Assembly (NCBI GenBank): GCA_020627965.1
Contig: JAHDFX010000011.1
Span: forward strand, 1-51,564
DNA: 51,564 nucleotides
Reading direction: 5' to 3'
DNA from: Saprospiraceae bacterium
Lineage (GTDB): Bacteria; Bacteroidota; Bacteroidia; Chitinophagales; Saprospiraceae
A program made the translations under genes and the position numbers. Under the pieces are notes generated by a model, which made no database searches, had not been told where the DNA came from, and saw nothing but the letters and a program-made list of their open reading frames with translations. Positions 1 through 51,564 of this stretch are shown here, piece after piece; positions within the stretch are counted from its first letter, which is position 1; every line of letters begins with the position of its first letter.

Positions 1-690
1 GCCTTGCCTACTTCGGAAAAAATGTACGTAGGTAATATTCCGACAGGTAGTAAATTCTATGGTAAATCACTGGCTGTTGGTGTGTATTGGGAAAACCGAT
101 GGGGCGCCCACGATCTGGATTTATCGGGTTTGAATATTGGTGGAAAAATTGGTTGGAATGCCAGTTACAAGCAAGGCAAAGGAGAATTAATGTACTCGGG
201 CGATATTACAGATGCTCCCGGTGGTGCCGTAGAGTATTTATATGCTCAAAATGGACTGAAAGCCCCTACGCTGGTTAAGAATAATGTGTATTCTGGTGCT
301 GGAAATTGTGCCTATAAAATAATTGTCGGTAAGGGCGATCAGGTGGATTATGACTACATGATAAATCCTAATAACCTATTCATGGAAACTAAGTGCCAAT
401 CTGTTCAGAGACAAACTATTCTAGGCATGCTTATACCAGCAAAAGCCAGACAATGTTTTGTGATTTTGAATTTTGGTGCTGGCGAAAGCAGAGTTTCGGG
501 TAATTCTGAATTATCGAATACTGCTACTAAGGCATTATACCAGCAATGGAATGACCCCATCACCTTTCGTCAATTGGTGACGGAATTAGGTGCAGAGATC
601 GTAGGTAACAAGAAAAATGCAGATTATGATCTTTCATTGGATGCCTTGCAAAAGGATAGTTTTTTGAAAGTTTTCACTAATCTTACATAA
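1..690 (+). CDS. TerD-like / MXAN_6230-SCO0854-type protein, C-terminal part only
   Basis: The reading frame is open from base 1 and ends at the stop at 688-690, so the true start lies upstream of the window. About 229 residues remain. The part seen is soluble and beta-rich, with a DLDLS stretch (GAHDLDLSG) followed by YSGDITDAPGGAVEYL. This order resembles the TerD superfamily calcium-binding beta-sandwich and especially the C-terminal half of MXAN_6230/SCO0854-type proteins, where DLDLS is followed by an HSGDLT-like segment. That link is from memory of the family and is tentative. No signal peptide or membrane segment is visible in this part. It lies 30 bases before the Crp-type regulator on the same strand and may be co-transcribed with it. 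Alternative: an unrelated beta-sandwich protein. Confidence 0.4.
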   Translation, partial: ALPTSEKMYVGNIPTGSKFYGKSLAVGVYWENRWGAHDLDLSGLNIGGKIGWNASYKQGKGELMYSGDITDAPGGAVEYLYAQNGLKAPTLVKNNVYSGAGNCAYKIIVGKGDQVDYDYMINPNNLFMETKCQSVQRQTILGMLIPAKARQCFVILNFGAGESRVSGNSELSNTATKALYQQWNDPITFRQLVTELGAEIVGNKKNADYDLSLDALQKDSFLKVFTNLT

Positions 691-720
691 TTTGAACATC
701 TATTTCGTTTAGAAAGGAAA

Positions 721-1266
721 ATGAAAAAAATGAATTTCATCAAAGAATTATATACAAGACTAGAGGATCAAGGCTTATGGGAGAAAAATATTGCACTAAA
801 GCGAAATGAGTATTTGAAAGTAGCAGGAACGAGAGATACAAATATATATTACATCCTTTCAGGCAGTCTGAAAATATCTATCATTCATGAGTATGAGGAA
901 CATATTATCCGGTTTGGTTACAAAAATAATTTCATTACCTCGCTGGATAGTTTTATAACTGATAAGCCTTCAGAATTTTACATTCAAGCCATCAAGAAAA
1001 CGGAATTAAAGGTCATATCCAAGTCGAGCTATCTGCATTTTATCAATAAAAACCCAGATAACAAACTGCTTTGGGACAAAATTTTAGAACAATTAATTTT
1101 ACAGCAAATTGAACGAGAAAAAGACATTCTGATCACCTCTCCAAAAGAGCGATTTCAAAGGGTGTTGAAAAGAAGTCCACAACTATTTCAGGAAGTCCCG
1201 AACAAATACATTGCTTCCTATTTGAGGATGTCACCAGAAACACTTTCAAGGCTCAAAAAGTCTTGA
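721..1266 (+). CDS. Crp/Fnr-family transcriptional regulator
   Basis: A 181-residue protein with the layout of Bacteroidota Crp/Fnr-type regulators. Residues about 10-115 form the cyclic-nucleotide-binding-like beta barrel (IYYILSGSLKI, then a glycine-poor roll). Residues about 140-181 form a short winged helix-turn-helix ending in IASYLRMSPETLSRLKK, typical of the recognition helix in this family. The phosphate-binding cassette of true cAMP-binding members is not obvious, so the effector is unknown. The ATG follows AGGAAA, a reasonable ribosome binding site. The start is 30 bases after the upstream TerD-like gene, and a DinB-fold gene follows 56 bases downstream. In Bacteroidota such regulators often sit next to the gene they control, so the DinB-like protein is a possible target (inference). 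Confidence 0.85.
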   Translation: MKKMNFIKELYTRLEDQGLWEKNIALKRNEYLKVAGTRDTNIYYILSGSLKISIIHEYEEHIIRFGYKNNFITSLDSFITDKPSEFYIQAIKKTELKVISKSSYLHFINKNPDNKLLWDKILEQLILQQIEREKDILITSPKERFQRVLKRSPQLFQEVPNKYIASYLRMSPETLSRLKKS

Positions 1267-1322
1267 TCTCAATCAAGAAATTACTCCGTAAAAGCCTTGA
1301 TATTTGTGTCAAAATAAAAGTT

Positions 1323-1859
1323 ATGACATCTGAAGTATTAATCAACGAATTGATCGAACTCACCCAAAAACATATGAACGATGTACAATCGTTCAAGCAG
1401 CTAAGCACTGAGAACCTCAATCTGAAGCCCAGTGCCGAAAGCTGGAGTATACTGGAATGTATAGAACACCTAAATCGGTATGGAGATTTTTATATTCCTG
1501 AAATTAAAAAACGAATAGAAGATTCAAAGCACAACAAATCCGACACATTCAAAAGCGGGATACTGGGTAATTATTTTGCAAAAAGTATGTTGCCCAAAGA
1601 AAAACTAAACAAAATGAAAACTTTTGCTTCAATGAATCCCAATAACAGCTCTCTTGATAGGAGTGTTCTGGATAAATTCATTCACCAGCAAGAGGTAATA
1701 CTTGAACTCCTGACAAAAGCAAGAAATACTAACTTAAGCAGAGTCAAAACATCTATTTCTATTTCAAAATGGATCAAACTAAGATTGGGGGATACCTTTA
1801 GAGTAGTTATTTACCATAATCTCAGACATATCATCCAGGCAAAGAATTTAATAACATAA
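1323..1859 (+). CDS. DinB-superfamily (DinB_2-type) four-helix protein
   Basis: A 178-residue, mainly helical cytoplasmic protein. The N-terminal stretch with KPSAESWSILECIEHLNRY matches the W-S-I-x-E-x-x-x-H-L-x-R-Y pattern of the DinB_2/YfiT-like superfamily, in which histidines on a four-helix bundle bind a metal; the last helix carries HNLRHIIQA, the expected second histidine motif. Members include thiol-dependent transferases and many uncharacterised proteins, so the reaction cannot be named. I chose ATG 1323 over a TTG at 1263, because the longer form adds a basic 20-residue tail and would overlap the regulator's stop. It probably forms a unit with the Crp-type gene upstream. Confidence 0.75.
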   Translation: MTSEVLINELIELTQKHMNDVQSFKQLSTENLNLKPSAESWSILECIEHLNRYGDFYIPEIKKRIEDSKHNKSDTFKSGILGNYFAKSMLPKEKLNKMKTFASMNPNNSSLDRSVLDKFIHQQEVILELLTKARNTNLSRVKTSISISKWIKLRLGDTFRVVIYHNLRHIIQAKNLIT

Positions 1860-2090
1860 AGTCAATAAGCAAGAAGAGCGTTCATGCTCAGCAAACTAAA
1901 TAAACTCTGTTCTTTTGACCATGTGAAAAAGCTTGAGTCTTGTATATAGTCTTTTTTGTATTGAAAACACAAAACAATCAAAAAAGTTATGTTTTATTAA
2001 TTATTTGATTACATTTGTGATGTAATTAGATAGTTATCTCTTGGAATGCATTCCTAACTTTATAATTGCTTCCAACCAAAAATAAAACAA
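1860..2090. promoter_or_regulatory. Promoter region with palindrome ATTACAT-N5-ATGTAAT
   Basis: The perfect palindrome ATTACATTTGTGATGTAAT (7-base arms, 5-base centre) lies at 2008-2026 and contains TACATTTG (2010-2017), which fits the Bacteroidota -7 consensus TAnnTTTG. The -33 element is not clear. An operator lying over the -7 box would suit a repressor or a dimeric activator. It probably drives the 2091/2636 gene pair. A close relative of this site lies at 14279-14297. Confidence 0.45.
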
Positions 2091-2516
2091 ATGCAAGTCA
2101 AAATATCTGTCAAACAATTGGGTAAGAAACGTCCTATTATTAACCAAAAAGGAATCAAAATTGAAGACTTACCTGATTCGCCTGTTTTACAAAACTTAAT
2201 TATCGCTATTGTACGTCAACAAGTACAAGCATTCAATCAAAAATTGGAAGAAAAGCCCCTCATACCTTTCCTGTTAAAAGAAGATATTGAACAAAAAACA
2301 AAGACTGGTAAAGTCGGTTTTGGTAGTATCTATAATGACCAAAAAGCTGATGAACAAGGCGCTATTGATAATGCCCTGTTGGCATTTCAGGATGGCATCT
2401 ATTGTGTTTTTATTGATGATAATCAAATAGAAAAACTAGATGCTCCTATTTCTCTTAATGAAAACAGTGTACTCTCCTTTGTCCGGCTGACTTTTTTGGC
2501 GGGGAGCTATTGGTAA
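2091..2516 (+). CDS. Small protein of unknown function, upstream partner of the DUF4132 gene
   Basis: A 141-residue soluble protein with no signal peptide. I do not recognise a family. It starts with a beta-strand-like segment (MQVKISVKQLGKKRP), continues into helix (LQNLIIAIVRQQVQAFNQKL) and ends with beta segments (DGIYCVFIDDNQIEKL, VLSFVRLTFLAGSYW), suggesting a compact alpha/beta domain. The start at 2091 is preceded by an AT-rich leader downstream of the palindromic promoter. It is separated by 119 bases, which hold a G-rich palindromic repeat, from the giant DUF4132 gene on the same strand, so the two may form one operon. The function is probably tied to that neighbour, but nothing in the sequence says how. 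Confidence 0.7.
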   Translation: MQVKISVKQLGKKRPIINQKGIKIEDLPDSPVLQNLIIAIVRQQVQAFNQKLEEKPLIPFLLKEDIEQKTKTGKVGFGSIYNDQKADEQGAIDNALLAFQDGIYCVFIDDNQIEKLDAPISLNENSVLSFVRLTFLAGSYW

Positions 2517-2550
2517 ATCCCTCAATGTTCCCCCTTCAAAGTCGACAAAA

Positions 2551-2580
2551 TCCCCCTTTGGAGGGGGCGAAGGGGGTGGA
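2551..2580 (+). repeat. G-rich palindromic repeat element, copy 1
   Basis: The sequence contains CCCCCTTTGGAGGGGG followed by CGAAGGGGGTGGA. A degenerate half copy (TTCCCCCTTCAAAG) precedes it at about 2528. Two further copies in opposite orientation lie at 44364-44402 and 44426-44455; the latter, reverse-complemented, differs from this one at a single position over 30 bases. It is much richer in G than its surroundings, sits between two genes of one probable operon, and can form a short hairpin (CCCCCTTT/GGAGGGGG). Confidence 0.8.
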
Positions 2581-2635
2581 CAACCAAGAAATTCATCTAA
2601 AACAATATTTAAAACTATACAAATCTTAACACATT

Positions 2636-5600
2636 ATGACACCAGAAGGAATCAGAGAACAAATCGACTGGAAGGCTCCTGAAAAATTGCATAAAGAGTT
2701 AGTCAATATTTACGAGCAAAAAACCAAATTATCAAAGAGCATTTGGAATATCTTTAGGAATAAAAATACTCAGCAGCAAGCTTTATCTAAAGAGTCAGCT
2801 CACTTGGGCTTGTTGTTTATGAATTGCTTTAAAAAGTACCGAGAAGAATCAGATCAGGAGTACTGGAGTTATTCTGAGACGATAAGCCAATCCAGCAAAC
2901 GTTTTACTGTTTTCCAAAAACTGTACGACCTGGATAACCTATGGGAAGGCGAACACTATCAACTATTGGTGTTCTTCTTTGGAACGGAACGTGCGCCCTT
3001 TGTCAAAAAAGCATGGGAACAAATGCCCTTGTTTATGTATCAAACAGGATACAATCGAAGATCATTCCGACGCCCTCACCATAAATTTACCAGTCATGTT
3101 CGACAGATAAATTTTATGATTAACCTCATCAATTATGATACTATCCACCCTTTTTCTATTAAAAATCATATTAGTCATGATAATACAATCACTCATTATG
3201 CCTCTGAAATCTCTCATGTATGGGCAGCCGCTATAGACGAAGGTAATGAGGATATTTATCAACATATGACTGACATCCTGACGGGAAGTGCAGAAGTAGG
3301 AACAGTATCACGTCGTATCATCAAAGCTCTTTTATTATCTAATAAACCCAAAGCCTGGGAGCAGGTTGGTAATTTGCTCTTAGCAGCACAGCGACAAGAA
3401 GGTTTAAGACAGGTCATTCTGGAATGTCTGGATGAAACCTCGGAAGGAGCTTTGCAATATATGATAGACCTCGTTCTTGAACACAATCTCATTCGATTTT
3501 CATCTGTAATACGTGCACTGGATACCTGGGCTGGTTTTGGCTGGGATGCCGAGAAACAAAGTACAGTGAAGCGCTTCATGGAGCTGGCACAGAAATATTA
3601 TCGTGAGCCGAAATTGATAGAAACCGCTATCAAAAATAAAGATAATGCGGAAGTCTATATGTCGCTCTGGGGGCTGGGCGCTCACGATATAGATAAGTGC
3701 TATCCTTATCTGACATCCTTGTATGAAAAAGGCAGCATAGAGAAAAGAACGCTGGCATTATATTTTGTTTCACAATCAGGGCTTCGCGAATGGTATAAAG
3801 AATTTGGCTATCTGGCTATCGAAGAAGAAAATCCTCAATTATTGTATTGGGGAATAAGATTGCTTTCTCATGTTCACAACATAGAAAAGGCAGAAGGCTT
3901 ATTTGAAAAAGTATTCGATATTTATGAAAAATTCCCAAAGAAGGAGATTCCCTTTTTAGGGAAAGTATTTTCATGGTTGACTTTTACATTTAAAAAAGTA
4001 GATATAGGCAGTCTGTTAGTGAAGATGACCAAAGACGAAAAGGATGCCCGTCTTGAACGACTCTTACCTTTATTTGATAAAATGGACATTTCAAACAGAG
4101 AAGCAATTACTCGAAAAATATTACCTCAATTTGCTTCTTATTATGGAAAGGAAGAAACATCAGACGTTCCCAGTCAAAAACAACGTGATTTTGCTTTTTC
4201 GATTTTAAAAGATCGCTCTACCTATATTAGAAACACTGCTATGAGTGCTTTAGGTAAATCCGAACTTTCAGCCGAAGAAATACAGGTTTTTGAAGGTTTA
4301 CTGACCAGAAAATCCTCCGACTTCCGACAATATGTTTTGGAATTAATTCAGAAACGCCCTACAGATGAAATGTTTGCTAGTGCGGAAAGACTGACCCAGG
4401 CAGGAAATGTAGAACAACGTCTCGCAGGTTTAGGTTTGTTGAATCATCTCTATCTATCTGAAGAACACGGCAATCGTATAAAAGGAATGGCGCAAGCCTA
4501 TGCTGAACGAAAAAAAATAGGACGAAAAGAACAAATTTTACTGGACAATCTCTTGCAGGAAAAGGCAATAGAATACAATACTGAAAATGGTTATGGTTTG
4601 TATGATGTCAATAATAATACTCCTGTCATTACTCCCAAAACACCAACATCCGGCGAATTTGTAAAAAAACAAAAAGGCAAACATCCTTTTGGGCTTTCCA
4701 TGCCTTTAAAAAAGATAGAAGAACAGTTAAACAAACTACAGTCTATCTATCTGGACAACAAAGACTACGAGTACGAAATAGAACATTGGGATAACTCAAA
4801 AGGAAAAGTACTATTGGGCAATACTTTTTCCCAAATAAAAAGAGAGACCAAAGATTTCACACCAAGTCAGCATTTTGAAAATTATCCGTTGTATGAAAAA
4901 TGGGACGCCTGGTACCAGCAATCGGGTTTGACCAGTTTCGATCTGTTCCTAATCATATTTTCCGATAATGTAGAAAAGGAAGATCCTTATGCTAAATTTG
5001 GTTTCAAAAAAACAAAGAAATGCTTAGAAGGCACTATGCCTGTGATTGATATTCCTAAGATCAAGGAAAACGAATACTTTTATAATAGAACAATAGAACA
5101 GATACTGGAAGCTCTACAAGCCTATTATCCTTATGCTCATCAAAAAGAATATTTGCTAGGAGCCGCACGTCATGTTCTTTCAAAAATAGTTCCTTCAGAA
5201 TTAGGTATTTGTCAAGAACATAAAATGCACTGGCAAACTCAACAGACAACGGTTTTTGATCTGCATATTCTCAACAAATATATACGCTCCATACATAGCG
5301 ACTACAAAACTCCTGCTCTATTTGAGGAATACTGGAAGTTGATTCAATTTGTACATCATAATACCCCGTCTAATGCTTACCATTCACGACTTCCGTCTCT
5401 ACAAAATTATTGCAAAGCATACGAGCAAAAGCTTTGTACTAAAGATGAATTGATGAAGCGTATCATCCAGTCGGATGCCATAAATCTTTTAACCCAAAAA
5501 CCAAGCAAAGGCGGGCGTTATGAGTCAACTGAAAAGATTTTAAAGCAGTTTCCTTTTGTAAAAGAGTTGACCGAACAGGCTCGAAGTCGCATCTTAGAAG

Positions 5601-7675
5601 TCGAATTAAGACGTGGAGATAGCAGTACACCTGTCACATTGCTTGCGCAAAATATAGGATCAGTATATGGTATAGATTACCTGATACAAATTCTCAATGG
5701 ACTAGGAAAAGACACCCTCAATCGTGGCTATATATATTCCTACAGTAATAGTGAGTATAGTAAAAAAGAGGTCTTAAGTACTTTGTTAAAACGCTGCTAT
5801 CCAAAACCAGAAAACACTCAGAATGAGTTCGACAAAGCTATAAAAGCTGCAAAATTTTCCGAAAAACGCTTGGTAGAAGTAGGGCTCTATGCCCAGCAAT
5901 GGCTCACATATATTACTAAATACCTGAGCTGGAAAGGCTTGGAATCAGGCGCCTGGTGGTTACATGCACACACCAATTCCTACCACAATGCCGAAACTGA
6001 AACAGAGATAGGGCGCTATTCCAGTATTGATATGACCAACTTCAGAGACGGCGCAGTAGATTATAGCTGGTTCCAAAACTGCTATAAAACGCTCGGTAAG
6101 CAAAGATGGAAAATGTTATATGATGCTGCCAAATACATCTCAGATGGCACTGGTCATACTCGTGCCAAGCTTTATGCAGATGTGATGACAGGCACGACAA
6201 AAATTCGTGAAGTTGCTAAACGAATGAAAGACAAACGCAACAAAGACTATGTGCGTGTATATGGTTTGGTTCCACTAAGCAAAAAAACGCCTGATAAAGA
6301 CTTATTGAATCGTTATAATGAACTCCTGAAATTTAAAAAAGAAAGCCGTCAATTTGGCGCACAGCGTCAGGCGAGCGAGGGTTTGGCAGTAAAAATGGCC
6401 ATGGAAAACCTCGCACGCACAGCAGGCTATCCCGACCCTATCCGCCTTACCTGGGCAATGGAAACAGAAGAAGCAAAAAGTATTATTAAACAGGCAGAAA
6501 CACTCCAGTTTGATGATGTTAGTATTGAATTGAAAGTAGATCAACTCGGCAAGTCAAGCATTATCTGTACACGTAATGACAAAAAATTAAAAAGTATTCC
6601 GGCTAAATTTCGCAAGGAAAAAGCAGTTTTAGAGCTCAAAGATTTCCACAAACGCCTGAAAGCCCAATACAGCCGTTCTCGTAAAAGCCTGGAAGAAGCT
6701 ATGATACGGGGAGATATTTTTCAGACACACGAAATACAAACGCTTTCTGAGCATCCTGTCATAGCGCCTATGTTATCTGCTCTTGTATTGCTCAATGAAA
6801 CCGGAATGGGCTTTTACAAAGACGGCAAAATAGTAGATACCGAAGGAAAAAAATACAATTTAGGCACAGAAATACGCATAGCTCACTGCTCAGATTTTTA
6901 CAAGGTGGATAACTGGACTGCTTTACAGAAATATTGCTTTGACAATAAGGTAGTGCAGCCTTTTAAGCAGATTTTTCGAGAACTTTATGTCCCAACACCC
7001 GACGAATTACAGGAAAAAACTGTCTCCCGTCGTTATGCCGGACATCAGGTACAGCCCAAGAAAACGGTGGCATTGCTTAAATCTAGAGGCTGGACAGTCA
7101 GCTATGAAGAGGGCTTGCAAAAGGTGTATCATAAAGAAGGTTTTATCGCCACCATCTATGCTATGGCAGACTGGTTTAGCCCTGCTGATGTAGAAAGTCC
7201 AACGCTGGAAACCGTAGAATTTCGAGATAGAAAAACCTACAAGAACATTGCATTTGAAGACATGAGTCCGCTGATCTTCAGTGAGGTGATGCGTGACGTA
7301 GATTTGGTGGTGAGTGTAGCGCATGTGGGCGGTGTTGATCCGGAGGCTAGTCACTCTACAGTCGAAATGCGGGCAGCTATTATTCGTGAAACGGCTCGCC
7401 TATTCAAGCTTCACAATGTAGAGATTAAAGGACATCATGCCCATATCAAAGGGAAGTATGCAGAGTACAGTGTGCACCTGGGCAGTGCAGTAACACATCA
7501 AATGCCGGGCAAATATTTGTCTATTCTGCCTATTCATTCGCAGCATAGGGGCAGACTCTTTTTACCTTTTGTAGATGAAGATCCAAGGTCGGCAGAGGTA
7601 ATGTCTAAGATTTTGTTATTGGCGAAGGATAAGGAGATTAAAGACCCGACTATTTTATCGCAAATTGGGGTCTAA
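2636..7675 (+). CDS. Giant DUF4132 (MolR/YehI-like) protein
   Basis: A 1679-residue soluble protein without signal peptide or membrane segments. Roughly residues 100-660 are helical and HEAT-repeat-like (repeated LxxLL and RxxAxxALGKSE-type helices). The C-terminal third carries signatures of the DUF4132 family: NLARTAGYPDPIRLTWAME near residue 1255, RYAGHQVQPKKTVALLKSRGW near 1465, and VGGVDPEASHSTVEMRAAII near 1570-1590. The family includes E. coli YehI/MolR; molR was historically linked to molybdate regulation, but no biochemical activity is established. It is longer than the ~1200-residue E. coli members, mostly by the N-terminal solenoid. Bases 4620-4700 may encode a linker between the solenoid and the conserved part. 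The gene follows the 141-residue protein at 2091. Function unknown; the family call is firm. Confidence 0.85.
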   Translation: MTPEGIREQIDWKAPEKLHKELVNIYEQKTKLSKSIWNIFRNKNTQQQALSKESAHLGLLFMNCFKKYREESDQEYWSYSETISQSSKRFTVFQKLYDLDNLWEGEHYQLLVFFFGTERAPFVKKAWEQMPLFMYQTGYNRRSFRRPHHKFTSHVRQINFMINLINYDTIHPFSIKNHISHDNTITHYASEISHVWAAAIDEGNEDIYQHMTDILTGSAEVGTVSRRIIKALLLSNKPKAWEQVGNLLLAAQRQEGLRQVILECLDETSEGALQYMIDLVLEHNLIRFSSVIRALDTWAGFGWDAEKQSTVKRFMELAQKYYREPKLIETAIKNKDNAEVYMSLWGLGAHDIDKCYPYLTSLYEKGSIEKRTLALYFVSQSGLREWYKEFGYLAIEEENPQLLYWGIRLLSHVHNIEKAEGLFEKVFDIYEKFPKKEIPFLGKVFSWLTFTFKKVDIGSLLVKMTKDEKDARLERLLPLFDKMDISNREAITRKILPQFASYYGKEETSDVPSQKQRDFAFSILKDRSTYIRNTAMSALGKSELSAEEIQVFEGLLTRKSSDFRQYVLELIQKRPTDEMFASAERLTQAGNVEQRLAGLGLLNHLYLSEEHGNRIKGMAQAYAERKKIGRKEQILLDNLLQEKAIEYNTENGYGLYDVNNNTPVITPKTPTSGEFVKKQKGKHPFGLSMPLKKIEEQLNKLQSIYLDNKDYEYEIEHWDNSKGKVLLGNTFSQIKRETKDFTPSQHFENYPLYEKWDAWYQQSGLTSFDLFLIIFSDNVEKEDPYAKFGFKKTKKCLEGTMPVIDIPKIKENEYFYNRTIEQILEALQAYYPYAHQKEYLLGAARHVLSKIVPSELGICQEHKMHWQTQQTTVFDLHILNKYIRSIHSDYKTPALFEEYWKLIQFVHHNTPSNAYHSRLPSLQNYCKAYEQKLCTKDELMKRIIQSDAINLLTQKPSKGGRYESTEKILKQFPFVKELTEQARSRILEVELRRGDSSTPVTLLAQNIGSVYGIDYLIQILNGLGKDTLNRGYIYSYSNSEYSKKEVLSTLLKRCYPKPENTQNEFDKAIKAAKFSEKRLVEVGLYAQQWLTYITKYLSWKGLESGAWWLHAHTNSYHNAETETEIGRYSSIDMTNFRDGAVDYSWFQNCYKTLGKQRWKMLYDAAKYISDGTGHTRAKLYADVMTGTTKIREVAKRMKDKRNKDYVRVYGLVPLSKKTPDKDLLNRYNELLKFKKESRQFGAQRQASEGLAVKMAMENLARTAGYPDPIRLTWAMETEEAKSIIKQAETLQFDDVSIELKVDQLGKSSIICTRNDKKLKSIPAKFRKEKAVLELKDFHKRLKAQYSRSRKSLEEAMIRGDIFQTHEIQTLSEHPVIAPMLSALVLLNETGMGFYKDGKIVDTEGKKYNLGTEIRIAHCSDFYKVDNWTALQKYCFDNKVVQPFKQIFRELYVPTPDELQEKTVSRRYAGHQVQPKKTVALLKSRGWTVSYEEGLQKVYHKEGFIATIYAMADWFSPADVESPTLETVEFRDRKTYKNIAFEDMSPLIFSEVMRDVDLVVSVAHVGGVDPEASHSTVEMRAAIIRETARLFKLHNVEIKGHHAHIKGKYAEYSVHLGSAVTHQMPGKYLSILPIHSQHRGRLFLPFVDEDPRSAEVMSKILLLAKDKEIKDPTILSQIGV

Positions 7676-7819
7676 AAAACAAACTCCCAAATAAATGGTT
7701 AAGTATAACTATACTTAGTATTGGTTTTCAGGGCAAACGCATCAAAACTATTCAGCAAGTACAAAGTAATTTTCAAAATTCTTCTATCTTGTACAGCAAT
7801 TGCAAAAACAAGAGTAATC

Positions 7820-9211
7820 ATGAGATATATTGGACAAACTCTACTTCTACTTGGTGTTTTCATTCTCTGTACCACAAGTTGTAATGAAGATTTTCTGGCA
7901 GTAAACCCCGACAATCTGGTTGGTTTTGAAGAATTTCTGGATTCGCCTGAATCTGCACAGGAATTGCTGAATAGTGCTTATGCTGCGCTGACTTATGATG
8001 ATTTCCTTGGTGGCAATGCCTGGATCGTATCAGAACTCATGGCAGATAATATTGATGGAGTAAGGCTGACGAATGGGGATTACAGAGCGCATTATACTCG
8101 TACTACAGACATATTCCTCTCTACCACCAGAAACCTTATGCACAATGCAGGAAAGGTACACGCCCGTGTCAATTATCTATTTGACAACATGGATAGAGTA
8201 CCCAACCTGGGTGACGAAGATAAAGCACGGATGACAGCAGAAGGCAAGTTTCTGAGAGGAGTTTCACATTTTGAATTGGTTCGCTTTTTCGGACAGCCTT
8301 ATGGGTATACATCAGATAATTCGCATCCTGGCATTACAATTCATACAAGCTTTGACCAAAGCTCAAAACCCCGAAATACTGTTGGAGAAGTTTATGCACA
8401 AGTAATCGCCGACCTGACAGATGCCGCTAACAGCTTACCAACAGAGAATAATGGTTATGCTACTTCATGGGCGGCTAAAGGTATGCTGGCAAAGGTATAT
8501 TTTCAGATGAATGATTTTGAAAATGCTTATGCTATGGCAAATGACATTATTGAAAACAGTGGTTTTATGCTTGACCCTGATATATTTACTCGCTTTTCGC
8601 AAAATGGTACAACAGAAGCTGTTTTTCAGCTCATTAGTATAGATGACAACGATAATGCGGGCAATAAACTGGCTAATGATTATCGGGTAAGTCAAACGGG
8701 TGTAGCTACTTTATATATGTCGTCAGATGCTTTTGATGCAGCTACTAACAATCCTAATGACCTTCGGACACAATGGTTTGAAGAACTAGAGACGGGGTCT
8801 GTCATTTTCCATAAATTCGTTACGGATAATCAGAGTTGGATGCAGGTACCCATTGTACACCTGACCGAGCTTAAATTGATTCGTGCAGAGTCGGCTGCTG
8901 AGTTGGAAGTAAATGTGGAGCAGGCTATTAATGATTTGAATGATCTGCGTAGTCGTGCCGGAGTACCTTTGGTAGCGAGCAGTGTACCTGCATTAGCTGT
9001 TATTGAATTTACCCGAGCAGACAGAAGAGTGGAGCTGATAGGAGAAGGCAATCGTTTACACGAACTAAAGCGCCAGGCGGTGAATGGGAATCCGAGCCTG
9101 CAAATTCGAGGTGCCGACTGGGATTGTCCGGGTATGGTTTGTCAACTTCCTGATAATGAATTGCAAGGAAACCCTGACATGGAACTGAACCCACAAGGAG
9201 GCTGTAATTAA
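7820..9211 (+). CDS. RagB/SusD-family nutrient-uptake outer membrane lipoprotein (orphan)
   Basis: The 463-residue protein starts with a lipoprotein signal ending in CTTSC (Cys21). I therefore chose ATG 7820 over upstream TTG codons. SusD-type signatures are present: a helical TPR-like core with FLRGVSHFELVRFFGQPYG (about residues 150-170), AAKGMLAKVYFQMNDFENAY, and the C-terminal pair AINDLNDLRSRAG and ADRRVELIGEGNRLHELKR. SusD proteins cap a SusC TonB-dependent transporter and bind glycans or other substrates on the cell surface. Unusually, no susC gene is next to it; the upstream neighbour is the DUF4132 gene. Two small envelope proteins follow. Substrate unknown. At 464 codons it is within the normal size range of the family. 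Confidence 0.9.
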   Translation: MRYIGQTLLLLGVFILCTTSCNEDFLAVNPDNLVGFEEFLDSPESAQELLNSAYAALTYDDFLGGNAWIVSELMADNIDGVRLTNGDYRAHYTRTTDIFLSTTRNLMHNAGKVHARVNYLFDNMDRVPNLGDEDKARMTAEGKFLRGVSHFELVRFFGQPYGYTSDNSHPGITIHTSFDQSSKPRNTVGEVYAQVIADLTDAANSLPTENNGYATSWAAKGMLAKVYFQMNDFENAYAMANDIIENSGFMLDPDIFTRFSQNGTTEAVFQLISIDDNDNAGNKLANDYRVSQTGVATLYMSSDAFDAATNNPNDLRTQWFEELETGSVIFHKFVTDNQSWMQVPIVHLTELKLIRAESAAELEVNVEQAINDLNDLRSRAGVPLVASSVPALAVIEFTRADRRVELIGEGNRLHELKRQAVNGNPSLQIRGADWDCPGMVCQLPDNELQGNPDMELNPQGGCN

Positions 9212-9361
9212 TTCATTTATCGTGCGAATCAAGGGTTAAATCCTGTTAAATATTCTACAAAATAGGTTTGTCGAATCTTCCGAATGACGTATATTACATA
9301 CTAGTCAGTATTGACAATAGTACAATATCCCATTCTATAATGAAATTTTAGGATAAATGCC

Positions 9362-9859
9362 ATGATGAAATATATATATCCAGTTCTATTTTTATTACTA
9401 TTTACACAATGTAAAGAAGAGATCAAGCCGATTGGCGAACCATTCAGCCAATTGGAAGGCATTAATGATACCTGGCAACTAATCAGTATCGAGCAGACGG
9501 ATGAGTTGGATAAAGGCGATGCTAATCCATTGGATGTTTCTGCCATTATGATGGGGTCTCAGCCTGCACGTATTACTTTTAATTCCAGTGATTTCACCTA
9601 CAGTTTAGCCCCAGGAACAATGCGCAATTTTTTTCCAACTTCCGGTTCCTGGTTTTTTGATGATAATGACTATCCGGCTGCGGTGACGCTAGAAAATACA
9701 GGCGAACAATTTGAACTAAAATTACAAGCCCCTATTCGTAGAGAAAGTGGAGAAGATGAATTGATTATTAAATATATTCGTCCTATTGGAAATTGTGTAG
9801 AGTTGGAAAATGGACTTACTGGTGCAGTGGCTTACCAATATACATTTTTGAGAGAATAA
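9362..9859 (+). CDS. Small lipoprotein, DUF5004/lipocalin-like, of a Sus-type locus
   Basis: A 165-residue lipoprotein. The signal runs to LLLFTQC (Cys17), after which the mature protein starts KEEIKPIGEPF. The remainder looks like one small beta-barrel or beta-sandwich: an INDTWQLISIEQTDE strand near the start, as in lipocalin-like and DUF5004 proteins that accompany SusCD pairs, and a closing strand GAVAYQYTFLRE. The family assignment is from memory and moderate. ATG 9362 and ATG 9365 are both possible starts. The 150-base gap from susD has no terminator, so co-transcription is likely. It is expected on the periplasmic or surface face of the outer membrane, and a binding role is inferred only from context. 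Confidence 0.7.
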   Translation: MMKYIYPVLFLLLFTQCKEEIKPIGEPFSQLEGINDTWQLISIEQTDELDKGDANPLDVSAIMMGSQPARITFNSSDFTYSLAPGTMRNFFPTSGSWFFDDNDYPAAVTLENTGEQFELKLQAPIRRESGEDELIIKYIRPIGNCVELENGLTGAVAYQYTFLRE

Positions 9860-9905
9860 AGACCATATACCACGATAAAGAATCGTATGATAACAGCTTT
9901 AGAGC

Positions 9906-10790
9906 ATGAAAAAACTAATACACATTATCCCATTATTATTCATTGCCCCATTTATTTTCGGACAAGACCTGTGTTCCGGTGCTGAAATTGGCGATGGTTC
10001 ATTAGCCTGGTTAGTGCCTGCAACGCCAGATGTTGAAGACTCTGTCTATATTTATATTGATGTATCACAAGATCCAAATTGTGATATACTTGTAGGAGAT
10101 CCCGGCCCCTTTTATATCTGGACCTGGTCACCAGTACAACCAGATGACAATATTGGTACCTGGAATAACTCTGGCGATAATGCTGCACTTGAGCAAGTAG
10201 ATGGTAATATCTGGCGTTTTGGGATGATTCCGACAGAATTTTATGGTGTGGAAGCTGAAGAAATTTATGATAAAGGTTTTTGCTTTCTTATCAAAAAAAG
10301 TGATGGTGGAACAGGGGGCGACTGCTCAGCAGCAGGAGGTGATTTCAAAACAACGGATATTTTTCTGAATGTACCTTCACCTTTTGTCTTTGAACGAAAA
10401 GTGTATAGCTTTCCTGATGTTGTTGCTGATGATACGCTTTATACACAACTAGATGATGTGTTTACTGTGTTTTACAATAATAATATAGAAGAGAAGCCTA
10501 CTATGCAGAATGTGGAAAATATTTTTGCTTATATGCGTGTAATAGGCGATGATGGACAAACATACAATGTATCTTCATTGAGTCAGGTGGGGAATAATCC
10601 GGCATTAGAATTGGTCAATGATGGAACTGGCATATTTTCTCTGACTATGATTCCTGAGGAGTTTCTGGCAGATGTATTACCAGCGGGCGTAAGTCCTGCA
10701 CGATTACGTTTCCAATTGATTACTTGGCCTCTATGTGGCTCTGACTGTGCTGTGGATGGAGATTTTTACTTTGTTATTGGATGTCCGTAA
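9906..10790 (+). CDS. Secreted two-domain beta-sandwich protein of the SusD locus (DUF4961-like?)
   Basis: A 294-residue protein with a signal peptide (MKKLIHIIPLLFIAPFIFGQ, cleavage near residue 20) and no lipobox cysteine. Two similar modules follow, about residues 25-160 and 170-294. Each starts with a strand in a D-x-V/L-Y context, has an aromatic W/F-rich centre (IWRFGMIPTEFYG in module 1, IFSLTMIPEEFL in module 2) and ends with a CxxxGGDF- or CAVDGDFYF-like hairpin. This recalls the Ig-like/starch-binding modules found with SusD proteins, such as SusE/F or DUF4961. Pairs of cysteines (GDCSAAGGDF, LCGSDCAVDGDF) may form disulfides. No sorting domain is present. It lies 46 bases after the DUF5004-like gene. 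The role is probably substrate binding at the cell envelope (inference). Confidence 0.7.
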   Translation: MKKLIHIIPLLFIAPFIFGQDLCSGAEIGDGSLAWLVPATPDVEDSVYIYIDVSQDPNCDILVGDPGPFYIWTWSPVQPDDNIGTWNNSGDNAALEQVDGNIWRFGMIPTEFYGVEAEEIYDKGFCFLIKKSDGGTGGDCSAAGGDFKTTDIFLNVPSPFVFERKVYSFPDVVADDTLYTQLDDVFTVFYNNNIEEKPTMQNVENIFAYMRVIGDDGQTYNVSSLSQVGNNPALELVNDGTGIFSLTMIPEEFLADVLPAGVSPARLRFQLITWPLCGSDCAVDGDFYFVIGCP

Positions 10791-10872
10791 TTCTTAGAAG
10801 GGAAACCGCCTTGGTAGTTTATCGGGCTGAGAGATAGAAAGTCAAAAAGTTTATTGGCTCAGCTTTGCTCAA

Positions 10873-10995
10873 TAAAAAAAGACAGACTCTCCAGCCTGTC
10901 TTTCACAAAAATACATTAAACCCTAACTTATACTGACTAAACCATGCCAATATAAACAACTTAACTTTTGAAAAGTGTTTGTTGTTTTTGATTGA
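10873..10995 (-). ncRNA. Candidate small RNA, minus strand
   Basis: Read on the minus strand, a -7 box TACATTTG (complement of 11001-11008) is followed by about 120 bases without a useful ORF, then a terminator hairpin (CTGTCTTT/AAAGACAG arms at 10896-10903 and 10878-10885) and a run of seven Ts. A second hairpin (ACTTTT/AAAAGT with outer AACAA/TTGTT pairing) can form near the 5' end. The longest ATG frame inside has about 15 codons. The direct repeats at 11030-11051 lie just upstream of the promoter. The terminator has its T-run on the minus strand only, which is the main reason for calling the unit in this direction. Confidence 0.4.
10878..10903 (-). terminator. Rho-independent terminator, minus strand
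   Basis: Arms 10878-10885 (AAAGACAG) and 10896-10903 (CTGTCTTT), with two more possible pairs towards the loop. On the minus strand the hairpin is followed by T7; on the plus strand only a three-base T stretch follows, so it works better for minus-strand transcription. Confidence 0.6.
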
Positions 10996-11029
10996 CAATA
11001 CAAATGTAGGGTCAAATCAGGAAATATGC

Positions 11030-11051
11030 ACGTCGTTTTTGACGTCGTTTT
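11030..11051. promoter_or_regulatory. Direct repeat ACGTCGTTTT x2 with 12-base period (LytTR-like site)
   Basis: ACGTCGTTTT occurs at 11030-11039 and again at 11042-11051, one helical turn apart. Two direct half-sites with about 12-base spacing are the layout bound by LytTR-type response regulators. The assignment is inferred from layout, not from a matched consensus. The site lies about 20 bases upstream of the minus-strand -7 box at 11001-11008, and about 300 bases before the gene at 11347. Confidence 0.4.
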
Positions 11052-11346
11052 ACACAATCTTACAACGAAAATTGGCTAAAAACATCGGTCTCTCTTTTTT
11101 GCCCAAAAATACAACAAACTGATTATCAGTTCTTTTAACAAAATTTTAAGACTATTACTTACATTGTTTTTTGTACCACATTTGCATCACTCTTACACTT
11201 GGATGACATTAAAAAGACATAAAAAAATTACTTAAAAAGGCATTTTAGCTGTGTGTAGTCATTCTAAATCAGTTCTTTTGCCGAAAAAAGCGATACATTT
11301 AGTACTTTGTGAACTACTTAGTATTTGTAATAAACAACACGAGTAT
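11052..11346. other. AT-rich intergenic leader before the protease-unit genes
   Basis: This stretch contains no convincing ORF. A GTG at 11251 is in frame with the next gene but would add a 32-residue cysteine-containing tail unlike a natural N-terminus. A weak -7-like CACATTTG lies at 11177-11184. No hairpin terminator or repeat was recognised. Confidence 0.4.
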
Positions 11347-12678
11347 ATGGGACTTTTTGACAGATGGTTTGGAGGGGGAAAAAACTTTAATCGCCCTGAT
11401 GTCCAATTTGGACGATATAGCGACCATTATCGTACGAAAGAACAGGAAGATTTCTGGAAGACGGCTGTAACCAGTTATGAGAAGCAGGAATACATGGAAT
11501 CTTTTCGTGCATTTTTTCAGTCATTGCAAGCAAATGGGCAGGATAGTATTCAATTTGAAGAAAAAGACAATGCGCTTCATTTTGAATTATTGCAAGGGTC
11601 TAAAAAAGTACATGGCTTTGCGAATAACGAAAAATTTGCAGCTCATGCTAAAGTCGTTCATGCTGATCGTCTTAATGTAGGTTTTATGCGTCGGCTTCTC
11701 GAACACAATCACGCCTTGAAATATTCCCGGCTGAGCCTTGACGATGATAACAATATCTGTATTAAGTTCGATTCTTACATTATTGATGCTTCTCCTTACA
11801 AATTGTATGCTGCATTGAAAGAGTTGTCTACCTCTGCTGACAAGCAGGACGATTTGCTGGCAGATGAATTTGATATGCTTCATCAAATAGATAGCCGGCA
11901 TATTATAGATTTGCCTGAAGAAGAGAAAAAAACCAAATACAGTTATATTAAAAAGTGGACAGATTCGACCTTCACCAGGATTGAGGAATTAGACCCCAAT
12001 AAATTTAAGATTGGGATTAATTATCTTTTATTGAACCTGATCTATAAAATGGATTATCTGGTTGTTCCCGAGGGCGTCATGATGGAAACTTTAGAAAAAT
12101 GCCATCATCTTTTCTTTGCGCCAGATGGAAAGACCCCGCAAGAAAAATCGCAAAGTGTGGTTAAGGAACTTAAAGAAATGGTAGAACGCCCAGAACAGAA
12201 TTTTCATAAAGAAATGTATCGGGTACCTTCCACTTTTTCTATTACTGCTCAGGCAGAACATGCCCAACTAGCAGCCATGATAGAGGCTGAGATGCCTTCA
12301 ATGGATTGGTATCTGCAAAATGAATACTTTGATTTGGCAGCCGCTATTGCCGGCTTTGTTTCCGGGCATTTTTTATTTTATTTCCGCCTGCCACAGCCAG
12401 ATAGAGAGTATTTACATTTATTATTTGAAATTTTAGAACCTGAGTATTTCAAAGCATTGGGCTTTGAACCCCACTATTATAACAAGGAAACTAAGGAGTT
12501 TGATAAATCAGCCATTAAAAACGAAATCAACAATATTGCGAAAGCCAATAAAGAAAGATTTCCAAAACTGGCCCCTGATACTAAAGAACTGAAATATACT
12601 AATTTACCAGAATTTGCACGATCATTTCTATTTATGGTCAAAGCATTGGATATGACCTCTGAGAAAAAAGCTAAATAA
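11347..12678 (+). CDS. Cytoplasmic protein with a YbjN/CesT-like domain, partner of the trypsin-like protease
   Basis: A 443-residue soluble protein with no signal peptide. ATG 11347 (MGLFDRWFGGGKNF) is chosen; the short amphipathic start is common in cytoplasmic Bacteroidota proteins. A region at about residues 50-165 has the helix-strand-strand-helix order LLEHNHALKYSRLSL, CIKFDSYIIDASPYKLYAAL, KQDDLL. This lines up by eye with the C-terminal domain of the neighbouring protease (LLRQNDKIEGLTLSI, SLLIFDRHLNAETGEKLFQYF, YYDNIL). The fold suggested is that of type III secretion chaperone (CesT)/YbjN-like proteins. The remaining ~270 residues are mostly helical and not recognised, with an aromatic segment FVSGHFLFYFRLP near residue 345. 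The protease gene starts 31 bases downstream, so the two probably form an operon and act together. Confidence 0.75.
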   Translation: MGLFDRWFGGGKNFNRPDVQFGRYSDHYRTKEQEDFWKTAVTSYEKQEYMESFRAFFQSLQANGQDSIQFEEKDNALHFELLQGSKKVHGFANNEKFAAHAKVVHADRLNVGFMRRLLEHNHALKYSRLSLDDDNNICIKFDSYIIDASPYKLYAALKELSTSADKQDDLLADEFDMLHQIDSRHIIDLPEEEKKTKYSYIKKWTDSTFTRIEELDPNKFKIGINYLLLNLIYKMDYLVVPEGVMMETLEKCHHLFFAPDGKTPQEKSQSVVKELKEMVERPEQNFHKEMYRVPSTFSITAQAEHAQLAAMIEAEMPSMDWYLQNEYFDLAAAIAGFVSGHFLFYFRLPQPDREYLHLLFEILEPEYFKALGFEPHYYNKETKEFDKSAIKNEINNIAKANKERFPKLAPDTKELKYTNLPEFARSFLFMVKALDMTSEKKAK

Positions 12679-12709
12679 CGTGATTTGATTTCTGAATCAA
12701 CCAAAATTC

Positions 12710-13798
12710 ATGAGAGCTATAATAGATAAATATAAAGATGTTGTTGTACAGATTGCTACGCCCTTAAGTACGGGAACAGGATTCTTTTTACAAAAGCACA
12801 ATGTGATTGTTACCAATGAGCATGTCGTTAGTGGCAGCAAGGAAGTTGTGATAGATGGAAACGCAATTGATAAAATACTCGTTAAGGTACTTTTTGCAGA
12901 CCCTGTACACGATCTGGCCTTTCTGGAAGTGCCAGAAACACACAAGATGCAAGCGGTAAATTTGGGAACTCGTGAAGTGCAGGACGGTGATCCTGTATTG
13001 GCGATCGGGCATCCAATGGGGCTAAAGTATACCTCTACGCAAGGTATAGTTTCTAATTCTTCCCGGCACATTGAGCATGCTGACCTAAATTATATTCAAA
13101 TCGATGCTGCCATCAATCCGGGAAATAGTGGAGGTCCATTGGTGAACGATATAGGAGAAGTGATTGGTGTCAATACTTTTATTTTTAGAGACAGTAATAA
13201 CCTGGGCTTTGCTTTACCGGCAACTTACCTGAAAAAGACACTCGAAGAATACAGCGAACGTCATGGTAAAATTGGTGGGCGTTGTACTTCATGTTCAAAC
13301 CTGGTCTATGAAGACACTGTCGATGAAGGCTATTGTCCGCACTGTGGCGCAAAGATCAAGCTGATATCTGATCTGGACGATTACCAACCAACTGGTATTT
13401 CCCTAATTCTGGAAAACATCGTTACCAATGCCGGGCACGATGTCAAACTTTCTCGTCGTGGACCCAATTTTTGGGAGATTGAGCAGGGCAGCGCAAAGGT
13501 TCGTATATTATACAATATGAAAGCCGGACTGGTTTTTGGCGATGCCAGTTTATGTAAATTACCTAAGCAAAATATCAAGGAAGTCTATGAATACCTGCTT
13601 CGCCAAAATGATAAAATAGAAGGATTGACATTGAGTATTAACGGGCAGAATATTATTCAGTCGCTACTGATCTTTGACCGTCATCTTAATGCAGAAACAG
13701 GCGAGAAGTTATTTCAGTATTTCTTTGAAAAGGCAGATTACTATGACAATATCCTTGTAGATGAATACGGTGCCAGATGGCATAATGATGAGGAGTGA
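12710..13798 (+). CDS. Cytoplasmic trypsin-like (HtrA-type) serine protease with zinc ribbon and YbjN/CesT-like domain
   Basis: A 362-residue protein with no signal peptide or membrane anchor. Residues 1-180 form a trypsin/HtrA-type domain with the triad visible: His38 (TNEHVV), Asp68 (VHDLAFL) and Ser140 (NPGNSGGPL). There is no PDZ domain, unlike DegP/HtrA. Residues 190-215 form a zinc ribbon (CTSC at 192-195, CPHC at 209-212). Residues 228-362 look like a CesT/YbjN-type chaperone domain, related by eye to the upstream protein. HtrA proteases are usually periplasmic, so the lack of export signal plus a zinc ribbon, typically a cytoplasmic feature, points to an intracellular protease. It lies 31 bases after the partner gene. 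A role in regulated cleavage or protein quality control is inference. Confidence 0.9.
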   Translation: MRAIIDKYKDVVVQIATPLSTGTGFFLQKHNVIVTNEHVVSGSKEVVIDGNAIDKILVKVLFADPVHDLAFLEVPETHKMQAVNLGTREVQDGDPVLAIGHPMGLKYTSTQGIVSNSSRHIEHADLNYIQIDAAINPGNSGGPLVNDIGEVIGVNTFIFRDSNNLGFALPATYLKKTLEEYSERHGKIGGRCTSCSNLVYEDTVDEGYCPHCGAKIKLISDLDDYQPTGISLILENIVTNAGHDVKLSRRGPNFWEIEQGSAKVRILYNMKAGLVFGDASLCKLPKQNIKEVYEYLLRQNDKIEGLTLSINGQNIIQSLLIFDRHLNAETGEKLFQYFFEKADYYDNILVDEYGARWHNDEE

Positions 13799-13799
13799 T

Positions 13800-14137
13800 C
13801 TATAGTGTAAAATAAAAAGTACTGCCTTTTTGTAGTTCTGATTTTACCCATATTTTACCTCCATAATTTTCAATGATATTTTTACATATGGACAAGCCCA
13901 ATCCAGCTGAAGTCGTCATGCTTTTCCCTTGCAGTGTTTTGAAGGGTTCAAAGATATTATCGACATACTCTTCACTAATACCTACTCCATTATCACTTAC
14001 CTTAAATAAAATCTCATTACGATGAGTTGAAATCTCAAGCTTGACTTCTGGTCGACTAGAAGTATTGTATTGGAAGCCATTTCCAATCAGGTTTTGTAGA
14101 ACAAGGACTAAAAGTGGCTGAGAAAAGTAGGGCTATG
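13800..14137 (-). pseudogene. Remnant of a sensor histidine kinase (ATPase domain only)
   Basis: Translating the minus strand from about 14134 to the TAG at 13800-13802 gives roughly 110 residues with all late histidine-kinase boxes: LQNLIGNGFQYN (N box), DNGVGISEEY (G1), IFEPF (F box), GLGLSICKNIIENYGG (G2), and the closing GSTFYFTL. The frame is cut by a stop just upstream, and no sensor, HisKA domain or start codon is present. It is therefore a truncated, probably dead gene end. Its stop lies one base from the stop of the protease gene on the other strand. It was too fragmentary to count as a live gene, and marks a rearrangement or deletion here. Confidence 0.85.
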
Positions 14138-14335
14138 TTGCAATATAACAGGCTGAACTGAGCATAAGTAATCGCAAATAGAGAACCGAATTGATAAATC
14201 TTCATGACACAAACCTTCCCACTTACATCCTCTTACTAGCCACTTATATCCTTTATTAAAAATCGCTACCAGACTGACTTTACATTTGAGGTGTAATTAA
14301 TTTTTAAACAACTTCATCATTTAAAGTTAAATAAT
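14138..14335 (+). promoter_or_regulatory. Promoter region of the paralogue pair, with operator-like site
   Basis: TACATTTG at 14281-14288 fits the Bacteroidota -7 box. It lies inside TTTACAT-TTGAG-GTGTAAT (14279-14297), an imperfect palindrome identical at 16 of 19 positions to the palindrome at 2008-2026. The -33 element is unclear. The preceding bases 14138-14250 show nothing recognisable. Confidence 0.45.
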
Positions 14336-15376
14336 ATGCCTTTAAATAAAATCAACACGAATAATCCTATTCGTGGAATCGTAAATCCGACCAGAAGACA
14401 ACTTCAGACCTGCCATACGGTGATCGGGCAATTAGATTTTGCTGACCTTGGACGTGGAGCAGGAACTTTACATGAAGTCGATGATGTTCGTCTGGATATG
14501 CAGGGACGTACTGCCGCAGGAGATGCTAATATTCAGGTTCAGATTGGCAATGGCACTGCCGCTGCTGCATTGATAGCTAATTCTGTACAGCAAACACAAG
14601 ACCCTGCCAACCAAAGAGGTGCAGCAAGGGCATCAAGAGATGTACTAAACCAAAGCTTGTCAAGCCAAACAATATGGAATTTGACAGGGTCGCTTCCAAT
14701 GTTAGATGCTGAAGAAATGAACGAATCATCAATCCCGACTTCCCAAGCTTTACAGACAAATATCTACGAACCGGCAACCAGGCAGTATGTATTTAATAAA
14801 ACCGGAAATATCATGATTACCTGGGCTGGGCCTGATGGTAAAGAAATGCCACCTTCGGCAGAAAAACTCTTTAATGAAGCGGCTGAATTCTACACAAAAA
14901 TGCTCAAAAAAATCACTAATACAATAAATCCGGTTACTGGCAAGCCTTACTCCATTTATAACTATAATGCTATTATGGAAATAATTGATCAGTCTGACTC
15001 ATTTGTTTCTGTAAATCAGCAAGATATTACCTATAAGACTACATTATTTGGGACTAATTACAGCCAAAATCTTGTAAAAACACTTCTTGGCTTTGATCTT
15101 AAAGCTGATGACTTAGCTTTTGCTCAGGGTATGATCGTTTCAATGGGTGATGCCGGTTTGAAAATTGGTGGATCTGCCAATTCTGAGGATAGTAAAATAG
15201 CTAATATCGTTTTTGTTTGTGAATACCTGTGTGGTGTACCACTTGTGAGTGCAATCGTAGTCAGTTGTGATGTCAAACTAAATTCACAAACCTTTAAAAC
15301 AGCTCCATGTCTCAAGGAGATAGCAATGAGTACTACGCTCAAAATGAATAAAGAAACTTACATGTTTTTAGTCTAA
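14336..15376 (+). CDS. Unknown protein with a ~195-residue domain shared with the next gene (paralogue A)
   Basis: A 346-residue protein with no signal peptide, membrane segment or sorting domain. Residues about 1-145 are low in hydrophobicity and unique to this copy. Residues 150-346 match the neighbouring gene closely: YVFNKTGNIM, TNTINPVTGKPYSIYNYNAI, FAQGMIVSMGDAGLKIGG, ANIVFVCEYLCGVPLVSA, NSQTFKTAPC and TTLKMNKETYMFLV all have counterparts there. Three cysteines, 295, 311 and 325, are shared with the paralogue. I do not recognise the family. The gene has its own promoter-like region with a palindromic site and is followed after 39 bases by the paralogue, so the two are probably co-expressed. 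Candidates such as a toxin, an effector or a structural particle protein are guesses. Confidence 0.8.
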   Translation: MPLNKINTNNPIRGIVNPTRRQLQTCHTVIGQLDFADLGRGAGTLHEVDDVRLDMQGRTAAGDANIQVQIGNGTAAAALIANSVQQTQDPANQRGAARASRDVLNQSLSSQTIWNLTGSLPMLDAEEMNESSIPTSQALQTNIYEPATRQYVFNKTGNIMITWAGPDGKEMPPSAEKLFNEAAEFYTKMLKKITNTINPVTGKPYSIYNYNAIMEIIDQSDSFVSVNQQDITYKTTLFGTNYSQNLVKTLLGFDLKADDLAFAQGMIVSMGDAGLKIGGSANSEDSKIANIVFVCEYLCGVPLVSAIVVSCDVKLNSQTFKTAPCLKEIAMSTTLKMNKETYMFLV

Positions 15377-15415
15377 TAATTTCATTCATTCTCTAATCAA
15401 TAAAAAATCAATATT

Positions 15416-16870
15416 ATGGCAAACAAGAAAAATAAACCTATACCCCCTGCAAGTAATAATGATCAAACTGTTCAACTACAGGTTCCGCAGGCAAATCCCT
15501 ATAATTTACAAGCTACTAAGCGATATATCTTTAATGAAACAGGTAATATCATGCTGGCTTCTACCGAATTGGGTGGAGATACCATTGCCGATTCTGTTCG
15601 AGATGTTTTCGCTGAAGTTTCGGTCTTCTTTGCAGCAATGACGAAAGCAATAAGCACCACCATCAATCCTAATACTGGGCAACCTTATTCTTTATACAAT
15701 TACAATGCAATCCAGAATGTTATTGACGGATCCGGGCTTTTTGTACATGTTAATGAAGAAGATATTGAACATACAACGACTTCCTTCGGAGCTACTTTTA
15801 GTAAAGAATTGATAGAAGGACTTTTGGGGCTTGCTACTGGTGCAGGTGCATTGTCTTTTGCACAGGGCATGATTTCTTCGCTCGGAAGTGCCGGTCTGAA
15901 AATTGGCGGACATGTAGATTCCAGTGACAATAAAGTTGCCAATATCGTCTTCATTTGTGAATACTTGCTAGGTATGCCCATCGTAAGTGCTATGGTGGTC
16001 ACTTGCGACGCAAAAGAAAATTCACAAACCTTCAAAATAGGCCCATGCTTCAGTGAATCAACGACTCATACTACACTGAAAATGCACAAGGATACCTATA
16101 TGTTTGTAACGCCTAAATTCATCAGACAATATTCTGACGACCTCGACTCGATTACAAAAGATCAGGCATATTTTGAATTCGTAGATTACCTTCAGGAACT
16201 TGTTCGGGGCGAACCTATTATCACTGCTGTACAAGTGATGAATGATCCTTCCGGCAACCCAGCTCCATCTGAGCTAACAGTAGGTACGACATACGTAATA
16301 TTGGGTTCTTATCTCGACGATAAAGGTAAACCTGAAAATGTAGAAGTCGCATGGGTAGCCGCAGACGGAAAATCAAAGGGAAGTGTTGTTGCCAATGCAG
16401 AAATCCAGAGCAATGTAGTTTCTTTTTCTCCAACAGCGAACAGCACGCCGGCCGCAATTGGAATTTTCTTTAGTGATGGCAAAGCAACACCTACATGGAC
16501 ACTTGCAGTGGCAACTCCATTGATTTATACCGCTAAAAAAGATACACCAACACCTTCCCTTACCATATCACCGACTAATGCCAGTTTTAGCAAAGCAACT
16601 AATAACACTGTTCCTGTAACAGTCTCAATTGATAATTCGGCAGGATTAACGTTCGATACTATTAAGAGTATTAGTATCACAGATGGACAAGGATCAGCGG
16701 TAAATTCGATCAAAGGAACTGTCAGTGGCAAGAAAATTAATCTGAAATACACTGCACCGGGAACGCCCAAAGCAGTCAGTGGCACAGTTACTTTCGATGT
16801 AACAACTAAAAAGGCAGATGGAAGCGCTGGTGATACAATTTCCGGCTCATTTGACTTCGATGTTTCTTAG
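15416..16870 (+). CDS. Unknown protein with shared ~195-residue domain plus two Ig-like domains (paralogue B)
   Basis: A 484-residue protein without signal peptide or membrane segments. Residues 36-232 are the domain shared with the gene upstream (RYIFNETGNIM, TTINPNTGQPYSLYNYNAI, FAQGMISSLGSAGLKIGG, IVFICEYLLGMPIVSA, NSQTFKIGPC, TTLKMHKDTYMF), with cysteines 181, 197 and 211 conserved. Residues about 235-265 form a linking helix. Two beta-sandwich modules follow, about 268-373 and 384-484; the latter starts SLTISPTNASFSKATNN and closes on TISGSFDFDVS, in the style of Ig-like or carbohydrate-contact modules. Ig-like modules are usual outside the cell, but no export signal is seen, so either leaderless export or an intracellular particle is possible (inference). 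It is followed by a hairpin terminator at 16900-16940. Confidence 0.8.
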   Translation: MANKKNKPIPPASNNDQTVQLQVPQANPYNLQATKRYIFNETGNIMLASTELGGDTIADSVRDVFAEVSVFFAAMTKAISTTINPNTGQPYSLYNYNAIQNVIDGSGLFVHVNEEDIEHTTTSFGATFSKELIEGLLGLATGAGALSFAQGMISSLGSAGLKIGGHVDSSDNKVANIVFICEYLLGMPIVSAMVVTCDAKENSQTFKIGPCFSESTTHTTLKMHKDTYMFVTPKFIRQYSDDLDSITKDQAYFEFVDYLQELVRGEPIITAVQVMNDPSGNPAPSELTVGTTYVILGSYLDDKGKPENVEVAWVAADGKSKGSVVANAEIQSNVVSFSPTANSTPAAIGIFFSDGKATPTWTLAVATPLIYTAKKDTPTPSLTISPTNASFSKATNNTVPVTVSIDNSAGLTFDTIKSISITDGQGSAVNSIKGTVSGKKINLKYTAPGTPKAVSGTVTFDVTTKKADGSAGDTISGSFDFDVS

Positions 16871-16899
16871 AAACTGTTTCAATAACCCCGACAATATTT

Positions 16900-16940
16900 G
16901 TGGCAGTATCATTCGACCAAAAGAAGAAGGATACTGCCAC
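16900..16940. terminator. Hairpin terminator between convergent genes
   Basis: A perfect 11-base stem: GTGGCAGTATC at 16900-16910 and GATACTGCCAC at 16930-16940, with a 19-base loop. It lies between convergent genes that stop at 16870 (plus) and 16949 (minus), so it may serve both. Confidence 0.7.
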
Positions 16941-16948
16941 TATATTAT

Positions 16949-18121
16949 TTATTCCACGACGATTTTTCCGCTATATTGATGTTCACCATTGTATAATTGA
17001 TAAAAGTATGTGCCTTTCGGAAAATGATGAACCATTAGTTTATTATCGGCTTTTAAGGTATTTGTACTAATAAATTTACCTTGTCTGTCATACAATTTTA
17101 TAGTAACTGCTAAGTCATTTTTAATGTCAAAAACAATGAAATCTTTAGCAGGATTGGGGTAGATGACAAAATCCGCAGCCATAAAATCTGATGTATTGGT
17201 CTCTATTTCCTGTTCAGAATAAAAATAAGTACCCAGACTATTATTTTCCCAGGTTGCAGTATTCGCATCCCACATATAATTGGTGAAATCTGTTCGTTTG
17301 TGTCGGAAAGAATATTCTGAAAAGGGAATAATTAGCTCATTGTATGGGTAATTATTGTCATAATTGTTTTCAGACTGAATAAAATTAACCCATTGATTAA
17401 GATCATTATCCCAGCTAGATATGTTATAAACACTTAAGTTTTGAAGTGCATCATAGGTGTAGTTGTATTTACTGACATTGTCCCATTCCTGTTCAAACAT
17501 ATCCCAACCATAATAATACCCTTCCACAGGCACATTATTCGCAACAGTATATTCCACCTTACCGGCTAATTCCCATTCTTCGGTATCATTATTCCATTCT
17601 TCCCGTATTAATTCTATGATGTTTCCATCATTATCATGCGTATAAGTGTCACGTCGATTTTCTTGCCAAAAACTACCATCCCAATAATCAATATTGACCT
17701 GTGCTATTGTACCATCAGGATTGTAAGAGTAATTATACTTGCTAGATATTAGCCATTGTTGCATTCCTTCATCCCATGAATGATGAATACGTTCAGTTAG
17801 TACCTCATTAGTGTCATAATTATAGGTATACCAGGCAGAATTGATCCATTCATCCGAAACGGTATAAGAATATCTGAAATACTGTTCAACTTTTTGATTC
17901 TCATTATAATAATAACGATAAGATAAACTATTTTCCCAGTCATTGGAAGTATAAGATTCAATTAGAAAAGAATCTAATTGATGTTTGATCGCCTGACTTT
18001 CCGGCGATATTGATGAGCCTGTATAGGTTAATGCCGGATCATTCAGGATTTCCAGATCGTACTGTGCCTGAGCAGATACAGCAATAAATAAAATTATAAT
18101 GAATGGTGTAGAAAATTTCAT
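16949..18121 (-). CDS. Secreted repeat protein with T9SS C-terminal sorting domain
   Basis: A 390-residue protein. The chosen start (ATG complement of 18119-18121, MKFSTPF) gives a clean signal peptide ending near SAQAQ; a longer form would overlap the upstream gene. Residues about 60-290 hold several Tyr/Trp-rich repeats with W-x-N/D-x-x-Y and Y-x-Y-x-x-x-G patterns (KYNYSYNPDGT, KYNYTYDALQN), similar to the YD-like repeats of Bacteroidota surface proteins. The last ~72 residues are a type A T9SS sorting domain: VIYPNPAKDFIVFDI, VTIKLYDRQGKF, KGTYFYQLYNG, and the closing GKIVVE. It is expected to be exported and attached to the cell surface or released. It lies 17 bases after the GSCFA gene at the end of the mre cluster, so it may be co-transcribed. 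Confidence 0.85.
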   Translation of the reverse strand: MKFSTPFIIILFIAVSAQAQYDLEILNDPALTYTGSSISPESQAIKHQLDSFLIESYTSNDWENSLSYRYYYNENQKVEQYFRYSYTVSDEWINSAWYTYNYDTNEVLTERIHHSWDEGMQQWLISSKYNYSYNPDGTIAQVNIDYWDGSFWQENRRDTYTHDNDGNIIELIREEWNNDTEEWELAGKVEYTVANNVPVEGYYYGWDMFEQEWDNVSKYNYTYDALQNLSVYNISSWDNDLNQWVNFIQSENNYDNNYPYNELIIPFSEYSFRHKRTDFTNYMWDANTATWENNSLGTYFYSEQEIETNTSDFMAADFVIYPNPAKDFIVFDIKNDLAVTIKLYDRQGKFISTNTLKADNKLMVHHFPKGTYFYQLYNGEHQYSGKIVVE

Positions 18122-18138
18122 AAGTATATTAACTTTAT

Positions 18139-19143
18139 TCAACAACTTCCAAAATAAGCCAATTCCTCATTTAAATCCAGAAAAGGATATTGCTTTTTCA
18201 AAGCCGATGTTTTTTCAAATTGCTGTTGTAAAAAGAGTCGATGTTGCTCCGAATCTGGCTGCAAGGGGCGATGCTGCATAGCCTGACGTAGCCTGGCAAT
18301 TTGCAGCATGAGCTTTTGCTCTTTTTCTTTGAAATAGACTTCGCTAAAATTTTTCCAAACATAATTGACGGCTACATCATTCGGATGCACCATGTCTTCT
18401 TTATAAAAACGGTAATCCCGCAAATCATCTATCACCAATTCATAAGCTGGAAAATAGGTGGTGTCGGCAATTCGTTTACACAATTGATGAATGGCTACTA
18501 ATAGCGTGCTTTTGCTCAATTTGCTCTCCACAAGTCCATCTCTTATATGCCTGACAGGGCTAACTGTCAGAATAATACGAAGTGCAGGGCGACGTTTTTT
18601 TATTTTGTTCAATACATCCTCAAGACCTTTGACAATTTCCCGGATAGAGACCAATCTTCGCTCAAAATTATTGGCAGGCAACTGATGACAATTATTCACT
18701 ATCTGCTCGGGCATATTTGGGCGAAAGCCCTTTCCCCTTAGCTGATGGAACACATGAGCAGTGCCTAGTGTCAGCATCAATACATCCAACTGATCCATAT
18801 GTTTTCGGGCAGTAATTAATTCATCGTTAATTTGTTTTAAACAAACCGCCTTATCAGGATGCGAAAATCTGCTATGATGCATTGGGCTATGCCAGCACGA
18901 TTTATGTTCAAATAAGTCTGCTTCCGTATATAATGTATCAGATAACAAAATTTCCAGGCTCCTGGTGATGGAAAGCGGGTTGTAAGTGATACCAAATGGA
19001 TTCAGGCAAACCTGAAATTTGTGATCAGTTAATCTTTGTCCGATATGCTCTGTAAAACAGGAACCCAGACACATCAACTTATCTTCATATCGGATAGGAG
19101 ATAGTGATTCGGAAAGCTTAAGTATGGTGCGAAAAGAGGACAT
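18139..19143 (-). CDS. GSCFA-domain SGNH-like hydrolase
   Basis: A 334-residue cytoplasmic protein with the family's naming motif near its start: LGSCFTEHIG (Gly27-Ser28-Cys29-Phe30, with Thr instead of the commoner Ala at 31). Ser28 would be the nucleophile. The late block EDMVHPNDVAVNYVW supplies the D-x-x-H pair seen in SGNH hydrolases, and TLGTAHVF and TVSPVRHIRDG are typical GSCFA blocks. The family probably acts as an esterase or acyl-modifying enzyme on an unknown, possibly cell-envelope, substrate. It starts 36 bases downstream of the mrdA stop, at the position where rodA usually lies in Bacteroidota mre clusters. A link to cell-wall metabolism is inferred from that position only. Confidence 0.85.
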   Translation of the reverse strand: MSSFRTILKLSESLSPIRYEDKLMCLGSCFTEHIGQRLTDHKFQVCLNPFGITYNPLSITRSLEILLSDTLYTEADLFEHKSCWHSPMHHSRFSHPDKAVCLKQINDELITARKHMDQLDVLMLTLGTAHVFHQLRGKGFRPNMPEQIVNNCHQLPANNFERRLVSIREIVKGLEDVLNKIKKRRPALRIILTVSPVRHIRDGLVESKLSKSTLLVAIHQLCKRIADTTYFPAYELVIDDLRDYRFYKEDMVHPNDVAVNYVWKNFSEVYFKEKEQKLMLQIARLRQAMQHRPLQPDSEQHRLFLQQQFEKTSALKKQYPFLDLNEELAYFGSC

Positions 19144-19179
19144 CGTTTAAAATTTCAGAACTCGTCGCTTTTGCGAAAT

Positions 19180-21015
19180 TTATCGTATTAAATTTGTTTT
19201 GATCATTTGCTGTTCCAAAAAAGGACGGGCAGGATTGATGGTACTGATTGTATCATTCAAATATTTTTCTACCATAAAACTGGCAATCGGACGAGCAAAC
19301 TGAGAACCTGAACCAGAGTTTTCAACATATACTGCAATAGCAATTTCAGGATTATCCTTAGGCGCAAAACCAATAAAAGTAGAATGGTCTTCTCCATGTG
19401 GGTTTTGTACTGTTCCTGTCTTACCACAAAATTTCACACCAGGTACCATCGAATTGGTAAACTTAATAGCTTCCTCCATACCCTTAATGACCGATTCAAA
19501 ATGTCGTTCATTTTCGATATAAGTATTCTGTTTTTCTTTGTATTTATTCAGTACACTAGTTGTATCATTGACAAACTTTTTTGCAAGATGCGGTTTGTAA
19601 TAATAGCCACGATTAGCAATGATGGCAGCAGTATTTGCCAGTTGAAGAGGAGTGACCAATAGCTCACCTTGCCCAATTCCCAAAGACATCACCGTAGGAG
19701 ACCCCCAGGTATAACGATACATCCGGTTATATAACGATGAAGTTGGAACATTTCCTGCTTTTTCACCTGCCAGATCAATACCCAGTTTCTTCCCCATTCC
19801 AAAACTTTCTACATAATTTGCCCATATATCTACCCCCTGAGCCGAACTACTTTGTTTGTCAACTACGTCGCGAAACATTTGCCAGTAATAAGTATTACAA
19901 GAGTATTTCAGCGCCCGTGACATATTAGAAATGGGTTCAGCATGTCGACGACAACCATAGCGTTTGCTTTTATACATGTAATAACCCGGGCATGCTTTTC
20001 CTTTGCCCGACCAGGTAACACCTTCCTGTAGTCCAATAAGAGACATGACTGGTTTGAACGTTGAACCAGGTGGATATTGGGCGTTTAACGAACGATTGAA
20101 CAGCGGTTTACGGATAGAATCAGCTCTTAAAGCTTTGAAAGCTTCCCCTCTATCCCTATTAATAGATAAAAGGTTGGGATCATAGCTCGGACTACTGATA
20201 AAGGTTAATATCTCGCCTGTAGCTGGCTCTATAGCGACAATACTGCCTTTCTTATTTTGCATCAATAATTCTCCATATTGCTGCAATTCAATATCTAAAG
20301 AACTAATAAGGTCTCTACCTGAAATCGCTGGCTCGTCTTCTTTACCGTCTTTATAACTACCAACAATCCGCCCCATATTATCACGAGTATATTTTCTTAT
20401 ACCCCGCTTGCCTCTTAGCTCTTTTTCATAAGCTTTTTCCAAACCAGATACACCTATATAATCACCGTCTTTGTAATAGTTATCGGCATTCACCTGATTC
20501 GGACTCACTTCGCTTATATATCCTAACACATGTGCGCCCGACTTATAATTATAACTCCGTACATTTCTCAATTCAGCATAAAAACCCGGAAACTCATATT
20601 GGTTTTCCTGAAAACGGGTGTAGGTCTGAGCATCTACTTTGGAAAGAAAAACAAAGGGTACATATTTTTTAAACCGGTTACTGCCGAAGTCTTTATTAAG
20701 ATTCTCTTTGAAGGTTTCCAGGCTTATATCAAGTAGCTGACAAAGTTTGGCAGTATCCAGGTTTTGGATTTCATTATAGGTTACTTTGATGTCGTACATG
20801 GCATCATTATGTACCATTAGTTGACCATTTCTATCATAGATCAACCCACGAGAAGGATATAAAGTAACTCCTTGCGTACCAGTCTCCTGCGCTTGGTTTC
20901 TAAATTCAGTATCCAATAATTGTAAATGGCAGGAACGAAACATAAGCATAGCTGCACAGGCTAGAAAAAGTACCTGCAATACATATTTACGTTCGTGGAA
21001 GGTATCGTTACTCAC
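19180..21015 (-). CDS. mrdA: Penicillin-binding protein 2 (elongation transpeptidase)
   Basis: A 611-residue peptidoglycan transpeptidase of the elongation machinery. A membrane anchor lies at residues 11-30. The PBP dimerisation region follows, with the RGLIYDRNGQLM motif at about 56-67. The transpeptidase domain has all three active-site motifs: S318-T-F-K321 (PPGSTFKPV), S372-C-N374 (KYSCNTYYW) and K532-T-G-T535. It crosslinks new glycan strands along the lateral wall, working with MreB, MreC, MreD and RodA. It follows mreD by 65 bases on the same strand, within mreB-mreC-mreD-mrdA. Beta-lactams such as mecillinam target this class. Length and motifs are normal. Confidence 0.97.
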   Translation of the reverse strand: MSNDTFHERKYVLQVLFLACAAMLMFRSCHLQLLDTEFRNQAQETGTQGVTLYPSRGLIYDRNGQLMVHNDAMYDIKVTYNEIQNLDTAKLCQLLDISLETFKENLNKDFGSNRFKKYVPFVFLSKVDAQTYTRFQENQYEFPGFYAELRNVRSYNYKSGAHVLGYISEVSPNQVNADNYYKDGDYIGVSGLEKAYEKELRGKRGIRKYTRDNMGRIVGSYKDGKEDEPAISGRDLISSLDIELQQYGELLMQNKKGSIVAIEPATGEILTFISSPSYDPNLLSINRDRGEAFKALRADSIRKPLFNRSLNAQYPPGSTFKPVMSLIGLQEGVTWSGKGKACPGYYMYKSKRYGCRRHAEPISNMSRALKYSCNTYYWQMFRDVVDKQSSSAQGVDIWANYVESFGMGKKLGIDLAGEKAGNVPTSSLYNRMYRYTWGSPTVMSLGIGQGELLVTPLQLANTAAIIANRGYYYKPHLAKKFVNDTTSVLNKYKEKQNTYIENERHFESVIKGMEEAIKFTNSMVPGVKFCGKTGTVQNPHGEDHSTFIGFAPKDNPEIAIAVYVENSGSGSQFARPIASFMVEKYLNDTISTINPARPFLEQQMIKTNLIR

Positions 21016-21080
21016 TGTGTGAAATTACAAAATAAAAACTGTAAAGATATTAGACTTTATTCTGAAAGTCTATTGCATTG

Positions 21081-21602
21081 TTAATACTTTGGGTTGAAAA
21101 TGTATACAAACAAAAGTACAACAGGAAAAGAAACAATATAGCTCAATACTGCTTTGATGAAAGCCAGCCCTAGCTTCTCAAATAGAAAAGTTTCAAAAAT
21201 AAAATAAGTCACGACAAATACAAGCATCAGTACAGCAGCGTATTGTATGAACCAGACTGGCCCAAGGTCATTTTTATTTGGATTTTGATTGATGTCATAG
21301 CCACCTCTGGGCTCAAAAAGTTTCATGGCCATCGGTCGGGCAAATGCCACAGCTACACAAGTACCAGCGTGTAAACCTGCACTATCATAAAACATATCAA
21401 TAGTAAGACCAAAAACTAAAGCGACCAACATACTTGCCCAAGTGGGAAGTTTGAGAGGAAGCATGAAGATAAACAAAGGGTAGAGGAAGACCTTAAAATA
21501 AGGTGCATAGGTACCAAAATCCACATTTTTCAAAATCAGAACCTGAATAAGTACCAAGGCGAAAAAGCGGATAATATTGGCTATAAGTACACTACTATTC
21601 AT
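21081..21602 (-). CDS. mreD: Rod shape-determining protein MreD
   Basis: A 173-residue, very hydrophobic protein with about five membrane segments (for example IIRFFALVLIQVLIL, FLYPLFIFMLPL, AVLMLVFVVTYFIF, and a last one near the C-terminus). The DMFYDSAGLHAGTCV segment between helices is the usual MreD pattern (D-x-F-x-D-x-x-G-x-H). Its start overlaps the mreC stop by eight bases (21595-21602), which suggests translational coupling. It belongs to the membrane part of the elongation complex, linking MreC to the cytoskeleton and PBP2. Identity is also supported by gene order. Confidence 0.93.
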   Translation of the reverse strand: MNSSVLIANIIRFFALVLIQVLILKNVDFGTYAPYFKVFLYPLFIFMLPLKLPTWASMLVALVFGLTIDMFYDSAGLHAGTCVAVAFARPMAMKLFEPRGGYDINQNPNKNDLGPVWFIQYAAVLMLVFVVTYFIFETFLFEKLGLAFIKAVLSYIVSFPVVLLFVYIFNPKY

Positions 21603-22425
21603 TCTTCACAGACTTTTCCAATTCCAATAATTCGTTTCGCATCAGGTTCTTGACAACATTCACATACTCTATGTTCGTTAGGTCAGTATTTAATTCTACA
21701 TCTATGGTATAAAAGCTACTGCCTGGTTCTATTTTAGTCTCTTTTACAATACCGATCATAAGATCAGCAGGAAATTTAGTAGAGTAACCGCTCGTCAGAA
21801 TAGTATCTCCTTTGACAACCTTGGCATGTTTGGGAATGGCTTCCAGTGTCATGATACGTGGATTATTACCTCGCCAAACTAATGAACCAAAATGCTGGCT
21901 CCGTTTGATCTTTGCACTCACACGCATATCTCTGTGCAATAAGGACATCACAACAGCGTAATTTTTTGAAGTTTTCAATACAATACCAGCCAAGCCATCT
22001 CCACTTAACACACCAGAATTGGATTCTATACCATGTTTGCTGCCTCGCTGAAGTGTGATATAATTATTAGGGCGGTCGGTAGAATTATTAATGACTTTTG
22101 CACTGAGATAGCTATAATTCCTTTCGTATAGCGAATCATTGCTTTCGTGTATTTCAGTTCTGTGCTGATAGTATGCACTGGTATCCTGATTAAGAAAACG
22201 ATTATACTGATTAGCCAAACTGTCATTGACTGTTTTCAGTCTCATATAGTCTTGTAAGCTGTCAAAGCGTTTCATTAATGCCCCTGAAACAACACTAGAA
22301 GAATGTAAAGCAACTTTGTTGTGATGGTCATTATAATTCACCATCAGATATACTGCGAATGCCTCTAAAGCTATAAAGAGGAAGAAGGCATTGTACCGCA
22401 ATAAGAATTCGATCAGGTTGCGCAT
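21595..22425 (-). CDS. mreC: Rod shape-determining protein MreC
   Basis: A 276-residue bitopic protein with a short cytoplasmic start, one membrane segment (about residues 11-31) and a coiled coil at about 50-85 (MKRFDSLQDYMRLKTVNDSL). The periplasmic beta domain has the typical NYITLQRGSKHGIESNSGVLSGDGLAGIV and GDTILTSGYSTKFPADLMIGIV motifs. It bridges MreB inside and PBP2 outside during wall elongation. It lies 96 bases after mreB and overlaps mreD by eight bases. Length and motifs are normal. Confidence 0.95.
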   Translation of the reverse strand: MRNLIEFLLRYNAFFLFIALEAFAVYLMVNYNDHHNKVALHSSSVVSGALMKRFDSLQDYMRLKTVNDSLANQYNRFLNQDTSAYYQHRTEIHESNDSLYERNYSYLSAKVINNSTDRPNNYITLQRGSKHGIESNSGVLSGDGLAGIVLKTSKNYAVVMSLLHRDMRVSAKIKRSQHFGSLVWRGNNPRIMTLEAIPKHAKVVKGDTILTSGYSTKFPADLMIGIVKETKIEPGSSFYTIDVELNTDLTNIEYVNVVKNLMRNELLELEKSVKNE

Positions 22426-22521
22426 GGATTATAAATTCCAAAATCCAAATTACAAAAGTGAAACTTACTTTTGAGAATTTGGATTTGATCTGTATTTAAT
22501 TTTGCTGCAGGAGAGATAAAA

Positions 22522-23553
22522 TCAGGTACTCTTTCTATCAATAAGGAAAGTGTATTTATCTATATTTTTAAGTGCTTTCCCCGTTCCACGCACAACTGCA
22601 CGTAAAGGGTCATCAGCAACATGAACCTGCAATTTTGTTTTTTGGGCAATTCGCTTATCCAATCCTCTCAACAAAGCACCCCCTCCTGTCAGATAAAGCC
22701 CAGTCTGATAAATATCAGCAGCCAATTCTGGTGGCGTATTTTCCAGTGCTTTCAGAATCGCATCTTCCACTTTTGATATCGATTTATCCAGTGCATGAGA
22801 AATCTCTGAATAAGATACCGTGATCTGTTTAGGAATACCAGTCATCAAATCACGACCATTCACAGGAAAGTCTTCTGGTGGATGCTCCAATTCATGAAGT
22901 GCAGAACCAACATTGATCTTAATACGCTCAGCAGTACGCTCACCAATTAGAATATTGTGCTGGCGCTTCATGTAATTCATGATGTCATTAGTAAACTCAT
23001 CACCAGCAATTCTAATAGATTGGTCACAAACAATACCAGATAAAGCAATAACAGCAATCTCTGTCGTTCCTCCTCCTATATCAATAATCATATTACCAAC
23101 AGGCTCCTCTACATTCAAACCTATACCTAAAGCTGCGGCCATAGGCTCATGGATCAAATAAGTCTCTTTGGCATCTACATGCTCAGCAGAATCAAATACT
23201 GCTCTCTTTTCTACTTCAGTAATACCTGAAGGAATGCAGATTACCATTTTAAGATTACTGAAAAAGCGACGACGAGTTCCTGTCATATTGATGAAACCTT
23301 CAATCATGCTTTCAGCAGCCTGAAAATCAGCGATTACACCATCTTTTAGCGGACGTACTGTCTTGATCTCCCCATGCGTTTTCTCATGCATCATCATTGC
23401 CTTTTTACCCACGGCTATCGTCTCGCCTGTACGACGATCAATAGCAACAATGGAAGGCTCATCAATCACTACCTGATCATCCTGAATGATCAACGTATTC
23501 GCAGTTCCTAAATCAATCGCTATTTCCTGTGTTAAAAAATTGAAGAATTTCAT
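22522..23553 (-). CDS. mreB: Rod shape-determining actin-like protein MreB
   Basis: A 343-residue cytoskeletal ATPase of the actin superfamily. All ATP-binding blocks are present: IAIDLGTANTLI (phosphate 1, residues 12-23), MIIDIGGGTTEIAVIAL (phosphate 2, about 154-170), and LTGGGALLRGLD (adenosine, near 288-299). VCIPSGITEVEKRAV and IHEPMAAALGIGL are typical MreB sequences. It assembles in filaments under the inner membrane and guides lateral wall synthesis. First gene of the mreBCD-mrdA cluster, with a promoter at 23639-23668 upstream. The start ATG at 23553 is immediately upstream of MKFFNFLTQEIAIDLG, which matches the family N-terminus. Confidence 0.98.
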   Translation of the reverse strand: MKFFNFLTQEIAIDLGTANTLIIQDDQVVIDEPSIVAIDRRTGETIAVGKKAMMMHEKTHGEIKTVRPLKDGVIADFQAAESMIEGFINMTGTRRRFFSNLKMVICIPSGITEVEKRAVFDSAEHVDAKETYLIHEPMAAALGIGLNVEEPVGNMIIDIGGGTTEIAVIALSGIVCDQSIRIAGDEFTNDIMNYMKRQHNILIGERTAERIKINVGSALHELEHPPEDFPVNGRDLMTGIPKQITVSYSEISHALDKSISKVEDAILKALENTPPELAADIYQTGLYLTGGGALLRGLDKRIAQKTKLQVHVADDPLRAVVRGTGKALKNIDKYTFLIDRKST

Positions 23554-23638
23554 TCATATATATGTGTCAAGTTTGGCAGAGGGATTACACAAACTTTTTG
23601 GTTCTGAATATTTATAATCTAAGACGTTGTAGAGGTAG

Positions 23639-23668
23639 CAAAGGTAACGATTTTAGTGACAAATCAAT
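23639..23668 (-). promoter_or_regulatory. Promoter of the mreB cluster
   Basis: Read on the minus strand, ATTG (complement of 23665-23668) is followed by 18 bases and TACCTTTG (complement of 23639-23646). This fits the Bacteroidota TTG-N(17-23)-TAnnTTTG consensus and lies about 90 bases before mreB. Confidence 0.65.
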
Positions 23669-23929
23669 GCTAGTTTAAAACTTTATTTTAGGAAGTTTTT
23701 AAAAAAAGAATGTAAGGTTTTGACTTTTATAAAATCTTTGTTTTTTAGCTATCTAGACGGGCGATAGGCTTTTATAATGTTAAGGAAATATTAAAAAGAT
23801 AATGTCTTTGAAATTGTGACATTAAAATAGCGCTTTTTTGATATAAGATTTAACGCTACCAATGATTGTATTCTATTTTTACCCCTATATTGTTTTTTGT
23901 AATTGTTCCACTTATGAATAAGCATTTAG
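23669..23929. other. AT-rich gap between the alpha/beta hydrolase and the mreB promoter
   Basis: The region contains runs of A and T but no ORF worth calling and no clear hairpin terminator for the upstream hydrolase gene. No repeat was recognised. Confidence 0.4.
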
Positions 23930-24796
23930 TTAATTTATTATTTTTTTGTTTCTAACAAAAAAAACAGACTTTTCTACAAGCTTTATGCTATGCTCCGGTA
24001 AAATTTTGTCTTCAAAGGGATGTCGTCCGCCAAAAACATGATTTCCGCCCTCTATGGTATGTAAGATAGCATCTTTTTTCCACCGTTTTAATTGTTCTGC
24101 TGAACTGATGGGGACAGCAGGATCACTGCTACCATGTATAATAAGCATAGGTTTGTTCAAGGAACTTAGTGCCGTTTCAGTGTTTAAGAGATTTTCATTC
24201 GCTTTGAAATTTTCATACAATTGAAAATATAAGGGCATTTGTTGTTTCGTACGTCCGTTCAAAATATAATTGACGCCAGCTTCTCGCCAATATTCGATTT
24301 GTGCTTCATCTGTCCATGCATAATTAAGTTGATGAACAGCAGCCCATGTAATAACTTTACTGATACGTTCATCTTGGGCAGCCTTTAATATAACAATCGG
24401 TCCACTCCTGCTATGCCCAATTAGTGAAACATTACGCAGATCAATTTCTGTTGTTGCTAATATTTTTTCTTCAAACAAAGCATCTACAACAGCATCAAGA
24501 TCGGTCAATTCTTTCATATAATTATTTTGCCCAAAAGCCTCCAGATTTACAAAATCCAAAGGCTGGTCAACTGTTACTCCGTTATGCGAAAAATTAAATT
24601 TCACAAAAACAAAACCAGCTTCAGCAAAGGCTTCCGCAATAGCTCCCCAATGCCCCCAGTCCTTAAAACCTTTAAAGCCATGTGCAAAAACAACAACTGG
24701 TTTTGGTTGCCCATTTTTCGAGTAAGTAGTATCCAATGCAAAGAGACGCCCTTCAGCGCCAGTCAGCACAGTTTGTTTTTGTATTTTTTTCATCAA
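23930..24796 (-). CDS. Alpha/beta hydrolase (dienelactone hydrolase-like)
   Basis: A 288-residue cytoplasmic enzyme of the alpha/beta hydrolase fold. The oxyanion-hole segment is VVVFAHGFKGFKDW (about residues 34-47). The catalytic residues are visible: Ser129 in GHSRSG, Asp225 in HGSSDPAVP and His253 in EGGNHVFGG. This arrangement is typical of esterases and small-molecule hydrolases of the DLH/prolyl-oligopeptidase-like group; the exact substrate cannot be told. No signal peptide is seen. The gene is divergent from the T9SS gene at 24899, and the 100 bases between them carry a palindrome at 24834-24850. Confidence 0.85.
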   Translation of the reverse strand: MMKKIQKQTVLTGAEGRLFALDTTYSKNGQPKPVVVFAHGFKGFKDWGHWGAIAEAFAEAGFVFVKFNFSHNGVTVDQPLDFVNLEAFGQNNYMKELTDLDAVVDALFEEKILATTEIDLRNVSLIGHSRSGPIVILKAAQDERISKVITWAAVHQLNYAWTDEAQIEYWREAGVNYILNGRTKQQMPLYFQLYENFKANENLLNTETALSSLNKPMLIIHGSSDPAVPISSAEQLKRWKKDAILHTIEGGNHVFGGRHPFEDKILPEHSIKLVEKSVFFVRNKKIIN

Positions 24797-24833
24797 AAAT
24801 GTATTTAAAAGACTAAGATTTTAACAGCCCAAT

Positions 24834-24850
24834 AGTGTGCAATTCACACT
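24834..24850. promoter_or_regulatory. Palindrome AGTGTG-N5-CACACT in a divergent promoter region
   Basis: AGTGTGCAATTCACACT is a palindrome with 6-base arms lying between two divergently transcribed genes (hydrolase on the minus strand, T9SS protein on the plus strand). It could be an operator for either or both. No matching regulator is in the window. Confidence 0.4.
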
Positions 24851-24898
24851 TTCTTATTAAATTTAATTTATTAAAAATTATAAAAAAATCAAACTAAT

Positions 24899-26200
24899 AT
24901 GAGAAACGTTATTTTACTTCTAACATTTTTATTGACTGCTACGACTATGGCTTATTCACAGACGGCAGTTACGCTGACTCTGACCGATGAGAATATGGAA
25001 TTGACAAATGTCGGTTTCAAAGGCGCCTATGGGGGCTGGGTAACTGAACAGGGTTATGATGATGGAACCAATGGTGATGCAACCGCTGGTGATTTTACAC
25101 ACACTATTATCGTCATGGCAACAGAAGGAACCTACGAATGGGGCGCTGTTGATCTGAATGATAATGAAGCATGGCTAATCAATGGGCCAAATCTTATGTT
25201 TACCGTAGATGCTATGGGAAATGTAACGGGTGAAACCAGCTATACAGTACCTTTAGAAGGAGCGCCTACCCAATTGGTTTTAACAATTGATGACTCCGCT
25301 AATCAGACTTTAACGGCTGTCAGCTTTAAAGGTTCTTATGGAGGATGGGCAAGTGAACCTGGCAATGATGATGGTATAGATGGCGATGCGACTGCTGGCG
25401 ATAATATATGGTCTATTACTGTTACAGCAAATAGTGGTGCCAGCTATGAGTGGGGAGCAGAAAACACAGGATGTACAGATGCAGCCTGGTTGATACAGGG
25501 ACCAAATCGTATGTTTACCGTAGATGGCGCTGGTAGTGTAACTGGTGAAACCAACTATACTGTTCCTGCTGCTGGTGCAGCTTACCCGATTACTTTTCGT
25601 GTAGACATGTCTAATGAGATTGTCAGTTCTTCAGGGGTCTATGTGTCTGGCGATTTTCAGGAATGTGCCTGGAATAAAGCAGAACTTGAAATGACAGAAA
25701 TTCAGCCAGGTATCTATGAAATAACAACTATGGCTCGTCCGGGTATGTATGAATACAAATTTTTCAATGGCGACTGTGGTGATACTGGTTGTCAGGAAAC
25801 AGCTGATTTTGTCGTTTTAGGTTGTGGTATTGATAATGGCTTAGGTGGTACTAATCGCCTACTGGATTTAAGCATGTTGAGTGGCGCAATGACTCAGCCC
25901 GTCTATGTCTTTAATGAATGTAATACTACAACTGTTGGTACCAACAACTTAAATACACTAGAGGATTTCAGCGTGACTCCCAATCCATTCAGCGATATAG
26001 CGACCATTGATTTTAATTATGAAGGAAACCTTTACAGCCTGTCTGTCACCAATACAATGGGGCAAATAGTCAAAGAGATTTATAATATTGACAATGGACA
26101 AGTCTTACTTAATGCCAGTGACCTGACTCCTGGTGTTTATTTTGCAAGATTGAATAATGATGCTGGCGAATTTGCCATACAGAAGATCGTTATTAGATAA
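24899..26200 (+). CDS. Secreted protein with duplicated beta modules and T9SS sorting domain
   Basis: A 433-residue exported protein. The signal peptide ends near TTMAYSQ (residue 21). Two near-identical ~100-residue modules follow, about 24-120 and 121-222: the first has VGFKGAYGGWVTE and TYEWGAVD, the second VSFKGSYGGWASE and SYEWGAEN, both ending V-x-G-E-T-x-Y-T-V-P. A third, CBM/Ig-like module (about 225-345) starts YPITFRVDMSNEI and has GDFQECAWN and GMYEYKFFNGDCG. The last ~75 residues are a T9SS type A sorting domain (VTPNPFSDIATIDF, LTPGVYFARLNN, IQKIVIR). It is likely a surface or released glycan-binding protein (inference); no catalytic residues are recognised. Confidence 0.85.
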   Translation: MRNVILLLTFLLTATTMAYSQTAVTLTLTDENMELTNVGFKGAYGGWVTEQGYDDGTNGDATAGDFTHTIIVMATEGTYEWGAVDLNDNEAWLINGPNLMFTVDAMGNVTGETSYTVPLEGAPTQLVLTIDDSANQTLTAVSFKGSYGGWASEPGNDDGIDGDATAGDNIWSITVTANSGASYEWGAENTGCTDAAWLIQGPNRMFTVDGAGSVTGETNYTVPAAGAAYPITFRVDMSNEIVSSSGVYVSGDFQECAWNKAELEMTEIQPGIYEITTMARPGMYEYKFFNGDCGDTGCQETADFVVLGCGIDNGLGGTNRLLDLSMLSGAMTQPVYVFNECNTTTVGTNNLNTLEDFSVTPNPFSDIATIDFNYEGNLYSLSVTNTMGQIVKEIYNIDNGQVLLNASDLTPGVYFARLNNDAGEFAIQKIVIR

Positions 26201-26217
26201 TTTTTTCACCGCTGATA

Positions 26218-26287
26218 ACACAAATTAACACAGATGTTTTGTAACTAATTACAATATTTTTCTTCCCTTATCTGTGTTAATTTGTGT
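26218..26287. repeat. Inverted word-like repeat (ACACAAATTAACACAGAT arms)
   Basis: ACACAAATTAACACAGAT at 26218-26235 pairs perfectly over 18 bases with 26270-26287, leaving a 34-base loop. The arms continue in degenerate form: CACCGCTGATA precedes the left arm, and AAATCTGTGGTTAA follows the right. The unit is built from repeats of about 8-10 bases of the type ACACAGAT/AACACAAAT. It lies just after the T9SS gene and may act as its terminator, but its AT-rich, word-like make-up resembles dispersed intergenic repeats. Confidence 0.8.
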
Positions 26288-26375
26288 AAATCTGTGGTTA
26301 ATACCCTTTGATACTCAACAAAACTCCCTGAACATACTCAAAAAAAGTACAACAAATAACTTTTTTGCGTCCAAC

Positions 26376-26408
26376 CTTGTCTACTTATCCTATAATTTCA
26401 TACTTTTG
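26376..26408 (+). promoter_or_regulatory. Probable promoter of ligA
   Basis: CTTG at 26376-26379, 21 bases, then TACTTTTG at 26401-26408, a match to the Bacteroidota -7 consensus. The predicted start of transcription is about 50 bases before the ligA ATG. Confidence 0.55.
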
Positions 26409-26463
26409 CAATTCCTTGTACTGGCAACTAAAGAAGCCAATACGTTGAAGAAAATATAAAACT

Positions 26464-28587
26464 ATGTACGAACAAAAAAAGCAAAAAGAACTATACGAAA
26501 CCTCAAAAACATTACTCAAAAAAAAAGACATACCCAATAAAGGTGCAGCAGCAAAAGAAGTAGCTGATTTGCACGAAGTCATTGTTTATCACGAATGGCG
26601 TTATTATGTTTTAAACGAGCCTGTAGTCAGTGATTTTGAGTACGATAGTTTATATAAAAGACTAGAAGCAATAGAGCAGGCCTATCCCGAAATGATCACT
26701 CCTAACTCCCCCACACAACGAGTTTCCAATGACTTGACTGCTGACTTTCCTACAGTCGCACATCTTATCCCGATGCTTTCACTGGACAACTCCTACAATG
26801 CAGAAGACCTGAAAGATTTTGATGAACGCATTCATAATCTTGCAATGATACCACAGGAAGAAGAAGTCGATTATGTCGTAGAACCTAAGTTTGACGGAGG
26901 AAGTATTGCCTTGGTTTATGAAAATGATAAACTCGTACGTGGTGCCACTCGTGGCAATGGCGTTGAGGGAGACGATATCACCAATAACATGCGAGCTTTA
27001 CGCTCCATACCTCTGACCGCTAAATTCTCAGATTATGGTATTCATAAAGTGGAGCTACGTGGTGAAGCCCTGATCCGCTTAGACCGCTTTGACAACATCA
27101 ATAAAAAAAGAGAAGTCGAAGAGAAATCAGTCTTCGCCAACCCCCGCAATGCCGCCACTGGCGCACTCCGCATGAAAAACCCAAAAGAAACAGCCGCCAG
27201 AGGTTTAGAAGCCTTTATTTACCAATTGGGTTATGCAACAGACAAAGATGGAAATGATGTCTTAAATAAATTCCCCACCCATCATGAAGGCATAGAAATG
27301 CTGGCAGCCCTGGGTTTCAAAGTACCAACCATTGAACGAAAGCTTTGTAAAAACATAGAAGAAGTCAGTCAATTTTGTCTTGATTGGCAAGAAAAACGAG
27401 ATGGTTATGATTATGAGATTGACGGCATGGTCGTGAAAGTCAACCAGCTTGCTATTCAGGAAAAATGTGGCTATACCAGCCATCACCCCCGTTGGGCAAT
27501 TGCCTTTAAATTCAAAGCCAAACAAGCCACCACAAAATTGCTGGATGTCGAATTTCAGGTCGGCAAAATCGGACAAATTACCCCGGTAGCCAAGCTCGAA
27601 CCAGTAGCACTGGCCGGTGTAACGGTGTCTTCTGTATCTCTGCATAATGAAGATTTTATCACCTCAAAAGACCTGCATTATAATGATACCGTATTGGTAG
27701 AACGTGCTGGCGATGTGATTCCTTATATAGTGAAAGCTTTGTCCGAACTCCGTGATGGTAGTGAAAAAGCAATTACTTATCCTAAAAATTGTCCTTCCTG
27801 TAATACGATACTGACCCAACAGGAAGGCGAAGCGGCATGGCGTTGCGAAAACTATACTTGTGAAGCTCAGTCGCTGCGTCGCCTTATTCATCATGTCTCC
27901 AAACATGCCATGAACATCGATGGCTTTGGTGAAAAATATATTGTCCGCTTCAATGAACTCGGCTGGCTCAATAGCCTAGCCGATATTTACAGGCTGGATT
28001 ACGATAAAATAAGCGAGCTGGAAGGCTTCGGACAACGATCTGCCGATAACCTGAAAGCTGCCATTGATACCGCCAAACAAAACGGCATTGCCCGTTTATT
28101 ATATGGTTTTAGTATTCCGCATATCGGACGTAGTGTGTCAAAAACTTTCGCCGCAGAAATAGAAGATATTCGTGATCTCAAGGACTGGACAGAAGAACAA
28201 ATCGTCAATCTTCACGACATCGGCCCAAAAGTAGCTAAAGAGCTGTTGGTGTTTTTCAACAAACAGGAAAATCTAGATTTATTGGATGAATTGGACAGCC
28301 TCGGCGTCAATATGAAACGCCTGGACAGCGAAATGAAACAGGAAGCAATTACAGATGGGGTGTTCTCCGGCAAGACAATTCTATTTACGGGTAAATTACA
28401 ACTGATGTCTCGCACCGATGCACAGGCAAAAGCTAAAGGGGCAGGAGCAAAGGCAGTAAGTGCCGTCAGCGGTAATCTGGACATTCTGGTTGTTGGCGAA
28501 AAAGCAGGGTCTAAATTGAAAAAGGCACAAGCATTGGGTACTGTAGAGATTTTATCAGAAGCAGAGTTTTTGGAACGACTGGGCTAA
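26464..28587 (+). CDS. ligA: NAD-dependent DNA ligase LigA
   Basis: A 707-residue NAD+-dependent ligase that seals nicks in replication and repair. Domains in order: Ia (about 30-90, with YYVLNEPVVSDFEYD), adenylation (KFDG with Lys142 as the AMP-accepting residue, then FANPRNAATGALRMKNP near 220), OB fold (about 335-420, VGKIGQITPVAKLEPV), zinc finger (four cysteines in CPSCNTIL and WRCENYTCEAQ), helix-hairpin-helix repeats (about 470-600), and a BRCT domain at the end (about 630-707, GKTILFTGKLQLMSRTDAQA). Length is slightly above the usual ~670 because of a lysine-rich N-terminal extension of about 25 residues. ATG 26464 follows a good promoter. The stop codon lies inside a 17-base repeat also found at 46390. 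Confidence 0.98.
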   Translation: MYEQKKQKELYETSKTLLKKKDIPNKGAAAKEVADLHEVIVYHEWRYYVLNEPVVSDFEYDSLYKRLEAIEQAYPEMITPNSPTQRVSNDLTADFPTVAHLIPMLSLDNSYNAEDLKDFDERIHNLAMIPQEEEVDYVVEPKFDGGSIALVYENDKLVRGATRGNGVEGDDITNNMRALRSIPLTAKFSDYGIHKVELRGEALIRLDRFDNINKKREVEEKSVFANPRNAATGALRMKNPKETAARGLEAFIYQLGYATDKDGNDVLNKFPTHHEGIEMLAALGFKVPTIERKLCKNIEEVSQFCLDWQEKRDGYDYEIDGMVVKVNQLAIQEKCGYTSHHPRWAIAFKFKAKQATTKLLDVEFQVGKIGQITPVAKLEPVALAGVTVSSVSLHNEDFITSKDLHYNDTVLVERAGDVIPYIVKALSELRDGSEKAITYPKNCPSCNTILTQQEGEAAWRCENYTCEAQSLRRLIHHVSKHAMNIDGFGEKYIVRFNELGWLNSLADIYRLDYDKISELEGFGQRSADNLKAAIDTAKQNGIARLLYGFSIPHIGRSVSKTFAAEIEDIRDLKDWTEEQIVNLHDIGPKVAKELLVFFNKQENLDLLDELDSLGVNMKRLDSEMKQEAITDGVFSGKTILFTGKLQLMSRTDAQAKAKGAGAKAVSAVSGNLDILVVGEKAGSKLKKAQALGTVEILSEAEFLERLG

Positions 28588-28601
28588 GAACGTGTTTAAA
28601 T
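28585..28601 (+). repeat. 17-base repeat, copy 1 (also at 46390-46406)
   Basis: TAAGAACGTGTTTAAAT at 28585-28601 and again at 46390-46406, same strand. In both places it lies directly between convergent genes. The ligA stop codon is the first three bases of copy 1. Confidence 0.75.
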
Positions 28602-28604
28602 AAT

Positions 28605-29195
28605 TCAATAATCTGGTAATCTACCCTGAACGAGCCAATTTACATCTAGCATATTATAGATAGCGATCTTCATGACATAGGGTTGGTCACCAATATAATG
28701 CCCAAGCTTTTTCATATCATCCTGAAAATCGAGCAGATAATCTTCGTGCATTTTACCTAATAATTTCAAAAGCTTTAAAGCTCGTTTAACCACATACACT
28801 GCAAAAGTATGTTGCTGGCGTGGGCTAGCCTGTCGAATTTGATCTCCAAACAATTCAAAACTCTTATTCAGCATCAGAAAATTGAGTTGGATTTCTCCAT
28901 ATTTATCCTTCGTTGTCTTTAAATGACGATTAATATCTCCGCTGAGATTGCGCAATAACAGTAGCAAATAACCGGGCGAATAATACCGATAATGAGCAAA
29001 TTTCTGTTCGATCATTTCATACAATTCCTGCCGACGAATATCTTTAGTCTCTCCAGCTTCCAGCAAATCAAAAATTAGCTTGTTGACCAATGCCTGATCT
29101 TTTGCAATAAGTCGAAACAATAGTTTATCCTTTTCTTTATGCGTCAATCCAGCAATTGCTTCCTTTAATTCATTAGATAGTTTTATTCTTGCCAT
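28605..29195 (-). CDS. Conserved hypothetical helical protein
   Basis: A 196-residue, strongly helical, basic cytoplasmic protein without signal peptide or membrane segments. I do not recognise a named family. It begins MARIKLSNELKEAIAGLTHKEKDKLLFRLIAKDQALVNKL, a pattern of short helices, and has a YYSPGYLLLLLRNLSGDINRHLK segment (about 75-98) and a LKLLGKMHEDYLLDF helix near 140-155. The sequence around GDQPYVMKIAIYNMLDVNW close to the end looks well ordered. It is convergent with ligA (17 bases between stops) and divergent from the asparaginase gene. A helical scaffold or nucleic-acid-associated protein is possible, but the sequence does not show it. Confidence 0.7.
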   Translation of the reverse strand: MARIKLSNELKEAIAGLTHKEKDKLLFRLIAKDQALVNKLIFDLLEAGETKDIRRQELYEMIEQKFAHYRYYSPGYLLLLLRNLSGDINRHLKTTKDKYGEIQLNFLMLNKSFELFGDQIRQASPRQQHTFAVYVVKRALKLLKLLGKMHEDYLLDFQDDMKKLGHYIGDQPYVMKIAIYNMLDVNWLVQGRLPDY

Positions 29196-29277
29196 ATTGT
29201 AAAGTTAATATTTGAGTTATAAAACTCCATTTTTCGACTATCTTTACTTGCTTTTAATGAAAAAAACATATTTCCAG

Positions 29278-30249
29278 ATGAAAACAAGAAGAGATTTTCT
29301 CAAAAACTCGGCTATACTAGGAGCTTCTCTAAGTATCCCAGCTTCATTACAATGCAACAACCCGATTCCACAGGCTGGTAAAGGTGAAGCCACTATCATT
29401 TCTACCTGGAATCATGGACTTCCTGCCAATAAAGCTGCCTGGAAAATCATTCAATCGGGCGGAAAAGCTATTGATGCAGTGGAAGCTGGCGTGAGAGTGG
29501 TCGAATCTGACCCAAAATCTACTTCTGTAGGTTATGGTGGTTTACCTGATCGGGATGGTCATGTTACGCTGGATGCCTGTATTATGGATGAAACTGGCAA
29601 TGCTGGCTCTGTATGTTTTTTGCAAGACATTGAAAATCCTATATCCGTTGCACGTAAAGTGATGGACGACACGCCACATGTTATGTTAGCCGGAGAAGGT
29701 GCTTTACAATTTGCTTTGGCAAACGGCTTTACAAAGAAAAACCTGCTTACCCCAGAATCAGAAAAAGCCTGGAAAGAATGGACGATCAAATCGGAATACA
29801 AGCCTATTATCAATGTAGAAAATCACGACACCATTGGCTTATTGGCAATGGACAATAAAGGCGATCTCTCTGGCGCCTGTACAACTAGCGGACTAGCCTA
29901 TAAAATGCACGGACGCGTGGGCGATTCTCCCATTATAGGAGCTGGTTTATATGTTGATAATGAAGTGGGCGCAGCTACTGCCACAGGCATGGGCGAACTC
30001 ATGATGAAAACATTAGGTTCTTTTCTTGTCGTGGAATTAATGCGTCAGGGAGCCAGCGCACAACAAGCCTGCGAAGAGGCTATTATGCGTATTGTCAAAA
30101 AACTGGATTATAAAAATTTACAAGTTGGTTATCTGGCAATTGATAAAGCAGGTAATGTAGGGGCTTATGCCATTCAGCCCGGATTTAATTATGCTATAAT
30201 GAGAGGAGATAAGAATGAATTGGTGGATGCAAAAGCTTATTTAAAATAA
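29278..30249 (+). CDS. Tat-exported N4-(beta-N-acetylglucosaminyl)-L-asparaginase / isoaspartyl peptidase family
   Basis: A 323-residue Ntn-hydrolase of the plant-type asparaginase family. The start at 29278 is chosen because MKTRRDFLKNSAILGASL is a clean twin-arginine signal; two upstream ATGs in frame would bury it. The precursor is expected to self-cleave before Thr185 in the ENHDT-IGLLAMD motif, giving alpha and beta chains, with Thr185 as nucleophile. GACTTSGLAYKMHGRVGDSPIIGAGLYVDN and ATATGMGE are the usual substrate-binding blocks of glycosylasparaginase. It would act in the periplasm on glycosylated or free asparagine. Whether it prefers GlcNAc-Asn or isoaspartyl substrates cannot be told from sequence alone. 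Confidence 0.9.
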   Translation: MKTRRDFLKNSAILGASLSIPASLQCNNPIPQAGKGEATIISTWNHGLPANKAAWKIIQSGGKAIDAVEAGVRVVESDPKSTSVGYGGLPDRDGHVTLDACIMDETGNAGSVCFLQDIENPISVARKVMDDTPHVMLAGEGALQFALANGFTKKNLLTPESEKAWKEWTIKSEYKPIINVENHDTIGLLAMDNKGDLSGACTTSGLAYKMHGRVGDSPIIGAGLYVDNEVGAATATGMGELMMKTLGSFLVVELMRQGASAQQACEEAIMRIVKKLDYKNLQVGYLAIDKAGNVGAYAIQPGFNYAIMRGDKNELVDAKAYLK

Positions 30250-30301
30250 AAAAAACAAACTCCACAATTACCTTTTCAAGTCTTATGTTATTAATGAACA
30301 A

Positions 30302-30847
30302 ATGACTCATCCAGACCAACATATTATCGAATTACTACGCTCTGATAACCCCCGGGAGATACAGAAGGCGATAGATTGTATCAGAAAGCAGAGCTTTGCT
30401 GCTATTCGGTCTTATGTGATGAACAATGGCGGTAGTTTTGACGATGGGCAGGATGCTTACGGATATATGTGGGAGGCATTATTTAAAAACACTAAAAATC
30501 CGGACTTTATACTAACTTGCAAAATCAGCACCTACGCTTTTCAGATAGCTCGTAACTGGTGGTCAAACCAGCTCAGAAAAAGGAAGCAACAGCAAAAACA
30601 CAAGGAATCACACCATGTAAAGCCCGGTCGTTTTGACCCGGACGAAGATAGGGAAAACCGCATAAGATATGAACAATTGCAAAAGGCGATTAAAGAACTA
30701 TCAGAAATAGAGCAGGCAGTACTGAATTTGTTCTTTGATAGAAAACCTATGAAAGAAATTGCAGATAAATTGGGACTTGCCAATGCTCAGGTAGCGAAAA
30801 ATATTAAGTGTAGAGCACAGAAAAAACTAAAAGAAAAATTGAGATGA
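30302..30847 (+). CDS. ECF-type RNA polymerase sigma factor
   Basis: A 181-residue sigma-70-family factor of the extracytoplasmic-function type. Region 2 lies at about residues 30-95 (DAYGYMWEALFKN, then FQIARNWWSNQLRKRKQQQ), and region 4 at about 130-178 (LSEIEQAVLNLFFDRKPMKEIADKLGLANAQVAKNIKCRAQKKL), with a recognisable helix-turn-helix. The linker is basic and variable. It directs RNA polymerase to a small set of promoters. Its stop overlaps the start of the next gene by four bases (ATGA at 30844-30847), a typical arrangement with a cognate anti-sigma protein. Signal and targets unknown. Confidence 0.92.
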   Translation: MTHPDQHIIELLRSDNPREIQKAIDCIRKQSFAAIRSYVMNNGGSFDDGQDAYGYMWEALFKNTKNPDFILTCKISTYAFQIARNWWSNQLRKRKQQQKHKESHHVKPGRFDPDEDRENRIRYEQLQKAIKELSEIEQAVLNLFFDRKPMKEIADKLGLANAQVAKNIKCRAQKKLKEKLR

Positions 30848-31230
30848 AGGATTATAAAAACATGACCGATTGTGCCCGGGAAGAGTGGATAGACCGCTAT
30901 CTGATGGGCGAATTGCCAAGTGAGGAAAACTATGCTTTTGAAACACTGATGCAAACTAATCTTGAGCTTCGTAAAGAGGTAGAATTACATGCCGAAATCA
31001 TGGCAGTATTTCAGGAAAGCACTCCTGAATCTCTTAAACCTATAGTCTCTGTATCCCCTATCCGTACAATTTTCAGGCAGAGTCGACCAGTCCTGAGAAT
31101 TGCGGCTATGGTACTGCTAGTATCAACCATTGGGCTATATATTGGTCTGAATGAAGTGGTGCTGTCAGATAAAGCACCTGTGACTACTTTTGAGAGTTGC
31201 AATGGTTGTAACCACATGCCTTATGCCTAA
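30844..31230 (+). CDS. Probable membrane anti-sigma protein
   Basis: A 128-residue protein. The cytoplasmic part starts with CAREEWIDRYLMGELPSEENYAFETLMQTN, which resembles the anti-sigma N-terminal pattern of Bacteroidota (E-x-I/W-x-x-Y-L-x-G-E-L-S/P-x-E-E). One membrane segment lies at about residues 83-102 (LRIAAMVLLVSTIGLYIGL), then a short outer tail ending SCNGCNHMPYA with a CxxC pair. It overlaps the ECF sigma gene by four bases, which supports the pairing. The tail is too short for a normal sensor domain, so the signal may be sensed by the CxxC or by a partner (inference). It would hold the sigma factor at the membrane until released. Confidence 0.7.
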   Translation: MKDYKNMTDCAREEWIDRYLMGELPSEENYAFETLMQTNLELRKEVELHAEIMAVFQESTPESLKPIVSVSPIRTIFRQSRPVLRIAAMVLLVSTIGLYIGLNEVVLSDKAPVTTFESCNGCNHMPYA

Positions 31231-31432
31231 GTGAGTGTAATAGTTATCTACAAGAAATTATGATTTAGTGCTTAATAAAATTAGCTTTGTAAGCTGATCA
31301 AGTTATTCTTCAGTTCTTACTTATACGGCTTACTAAGCCGAATCCCTTTTGCAAAGCAATTATTTATTTCTAAATTTAACCTTTTAAAGAACTTTCACCT
31401 TGTTAATAACTTGCGTTAATAGCTATCAAAAT
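31231..31432 (+). promoter_or_regulatory. Leader of the ABC importer genes
   Basis: TAGCTTTG at 31282-31289 fits the -7 consensus; the -33 element is not clear. A small hairpin CGGCTT-ACT-AAGCCG at 31326-31340 lies within the predicted 5' leader, with a short T-rich tail. It could be a weak terminator of the sigma/anti-sigma unit or a leader structure. Confidence 0.4.
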
Positions 31433-33226
31433 ATGATAAAAATGAATAAACTACTCTTAGGACTCCTGACAATATGTGTATTTATGCTGGCTGCCTGCGG
31501 AGGCGGAAGCAATGATAGTAGTAATGAAGGGAATGACGGTCCACTTATCGGTGATTATGAAAATAAGGTTATTTCTCATGCACTTAGTGATCCGAGGCAA
31601 TTGACACCTCTTAACGCCAGTGATAATACCGCTACTACTGTATTCAGACAGGTTTTTCAGACTTTAGTACATATTGATTTTAAGACCTATGAGATTATCC
31701 CTGTATTGGCTAAAGCCCGCCCTACCATTACAGAATTGGACGGTGGCAAAGTAAAGCTTGATTTTGAGATCAGAGAGGAAGCAAAATGGGACAACGGGAC
31801 ACCTATCACAGGAAAAGATGTAGACTTTACACTACGTGTACTCAAAAACCCGCAAACTGACTGTAAAGCCCTAAAGCCTTATTTTGATAAGATAGAAGAT
31901 ATTAGCATTGATAAAGAAAATCCACGCAAATTTTCTGTTCTTTATTCAGAACCATATATGGTAGCAGAATCTGCTTTTGCAGACTTGTATATTCTGCCAG
32001 CATATATTTATGATCCAGAAGGGATTATGCAAAAATTTACAGTAAATGAGCTATTTAAGAACGAAATGAAATTGTTTGATAATGCAGATATTAACAAATA
32101 TGCTAAACAATTCAACGATACAAAATTTCAACGTGAAGTGGTCGTCGGCTCCGGGCCTTATAGCTTTGACAAATGGCAGTCCAATCAACGTGTTATTCTC
32201 AAGCGTAAGAAAGACTGGTGGGGCTATAATGTAAAAAATGCTAATCACTGGTTTGAAGCCTCTCCTGATGAAATTGTCTTTGAAACGGTAAATGATCTGA
32301 CTACCGCTACTGTTGCACTGAAAGGTGAAAGCCTGGATGCAATGTTTAGTATCGAACCTAAAACATTTGTTACAGATTTACGCAAATCAAAAGATTTTAA
32401 ATCCAAATTTAAGACTTATACGCCTCCAAGATTTTCTTATGATTATATGGGTATAAACCAGCGCCTGGATAAATTTAGTGATGTACGTACACGTCGTGCA
32501 CTGGCTCATGTTATGAATGTAGATCAGCTAATTCAGTCTTCCTGTTATGGACTTGGAGAGCGCGTGGCAAGTTTTACTCACCCTTCACTGACTGAGCGCT
32601 TGAATCCTAATGTTAAGCCCTACGCACACGACCATAGTAAAGCTAGGGCTCTACTTGCAGAAGCAGGTTGGAAAGATACTGATGGTGATGGTACATTGGA
32701 CAAAGAAATTGATGGGGAGAAAGTAGATTTTACGATCACTATAAATACAAATAATGGCAATCCGATCCGAAAGAAAGCCTGTCTGATATTTCAGGAAGAA
32801 TGCAGGAAAATAGGTATCGATGTGGATATCCAGCTTCTGGAATGGAGTGTACTTCTCGACAGAATCAAGGCACAGAATTTTGAAATGATCGTTATGGGCT
32901 GGATATCTTCCCCTTTTGAATCTGATCCGAAACAAATCTGGCATACTGATTCTCAAAATGATGGAGGTTCTAATTATGCCGGGTTTGGTGATGAAAAATC
33001 AGATGCCATTATAGAAGATCTTCGTAAAGAAATGGACGAACAAACGCGATTTGCAAAATACAAAGAACTACATCAGCTTATCCATGATGATGTTCCTTAT
33101 ATTTTCTTATTGGCACAAAAAGAGCGTATTGCTATTCACAAGAAATATGGTAATGCTTATGCATCGGGTATTCGTCCGGGATATTGGGTCTCAGGTTTTC
33201 AGGTTGCTACACCTACACCTAACTAA
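31433..33226 (+). CDS. Peptide/nickel-type ABC transporter substrate-binding lipoprotein
   Basis: A 597-residue lipoprotein of the SBP family 5 (OppA/DppA/NikA-like). The signal ends in VFMLAAC (Cys22 from ATG 31433; ATG 31442 is also possible), followed by a flexible GGGSNDSSNEG linker. Family blocks include TTVFRQVFQTLVHIDFKTYEIIPVLA near the start, VVGSGPYSFDKWQSNQRVILKRKKDWWG in the middle, and RTRRALAHVMNVDQLIQS and SDPKQIWHTDSQNDGGSNYAGF later. It captures oligopeptides or similar solutes and hands them to the two permeases encoded next. The permease gene follows after 66 bases. The ligand cannot be read from the sequence. Confidence 0.92.
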   Translation: MIKMNKLLLGLLTICVFMLAACGGGSNDSSNEGNDGPLIGDYENKVISHALSDPRQLTPLNASDNTATTVFRQVFQTLVHIDFKTYEIIPVLAKARPTITELDGGKVKLDFEIREEAKWDNGTPITGKDVDFTLRVLKNPQTDCKALKPYFDKIEDISIDKENPRKFSVLYSEPYMVAESAFADLYILPAYIYDPEGIMQKFTVNELFKNEMKLFDNADINKYAKQFNDTKFQREVVVGSGPYSFDKWQSNQRVILKRKKDWWGYNVKNANHWFEASPDEIVFETVNDLTTATVALKGESLDAMFSIEPKTFVTDLRKSKDFKSKFKTYTPPRFSYDYMGINQRLDKFSDVRTRRALAHVMNVDQLIQSSCYGLGERVASFTHPSLTERLNPNVKPYAHDHSKARALLAEAGWKDTDGDGTLDKEIDGEKVDFTITINTNNGNPIRKKACLIFQEECRKIGIDVDIQLLEWSVLLDRIKAQNFEMIVMGWISSPFESDPKQIWHTDSQNDGGSNYAGFGDEKSDAIIEDLRKEMDEQTRFAKYKELHQLIHDDVPYIFLLAQKERIAIHKKYGNAYASGIRPGYWVSGFQVATPTPN

Positions 33227-33292
33227 TAAAAACTGAGTTGACTGAGTAATTGAGTGGTCATTGTATCACCGATTAATAATTCGTGATTAATT

Positions 33293-34693
33293 ATGTTTAA
33301 ATACATTTTAAAAAGGGTATTAATTTTCATACCGACCTTGCTTGTCATTTCGGTTATGGTATTTCTGCTTAATATGTATGCACCGGGAGACCCGGTCTAT
33401 AATATTGCAGGAATAGACCCGAATTCAAGTAAACCACTCACACCTGAAGCCTACAATGCTATTCGTGGAGAGTTGGGGCTGGATTTACCAGTCTTCTATT
33501 TTACAATGAGTTCTATAGCCTACCCGGACACATTGTATCGTATTCCTAAAAAAGAGCATAAGGCAACTCTTGGCAGACTAATCAACGATCATGGCAATTG
33601 GGAAGAAATTCGGGAGTATCATCGTTCTATAGAAGCACTAGAAAGCAGAGTACTGGAGATTCCCCGTGATTCTTTAAACCCAAAGGCACTGATAAAGATC
33701 AAAGAAAAAGTCAGGGGACTCTATCGTATACACGAAGATATAAAGATCCAGAAAAGTCTGGAGTCTATGGAGAAGCCGATAGCTTCTGCTCCTTCGACCT
33801 CTATATTGCAGCCTTTTTTGGAAGATACTCGTACGAAATACCAGACTATGGTGAATAATCCTACCAAATGGAAAACAAAAGTTCCTACTTTAAATTGGTA
33901 TGGGTTTAAAAATCAGTATCACCGTTGGTTTTCCCGCTTTGTTCAATTCGATTTTGGAAAGTCTTATCAGAGCAAACGCCCAATCTCGGAAGAGATTGGC
34001 GAACGGATATTCTGGACTATGCTGATCAGTTTTATTTCTATTATCCTGACTTACGTTATTGCAATTCCACTTGGTGTATTTTCAGCAAGAAAGAAAGATA
34101 CACTTGCAGATAGTACCGTAACAACTATTCTGTTTATTCTATATTCTTTGCCTAGTTTCTGGGTAGCTACACTATTAATCGTATTCCTTTGTCAGCCGGA
34201 ATATGTAGACTGGTTCCCGCCTTATGGTATTGGTGATCCAGCACCGGATGCAGGCTTTTTTGAGACTTTCAGAATACGAGCTTATCACCTGATTCTACCT
34301 TTGTTCTGCTGGACTTATGCCAGTTTGGCTTTCTTGTCCCGCCAGATGCGTGGCGGCATGTTATCTGTACTGCGTCAGGATTATGTAAGAACTGCCCGTG
34401 CGAAAGGTGTTGATGAACGCAAAGTGATTTGGAAACACTCTATTCGTAACTCTTTATTACCTGTCATTACGCTATTTGGAAACATTTTCCCACTAATGAT
34501 TTCAGGTTCTATTGTGATTGAAATTTTATTCTCTCTTCCAGGAATGGGGCAATATTTGTATCAGGCAATTGTAGCGCAGAATTTTCCGGTAGTGAGTACC
34601 ATAGTTATGATGGCAGCTCTACTGACCATGATCGGTTATCTGGTCGTAGATATTTTATATGCCGTTGTAGATCCTAGAATTACTTTTGATTAA
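33293..34693 (+). CDS. Peptide-type ABC transporter permease (DppB/OppB family) with large insertion
   Basis: A 466-residue inner-membrane permease. The N-terminal segment (MFKYILKRVLIFIPTLLVISVMVFLL) and the core with five more helices are typical. The EAA loop that contacts the ATPase is YVRTARAKGVDERKVIWKHSIRNSLLPV, near residues 365-392. Usual family length is about 310-340; the extra ~145 residues form a charged, helical segment (about 66-213) between the first membrane segment and FDFGKSYQS, exposed to the periplasm. It partners with the permease at 34783 and the binding lipoprotein upstream. No ATPase genes are present downstream; they must lie elsewhere. Confidence 0.92.
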   Translation: MFKYILKRVLIFIPTLLVISVMVFLLNMYAPGDPVYNIAGIDPNSSKPLTPEAYNAIRGELGLDLPVFYFTMSSIAYPDTLYRIPKKEHKATLGRLINDHGNWEEIREYHRSIEALESRVLEIPRDSLNPKALIKIKEKVRGLYRIHEDIKIQKSLESMEKPIASAPSTSILQPFLEDTRTKYQTMVNNPTKWKTKVPTLNWYGFKNQYHRWFSRFVQFDFGKSYQSKRPISEEIGERIFWTMLISFISIILTYVIAIPLGVFSARKKDTLADSTVTTILFILYSLPSFWVATLLIVFLCQPEYVDWFPPYGIGDPAPDAGFFETFRIRAYHLILPLFCWTYASLAFLSRQMRGGMLSVLRQDYVRTARAKGVDERKVIWKHSIRNSLLPVITLFGNIFPLMISGSIVIEILFSLPGMGQYLYQAIVAQNFPVVSTIVMMAALLTMIGYLVVDILYAVVDPRITFD

Positions 34694-34710
34694 AAAAACG
34701 TGTTAATGTA

Positions 34711-34776
34711 CTATCGTGTTCAGGTGTATGTTACACCAAACAATAACACGATAGCACGATAACACTGTAGCACGAT
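34711..34776. repeat. Hairpin and CACGATA word repeats between the two permease genes
   Basis: CTATCGTGTT (34711-34720) pairs with AACACGATAG (34745-34754), and inside it GGTGT (34723-34727) pairs with ACACC (34733-34737), making a two-part hairpin. After it the word CACGATA recurs (34755 and about 34771), with AACAC between. The gene start at 34783 follows directly. The repeat could attenuate the second permease's expression or stabilise the upstream message. Confidence 0.7.
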
Positions 34777-34782
34777 AAACAC

Positions 34783-36264
34783 ATGTTTAAAAGAAAGAAA
34801 AAAGCACAGAAAAATACAGACGGCAATCAGAGTTACTGGGCATATGTAGCCCGGCAATTCAAGAAGAATAAGCGGGCTTTGTTTTCCTTATACTTCGTTA
34901 TTTTTCTTGCGATAATAGCACTTTTTGCAGATTTCATTGCGAATGAAAAGCCCATTATCTGCAAATACGAAGGTAAGACTTACATGCCTGTGCTCAAGCA
35001 ATATGCTGTTGGTTTGGGATTAGCAAAATGGCCGGAAGCTTTTAAGAACGGAGGCTGGAAAGAAAAAGAATACGATTTTGCCATATGGCCAATAATCCCC
35101 TATTTACCTAATAATCTTGATTATGATGCTCAATGGGCAAGCCCTACGGGGCGACAAATATGTGCTTGTGAGTGTACTTCTGTTTTGGATGATGAATGTG
35201 TAGAAAGTAATAAGTGTGGAAATAATAAATTGGCTGATTGTAACAAAGCCTCGTCATGCACTTTGAAAGTTATCAAGAAAACGCCAAATTGGAAAGAAGG
35301 CATGGCAGAAGATGAAGTGATTAAGTATTGTAAAAAACAGGAATATTCCATATGGAGGCACTGGCTAGGCACAGATGATATTGGCAGGGATGTGGCAGCC
35401 GGGATGATACATGGAACCCGTATTGCGTTCATGGTTGGTATTATTGCCATGGGAATCGCCTGTATAATAGGTATATTTCTGGGTGCTTGTGCTGGTTATT
35501 TTGGCGATACAGGATTAGAACTGTCAAGAGGCTCTTTGTTCATTAACATTTTTGCCTTCTTTATAGCTTTCTTCTATGCTTTTTACTCACGTTCTTACAT
35601 CATGTCTGATGCTTTTGGCGTTTCTTTTGGGAAAGCAATATGGGCATTTTTCATTGGTATACTAATATTTCTGGCTATTATGGCAATAGCCAATATCATA
35701 GCGCTTCCACTGAATAAGATTCCATTTTTGGGTAAGAAAGTTGCTTTTCCGGTTGACATTGCCATCACCCGAATTATAGAAGTCATTAATTCTATTCCAT
35801 TACTGGTATTAATTCTGGCAATTGTGGCCATTGCAAAACCATCTATCTTTCTGGTTATGGCAGTCATTGGAACCGTTCGCTGGACAGGGATCGCCCGTTT
35901 TATTCGGGCAGAATTGTTAAGGGTTCGTCGGCTTGAATACGTTGAAGCAGCAAATGCACTGGGCTTTTCACAAATGCGTACCATGTTCAGGCATGCTATC
36001 CCGAATTCACTTTCACCAGTATTTATTGCAGTGGCTTTTGGTATTGCCTCTGCCATTCTAATTGAGTCATTTCTATCTTTCTTAGGCTTAGGTGTACCTG
36101 CCGAAACGATTACCTGGGGAAAAATGCTTGCTATTTCGAGAACGAATGCCTCAGCCTGGTGGTTTGCTATTTTTCCGGGATTAGCTATATTTATTACAGT
36201 AACTTTATTTAATCTAATAGGAGAAGGTTTGACCGATGCCTTAGACCCCAGACTTAAACAATAA
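34783..36264 (+). CDS. Peptide-type ABC transporter permease (DppC/OppC family) with Cys-rich insertion
   Basis: A 493-residue inner-membrane permease. The N-terminal membrane segment is at about residues 33-53, and the core has five more helices near the C-terminus, with the EAA loop YVEAANALGFSQMRTMFRHAIPNSLSP. The usual family length is near 300. The extra part is mainly a periplasmic region at about 57-195 that contains nine cysteines, seven of them between residues 127 and 159 (ICACECTS, DECV, NKCGN, ADCN, SSCT); the usual GTDDIGRD motif follows at 197-203. Such a cysteine cluster could bind a metal or form disulfides. It pairs with the permease upstream; a hairpin terminator lies just after the stop. 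Confidence 0.92.
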   Translation: MFKRKKKAQKNTDGNQSYWAYVARQFKKNKRALFSLYFVIFLAIIALFADFIANEKPIICKYEGKTYMPVLKQYAVGLGLAKWPEAFKNGGWKEKEYDFAIWPIIPYLPNNLDYDAQWASPTGRQICACECTSVLDDECVESNKCGNNKLADCNKASSCTLKVIKKTPNWKEGMAEDEVIKYCKKQEYSIWRHWLGTDDIGRDVAAGMIHGTRIAFMVGIIAMGIACIIGIFLGACAGYFGDTGLELSRGSLFINIFAFFIAFFYAFYSRSYIMSDAFGVSFGKAIWAFFIGILIFLAIMAIANIIALPLNKIPFLGKKVAFPVDIAITRIIEVINSIPLLVLILAIVAIAKPSIFLVMAVIGTVRWTGIARFIRAELLRVRRLEYVEAANALGFSQMRTMFRHAIPNSLSPVFIAVAFGIASAILIESFLSFLGLGVPAETITWGKMLAISRTNASAWWFAIFPGLAIFITVTLFNLIGEGLTDALDPRLKQ

Positions 36265-36310
36265 GTTTACAAACAGTAAACAAAAAAGTTTCAAAAGCTA
36301 GTATATTCAA

Positions 36311-36353
36311 TACAAAAGCCTTATCTTTGTATCAAGAAGATAAGGCTTTTGTA
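36311..36353. terminator. Strong bidirectional terminator
   Basis: A perfect 17-base stem: 36311-36327 (TACAAAAGCCTTATCTT) and 36337-36353, with a 9-base loop. It lies between the permease stop at 36264 (plus) and the small lipoprotein stop at 36381 (minus), so it can end both transcripts. Confidence 0.85.
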
Positions 36354-36380
36354 TTGCCACTTGTTCTAAAGAGAACAGAT

Positions 36381-36569
36381 TTACATTCCTTTTGGAAACA
36401 AGCGACTACTTTTTTTCCTGTTGGCTTTATAATTACCGCTTTTATCGGTTTTTGGGCCGCCTGTTTTATCGTAAGCCGGGCAATGTGCTTTTCTATTGCA
36501 TGAAGTCTGTGTAACTGTTGTAGCAGATAGGAAAGCAAAAATGCAGATAATACCAAGTAACTTTTTCAT
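36381..36569 (-). CDS. Small lipoprotein of unknown function
   Basis: A 62-residue protein, minus strand. It has a clear lipoprotein signal (MKKLLGIICIFAFLSATTVTQTSC, lipid attachment at Cys24), followed by a short, basic, proline- and lysine-rich mature part with no recognisable domain (KTGGPKTDKSGNYKANRKKSS). Signal plus lipobox is unlikely to arise by chance in a shadow frame, and the hairpin terminator directly after the stop supports a real gene. A competing longer frame at 36332-36556 lacks such features. Location: membrane, mature part in the periplasm or on the surface. Function unknown. Confidence 0.65.
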   Translation of the reverse strand: MKKLLGIICIFAFLSATTVTQTSCNRKAHCPAYDKTGGPKTDKSGNYKANRKKSSRLFPKGM

Positions 36570-36723
36570 CTTTTTCAGTCTTATTTACAAAGTTTTGGAA
36601 AGGTACAAAAAATATGAGAGGATGTCTAATTCAAAATCTGCTCCCAAAGTAGTTCTAAAGAAACGAAAAAATAGCCCTAACCCCCATATTTAAAGGATTT
36701 AAGCCATATTTTTTAGCAAAAAA

Positions 36724-36754
36724 TTTGCTTTTTACTTAAAAGGCTATATTTTTG
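36724..36754 (+). promoter_or_regulatory. Promoter of the HU gene
   Basis: TTTG at 36724-36727, 19 bases, then TATTTTTG at 36747-36754: a full match to the Bacteroidota TTTG-N(17-23)-TAnnTTTG consensus. Predicted leader about 90 bases. Confidence 0.75.
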
Positions 36755-36854
36755 CCGACACTTTGAAAATACACAACAAAAAAAAGTTTAATAGGTAACA
36801 TAAAACACTTATCTATTATAACCTGGATTTTTTTAAATAAAAACTAGTAATATA

Positions 36855-37127
36855 ATGAACAAAGGCGACTTAATTAACAGAATAGCCGAAGACTCAGGCA
36901 TTTCTAAAAGTCAGGCGACTGATGCACTTAACTCTGTTTTGGATGCAGTAAAAGATACGCTAAAATCAGGCAAGAAAGTAACACTTGTTGGTTTTGGTAC
37001 ATTTTCTGTCAACCATCGTGCAGAACGTCAGGGTAGAAACCCTCAAACAGGTAAAGCGATTACCATTAAAGCTAAGAATCTTGTAAAATTCAAAGCAGGT
37101 AAAGCATTAGAAGAAGCCGTCAACTAA
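36855..37127 (+). CDS. HU-family DNA-binding protein
   Basis: A 90-residue histone-like protein. The N-terminal helices ([32 protein letters not shown]) form the dimer core, the [22 protein letters not shown] arm bends DNA with its intercalating proline (RNPQTG) on the beta arm, and it ends with [12 protein letters not shown]. It coats and bends the chromosome without strong sequence preference. It has its own promoter and a strong terminator at 37151-37184, so it is a monocistronic unit. Whether it is HupA- or HupB-like cannot be said, because Bacteroidota often have several copies. Confidence 0.96.
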
Positions 37128-37150
37128 TCATATACGATTAGAAAAATTTT

Positions 37151-37184
37151 AAAGCGGCATCCTGTTTTTTCAGGATGCCGCTTT
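37151..37184 (+). terminator. Rho-independent terminator of the HU gene
   Basis: A perfect 14-base stem: AAAGCGGCATCCTG at 37151-37164 and CAGGATGCCGCTTT at 37171-37184, loop TTTTTT, followed by TTATTT. Confidence 0.9.
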
Positions 37185-37236
37185 TTATTTGCATTTATAT
37201 GACATTATAAAACAACTATAGAGTAAGCATTTTTGC

Positions 37237-37244
37237 TATTTTTG
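37237..37244 (+). promoter_or_regulatory. Candidate -7 box of the M43 metalloprotease gene
   Basis: TATTTTTG fits the Bacteroidota -7 consensus and lies 43 bases before the ATG at 37288. No clear -33 element. Confidence 0.4.
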
Positions 37245-37287
37245 CAATATTTTTTTACCATAACCTTACGCTTATAACTAATTCAAT

Positions 37288-38580
37288 ATGAAAAGAATAA
37301 TTACTTTAATTGTTTTACTATTTATTATTAGTAATACCTATTCGCAAAACAGTCACCCACACTGTGGGCATGAACTACTGATGCAAAAGATGGAAGAACA
37401 GTATCCTGGGTATCGCGATGCTGTTAATAATACCTTTGAAGCTGCCAAACTACGTGGCAAAAACAGTCGTACTGCTGGAGGCAATGATGTATACACTATA
37501 CCTGTAGTTGTTCACATTGTCTGGAATCAACCAGAAGAAAACCTCGCTGATAGTGTAATTCTATCTCAAATGGAAGTACTGAATGAAGACTTTCGTCGCC
37601 TGAATGTTGATGCAGTCAATACTCGTCCAGAGTTTGATAGCATAGCTGGTGATCCTATGATTGAATTCACATTGGAAGAAATCGTCAGAGTACAGACGAC
37701 GACGACTTTTGATGTTGGTTTATTAGGTGGTTTGCCTGACCAGGCGATTAAAACTACAGCGGGAGGCGGTAGTGATGCCTGGGATCCTACCTGTTACATG
37801 AATATGTGGGTGGTTCATTTGAATTCGGACCTAGGTGCCTTGCTTGGCTATGCTTACCCTCCTGATGGCTTACCAAACTGGCCCGCAGGTTCATCTGCCC
37901 CTGAACAGGCTTACGAAGGCGTAGTTATTGAGTATTCAGCAATGGGAAGAAATAATCCTAATCCGCCACCTGTAGCTGGTTTTGATATTGTAGGACGTAC
38001 TCCTACCCATGAAGTCGGTCATTATCTGGGCTTACGCCATATTTGGGGAGATGGAACAGGCGCTATTTTTGGTATACCTGATTGTGATGTAGATGATGGT
38101 GTAGATGATACGCCTAATGCTGGCACCAATTCTCAGGCTGAGGGTTGTGATTTTACCAAAAACACTTGTACTGAAGGGAGTCCGGATTTGCCAGACATGG
38201 TGGAAAATTATATGGACTACTCTACCGAAACTTGTCAGAATATGTTTACACAAGGACAGATTGATATTATGCGTGGCGTTTTGGAAGGTCCTCGTAGTGG
38301 CTTATTGACCGGCAGTTGCCTTCCTATCAATATCAATGATGTTGCCAATGAAAAAGGTTTATCTATTTTCCCAAATCCTGCTACGAATTACCTGACAGTA
38401 GAGGCAAATGAAGTACCCGTCAGTATCGAAATCTATGATATGCTGGGGCAACAAATACAGTTAATCACGAATACACAGCTTACAAATACGATTAGCCTAA
38501 AAGCTACAGAAGCTGGTCTTTATTTAGTGAAAACCACTTTTGACAATGGTACCGCTACGAAGAAAATAATGGTGAATTAA
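37288..38580 (+). CDS. Secreted M43-type (pappalysin-like) zinc metalloprotease with T9SS sorting domain
   Basis: A 430-residue exported protease. Signal peptide to about residue 20 (ISNTYSQ), then a propeptide-like segment and the catalytic domain. The zinc motif HEVGHYLGLRHIWG gives His241, Glu242, His245 and His251, and the Met-turn NYMDYS follows at 307-312, both as in the M43 cytophagalysin/pappalysin family. Cysteines near C268, C287, C294 and C316 may form disulfides. The last ~75 residues (SIFPNPATNYLTVEAN, then GLYLVKTTFDNG, KKIMVN) are a T9SS type A sorting domain. It would degrade external protein. The gene stands alone between two terminators, so it is probably expressed independently. 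Confidence 0.95.
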   Translation: MKRIITLIVLLFIISNTYSQNSHPHCGHELLMQKMEEQYPGYRDAVNNTFEAAKLRGKNSRTAGGNDVYTIPVVVHIVWNQPEENLADSVILSQMEVLNEDFRRLNVDAVNTRPEFDSIAGDPMIEFTLEEIVRVQTTTTFDVGLLGGLPDQAIKTTAGGGSDAWDPTCYMNMWVVHLNSDLGALLGYAYPPDGLPNWPAGSSAPEQAYEGVVIEYSAMGRNNPNPPPVAGFDIVGRTPTHEVGHYLGLRHIWGDGTGAIFGIPDCDVDDGVDDTPNAGTNSQAEGCDFTKNTCTEGSPDLPDMVENYMDYSTETCQNMFTQGQIDIMRGVLEGPRSGLLTGSCLPININDVANEKGLSIFPNPATNYLTVEANEVPVSIEIYDMLGQQIQLITNTQLTNTISLKATEAGLYLVKTTFDNGTATKKIMVN

Positions 38581-38618
38581 TTGAGAATACTTCGTATTCA
38601 TTTTTGAAAACAATAGCC

Positions 38619-38666
38619 AACAGGAGTCATCCCGAATTTTGACTAAAATTTGGGATGACTCCTGTT
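38619..38666 (+). terminator. Terminator of the M43 protease gene
   Basis: A 22-base stem with one G-T pair: 38619-38640 and 38645-38666, loop GACT, followed by a T-run. Among the strongest terminators in the window. Confidence 0.9.
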
Positions 38667-38739
38667 TTTTTTGAATATTACAATTATAATTGAATGATAA
38701 GTACCTAAGTGTAACGTAACTCCATGAAACCTAAGAAAG

Positions 38740-38800
38740 TAATTGACCACCCTAACCAACGTGGTACCCCCACCCCGACCAAGGTGCTTGGTTGGTTGGA
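38740..38800. repeat. GC-rich hairpin-forming intergenic element
   Basis: The stretch is markedly richer in G and C than its surroundings. ACCAAG-GTG-CTTGGT (38778-38792) makes a 6-base stem, and AACCAA near 38754 can pair with TTGGTT near 38788-38797. No coding potential is seen. It lies between the M43 terminator and the convergent hydrolase gene. Confidence 0.5.
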
Positions 38801-38838
38801 ATGTTCTGAAAAGCAAAGAACAAATTTCGAATTCTATT

Positions 38839-40032
38839 CTAAAACTGTTTAGCCATTGCCTGAAACATAGCAATATGCTTAGCCTTTGAATCATCATCAG
38901 GCTCTTTAAAATGATGATTAGCCGATGTCTTCACAATCAATAAGTCTTTGCCTTTATTGCCATAAATATACTGGTTGTAAATCCCGGAAGCAAAGAAATC
39001 ATTATCAGGTTTTTCTGGTACCCACCATTGATAGCCATAACCAAAAACATTATCAGAAAGCGGATTATCTGCTCCTGGCTGCAAATGTGGCGCATCTGGT
39101 GTTAAAGATTGTTGTACCCATTCCTTACTGATAACTTGCAGGCCATTCCAGTTTCCTTCATTTAAATACAAAAGACCAAACTTAGCATAATCACGTAATG
39201 CAACATTTAATCCACCAAAAGCCGCCTCTACACCTTTGCGGTCTACGATCCATTGTGCATCATATTCCATACCCAAAGGCTCCCATATTTTTTCCTGCAA
39301 ATAAGCAGATAAACTTTTCCCTGTTACTTTGATCACCAACATGCCTAAAACCTGTGTGTCAATACTTACATACTGATTGTAGTTGCCCGGTTTGCGTTCT
39401 CTTTTCAGGCTTTTAGTGAATTTCTCTAATGAGCTGCCTAAGGCAAAGCTGCGCCCAAAGCGATTAATATCCGAGTTGAAATCCCGGTAATCTTCTGTGA
39501 AACGGATGCCTGAACTCATTTGTAGAACATCTTTTATAAGAACACCGTCATAGCCTGAAGATTTTAATTCTGGCAGGTATTTGGTAACAGGCTCTTCCAG
39601 GCTTTTAATCAGCCCTTCTTCGTAGGCAGAGCCTACAAGAGCAGAAACAAAAGATTTGGCAAGAGACCAGGAAATATGAGTAGTGCCCTCTTCCATCCCT
39701 CTGTGATATTGTTCATAAATAATCGTTCCCTTATGGGTAATAATAAAACCGGTAGTTCTGGAATAGTCCAAATATGTTGCAACGTCAACAGCCTTCCCCT
39801 CCCATATAAAGCTTTCAAGTAACTGATGAGATCGTTCTTTAGGCAAGTGATAAGGTGTTGTACTCTTTTCTAACTTATTGTGAGGGAATTTTTTTTCCAG
39901 ATTGAGGAAATTCTCTACGATCTTATCTTCATTGAAAAGCGTGATCGCAAAACGAAGTTTACGAATATTACCAATGTTCACCAAGAGCAGCAAAACAAGT
40001 AAAAGCAGAAAGCCCAGAATAAATTTTAACAT
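38839..40032 (-). CDS. Serine hydrolase, beta-lactamase/PBP-like (class C type) family
   Basis: A 397-residue protein with one N-terminal membrane segment or uncleaved signal (MLKFILGFLLLLVLLLLVNIG), so it is tethered on the periplasmic side. The catalytic SxxK motif is SLAK (Ser123, Lys126 in HISWSLAKSF). The second motif lies in GNYNQYVSIDTQVLG near 217-231, where Tyr218 or Tyr221 is the candidate base. GFGYQWW-type late motifs appear as NVFGYGYQWWVPEKPDN. This family ranges from esterases to peptidases; a true beta-lactamase cannot be claimed. The gene is isolated: convergent with the M43 protease gene and divergent from the glycine-zipper gene at 40177. Confidence 0.88.
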   Translation of the reverse strand: MLKFILGFLLLLVLLLLVNIGNIRKLRFAITLFNEDKIVENFLNLEKKFPHNKLEKSTTPYHLPKERSHQLLESFIWEGKAVDVATYLDYSRTTGFIITHKGTIIYEQYHRGMEEGTTHISWSLAKSFVSALVGSAYEEGLIKSLEEPVTKYLPELKSSGYDGVLIKDVLQMSSGIRFTEDYRDFNSDINRFGRSFALGSSLEKFTKSLKRERKPGNYNQYVSIDTQVLGMLVIKVTGKSLSAYLQEKIWEPLGMEYDAQWIVDRKGVEAAFGGLNVALRDYAKFGLLYLNEGNWNGLQVISKEWVQQSLTPDAPHLQPGADNPLSDNVFGYGYQWWVPEKPDNDFFASGIYNQYIYGNKGKDLLIVKTSANHHFKEPDDDSKAKHIAMFQAMAKQF

Positions 40033-40176
40033 AATTTCTATTTAAATATCCATTACTTAAGGGACTAATATCGTCTTAAAAATGAAAAATAGGGAGAATA
40101 ATAAGAGTTAATTATTATTTTTTACCTAATTTCATTTTTAATTATCATTTATCTAACTAATTAAATTTTTTCAATT

Positions 40177-40449
40177 ATGGTAGGCCAGATTATTTCTTTA
40201 CTTAGCGGTGCCATTGGTGGCAACGTCGCAGGATCGCTAATGAAAGGTTCTTCTTTAGGAACAATTGGAAACTCTATTGCTGGTATTGCTGGTGGTGCTT
40301 TGGGCGGAAATGCTCTTATGTCTATGATCGGGCTTAGTGCCGGAGGTATGGACTTGATGGGCATCCTGGGTACGGCTGGCGGCGGATTAGCCGGTGGAGG
40401 TGTTCTAATGGCTATTATTGGCTTTATTAAAAACGCTATGGCTAAGTAG
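40177..40449 (+). CDS. Small glycine-zipper membrane-type protein
   Basis: A 90-residue protein, about 30 percent glycine, made of hydrophobic stretches with GxxxG repeats (LLSGAIGGNVAGSLM, GIAGGALGGNALM, GTAGGGLAGGGVLMAIIGFI). There is no N-terminal signal peptide and no charge cluster until the last residues (KNAMAK). Glycine zippers pack in membranes and oligomerise, as in GlsB/YmgE-like stress proteins and some pore-forming peptides. I do not recognise the family. It has its own terminator (40471-40498), and the leader is very AT-rich. Strong codon regularity and the terminator support a real gene. A proline-rich frame on the opposite strand is its shadow. Confidence 0.7.
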   Translation: MVGQIISLLSGAIGGNVAGSLMKGSSLGTIGNSIAGIAGGALGGNALMSMIGLSAGGMDLMGILGTAGGGLAGGGVLMAIIGFIKNAMAK

Positions 40450-40470
40450 ATCAAAACCATTAAGTAACAA

Positions 40471-40498
40471 AAAAAGGCAGCTGAAAGGCTGCCTTTTT
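40471..40498 (+). terminator. Rho-independent terminator of the glycine-zipper gene
   Basis: AAAAAGGCAGC (40471-40481), loop TGAAAG, GCTGCCTTTTT (40488-40498), followed by more Ts. Confidence 0.85.
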
Positions 40499-40519
40499 TT
40501 GTTTGCTTATCACACTATT

Positions 40520-43500
40520 TTATTCAACCACCACTTTTACATTAAGTATTCCCTCATCCGTATGGATGCTAACCAAATATAGACCTCCTGGTAATTCACT
40601 TGCGTCAAATTGCTGATAACTATTAGCTGTATTGTTTTGCTGTATTAATTGTCCTACAGCATTATACAATAAGACTTTCTCTATCTGTACGTCTTCTGCC
40701 AGCACATTAATAGTACTTGAAGCAGGGTTCGGATAAACATTAATAACTTCGTTTAATGTTGGATTAAGGACATCCGTTGTCTCACCGGTGAGCAATACGT
40801 CTCCATGGCTGCCTGAGAAGCTGAGTTCTTCGCCTGTATTACCGATCACTTTAATGTCTGTTATATAGAAATTTAGCCAGAGTTCTTCCGGTTCACTACT
40901 TCTGCCTAGGGCGCCAATGATATTATCCGTCATAACAAAGCTGACCGTTCCAATCTTGCCAAAGCCAGATACATTTTGCATATCAGTTCTGGAATAACCA
41001 AAATCAATGACACCTTCATCATAAATATCTTGCTCCAACTGAAGTACTGTACTGCCATCACCAAGCCATGAATCATTAAAATAAGCGGCTTGAACAGAGC
41101 CTTCCTCTACTAATGCAGCCGGATAATTTATAGAAAAAGCAAGTCCGTAAACATCTTCAGCAGGCATATTATCGGTGGCTACCATGATGTCTGCTTCCAC
41201 AATGATCGTATTGCCCATCATGGCATCAATTAATATGGTATCCAGATCAAAGTCGAGCCAAATTTCTGGTGTTTCTATGAAATTAGTCGGCATAATGCCG
41301 TCGTGTGTACGGTTATAATTGAGCTGAATAACATCAATATCGTCAAAACCAATTTCTCCATTTCCATCACAATCTACATGTTTCAAATTAACACCTCCTG
41401 TAGTGGTATTGCTCCAATCTGGTGCAAATTGTCCGTACCAGGCAGTAGAAGCGTTCGGGCGTGCAGGACCAGTAGCTCCAAATTCCAGACCTATAGGTAA
41501 TACATCGAAATTATTAGCCACAAAATCGTAATCTGCATCTCCGGGGAATACACAGTCTGTATTATTACAATTCGGGTCATTGATCGTCACTGTTTCGCAG
41601 ATAGTGCCGAGACAAGTTGTACCCGAAATTTCATAATCTGCACAGATTTCATAAGTACCCGTTCCTGGGAAAGTAATCGTAATATCATTGCCATTACCAT
41701 AGGAAGTATTGTCAATGCCGTTATACCATTCAGTCACTGGCGGGAAGTTACCTGCTCCATCGCTTATCGCAAATTCGCCCGTATTGCCCGAAAGGGTATA
41801 AGAAATTGCGAAATTACAATTAGGCTGACCAGATACAAAGATGTTTTCACAATAGCTATCCTGACAACCTATAATAGGATCAGCAACGGTCAAACAAACG
41901 GTATATACACCGGGGTTGTCGTATAGATGATCTATGGAACCTGAATTGGACACTTCAAGCTGACCATCGCCAAATTGCCAGACAGCATCATAGTTGCCGT
42001 CAGATAGATTTTCAAATACCACACCATAAGAAGTATTAGGAATTTCTGACCATTCAAAGTAAGCCTCACAAAGGTTGCTACCACCTTGAATTTCTATTGT
42101 CTCGCATACCTCTTGTGTGCAAATATAGTTTAGACCAAGGTCAACAAGGTCTGCCGTCAGACAGACTTCATATACGCCTGCTCCGGGGAATTCATATTCA
42201 AAAACATTGAAAGAATCTATGCTATCACCATCTACAGACCAAACAGGATTTACCCATTCCAATACATTGGCAGGCGTTTGGATTAATTCAAAAGTGCCTA
42301 TTTGTCCATTGAGGTTTGAAGCAAATTCTAAGTCCATACATTCCGGCTCTGTTGAAATTTCCTGACAGCTCTCTGCCTGGCATACGACATTACCGCTAAT
42401 GTCTATAATATCAACCAGTAAACACACATTGTAAGTCCCAGCCATAGGGAATTGATAGGTTAAAGGGGAGCCTGTGCCCACATTTACACCATTGATAAAC
42501 CACTGAGGATTATCGGGGAAAGTTTCAGAGAATGGAGGTCCCATAGGCACCACTTCAAAGGCAGCCGATAAGTCATTATTAATTGAGTAATCAAAATCTA
42601 CAACGCACACATCTAATTCTACCACCACACTTTCGCAAATTTGCCCATCACAAGAATTAACATTATTAGGCGCATATTCTGCGCAAATGGTATAAGTGCC
42701 TTCTGATATAAATGGATAATTGACAGTCGTTCCATTTCCGATAACTAGCCCGAGTTCCTGTATAATCCATGTTGTTACATCGGGTAATGGAAGATTATTG
42801 ATCGAATAAAATTCACCTTCAAACATGCCATTATTTATAGTGTAGCCAATGCTAAAGTCGCAATTTTGATTTCCTCCTACGACCACATCCTGGCATATGG
42901 TACCAAAGCAAGTTGTGCCAGGAATTGCGTATTCTACGCACACCGTATAAATCCCAGCGGCGTTGAACTGATAAGTCAGTGGAGAGCCTGTACCGATTTG
43001 TCCGGTGCCTCCATCAATGATCCATTCTATACTGTTGGGTTGAGGAGAGCCATTTAGTCCATTCAACTCCATTACGGCAGTCCAATCTGAGTTGACGCTT
43101 ACATTTATCTCGTATTCGCAAGGATTGTTATTAGGGTCTATTATTGTGATTGTCTCACAAACAAAACCATCGCAAACGCCATTTACCTCATAAAGTGCAC
43201 ATATCTCATAAGTGCCCGGCGCATTGAACATGTAACAAAAATCATTACCTGTGCCAATGACACCACCACCGCCTTCAAGTATGTAAGTGACCGTATCAAA
43301 TGGAATGGCATCTGGTGCAAGTAATAATTCACCACATACTTCCATACCGTTGATATTCGTGCTTAACGCATAGGCACAGTTACCAGCTCCGATAGTATAG
43401 ACATCACAAAGCGTGCAGACATCTCCGTCGTCTTCAAAATCTACACAAATGGTGTAATTATCCTGAACGGGGAAGGTCGTTGCGGGTAAATTAATCGTAA

Positions 43501-44248
43501 ATGTCGGTGTATTTGCAAGGACATAGTTGGGCAATTCTTGCACATACCATTCAGCTACAATAGGAGTATTGCCGGCATTATTATAGACGCCACCAGAAAC
43601 TTCAAGTCCACCATTCACCTCTACGTCCATGAAAAAGTTATTACAATTTGATGTTGGAGGATTTAAAGGGACGCATAATGAATCGGGACAAGCAATTCCA
43701 TCTATTTCATAACTAGCACAGATGGTCCAGTTTAAAGCTGGATCGACATTGGGAGGGAAAGTCGTACTAAAGGTCGGTGTATTCGCAATCATAACCCCTA
43801 ATCCTTCTATATACCACTCCACGGCATCCGGCTCATAAGGTCCAAAATCAGTTTGATTATATATAGAGCCCGCAATACCTACAACACCATTTACATTATT
43901 AGATACCTCTATAACGAAACTCTCACATGAGACCGTCCCTACTGTTACGTCCTGGCAAAAAGTATCTGTACAGACTGCTGTTGTGGCGGTAACACAAACC
44001 CCATAAGTTCCGGCAGCCGGAAAGGTATATACAGCATCATAGTCTGTAGAAGTTCCTGCACCATCGCCAAAATCCCATGCCACATCCGGCAAAGTATTCG
44101 TTGCATTGTCTATAGATTCATTATTGAACGTGATTTCTAATCCATTGACCGTCCATACTTGAAAGCCTGCCTGACATTGGGCAAAAGCCTGGACACTAAA
44201 TAGCAGAGCTATCAGCGTCGCCATAATTTCTGTCGTGAATTTTCTCAT
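40520..44248 (-). CDS. Very long Ig/PKD-repeat surface protein with dockerin-like segment and T9SS sorting domain
   Basis: A 1242-residue exported protein. I chose the ATG at 44248 (MRKFTTEI) because it gives a normal signal peptide ending at VQAFAQ; an ATG at 44290 would add 14 basic residues. About ten PKD/Ig-like modules of 75-95 residues follow. Each has a W/Y centre, a G-x-Y/T-x-I/V-C-A/V turn (GTYTICAEY, GVYTVCVEY, GTYEICADY) and a C-x-x-x-x-C-x-x-V/I end (CFGTICQDVVV, CLGTICETVTI). A D-rich segment (GDADYDFVANNFDVL, then DCDGNGEIGFDDIDVI) resembles a calcium-binding dockerin pair. A final T9SS type A sorting domain begins NVYPNPASSTINV. Expected on the surface, perhaps adhesive (inference). 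The cysteines within repeats probably pair. Confidence 0.88.
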   Translation of the reverse strand: MRKFTTEIMATLIALLFSVQAFAQCQAGFQVWTVNGLEITFNNESIDNATNTLPDVAWDFGDGAGTSTDYDAVYTFPAAGTYGVCVTATTAVCTDTFCQDVTVGTVSCESFVIEVSNNVNGVVGIAGSIYNQTDFGPYEPDAVEWYIEGLGVMIANTPTFSTTFPPNVDPALNWTICASYEIDGIACPDSLCVPLNPPTSNCNNFFMDVEVNGGLEVSGGVYNNAGNTPIVAEWYVQELPNYVLANTPTFTINLPATTFPVQDNYTICVDFEDDGDVCTLCDVYTIGAGNCAYALSTNINGMEVCGELLLAPDAIPFDTVTYILEGGGGVIGTGNDFCYMFNAPGTYEICALYEVNGVCDGFVCETITIIDPNNNPCEYEINVSVNSDWTAVMELNGLNGSPQPNSIEWIIDGGTGQIGTGSPLTYQFNAAGIYTVCVEYAIPGTTCFGTICQDVVVGGNQNCDFSIGYTINNGMFEGEFYSINNLPLPDVTTWIIQELGLVIGNGTTVNYPFISEGTYTICAEYAPNNVNSCDGQICESVVVELDVCVVDFDYSINNDLSAAFEVVPMGPPFSETFPDNPQWFINGVNVGTGSPLTYQFPMAGTYNVCLLVDIIDISGNVVCQAESCQEISTEPECMDLEFASNLNGQIGTFELIQTPANVLEWVNPVWSVDGDSIDSFNVFEYEFPGAGVYEVCLTADLVDLGLNYICTQEVCETIEIQGGSNLCEAYFEWSEIPNTSYGVVFENLSDGNYDAVWQFGDGQLEVSNSGSIDHLYDNPGVYTVCLTVADPIIGCQDSYCENIFVSGQPNCNFAISYTLSGNTGEFAISDGAGNFPPVTEWYNGIDNTSYGNGNDITITFPGTGTYEICADYEISGTTCLGTICETVTINDPNCNNTDCVFPGDADYDFVANNFDVLPIGLEFGATGPARPNASTAWYGQFAPDWSNTTTGGVNLKHVDCDGNGEIGFDDIDVIQLNYNRTHDGIMPTNFIETPEIWLDFDLDTILIDAMMGNTIIVEADIMVATDNMPAEDVYGLAFSINYPAALVEEGSVQAAYFNDSWLGDGSTVLQLEQDIYDEGVIDFGYSRTDMQNVSGFGKIGTVSFVMTDNIIGALGRSSEPEELWLNFYITDIKVIGNTGEELSFSGSHGDVLLTGETTDVLNPTLNEVINVYPNPASSTINVLAEDVQIEKVLLYNAVGQLIQQNNTANSYQQFDASELPGGLYLVSIHTDEGILNVKVVVE

Positions 44249-44328
44249 GCCTACATAGTTTTTATGTGTGTATTTCTTTAATTTTTTCATCTACAGCCTC
44301 TTGGTAAAGGTTTTGATATTTTCTTACT

Positions 44329-44490
44329 AAGTTGCTATACACTTTTACTAAAATGCTGAATTATCCCCCTTTGGAGGGGGTGAAGGGGGTGAAGGGGGTG
44401 GAATATTGGTCAATTTTTCTCTTTGTCCACCCCCTCCGCCCCCTCCAAAGGGGGAAATTGTCAGCCAATTTGAAAAGTGTATAGTAACTT
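44329..44490. repeat. 162-base inverted repeat with G-rich elements in both arms
   Basis: AAGTTGCTATACACTTTT (44329-44346) is matched, with one difference, by the complement of 44473-44490. Inside it are CCCCCTTTGGAGGGGG elements: 44365-44402 with an extra GAAGGGGGT unit, and the opposite-strand copy 44426-44455. So nearly the whole element folds into one long cruciform or RNA hairpin. It lies in the divergent promoter region of the repeat-protein gene and the acyl-CoA synthetase gene, and is related to the copy at 2551-2580. Confidence 0.85.
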
Positions 44491-44723
44491 ATTTTCTTAC
44501 ATTACAAAAGTGCAACTAAAGCTTAAATTAAAAAAGTACATTTTTATCTACTTGTGAATTTTTATTGGATTTATTTTGTTCTTATTTAATTGATAATCAT
44601 TTTTTTATATTTTAAAAAGTGAATAATTAAATATTGTGCTTGTGTAAAATTAATATAATGTTTTTGAAACATAGATCAGCCATTGATTCTTTTTACCTTT
44701 GTTTAAAAGACAAATAATACAGG
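44491..44723 (+). promoter_or_regulatory. Very AT-rich promoter region of the acyl-CoA synthetase gene
   Basis: TACCTTTG at 44694-44701 fits the -7 consensus and lies about 22 bases before the ATG at 44724. A TTTG at 44663-44666 is 27 bases upstream, somewhat too far for a normal -33 box. Nothing else is seen here. Confidence 0.5.
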
Positions 44724-46217
44724 ATGGTAATTGAACTCATCAAAAAGGCTGAAAGTTTTCCGGACAGACAAGCGATCATATCTAATGGAAAATCATATTC
44801 TTATAAACAATTGTTAACCGCTGCTACCAATGTGGCTACTTGTCTATTGGAAGATCAGAAGGACTTGAATGAAGCTTGTATTGCATTCATGATTCCACCG
44901 AGTTTTGACTATGTCGCTGTGCAATGGGGCATCTGGCAGGCAGGCGGCATTGCCGTACCACTCTGTGTTTTACATCCTTTGGAAGCCTTGCGATATGTCA
45001 TTGAAGATACCGAAGCCCAAACGCTCATCGTAAGCGCCGAATACAAAGAGGTGCTGACTCCACTCGCATTAGAAAAAGGCATTCGTTTACTGGAAGTCGA
45101 TGAAATAAATTCGAGCAGTCAACAGGATTTTCCGGCTATTAGTCTGGATAGACGGGCTATGATACTCTACACCAGCGGTACGACTGGCAAGCCCAAAGGC
45201 GTCGTCACTACTCATGCCAATATACAGGCACAGATCAACACACTTACCAAAGCCTGGGCTTGGGAGAAAAACGATCACATCCTGAATATTTTGCCTTTGC
45301 ATCATGTACATGGTATCATCAATGTGATGAGTTGTGCTTTATGGACGGGCGCCTGCTGCGAGTTTTTACCCAAATTTAATGCAGAAAAAGTCTGGGAAAT
45401 TTTCCGTTCGGGGCGACTAAGCCTATTCATGGCTGTACCGACTATCTATTTTAAATTGATCGACCATTGGGCGAAAGCCTCATTAGAAGAACAGAAAAAT
45501 ATGTCTGCCGCTTTCGCTAAAATGCGTTTAATGGTGTCCGGCTCAGCAGCTTTGCCAGTTTCTGTATTGGAAAAATGGAAAAATATCAGTGGGCATACAT
45601 TACTGGAACGCTACGGAATGACTGAAATAGGCATGGCATTATCCAATCCTTATAATGGAGAACGCCGCCCAGGACATGTTGGTTTCCCCTTACCTGGCGT
45701 ACAATTACGCTTAGTAGATGTTGAAAACAAAGAAGTGCAGAAAGGAGAACAGGGAGAAATTCAGATCAAGGGAAATAGTGTGTTTTTAGAATATTGGAAA
45801 CGTCCGGATGCTACGAAAGAAGCTTTTGTTAATGGCTGGTTCAGGACTGGTGATATGGCAATTTACAATGATGGCTATTATAAAATACTAGGCAGAAACT
45901 CTGTGGATATTATCAAGTCGGGCGGTTATAAAATATCGGCATTGGAGATAGAAGAAGTGCTACGAACTTACCCCGGTATCAGGGAATGTGCAGTTGTCGG
46001 TATTCCCGATGAAGAATGGGGCGAAGTCGTAGCAGCCAGCCTCGTCTGCTCAGAGAGTCCACCTGATTTTGAGGAATTGAAAGCCTGGTTGAAGACGAAA
46101 CTACCCGCTTATAAAGTACCTCGCCGGTTTATGGTGCAGAATGAATTGCCTCGTAATACTTTAGGTAAAGTAACCAAGAAAGTAGTAGTGCAGCTTTTTG
46201 AGACTGGGGAGAGTTGA
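44724..46217 (+). CDS. Malonyl-CoA/methylmalonyl-CoA synthetase-like acyl-CoA synthetase (ACSF3/MatB type)
   Basis: A 497-residue ANL-superfamily enzyme that would activate a dicarboxylic acid such as malonate with ATP and CoA. The P-loop is MILYTSGTTGKPKGVV (about 146-161), LPLHHVHGIINVMSCALWTGACCEFLPKF (about 191-220) and RYGMTEIGMALSNP follow, and the adenylate loop is YKILGRNSVDIIKSGGYKISALEIEE (about 388-413). The C-terminal catalytic lysine is in LPRNTLGKVTKK. The HHVHG and RYGMTEIGMALSNP blocks closely recall human ACSF3 and bacterial MatB, hence the assignment. It would supply malonyl-CoA from malonate for lipid or polyketide synthesis. Alternative: another short dicarboxylate ligase. 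It stands alone. Confidence 0.85.
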   Translation: MVIELIKKAESFPDRQAIISNGKSYSYKQLLTAATNVATCLLEDQKDLNEACIAFMIPPSFDYVAVQWGIWQAGGIAVPLCVLHPLEALRYVIEDTEAQTLIVSAEYKEVLTPLALEKGIRLLEVDEINSSSQQDFPAISLDRRAMILYTSGTTGKPKGVVTTHANIQAQINTLTKAWAWEKNDHILNILPLHHVHGIINVMSCALWTGACCEFLPKFNAEKVWEIFRSGRLSLFMAVPTIYFKLIDHWAKASLEEQKNMSAAFAKMRLMVSGSAALPVSVLEKWKNISGHTLLERYGMTEIGMALSNPYNGERRPGHVGFPLPGVQLRLVDVENKEVQKGEQGEIQIKGNSVFLEYWKRPDATKEAFVNGWFRTGDMAIYNDGYYKILGRNSVDIIKSGGYKISALEIEEVLRTYPGIRECAVVGIPDEEWGEVVAASLVCSESPPDFEELKAWLKTKLPAYKVPRRFMVQNELPRNTLGKVTKKVVVQLFETGES

Positions 46218-46283
46218 ATGAATTTATTAGCTTCGGGTAAGTGCTTGGACTAAATTAAGAAGAAGCAGATATTTTTGCAGCCT

Positions 46284-46388
46284 TGCATTTTGCTGCTGAC
46301 AGAGAAAACAAAGTCGTTCGTCATGCGACGTAAGATATTATAAAATATAAAAATAGAAGCCAGACAAAAATTGTCTGGCTTTTTTCGT
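46284..46388 (+). ncRNA. Candidate small RNA downstream of the acyl-CoA synthetase gene
   Basis: CTTG at 46244-46247, 22 bases, then TATTTTTG (46270-46277) makes a complete promoter. A terminator hairpin (46357-46381) and T-run follow about 80-110 bases later. No ORF longer than a few codons lies between. Alternatively, the hairpin is just the terminator of the upstream gene's 3' leader and the promoter is fortuitous. Confidence 0.35.
46357..46381 (+). terminator. Rho-independent terminator
   Basis: AAGCCAGACAA (46357-46367), loop AAA, TTGTCTGGCTT (46371-46381), then TTTTT. Ends the acyl-CoA synthetase gene and/or the candidate small RNA. Confidence 0.85.
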
Positions 46389-46389
46389 T

Positions 46390-46406
46390 TAAGAACGTGT
46401 TTAAAT
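46390..46406 (+). repeat. 17-base repeat, copy 2
   Basis: Identical to 28585-28601. It sits between the terminator at 46357-46381 and the stop of the minus-strand cyclophilin gene. Confidence 0.75.
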
Positions 46407-46436
46407 TTTCCTCAAAATGAACAACATATCTTCAGC

Positions 46437-47348
46437 TTACATGCCTAAGTCTTTCACCGTAATTTTCATTTTAACATCCTCTACCGGGCGGTCGCCAGGG
46501 CGTGTTTTTACTGCCGCTATTTTATCTATCACGTCCAAGCCTTCTGTCACTATACCAAAAACAGTATATTCTCTATCCAAAAATGGCGTTCCACCTACTT
46601 CCATATAGGCTTTTCTTTCTTCTTCTGAATATTTATAACCGCTTCTGCGTTCCATCATATCCATTTCAGCTTCCGAGAGTGGCTTACCATGCACAATATA
46701 AAACTGCGACCCGGAAGATCGTTTTTGTGGGTTAGATGGGCCACCTGTACGAGCAGCCGCCAAAGCCCCTTTCTGGTGAATACGTTCTTTTACAAACTCA
46801 GCCGGAACGGTATAACCTGGCCCGCCCATACCTAATTGTTTTCCAGATGCAGCTCCACGCGACTCTGGATCACCTCCCTGTATCATAAATCCATCAATAA
46901 TACGGTGAAACAGCAGGTCGTTATAAAAACCTTCTGAAGCCAGTTTGATGAAATTATCTCGGTGCTGGGGGGTGTCGTCGTACAGTTCAATGGTCATATT
47001 GCCATACGGTGTTTCTAATTCTACGGTACAATTTTTTAATTCTTTCACAGTGATCGTTTTAGAAGTTGTTTGCTCTTTTTTTCCTTTTCCGGCTTTCAAT
47101 GTTACAGTATATTCTCCTGGTTTTGCATAAGTGTGCTGACCGGGGTCTTCACTAGTTGAAGTTTTACCATCACCAAAATCCCAGATATAGCCCGTAGCAT
47201 TCTTCGAGTTATTGTCGATGCTTACCTTTGCAAACGGGGCTGGCTTATCCGGTTCACTGATTTTAAAAGCTGCTGTAGGAGTAGAGCAGGAATTTAATAT
47301 AAATAATGCTGAAAATACAGTCAGCATGTAGAGTAAGTATTTATTCAT
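46437..47348 (-). CDS. Lipoprotein with PKD domain fused to cyclophilin-type peptidyl-prolyl isomerase
   Basis: A 303-residue lipoprotein. The signal ends in LFILNSC (Cys21). Residues about 25-103 are a PKD domain (YIWDFGDGKTSTSEDPGQHTY, PGEYTVTLKAGKG). Residues about 108-303 are a cyclophilin domain: VELETPYGNMTIELYDDTPQHRDNFIKL, FHRIIDGFMIQGGDP and SGSQFYIVHGKPLSE cover the active site (the arginine in FHRIID and the glutamine in SGSQF). It would help proline isomerisation during folding of exported proteins at the outer membrane. A small insertion (ERRSGYKYSEEERKAYMEVGG) is unusual for short bacterial cyclophilins. The gene is convergent with the candidate small RNA and lies 112 bases after rluF on the same strand. 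Confidence 0.93.
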   Translation of the reverse strand: MNKYLLYMLTVFSALFILNSCSTPTAAFKISEPDKPAPFAKVSIDNNSKNATGYIWDFGDGKTSTSEDPGQHTYAKPGEYTVTLKAGKGKKEQTTSKTITVKELKNCTVELETPYGNMTIELYDDTPQHRDNFIKLASEGFYNDLLFHRIIDGFMIQGGDPESRGAASGKQLGMGGPGYTVPAEFVKERIHQKGALAAARTGGPSNPQKRSSGSQFYIVHGKPLSEAEMDMMERRSGYKYSEEERKAYMEVGGTPFLDREYTVFGIVTEGLDVIDKIAAVKTRPGDRPVEDVKMKITVKDLGM

Positions 47349-47460
47349 TTTTTATAATTTGTGTACAGAATAATGCAAAAATAGGAAAATTAGAAATTCT
47401 AAAATAACAGGTATGAAGAATCAAGATATAATAAACATCGGTTTGGTTGAATAAAGAAGG

Positions 47461-48168
47461 TCATTCTTCTAATTGTACTTTCAAATTTGTTAATTCTTCT
47501 TTCGTCAATTCTCGCCATTTTCCGACTTTGAGTTTACCCAGCTTTATATGCATGATTCGAACTCTTTTTAAGGTCAATACTTTATAATCCAGAAATTCGC
47601 ACATTCTCCTGATCTGTCGATTTAAACCCTGAGTTAATATAATCTCAAAAACAGTGTCGGATATTTTTCGGACTTCACAAGGTTTGGTAACAGTTCCTAA
47701 AATGGGGATGCCGCTAGTCATTTTTTTTATAAATCGCTGTGTAATTGCACGACTGACTTTAACGACATAAGCCTTTTCATGTTCGTTTTCTTCCCGCAAT
47801 ATTTGATTGACAATATCGCCGTCATTGGTGAGTAAAATGAGCCCTGAAGAAGCTTTATCGAGTCGCCCTATCGGGAAGATACGTTGCGGATGCCCAATAA
47901 AATCAATGATATTATCCTTATCTCGAAGATCAGTAGTGCAGGTGATGCCAGGCGGTTTGTTCAGCGCTATATAAACGGGTTTAGGCTTAGTTCTTAAAGG
48001 CTTATTGTCAATAGTAACTTTATCATTTTCAAAAACTCTGTTTCCCTTTCGGGCAATTTGTCCGTTAATCTTTACCCGGCCAGCTTCTATCCACTTATCT
48101 GCTTCCCTCCGGGAGCAAATACCTGTGCTGCTGATATATTTATTTAAACTTATAGATTTCTCTGACAT
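47461..48168 (-). CDS. rluF: 23S rRNA pseudouridine synthase, RluF-type
   Basis: A 235-residue RNA-modifying enzyme. An S4 RNA-binding domain occupies about residues 5-50 (LNKYISSTGICSRREADKWIEAGRVKING). The catalytic domain follows, with Asp104 in FPIGRLDKASSGL as the essential residue, and IALNKPPGITCTTD and VQGLNRQIRRMCEFLDYKVLTLKRVRIMHI as family blocks. The latter resembles E. coli RluF, which makes pseudouridine at position 2604 of 23S rRNA. The length is a little short of RluF (290), because a C-terminal extension is missing. Bacteroidota usually carry several RluB/E/F relatives, so the exact rRNA position is inferred. It is divergent from the TonB receptor gene. Confidence 0.85.
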   Translation of the reverse strand: MSEKSISLNKYISSTGICSRREADKWIEAGRVKINGQIARKGNRVFENDKVTIDNKPLRTKPKPVYIALNKPPGITCTTDLRDKDNIIDFIGHPQRIFPIGRLDKASSGLILLTNDGDIVNQILREENEHEKAYVVKVSRAITQRFIKKMTSGIPILGTVTKPCEVRKISDTVFEIILTQGLNRQIRRMCEFLDYKVLTLKRVRIMHIKLGKLKVGKWRELTKEELTNLKVQLEE

Positions 48169-48463
48169 TCCGGCAAAAATATGAACAAAAAAAACTAAAA
48201 ACAGAAATTACAAAATAATCTTTGGTAAATAGGAAATATCATTGCAAAATTGGTGTATTGAAATACGTACCTTGCTTCTCTTTGTTATTATTTTATTATC
48301 ATTTTGTTAAACAAAATATAAATTATAATGTACATTTAACACCGAAATCATACTCTTTTCTATACCTGACTGAGAACCTTAAAGAACATGTAACTTAAAG
48401 ATTTTTACAGAAATCATAATGGTATAGATATGAATATAAAATTTTTAACTTGAAATGTTTACT
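48169..48463. other. Divergent intergenic region between rluF and the TonB receptor gene
   Basis: An AT-rich stretch that must hold two divergent promoters. No exact TAnnTTTG box was found on the plus strand; TACCTTGC at 48268 is a partial match. No repeat or hairpin was recognised. Confidence 0.35.
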
Positions 48464-51256
48464 ATGAAAACTACATTACGAAATTTAGCTTGCCTACTAG
48501 TTATATTATTGCTAGGAGGTGGTCTTTTTGCCCAAAAATGCACGATCTCAGGTGTTATTAGCGACACCAGTGGCCCGCTACCCGGTGCCACAATATCTAC
48601 AGGAACCAGTGGAGCAACGACTGATGTGAATGGAAATTATTCGCTAAGATTAGACCCTGGGACTTACACCCTTGAAGCCTCTTATATTGGATTTACATCG
48701 CAGAAAAAAGAATTTACAGTAGAAGCTGGTCAGTCATTGACGTGGAATGTAAACTTATCAGAAGATGCCGTTAGCTTAGGTGACGTAATTGTAGTAGGAA
48801 CACGTACTGCACCTCGTTCTTCAACAACTACTCCTCTCCCTGTAGATGTTTTCAGGGCGAAGGAACTGACAAGTACAGGACAAACTACCTTTGATAAAGC
48901 ACTTCAGTACCGTGTGCCGTCTTTTAATACGGTTCAAACTCCGGTAAATGATGCGACAGCATTGCTGGATCCTTACGAGATCAGAAATATGGGACCAAGT
49001 CGTACGTTGGTACTTATTAATGGTAAGCGTAAGAACATGAGTGCCTTATTGTACACTCAAACGTCTCCTGGACGTGGTGAAACAGGTGCAGATATTTCTG
49101 GTATTCCTACAGATATGATTAAGCGAGTAGAGATATTGAGAGATGGTGCATCGGCTCAGTATGGTTCTGATGCCATTGCAGGAGTTATGAATATCATTCT
49201 TAAAGATGGTGTTGATGATGGGCGTTTTATTTTACGTACAGGTATTACAGCTGAAGGTGATGGTGAGATGATCGGAGCAGCAGTCAATAATGGTACAAAA
49301 TTAGGCGAAGATGGTTTCCTTAACTATACCATTGATCTATCAAAAACATTTTTGGCCAATCGCCCTGGAACAGTTAGTGCAGGTGGAGAAGCTTCTGATT
49401 TTGGAGCTGACATCGCAGTTGTAGAAGAGTTTTTGAGCAGAAAACCAGATGCAGGTAACATCAACGGTTCTCCAGAAACTACAGCCATGAAGTTCGCTTT
49501 GAACGCTGGAAAAAAAGTAAGCGAAAACGGTGAAGTTTATGCCAATGCCGCATACATTTATAAAAAAGTAAACAGCTACGCCAATTATCGTACACCTTAC
49601 TGGAGAACACTGGATGCTTTCCCTTATTTGGAGAATTTCTTCGGTGACCAATATGGACATATAGATGCAAATGATAATGGCATTTTAGATTATGATGGTT
49701 ATGTACCCACATTCGATGGCGATTTGATTGACTATAATGGTACAGTTGGATTTAAATCAGAAAAAAATGGCTGGATCAGCGATGTGAGTTTTACAACGGG
49801 TAGCAATGAGCAAACTTATATTATCCGAAATTCTCACAACAGAAACATGACTTTAAATGCTGATAGCACGTTCAAATACCGTGAAAACAGCCCACTTGTT
49901 TTTGATCCAGGTGGAACACGTTTCGTACACAATGTAGGAAACATCGATGTAACCAAGCGTTTCAGCGATATGTTTAGCTTTGCCTTCGGAGCAGAGTTTA
50001 GAACAGAAGACTTCACTATTATTGAAGGAAGTGTAGCTTCTTACGAAGATGGTGGACCAGATTCATTCTCAGGTAATGACCCACGTAACTCAGGTAAATT
50101 CAACCGTTATAACTTTGGTGGATATTTAGATGCAGCAGTTGATGTTACTGATGATTTCCTAATTAATGGTACAGTTCGTCTGGAAGATTATAGCGATTTT
50201 GGTGAAGCATTTGTATGGAAATTGAGTACTCGCTACAAATTATTAGATGACAGATTAACAATACGTGGTTCGGCTTCTACTGGTTTCAAAGCACCAACAC
50301 TACACCAGATTTATACGCAAAAAGCACAGTATAGCTTCGTACCAGGACAAGGTATCCAGGTAGGTGGTTTGGTGAATAATGTATCTAGAGAAGCAAGACT
50401 TCTTGGTCTTCCACAACTACAGCCTGAGAAATCAACTAATATTACTGTTGGACTTGGTGTACGCCCGATTTCTGGCTTGAGCCTGACTTTAGATTATTAC
50501 AACATTGCATTGAAAGATCGTATCATTTTGAGTACAGAAATTGGTGCAACTGCTGACGGAGATACTCCTTTAGATGATATATTAGTGGCTAATAACCTTT
50601 CTGATTTAAGTTTCTTTGTAAATGGTTTGGATGCCAGAACTTCTGGTATTGATTTCGTTGCCAACTATCGTGGTATTCAATTAGGTACAGGTTCTCTTGG
50701 AGCAAGTCTTTCTGGTAATTACACGATAAGTAATGAAAGAGAAGGAGATGTGAAAAACCCAGAACTAGTTGAAGGCGCAGGTCAGTCTGTAGCAAATGAA
50801 ACACAAGAAGCTTTATTCTTTACTTCTCGTCCTAAGTACAAAGCTATCTTAGGTTTGGATTATGAAATAAGCGACTTCACGGTTTCTTTAGGTAATACCT
50901 TATTCGGTCCAACTACTTTCAATCAGCAGGGTATGGATGCTAATCTATACACAGAGTTCAAAACTAAAATAGTAACTGACCTTGGTTTGAGCTATAATGC
51001 AACGGACAAGTTGAACCTTACCTTGAATGTAAATAACTTATTAGGCGTATTGCCAGAATGGGAATTTAAAGCAGAAAATGCAGAAGGTCAAGCAATTATT
51101 GACGACACTTCTACTAACTCTTTCGGTTTGACACCTATTCAGGAGCAGTCTAATCTGATTACTTTTAATCAGCGTTATTCTCAAATGACTTATGATGGTT
51201 ATCACTTCAGTCAGTTGGGTACACAACTTTACCTGACTTTGAGCTATAAGTTTTAA
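48464..51256 (+). CDS. TonB-dependent receptor with carboxypeptidase-like N-terminal domain
   Basis: A 930-residue outer-membrane transporter. The start at 48464 (MKTTLRNLACLL) gives a signal peptide ending near GGLFAQ. Residues about 22-105 are a CarboxypepD_reg-like domain (ISGVISDTSGPLPGATIST). The plug follows, about 110-270: LGDVIVVGTRTAPRSSTTTP near the TonB-box position, then IKRVEILRDGASAQYGSDAIAGVMNIIL. A 22-strand barrel makes up the rest and ends in YLTLSYKF, the typical aromatic last residue. It imports a ligand such as a siderophore, glycan or vitamin. There is no adjacent susD gene, so a non-SusC import role is likely. The 287 bases upstream show no clear operator. A terminator follows at 51286-51324. 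Confidence 0.94.
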   Translation: MKTTLRNLACLLVILLLGGGLFAQKCTISGVISDTSGPLPGATISTGTSGATTDVNGNYSLRLDPGTYTLEASYIGFTSQKKEFTVEAGQSLTWNVNLSEDAVSLGDVIVVGTRTAPRSSTTTPLPVDVFRAKELTSTGQTTFDKALQYRVPSFNTVQTPVNDATALLDPYEIRNMGPSRTLVLINGKRKNMSALLYTQTSPGRGETGADISGIPTDMIKRVEILRDGASAQYGSDAIAGVMNIILKDGVDDGRFILRTGITAEGDGEMIGAAVNNGTKLGEDGFLNYTIDLSKTFLANRPGTVSAGGEASDFGADIAVVEEFLSRKPDAGNINGSPETTAMKFALNAGKKVSENGEVYANAAYIYKKVNSYANYRTPYWRTLDAFPYLENFFGDQYGHIDANDNGILDYDGYVPTFDGDLIDYNGTVGFKSEKNGWISDVSFTTGSNEQTYIIRNSHNRNMTLNADSTFKYRENSPLVFDPGGTRFVHNVGNIDVTKRFSDMFSFAFGAEFRTEDFTIIEGSVASYEDGGPDSFSGNDPRNSGKFNRYNFGGYLDAAVDVTDDFLINGTVRLEDYSDFGEAFVWKLSTRYKLLDDRLTIRGSASTGFKAPTLHQIYTQKAQYSFVPGQGIQVGGLVNNVSREARLLGLPQLQPEKSTNITVGLGVRPISGLSLTLDYYNIALKDRIILSTEIGATADGDTPLDDILVANNLSDLSFFVNGLDARTSGIDFVANYRGIQLGTGSLGASLSGNYTISNEREGDVKNPELVEGAGQSVANETQEALFFTSRPKYKAILGLDYEISDFTVSLGNTLFGPTTFNQQGMDANLYTEFKTKIVTDLGLSYNATDKLNLTLNVNNLLGVLPEWEFKAENAEGQAIIDDTSTNSFGLTPIQEQSNLITFNQRYSQMTYDGYHFSQLGTQLYLTLSYKF

Positions 51257-51285
51257 AATGGCTCTTAAAATGGTCCAATAAAAAA

Positions 51286-51324
51286 CACAGCCCAAATCAG
51301 CTATCGTAGCTAATTTGGGCTGTG
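51286..51324 (+). terminator. Hairpin terminator of the TonB receptor gene
   Basis: CACAGCCCAAAT (51286-51297) pairs with ATTTGGGCTGTG (51313-51324). Inside, AGCTA (51299-51303) pairs with TAGCT (51307-51311), loop TCG. A single mismatch separates the two stems. Confidence 0.8.
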
Positions 51325-51362
51325 CTTATATAAAATGAATCATCCGAATCACCAGTAAAAAT

Positions 51363-51523
51363 GTCCATAGTCGATGGTCGATTCCCGCATAGTTATCGGG
51401 AATAGTTGGAATAGAAAACACATCAATTTACCGGATTATATACGCATTTTGCAAAGCAAAATGAAAACTGAACAGCTAAAAAACTAAAATACAGCCATCG
51501 ACTATGGACCATCGACTATCGAC
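51363..51523. repeat. Inverted word-like repeat (CCATCGACTATGG family)
   Basis: CCATAGTCGATGG near 51364-51376 is matched in inverse by CCATCGACTATGG near 51495-51507, which is itself followed by a direct repeat CCATCGACTAT-CGACC to about 51523. Between them lies a separate hairpin, ATTCCCG (51381-51387) with CGGGAAT (51397-51403). No ORF is seen from 51257 to the window end; the sequence ends shortly after. Confidence 0.75.
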
Positions 51524-51564
51524 CTGCTATAATGCTGTTTTAACTAGAGATTCGCATGACTCAT

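Follow-up and report, generated by a model that had tools for sequence, protein, structure and literature searches.

The stretch of DNA analysed here, referred to as the window, comprises 51,564 nucleotides of a Saprospiraceae genome (G000, 6.4 Mb, 97.8% complete). In the window a plus-strand gene occupies positions 9906-10790, and the next plus-strand gene starts at 11347 (an earlier start is also listed). On the minus strand between them lies a putative small RNA gene (10874-10995), with which the first of these genes converges and from which the second diverges. The transcript would be about 120 nt long, its start being placed by inference a few bases past the -7 box TACATTTG (TAnnTTTG; 11001-11008, minus strand). 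It would begin with a variable 5' domain with hairpins (10949-10995, minus strand), which occurs in two layouts across five genomes, and end with a near-invariant 3' domain of 75 nt (10874-10948, minus strand), consisting of a linker of about 44 nt and an intrinsic terminator of 12 pairs (10877-10904, minus strand). The sequence-only reading of this DNA had described a minus-strand -7 box at 11001-11008, followed by about 120 non-coding bases and by a terminator with its T-run on the minus strand alone, and all of this was confirmed, the terminator stem running from 10904 to 10877. This was the sole terminator-like site between 10000 and 12000, but as 0.9 such sites are expected in shuffled sequence, the terminator taken alone is weak evidence.

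No tRNA was detected in the window by ARAGORN, and neither the window nor any of the four relatives gave an Rfam match that reached the gathering score. At E values up to 10 there were eight chance-level matches to Rfam (E 1.7-9.8); the Bacteroides BTnc201 model gave 16.5 bits (E 3.5), its gathering score being 105. The possibility of a hidden peptide was rejected because the RNAs of the five genomes have no closed reading frame in common. The longest frames are 31, 22, 2, 2 and 20 amino acids long, and the frame that opens at an ATG in the linker passes through the terminator and ends differently across the five genomes.

Using blastn, matches to the RNA (E <= 0.001) were found in five of 60 genomes, the window's own included, and all five belong to the window's genus. 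The covariance model R1, which represents the 75-nt 3' domain, matched five of the six genomes of the genus with E values of about 1e-19 (8.9e-20 to 3.2e-19), and in the genus genomes searched with R1 the RNA was a single-copy gene. The genome without a match, G004, is 69% complete, and the RNA was present in all four genomes that are at least 90% complete. Over ten species pairs the 3' domain differs at 0-3 positions per pair, the window and G005 being identical. At fourfold-degenerate sites of the genes next to the RNA, agreement was 40/90, 30/90 and 31/78 in the gene of the MGLFDRW protein and 45/171, 56/167 and 87/198 in a presumably ppiD-like gene, i.e. 26-44%, and in the 60 nt past the terminator ungapped identity was 22-33%. 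The sequence around the RNA is far less conserved than the RNA itself. By this comparison the promoter, the two upstream sites described below and the 75-nt 3' domain with the terminator were shown to be under strong selection.

The 124 nt from 10995 to 10872 fold better than shuffled sequence (z -3.28), as do all five RNAs of the genus (z -2.87 to -6.36). When the terminator was left out, the z values were -2.45 for the window, -1.71 for G003, -4.00 for G005, -6.38 for G001 and -6.06 for G002. By these values three genomes have clear 5' hairpins and two have weak ones, the 5' fold being modest in the window itself and weak in G003. In the predicted folds, the 5' domains of G005, G001 and G002 form two hairpins, and that of G003 forms an outer helix (UGUCAAU/AUUGGCA) enclosing an inner hairpin. 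In the window RNA, the first 58 nt fold as in G003 (-12.5 kcal/mol); when the linker is included, a different best fold is predicted, which engages part of the linker bases. In four of the five RNAs the predicted fold leaves most of the linker open. Covariation is nearly absent, with paired changes at one of 29 pairs in a consensus drawn over mixed layouts. The terminator stem, in which paired changes could be accommodated, is identical in all five genomes, and the loop differs in one of them. A comparison of relatives for hairpin-preserving changes, which had been proposed as a check, thus revealed a conserved sequence and this single paired change; support for the RNA gene comes from sequence conservation and not from covariation.

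The canonical promoter of the Bacteroidota consists of TAnnTTTG at -7 and TTTG near -33. The -7 box of the RNA gene, which reads TACWTTTG in all five genomes, matches the canonical form, and the place where the canonical TTTG would be expected is occupied by GTGC. The hexamer GTGCAT (11026-11031, minus strand; 17 nt ahead of the -7 box), present in four of the five genomes (CTGCAA in G003), was read as the -33 element. The same arrangement recurs before other genes: CGTGCA-N18-TAnnTTTG was found 19 times in six genomes, as compared with one occurrence of the reversed control. Four of the 19 matches are this gene; for seven of the other 15, a forward ORF of at least 50 codons follows within 130 nt, and five are inside one repeated coding family. 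GTGCAT was seen at the -33 place, for instance, ahead of an apparent rimP gene and of what we take to be a toxin-antitoxin pair. Among 86 promoter-like boxes, this gene not included, TTGC was the commonest 4-mer at -23 (4/86) and GCAT came second at -21 (4/86), which are small numbers. As far as such patterns can tell, the window's genus may use TTGCAT/GTGCAT as its -33 element.

Farther upstream, TGTAAGA occurs at two fixed places in all five genomes. The promoter-proximal copy belongs to TGTAAGAT (11057-11064, minus strand), a candidate regulator site that starts at -56 relative to the -7 box and keeps this place in all five genomes. The second copy (11191-11197, minus strand) is at -189 in the window and at -188 in the other four genomes, the distance between the sites being 132-133 bp in the genus. 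None of 2000 shuffled sets contained TGTAAGA twice in every one of the five upstream regions, and TTGTAAGA and TGTAAGAT were the only 8-mers common to all five 250-nt upstream regions (null mean 0.008). A small palindrome, CTGATAATCAG (11119-11129), has GAT and CAG columns that are invariant in the five-genome alignment. TGTAAGA does not generally precede -7 boxes: in 432,564 bases a box was found 20-119 nt on from five of 55 sites, the corresponding figure for a control word being three. The pattern TGTAAGAT-N46-50-TAnnTTTG gave 23 matches in the six genomes, five of them this gene, as against seven for the reversed pattern, and 20 of the 23 were inspected at the level of the locus. Of the inspected promoters, only those of the RNA gene (5/5) and a tandem in G005 (119 nt) had another TGTAAGA in the 300 nt upstream. 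It is possible that the TGTAAGAT promoters of the genus constitute the regulon of one regulator.

The direct repeat with a 12-base period that had been reported at this locus, ACGTCGTTTT-TG-ACGTCGTTTT, is exact and extends from 11030 to 11051. Exact 10-mers at period 12 form two clusters in the window, compared with a mean of 0.08 (maximum 1) in 50 Markov-shuffled copies; if periods 10-30 are taken together, the window has four clusters and five shuffled copies have 1-3, which makes a repeat of any period hardly remarkable. The sequence-only reading considered the repeat LytTR-like. A LytTR-regulated small RNA would agree with the location of a direct repeat upstream of the promoter, as at LytTR sites, and with the eight LytTR domains of the window genome. 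LytTR sites are, however, described in the available part of the source as 9-bp repeats at a spacing of 11-13 bp (PMC6193735), whereas the two 10-mers found here are 2 bp apart. Nor is the repeat kept as a repeat in the relatives; its promoter-proximal copy overlaps the -33 element GTGCAT, the other copy is only loosely kept, and in G001 and G002 CGT units are 11 apart. On account of the spacing, the lack of conservation as a repeat and the overlap with the -33 element, the LytTR reading fails. Regulation of the RNA through LytTR sites is very improbable, and the conserved candidate regulator sites are TGTAAGAT at -56 and TGTAAGA at -188/-189, rather than the direct repeat.

Two other explanations would deny the RNA a gene of its own. 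In four relatives the gene behind the terminator, which we take to be ppiD-like, points in the same direction as the RNA, at a distance of 293 nt in G003, 826 nt in G005, 521 nt in G001 and 336 nt in G002; the location of the unit opposite the flanking genes, as first described, therefore applies to the window genome only. This gene order would suit a leader or attenuator, the RNA then being what remains when a longer transcript that reads into the ppiD-like gene is terminated early. In the window, however, the corresponding side is taken by an unrelated gene on the opposite strand and the RNA is unchanged, its 75 nt being identical to those of G005; since the ppiD-like gene is absent there and the RNA is intact, the unit does not need this gene in the window. 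The distances between RNA and gene also vary widely, and a leader function is in our estimate quite unlikely, so that the RNA was taken, on the basis of gene order, as its own unit. According to the other explanation there is no RNA gene, and the locus contains a chance pair of promoter-like and terminator-like sites, or a terminator only. Such sites taken alone are indeed expected by chance, and it is the conservation in relatives that raises the feature above this level. With 75 nt near-invariant and with fixed upstream sites in five species, the absence of an RNA gene is extremely improbable. The regulated minus-strand small RNA of the sequence-only reading is strongly supported, its promoter, upstream elements, 3' domain and terminator being present in five of the six genomes of the genus. 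As judged from the sequence, the locus is very probably a real, regulated small RNA gene, apparently restricted to one Saprospiraceae genus, which has an unusually invariant 3' domain and a control region of two sites.

On the upstream side, G003, G005 and the window have the MGLFDRW gene as neighbour, and G001 and G002 have what is presumably a beta-lactamase-like gene. The MGLFDRW gene (11347-12678 in the window), which thus diverges from the RNA gene in three of the five genomes, codes for a conserved protein of 443 amino acids (MGLFDRWFGG...), for which no Pfam match was found at E 0.01.

Bacteroidota are described, in the available part of the source, as lacking the classical small RNA chaperones (PMC11697453). 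In agreement with this, no match to Hfq was found in the window genome (97.8% complete); the control for this search gave a signal in 5 of 14 genomes. In the Bacteroidota, post-transcriptional control is little described outside Bacteroides, and no paper on a Saprospiraceae small RNA was found in the literature searched, as judged by title and start of the abstract. The Bacteroides thetaiotaomicron RNA GibS, as presented in the available part of its report (PMC7366714), is likewise an intergenic Bacteroidota small RNA with its own promoter and without Hfq, and it combines a conserved single-stranded stretch, hairpins and an intrinsic terminator, as predicted here. It differs in length (145 nt, here about 120), in the location of the conserved part (a seed at the 5' end, here 3') and in its promoter (the non-canonical PM2, in contrast to the canonical -7 box here), and its targets are known, whereas the searches run here yielded no target and no Rfam match. 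The FopS family of Bacteroides, according to the corresponding part of its description (PMC11697453), likewise shows a terminator hairpin behind a single-stranded stretch, together with a canonical -7 promoter, and it has been deposited in Rfam. The FopS RNAs are, however, 65-70 nt long, carry a 5' seed and are present in 14 copies per genome, whereas here there is one copy per genome and an extra 5' hairpin domain. Both GibS and FopS are described as pairing near start codons through single-stranded seeds (PMC7366714, PMC11697453).

On balance we consider it probable that the RNA is a regulated, Hfq-independent small RNA, which is composed of a variable 5' hairpin domain, an invariant and mostly single-stranded linker and a terminator, and which pairs with mRNAs. 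The primary sigma factor of the Bacteroidota would start a transcript of about 120 nt, and a regulator binding TGTAAGA at -56, perhaps also at -188, would switch its transcription. The 5' hairpins would stabilise the RNA, and the linker would pair with one or more mRNAs, probably near their start codons by analogy with GibS and FopS in Bacteroides, and without Hfq.

Several searches for pairing partners were performed in the genus. A 21-nt antisense pattern, with up to three mismatches allowed, detected the gene itself only (one match in each of five of the six genomes). Duplexes of the linker with 322 start regions had a mean energy of -12.27 kcal/mol, slightly worse than the -12.87 kcal/mol of a reversed copy, in a test that is weak because the 432,564 bases covered are a small part of two genomes. 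With blastn at E up to 10, 130 matches were obtained in the six genomes, five of which were the gene; no target signal was seen in the 25 of the other 125 that were inspected, and for at least three of these 25 the local realignment fell on a stretch other than that of the match. Many of the blastn matches were at linker positions 39-58, in keeping with the presence there of TATTTTTG, which is itself a -7 box pattern. The start of the linker has a complement in a terminator of G002 and of G004 (L091 and L104, around 1501-1525; E 0.08 and 0.58); both look like one shared locus, and the complementarity is probably due to chance.

The conservation of the terminator stem and loop exceeds what a pairing seed needs, which counts against pairing with mRNAs, and the main rival to this reading is a protein-binding decoy. 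In that case the invariant 75 nt, together with their stem and loop, would be the surface for a protein that is titrated or scaffolded, and not an mRNA seed. A decoy is favoured by the invariance of the stem noted above and by the failure of the antisense pattern and of the 322 start regions to provide a pairing target. The linker, on the other hand, being open in most of the predicted folds, has the usual layout of a pairing small RNA, and no known protein-binding family was matched in Rfam; we regard the decoy as a real, if rather unlikely, alternative to the pairing RNA. A single-copy RNA that is far more conserved than the proteins encoded nearby offers in the Saprospiraceae a direct way to targets, to RNA-binding partners and to a new TGTAAGA-binding regulator.

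At E 0.1, model R1 matched 30 of 298 genomes of the family, five of them in the genus itself. The best match outside the genus had an E value of 3.6e-4 per genome, which over 298 genomes is not convincing. Of the 21 outside loci that were inspected (L009-L029), 13 were discarded as ordinary gene terminators, starting no more than 30 nt past the end of a same-strand reading frame, and in two (L015 and L019) part of the linker recurs, but the 140 nt upstream contain no TAnnTTTG. In phages, plasmids and viral contigs no match to the RNA was found, one of the searches having used a single exact 17-mer. The sole inspected outside locus with TAnnTTTG and without a same-strand frame nearby was L020; its match to R1 (29.0 bits, E 0.018 per genome among 298) is not significant alone. 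The match in L020 lies in a non-coding gap with TTTG-N20-TAAGTTTG and a terminator, the putative RNA unit being at 1485-1640 on the minus strand. By blastn, this unit is present in four of the six genomes of genus g79, with 94-95% identity in G084, G241 and G284 (L129-L132; three of the four rows were aligned), and the linker of the g79 RNA carries GTTAGG-TTAATGTATTTT. The g79 unit is likely to be a second small RNA in another Saprospiraceae genus; its linker partly resembles that of the window RNA, of which it is a possible distant relative.

In G241, a second match (E 0.0067; L133, 1495-1541) runs antisense to a leader whose gene codes for a protein with CHAP and peptidoglycan-binding domains; in this leader, 17 contiguous bases directly before the start codon are complementary to the g79 RNA. 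The orthologous leaders of G084, G284 and G178 (L136-L139 set) have 12, 11 and 11 contiguous complementary bases, and CCTAACTAACT and CCTAACTAACTTTTAAT are each kept in all four orthologous leaders; in the leaders of a paralogue the complementarity amounts to 9, 7 and 7 bases in three genomes and to 6 in the fourth. Two equally strong matches (E 0.0069 and 0.0071) represent one locus shared by G284 and G084, before another gene, where the match overlaps the end of a presumably Clp-like gene. The CHAP leader is a candidate target of the g79 RNA, with two cautions: these equally strong matches elsewhere, and the possibility that the leader is conserved for reasons unrelated to the RNA. In the six genomes of the window's genus, partial matches only to the CHAP protein were found, in G002, G003 and G004. 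A small RNA class common to the Saprospiraceae, with a GUUAGG...UUAAUGUAUUUU linker that pairs with cell-wall hydrolase mRNAs at their start codons and with a two-site TGTAAGA switch, would be suggested by the terminator-ended g79 unit in four of six genomes, by its similar linker, by the complementary CHAP leader and by the retention of CCTAACTAACT in all four leaders; we nevertheless consider so wide a class unlikely.

Two of the TGTAAGAT promoters are common to G001 and G002, and they precede what are presumably a peptidase-like gene and a lipoprotein-like gene. Behind a TGTAAGAT promoter that the same two genomes share (L122 and L125, around 1500-2100), no forward ORF of 50 codons is present for more than 500 nt, and this stretch is a candidate for a long leader or for another small RNA.
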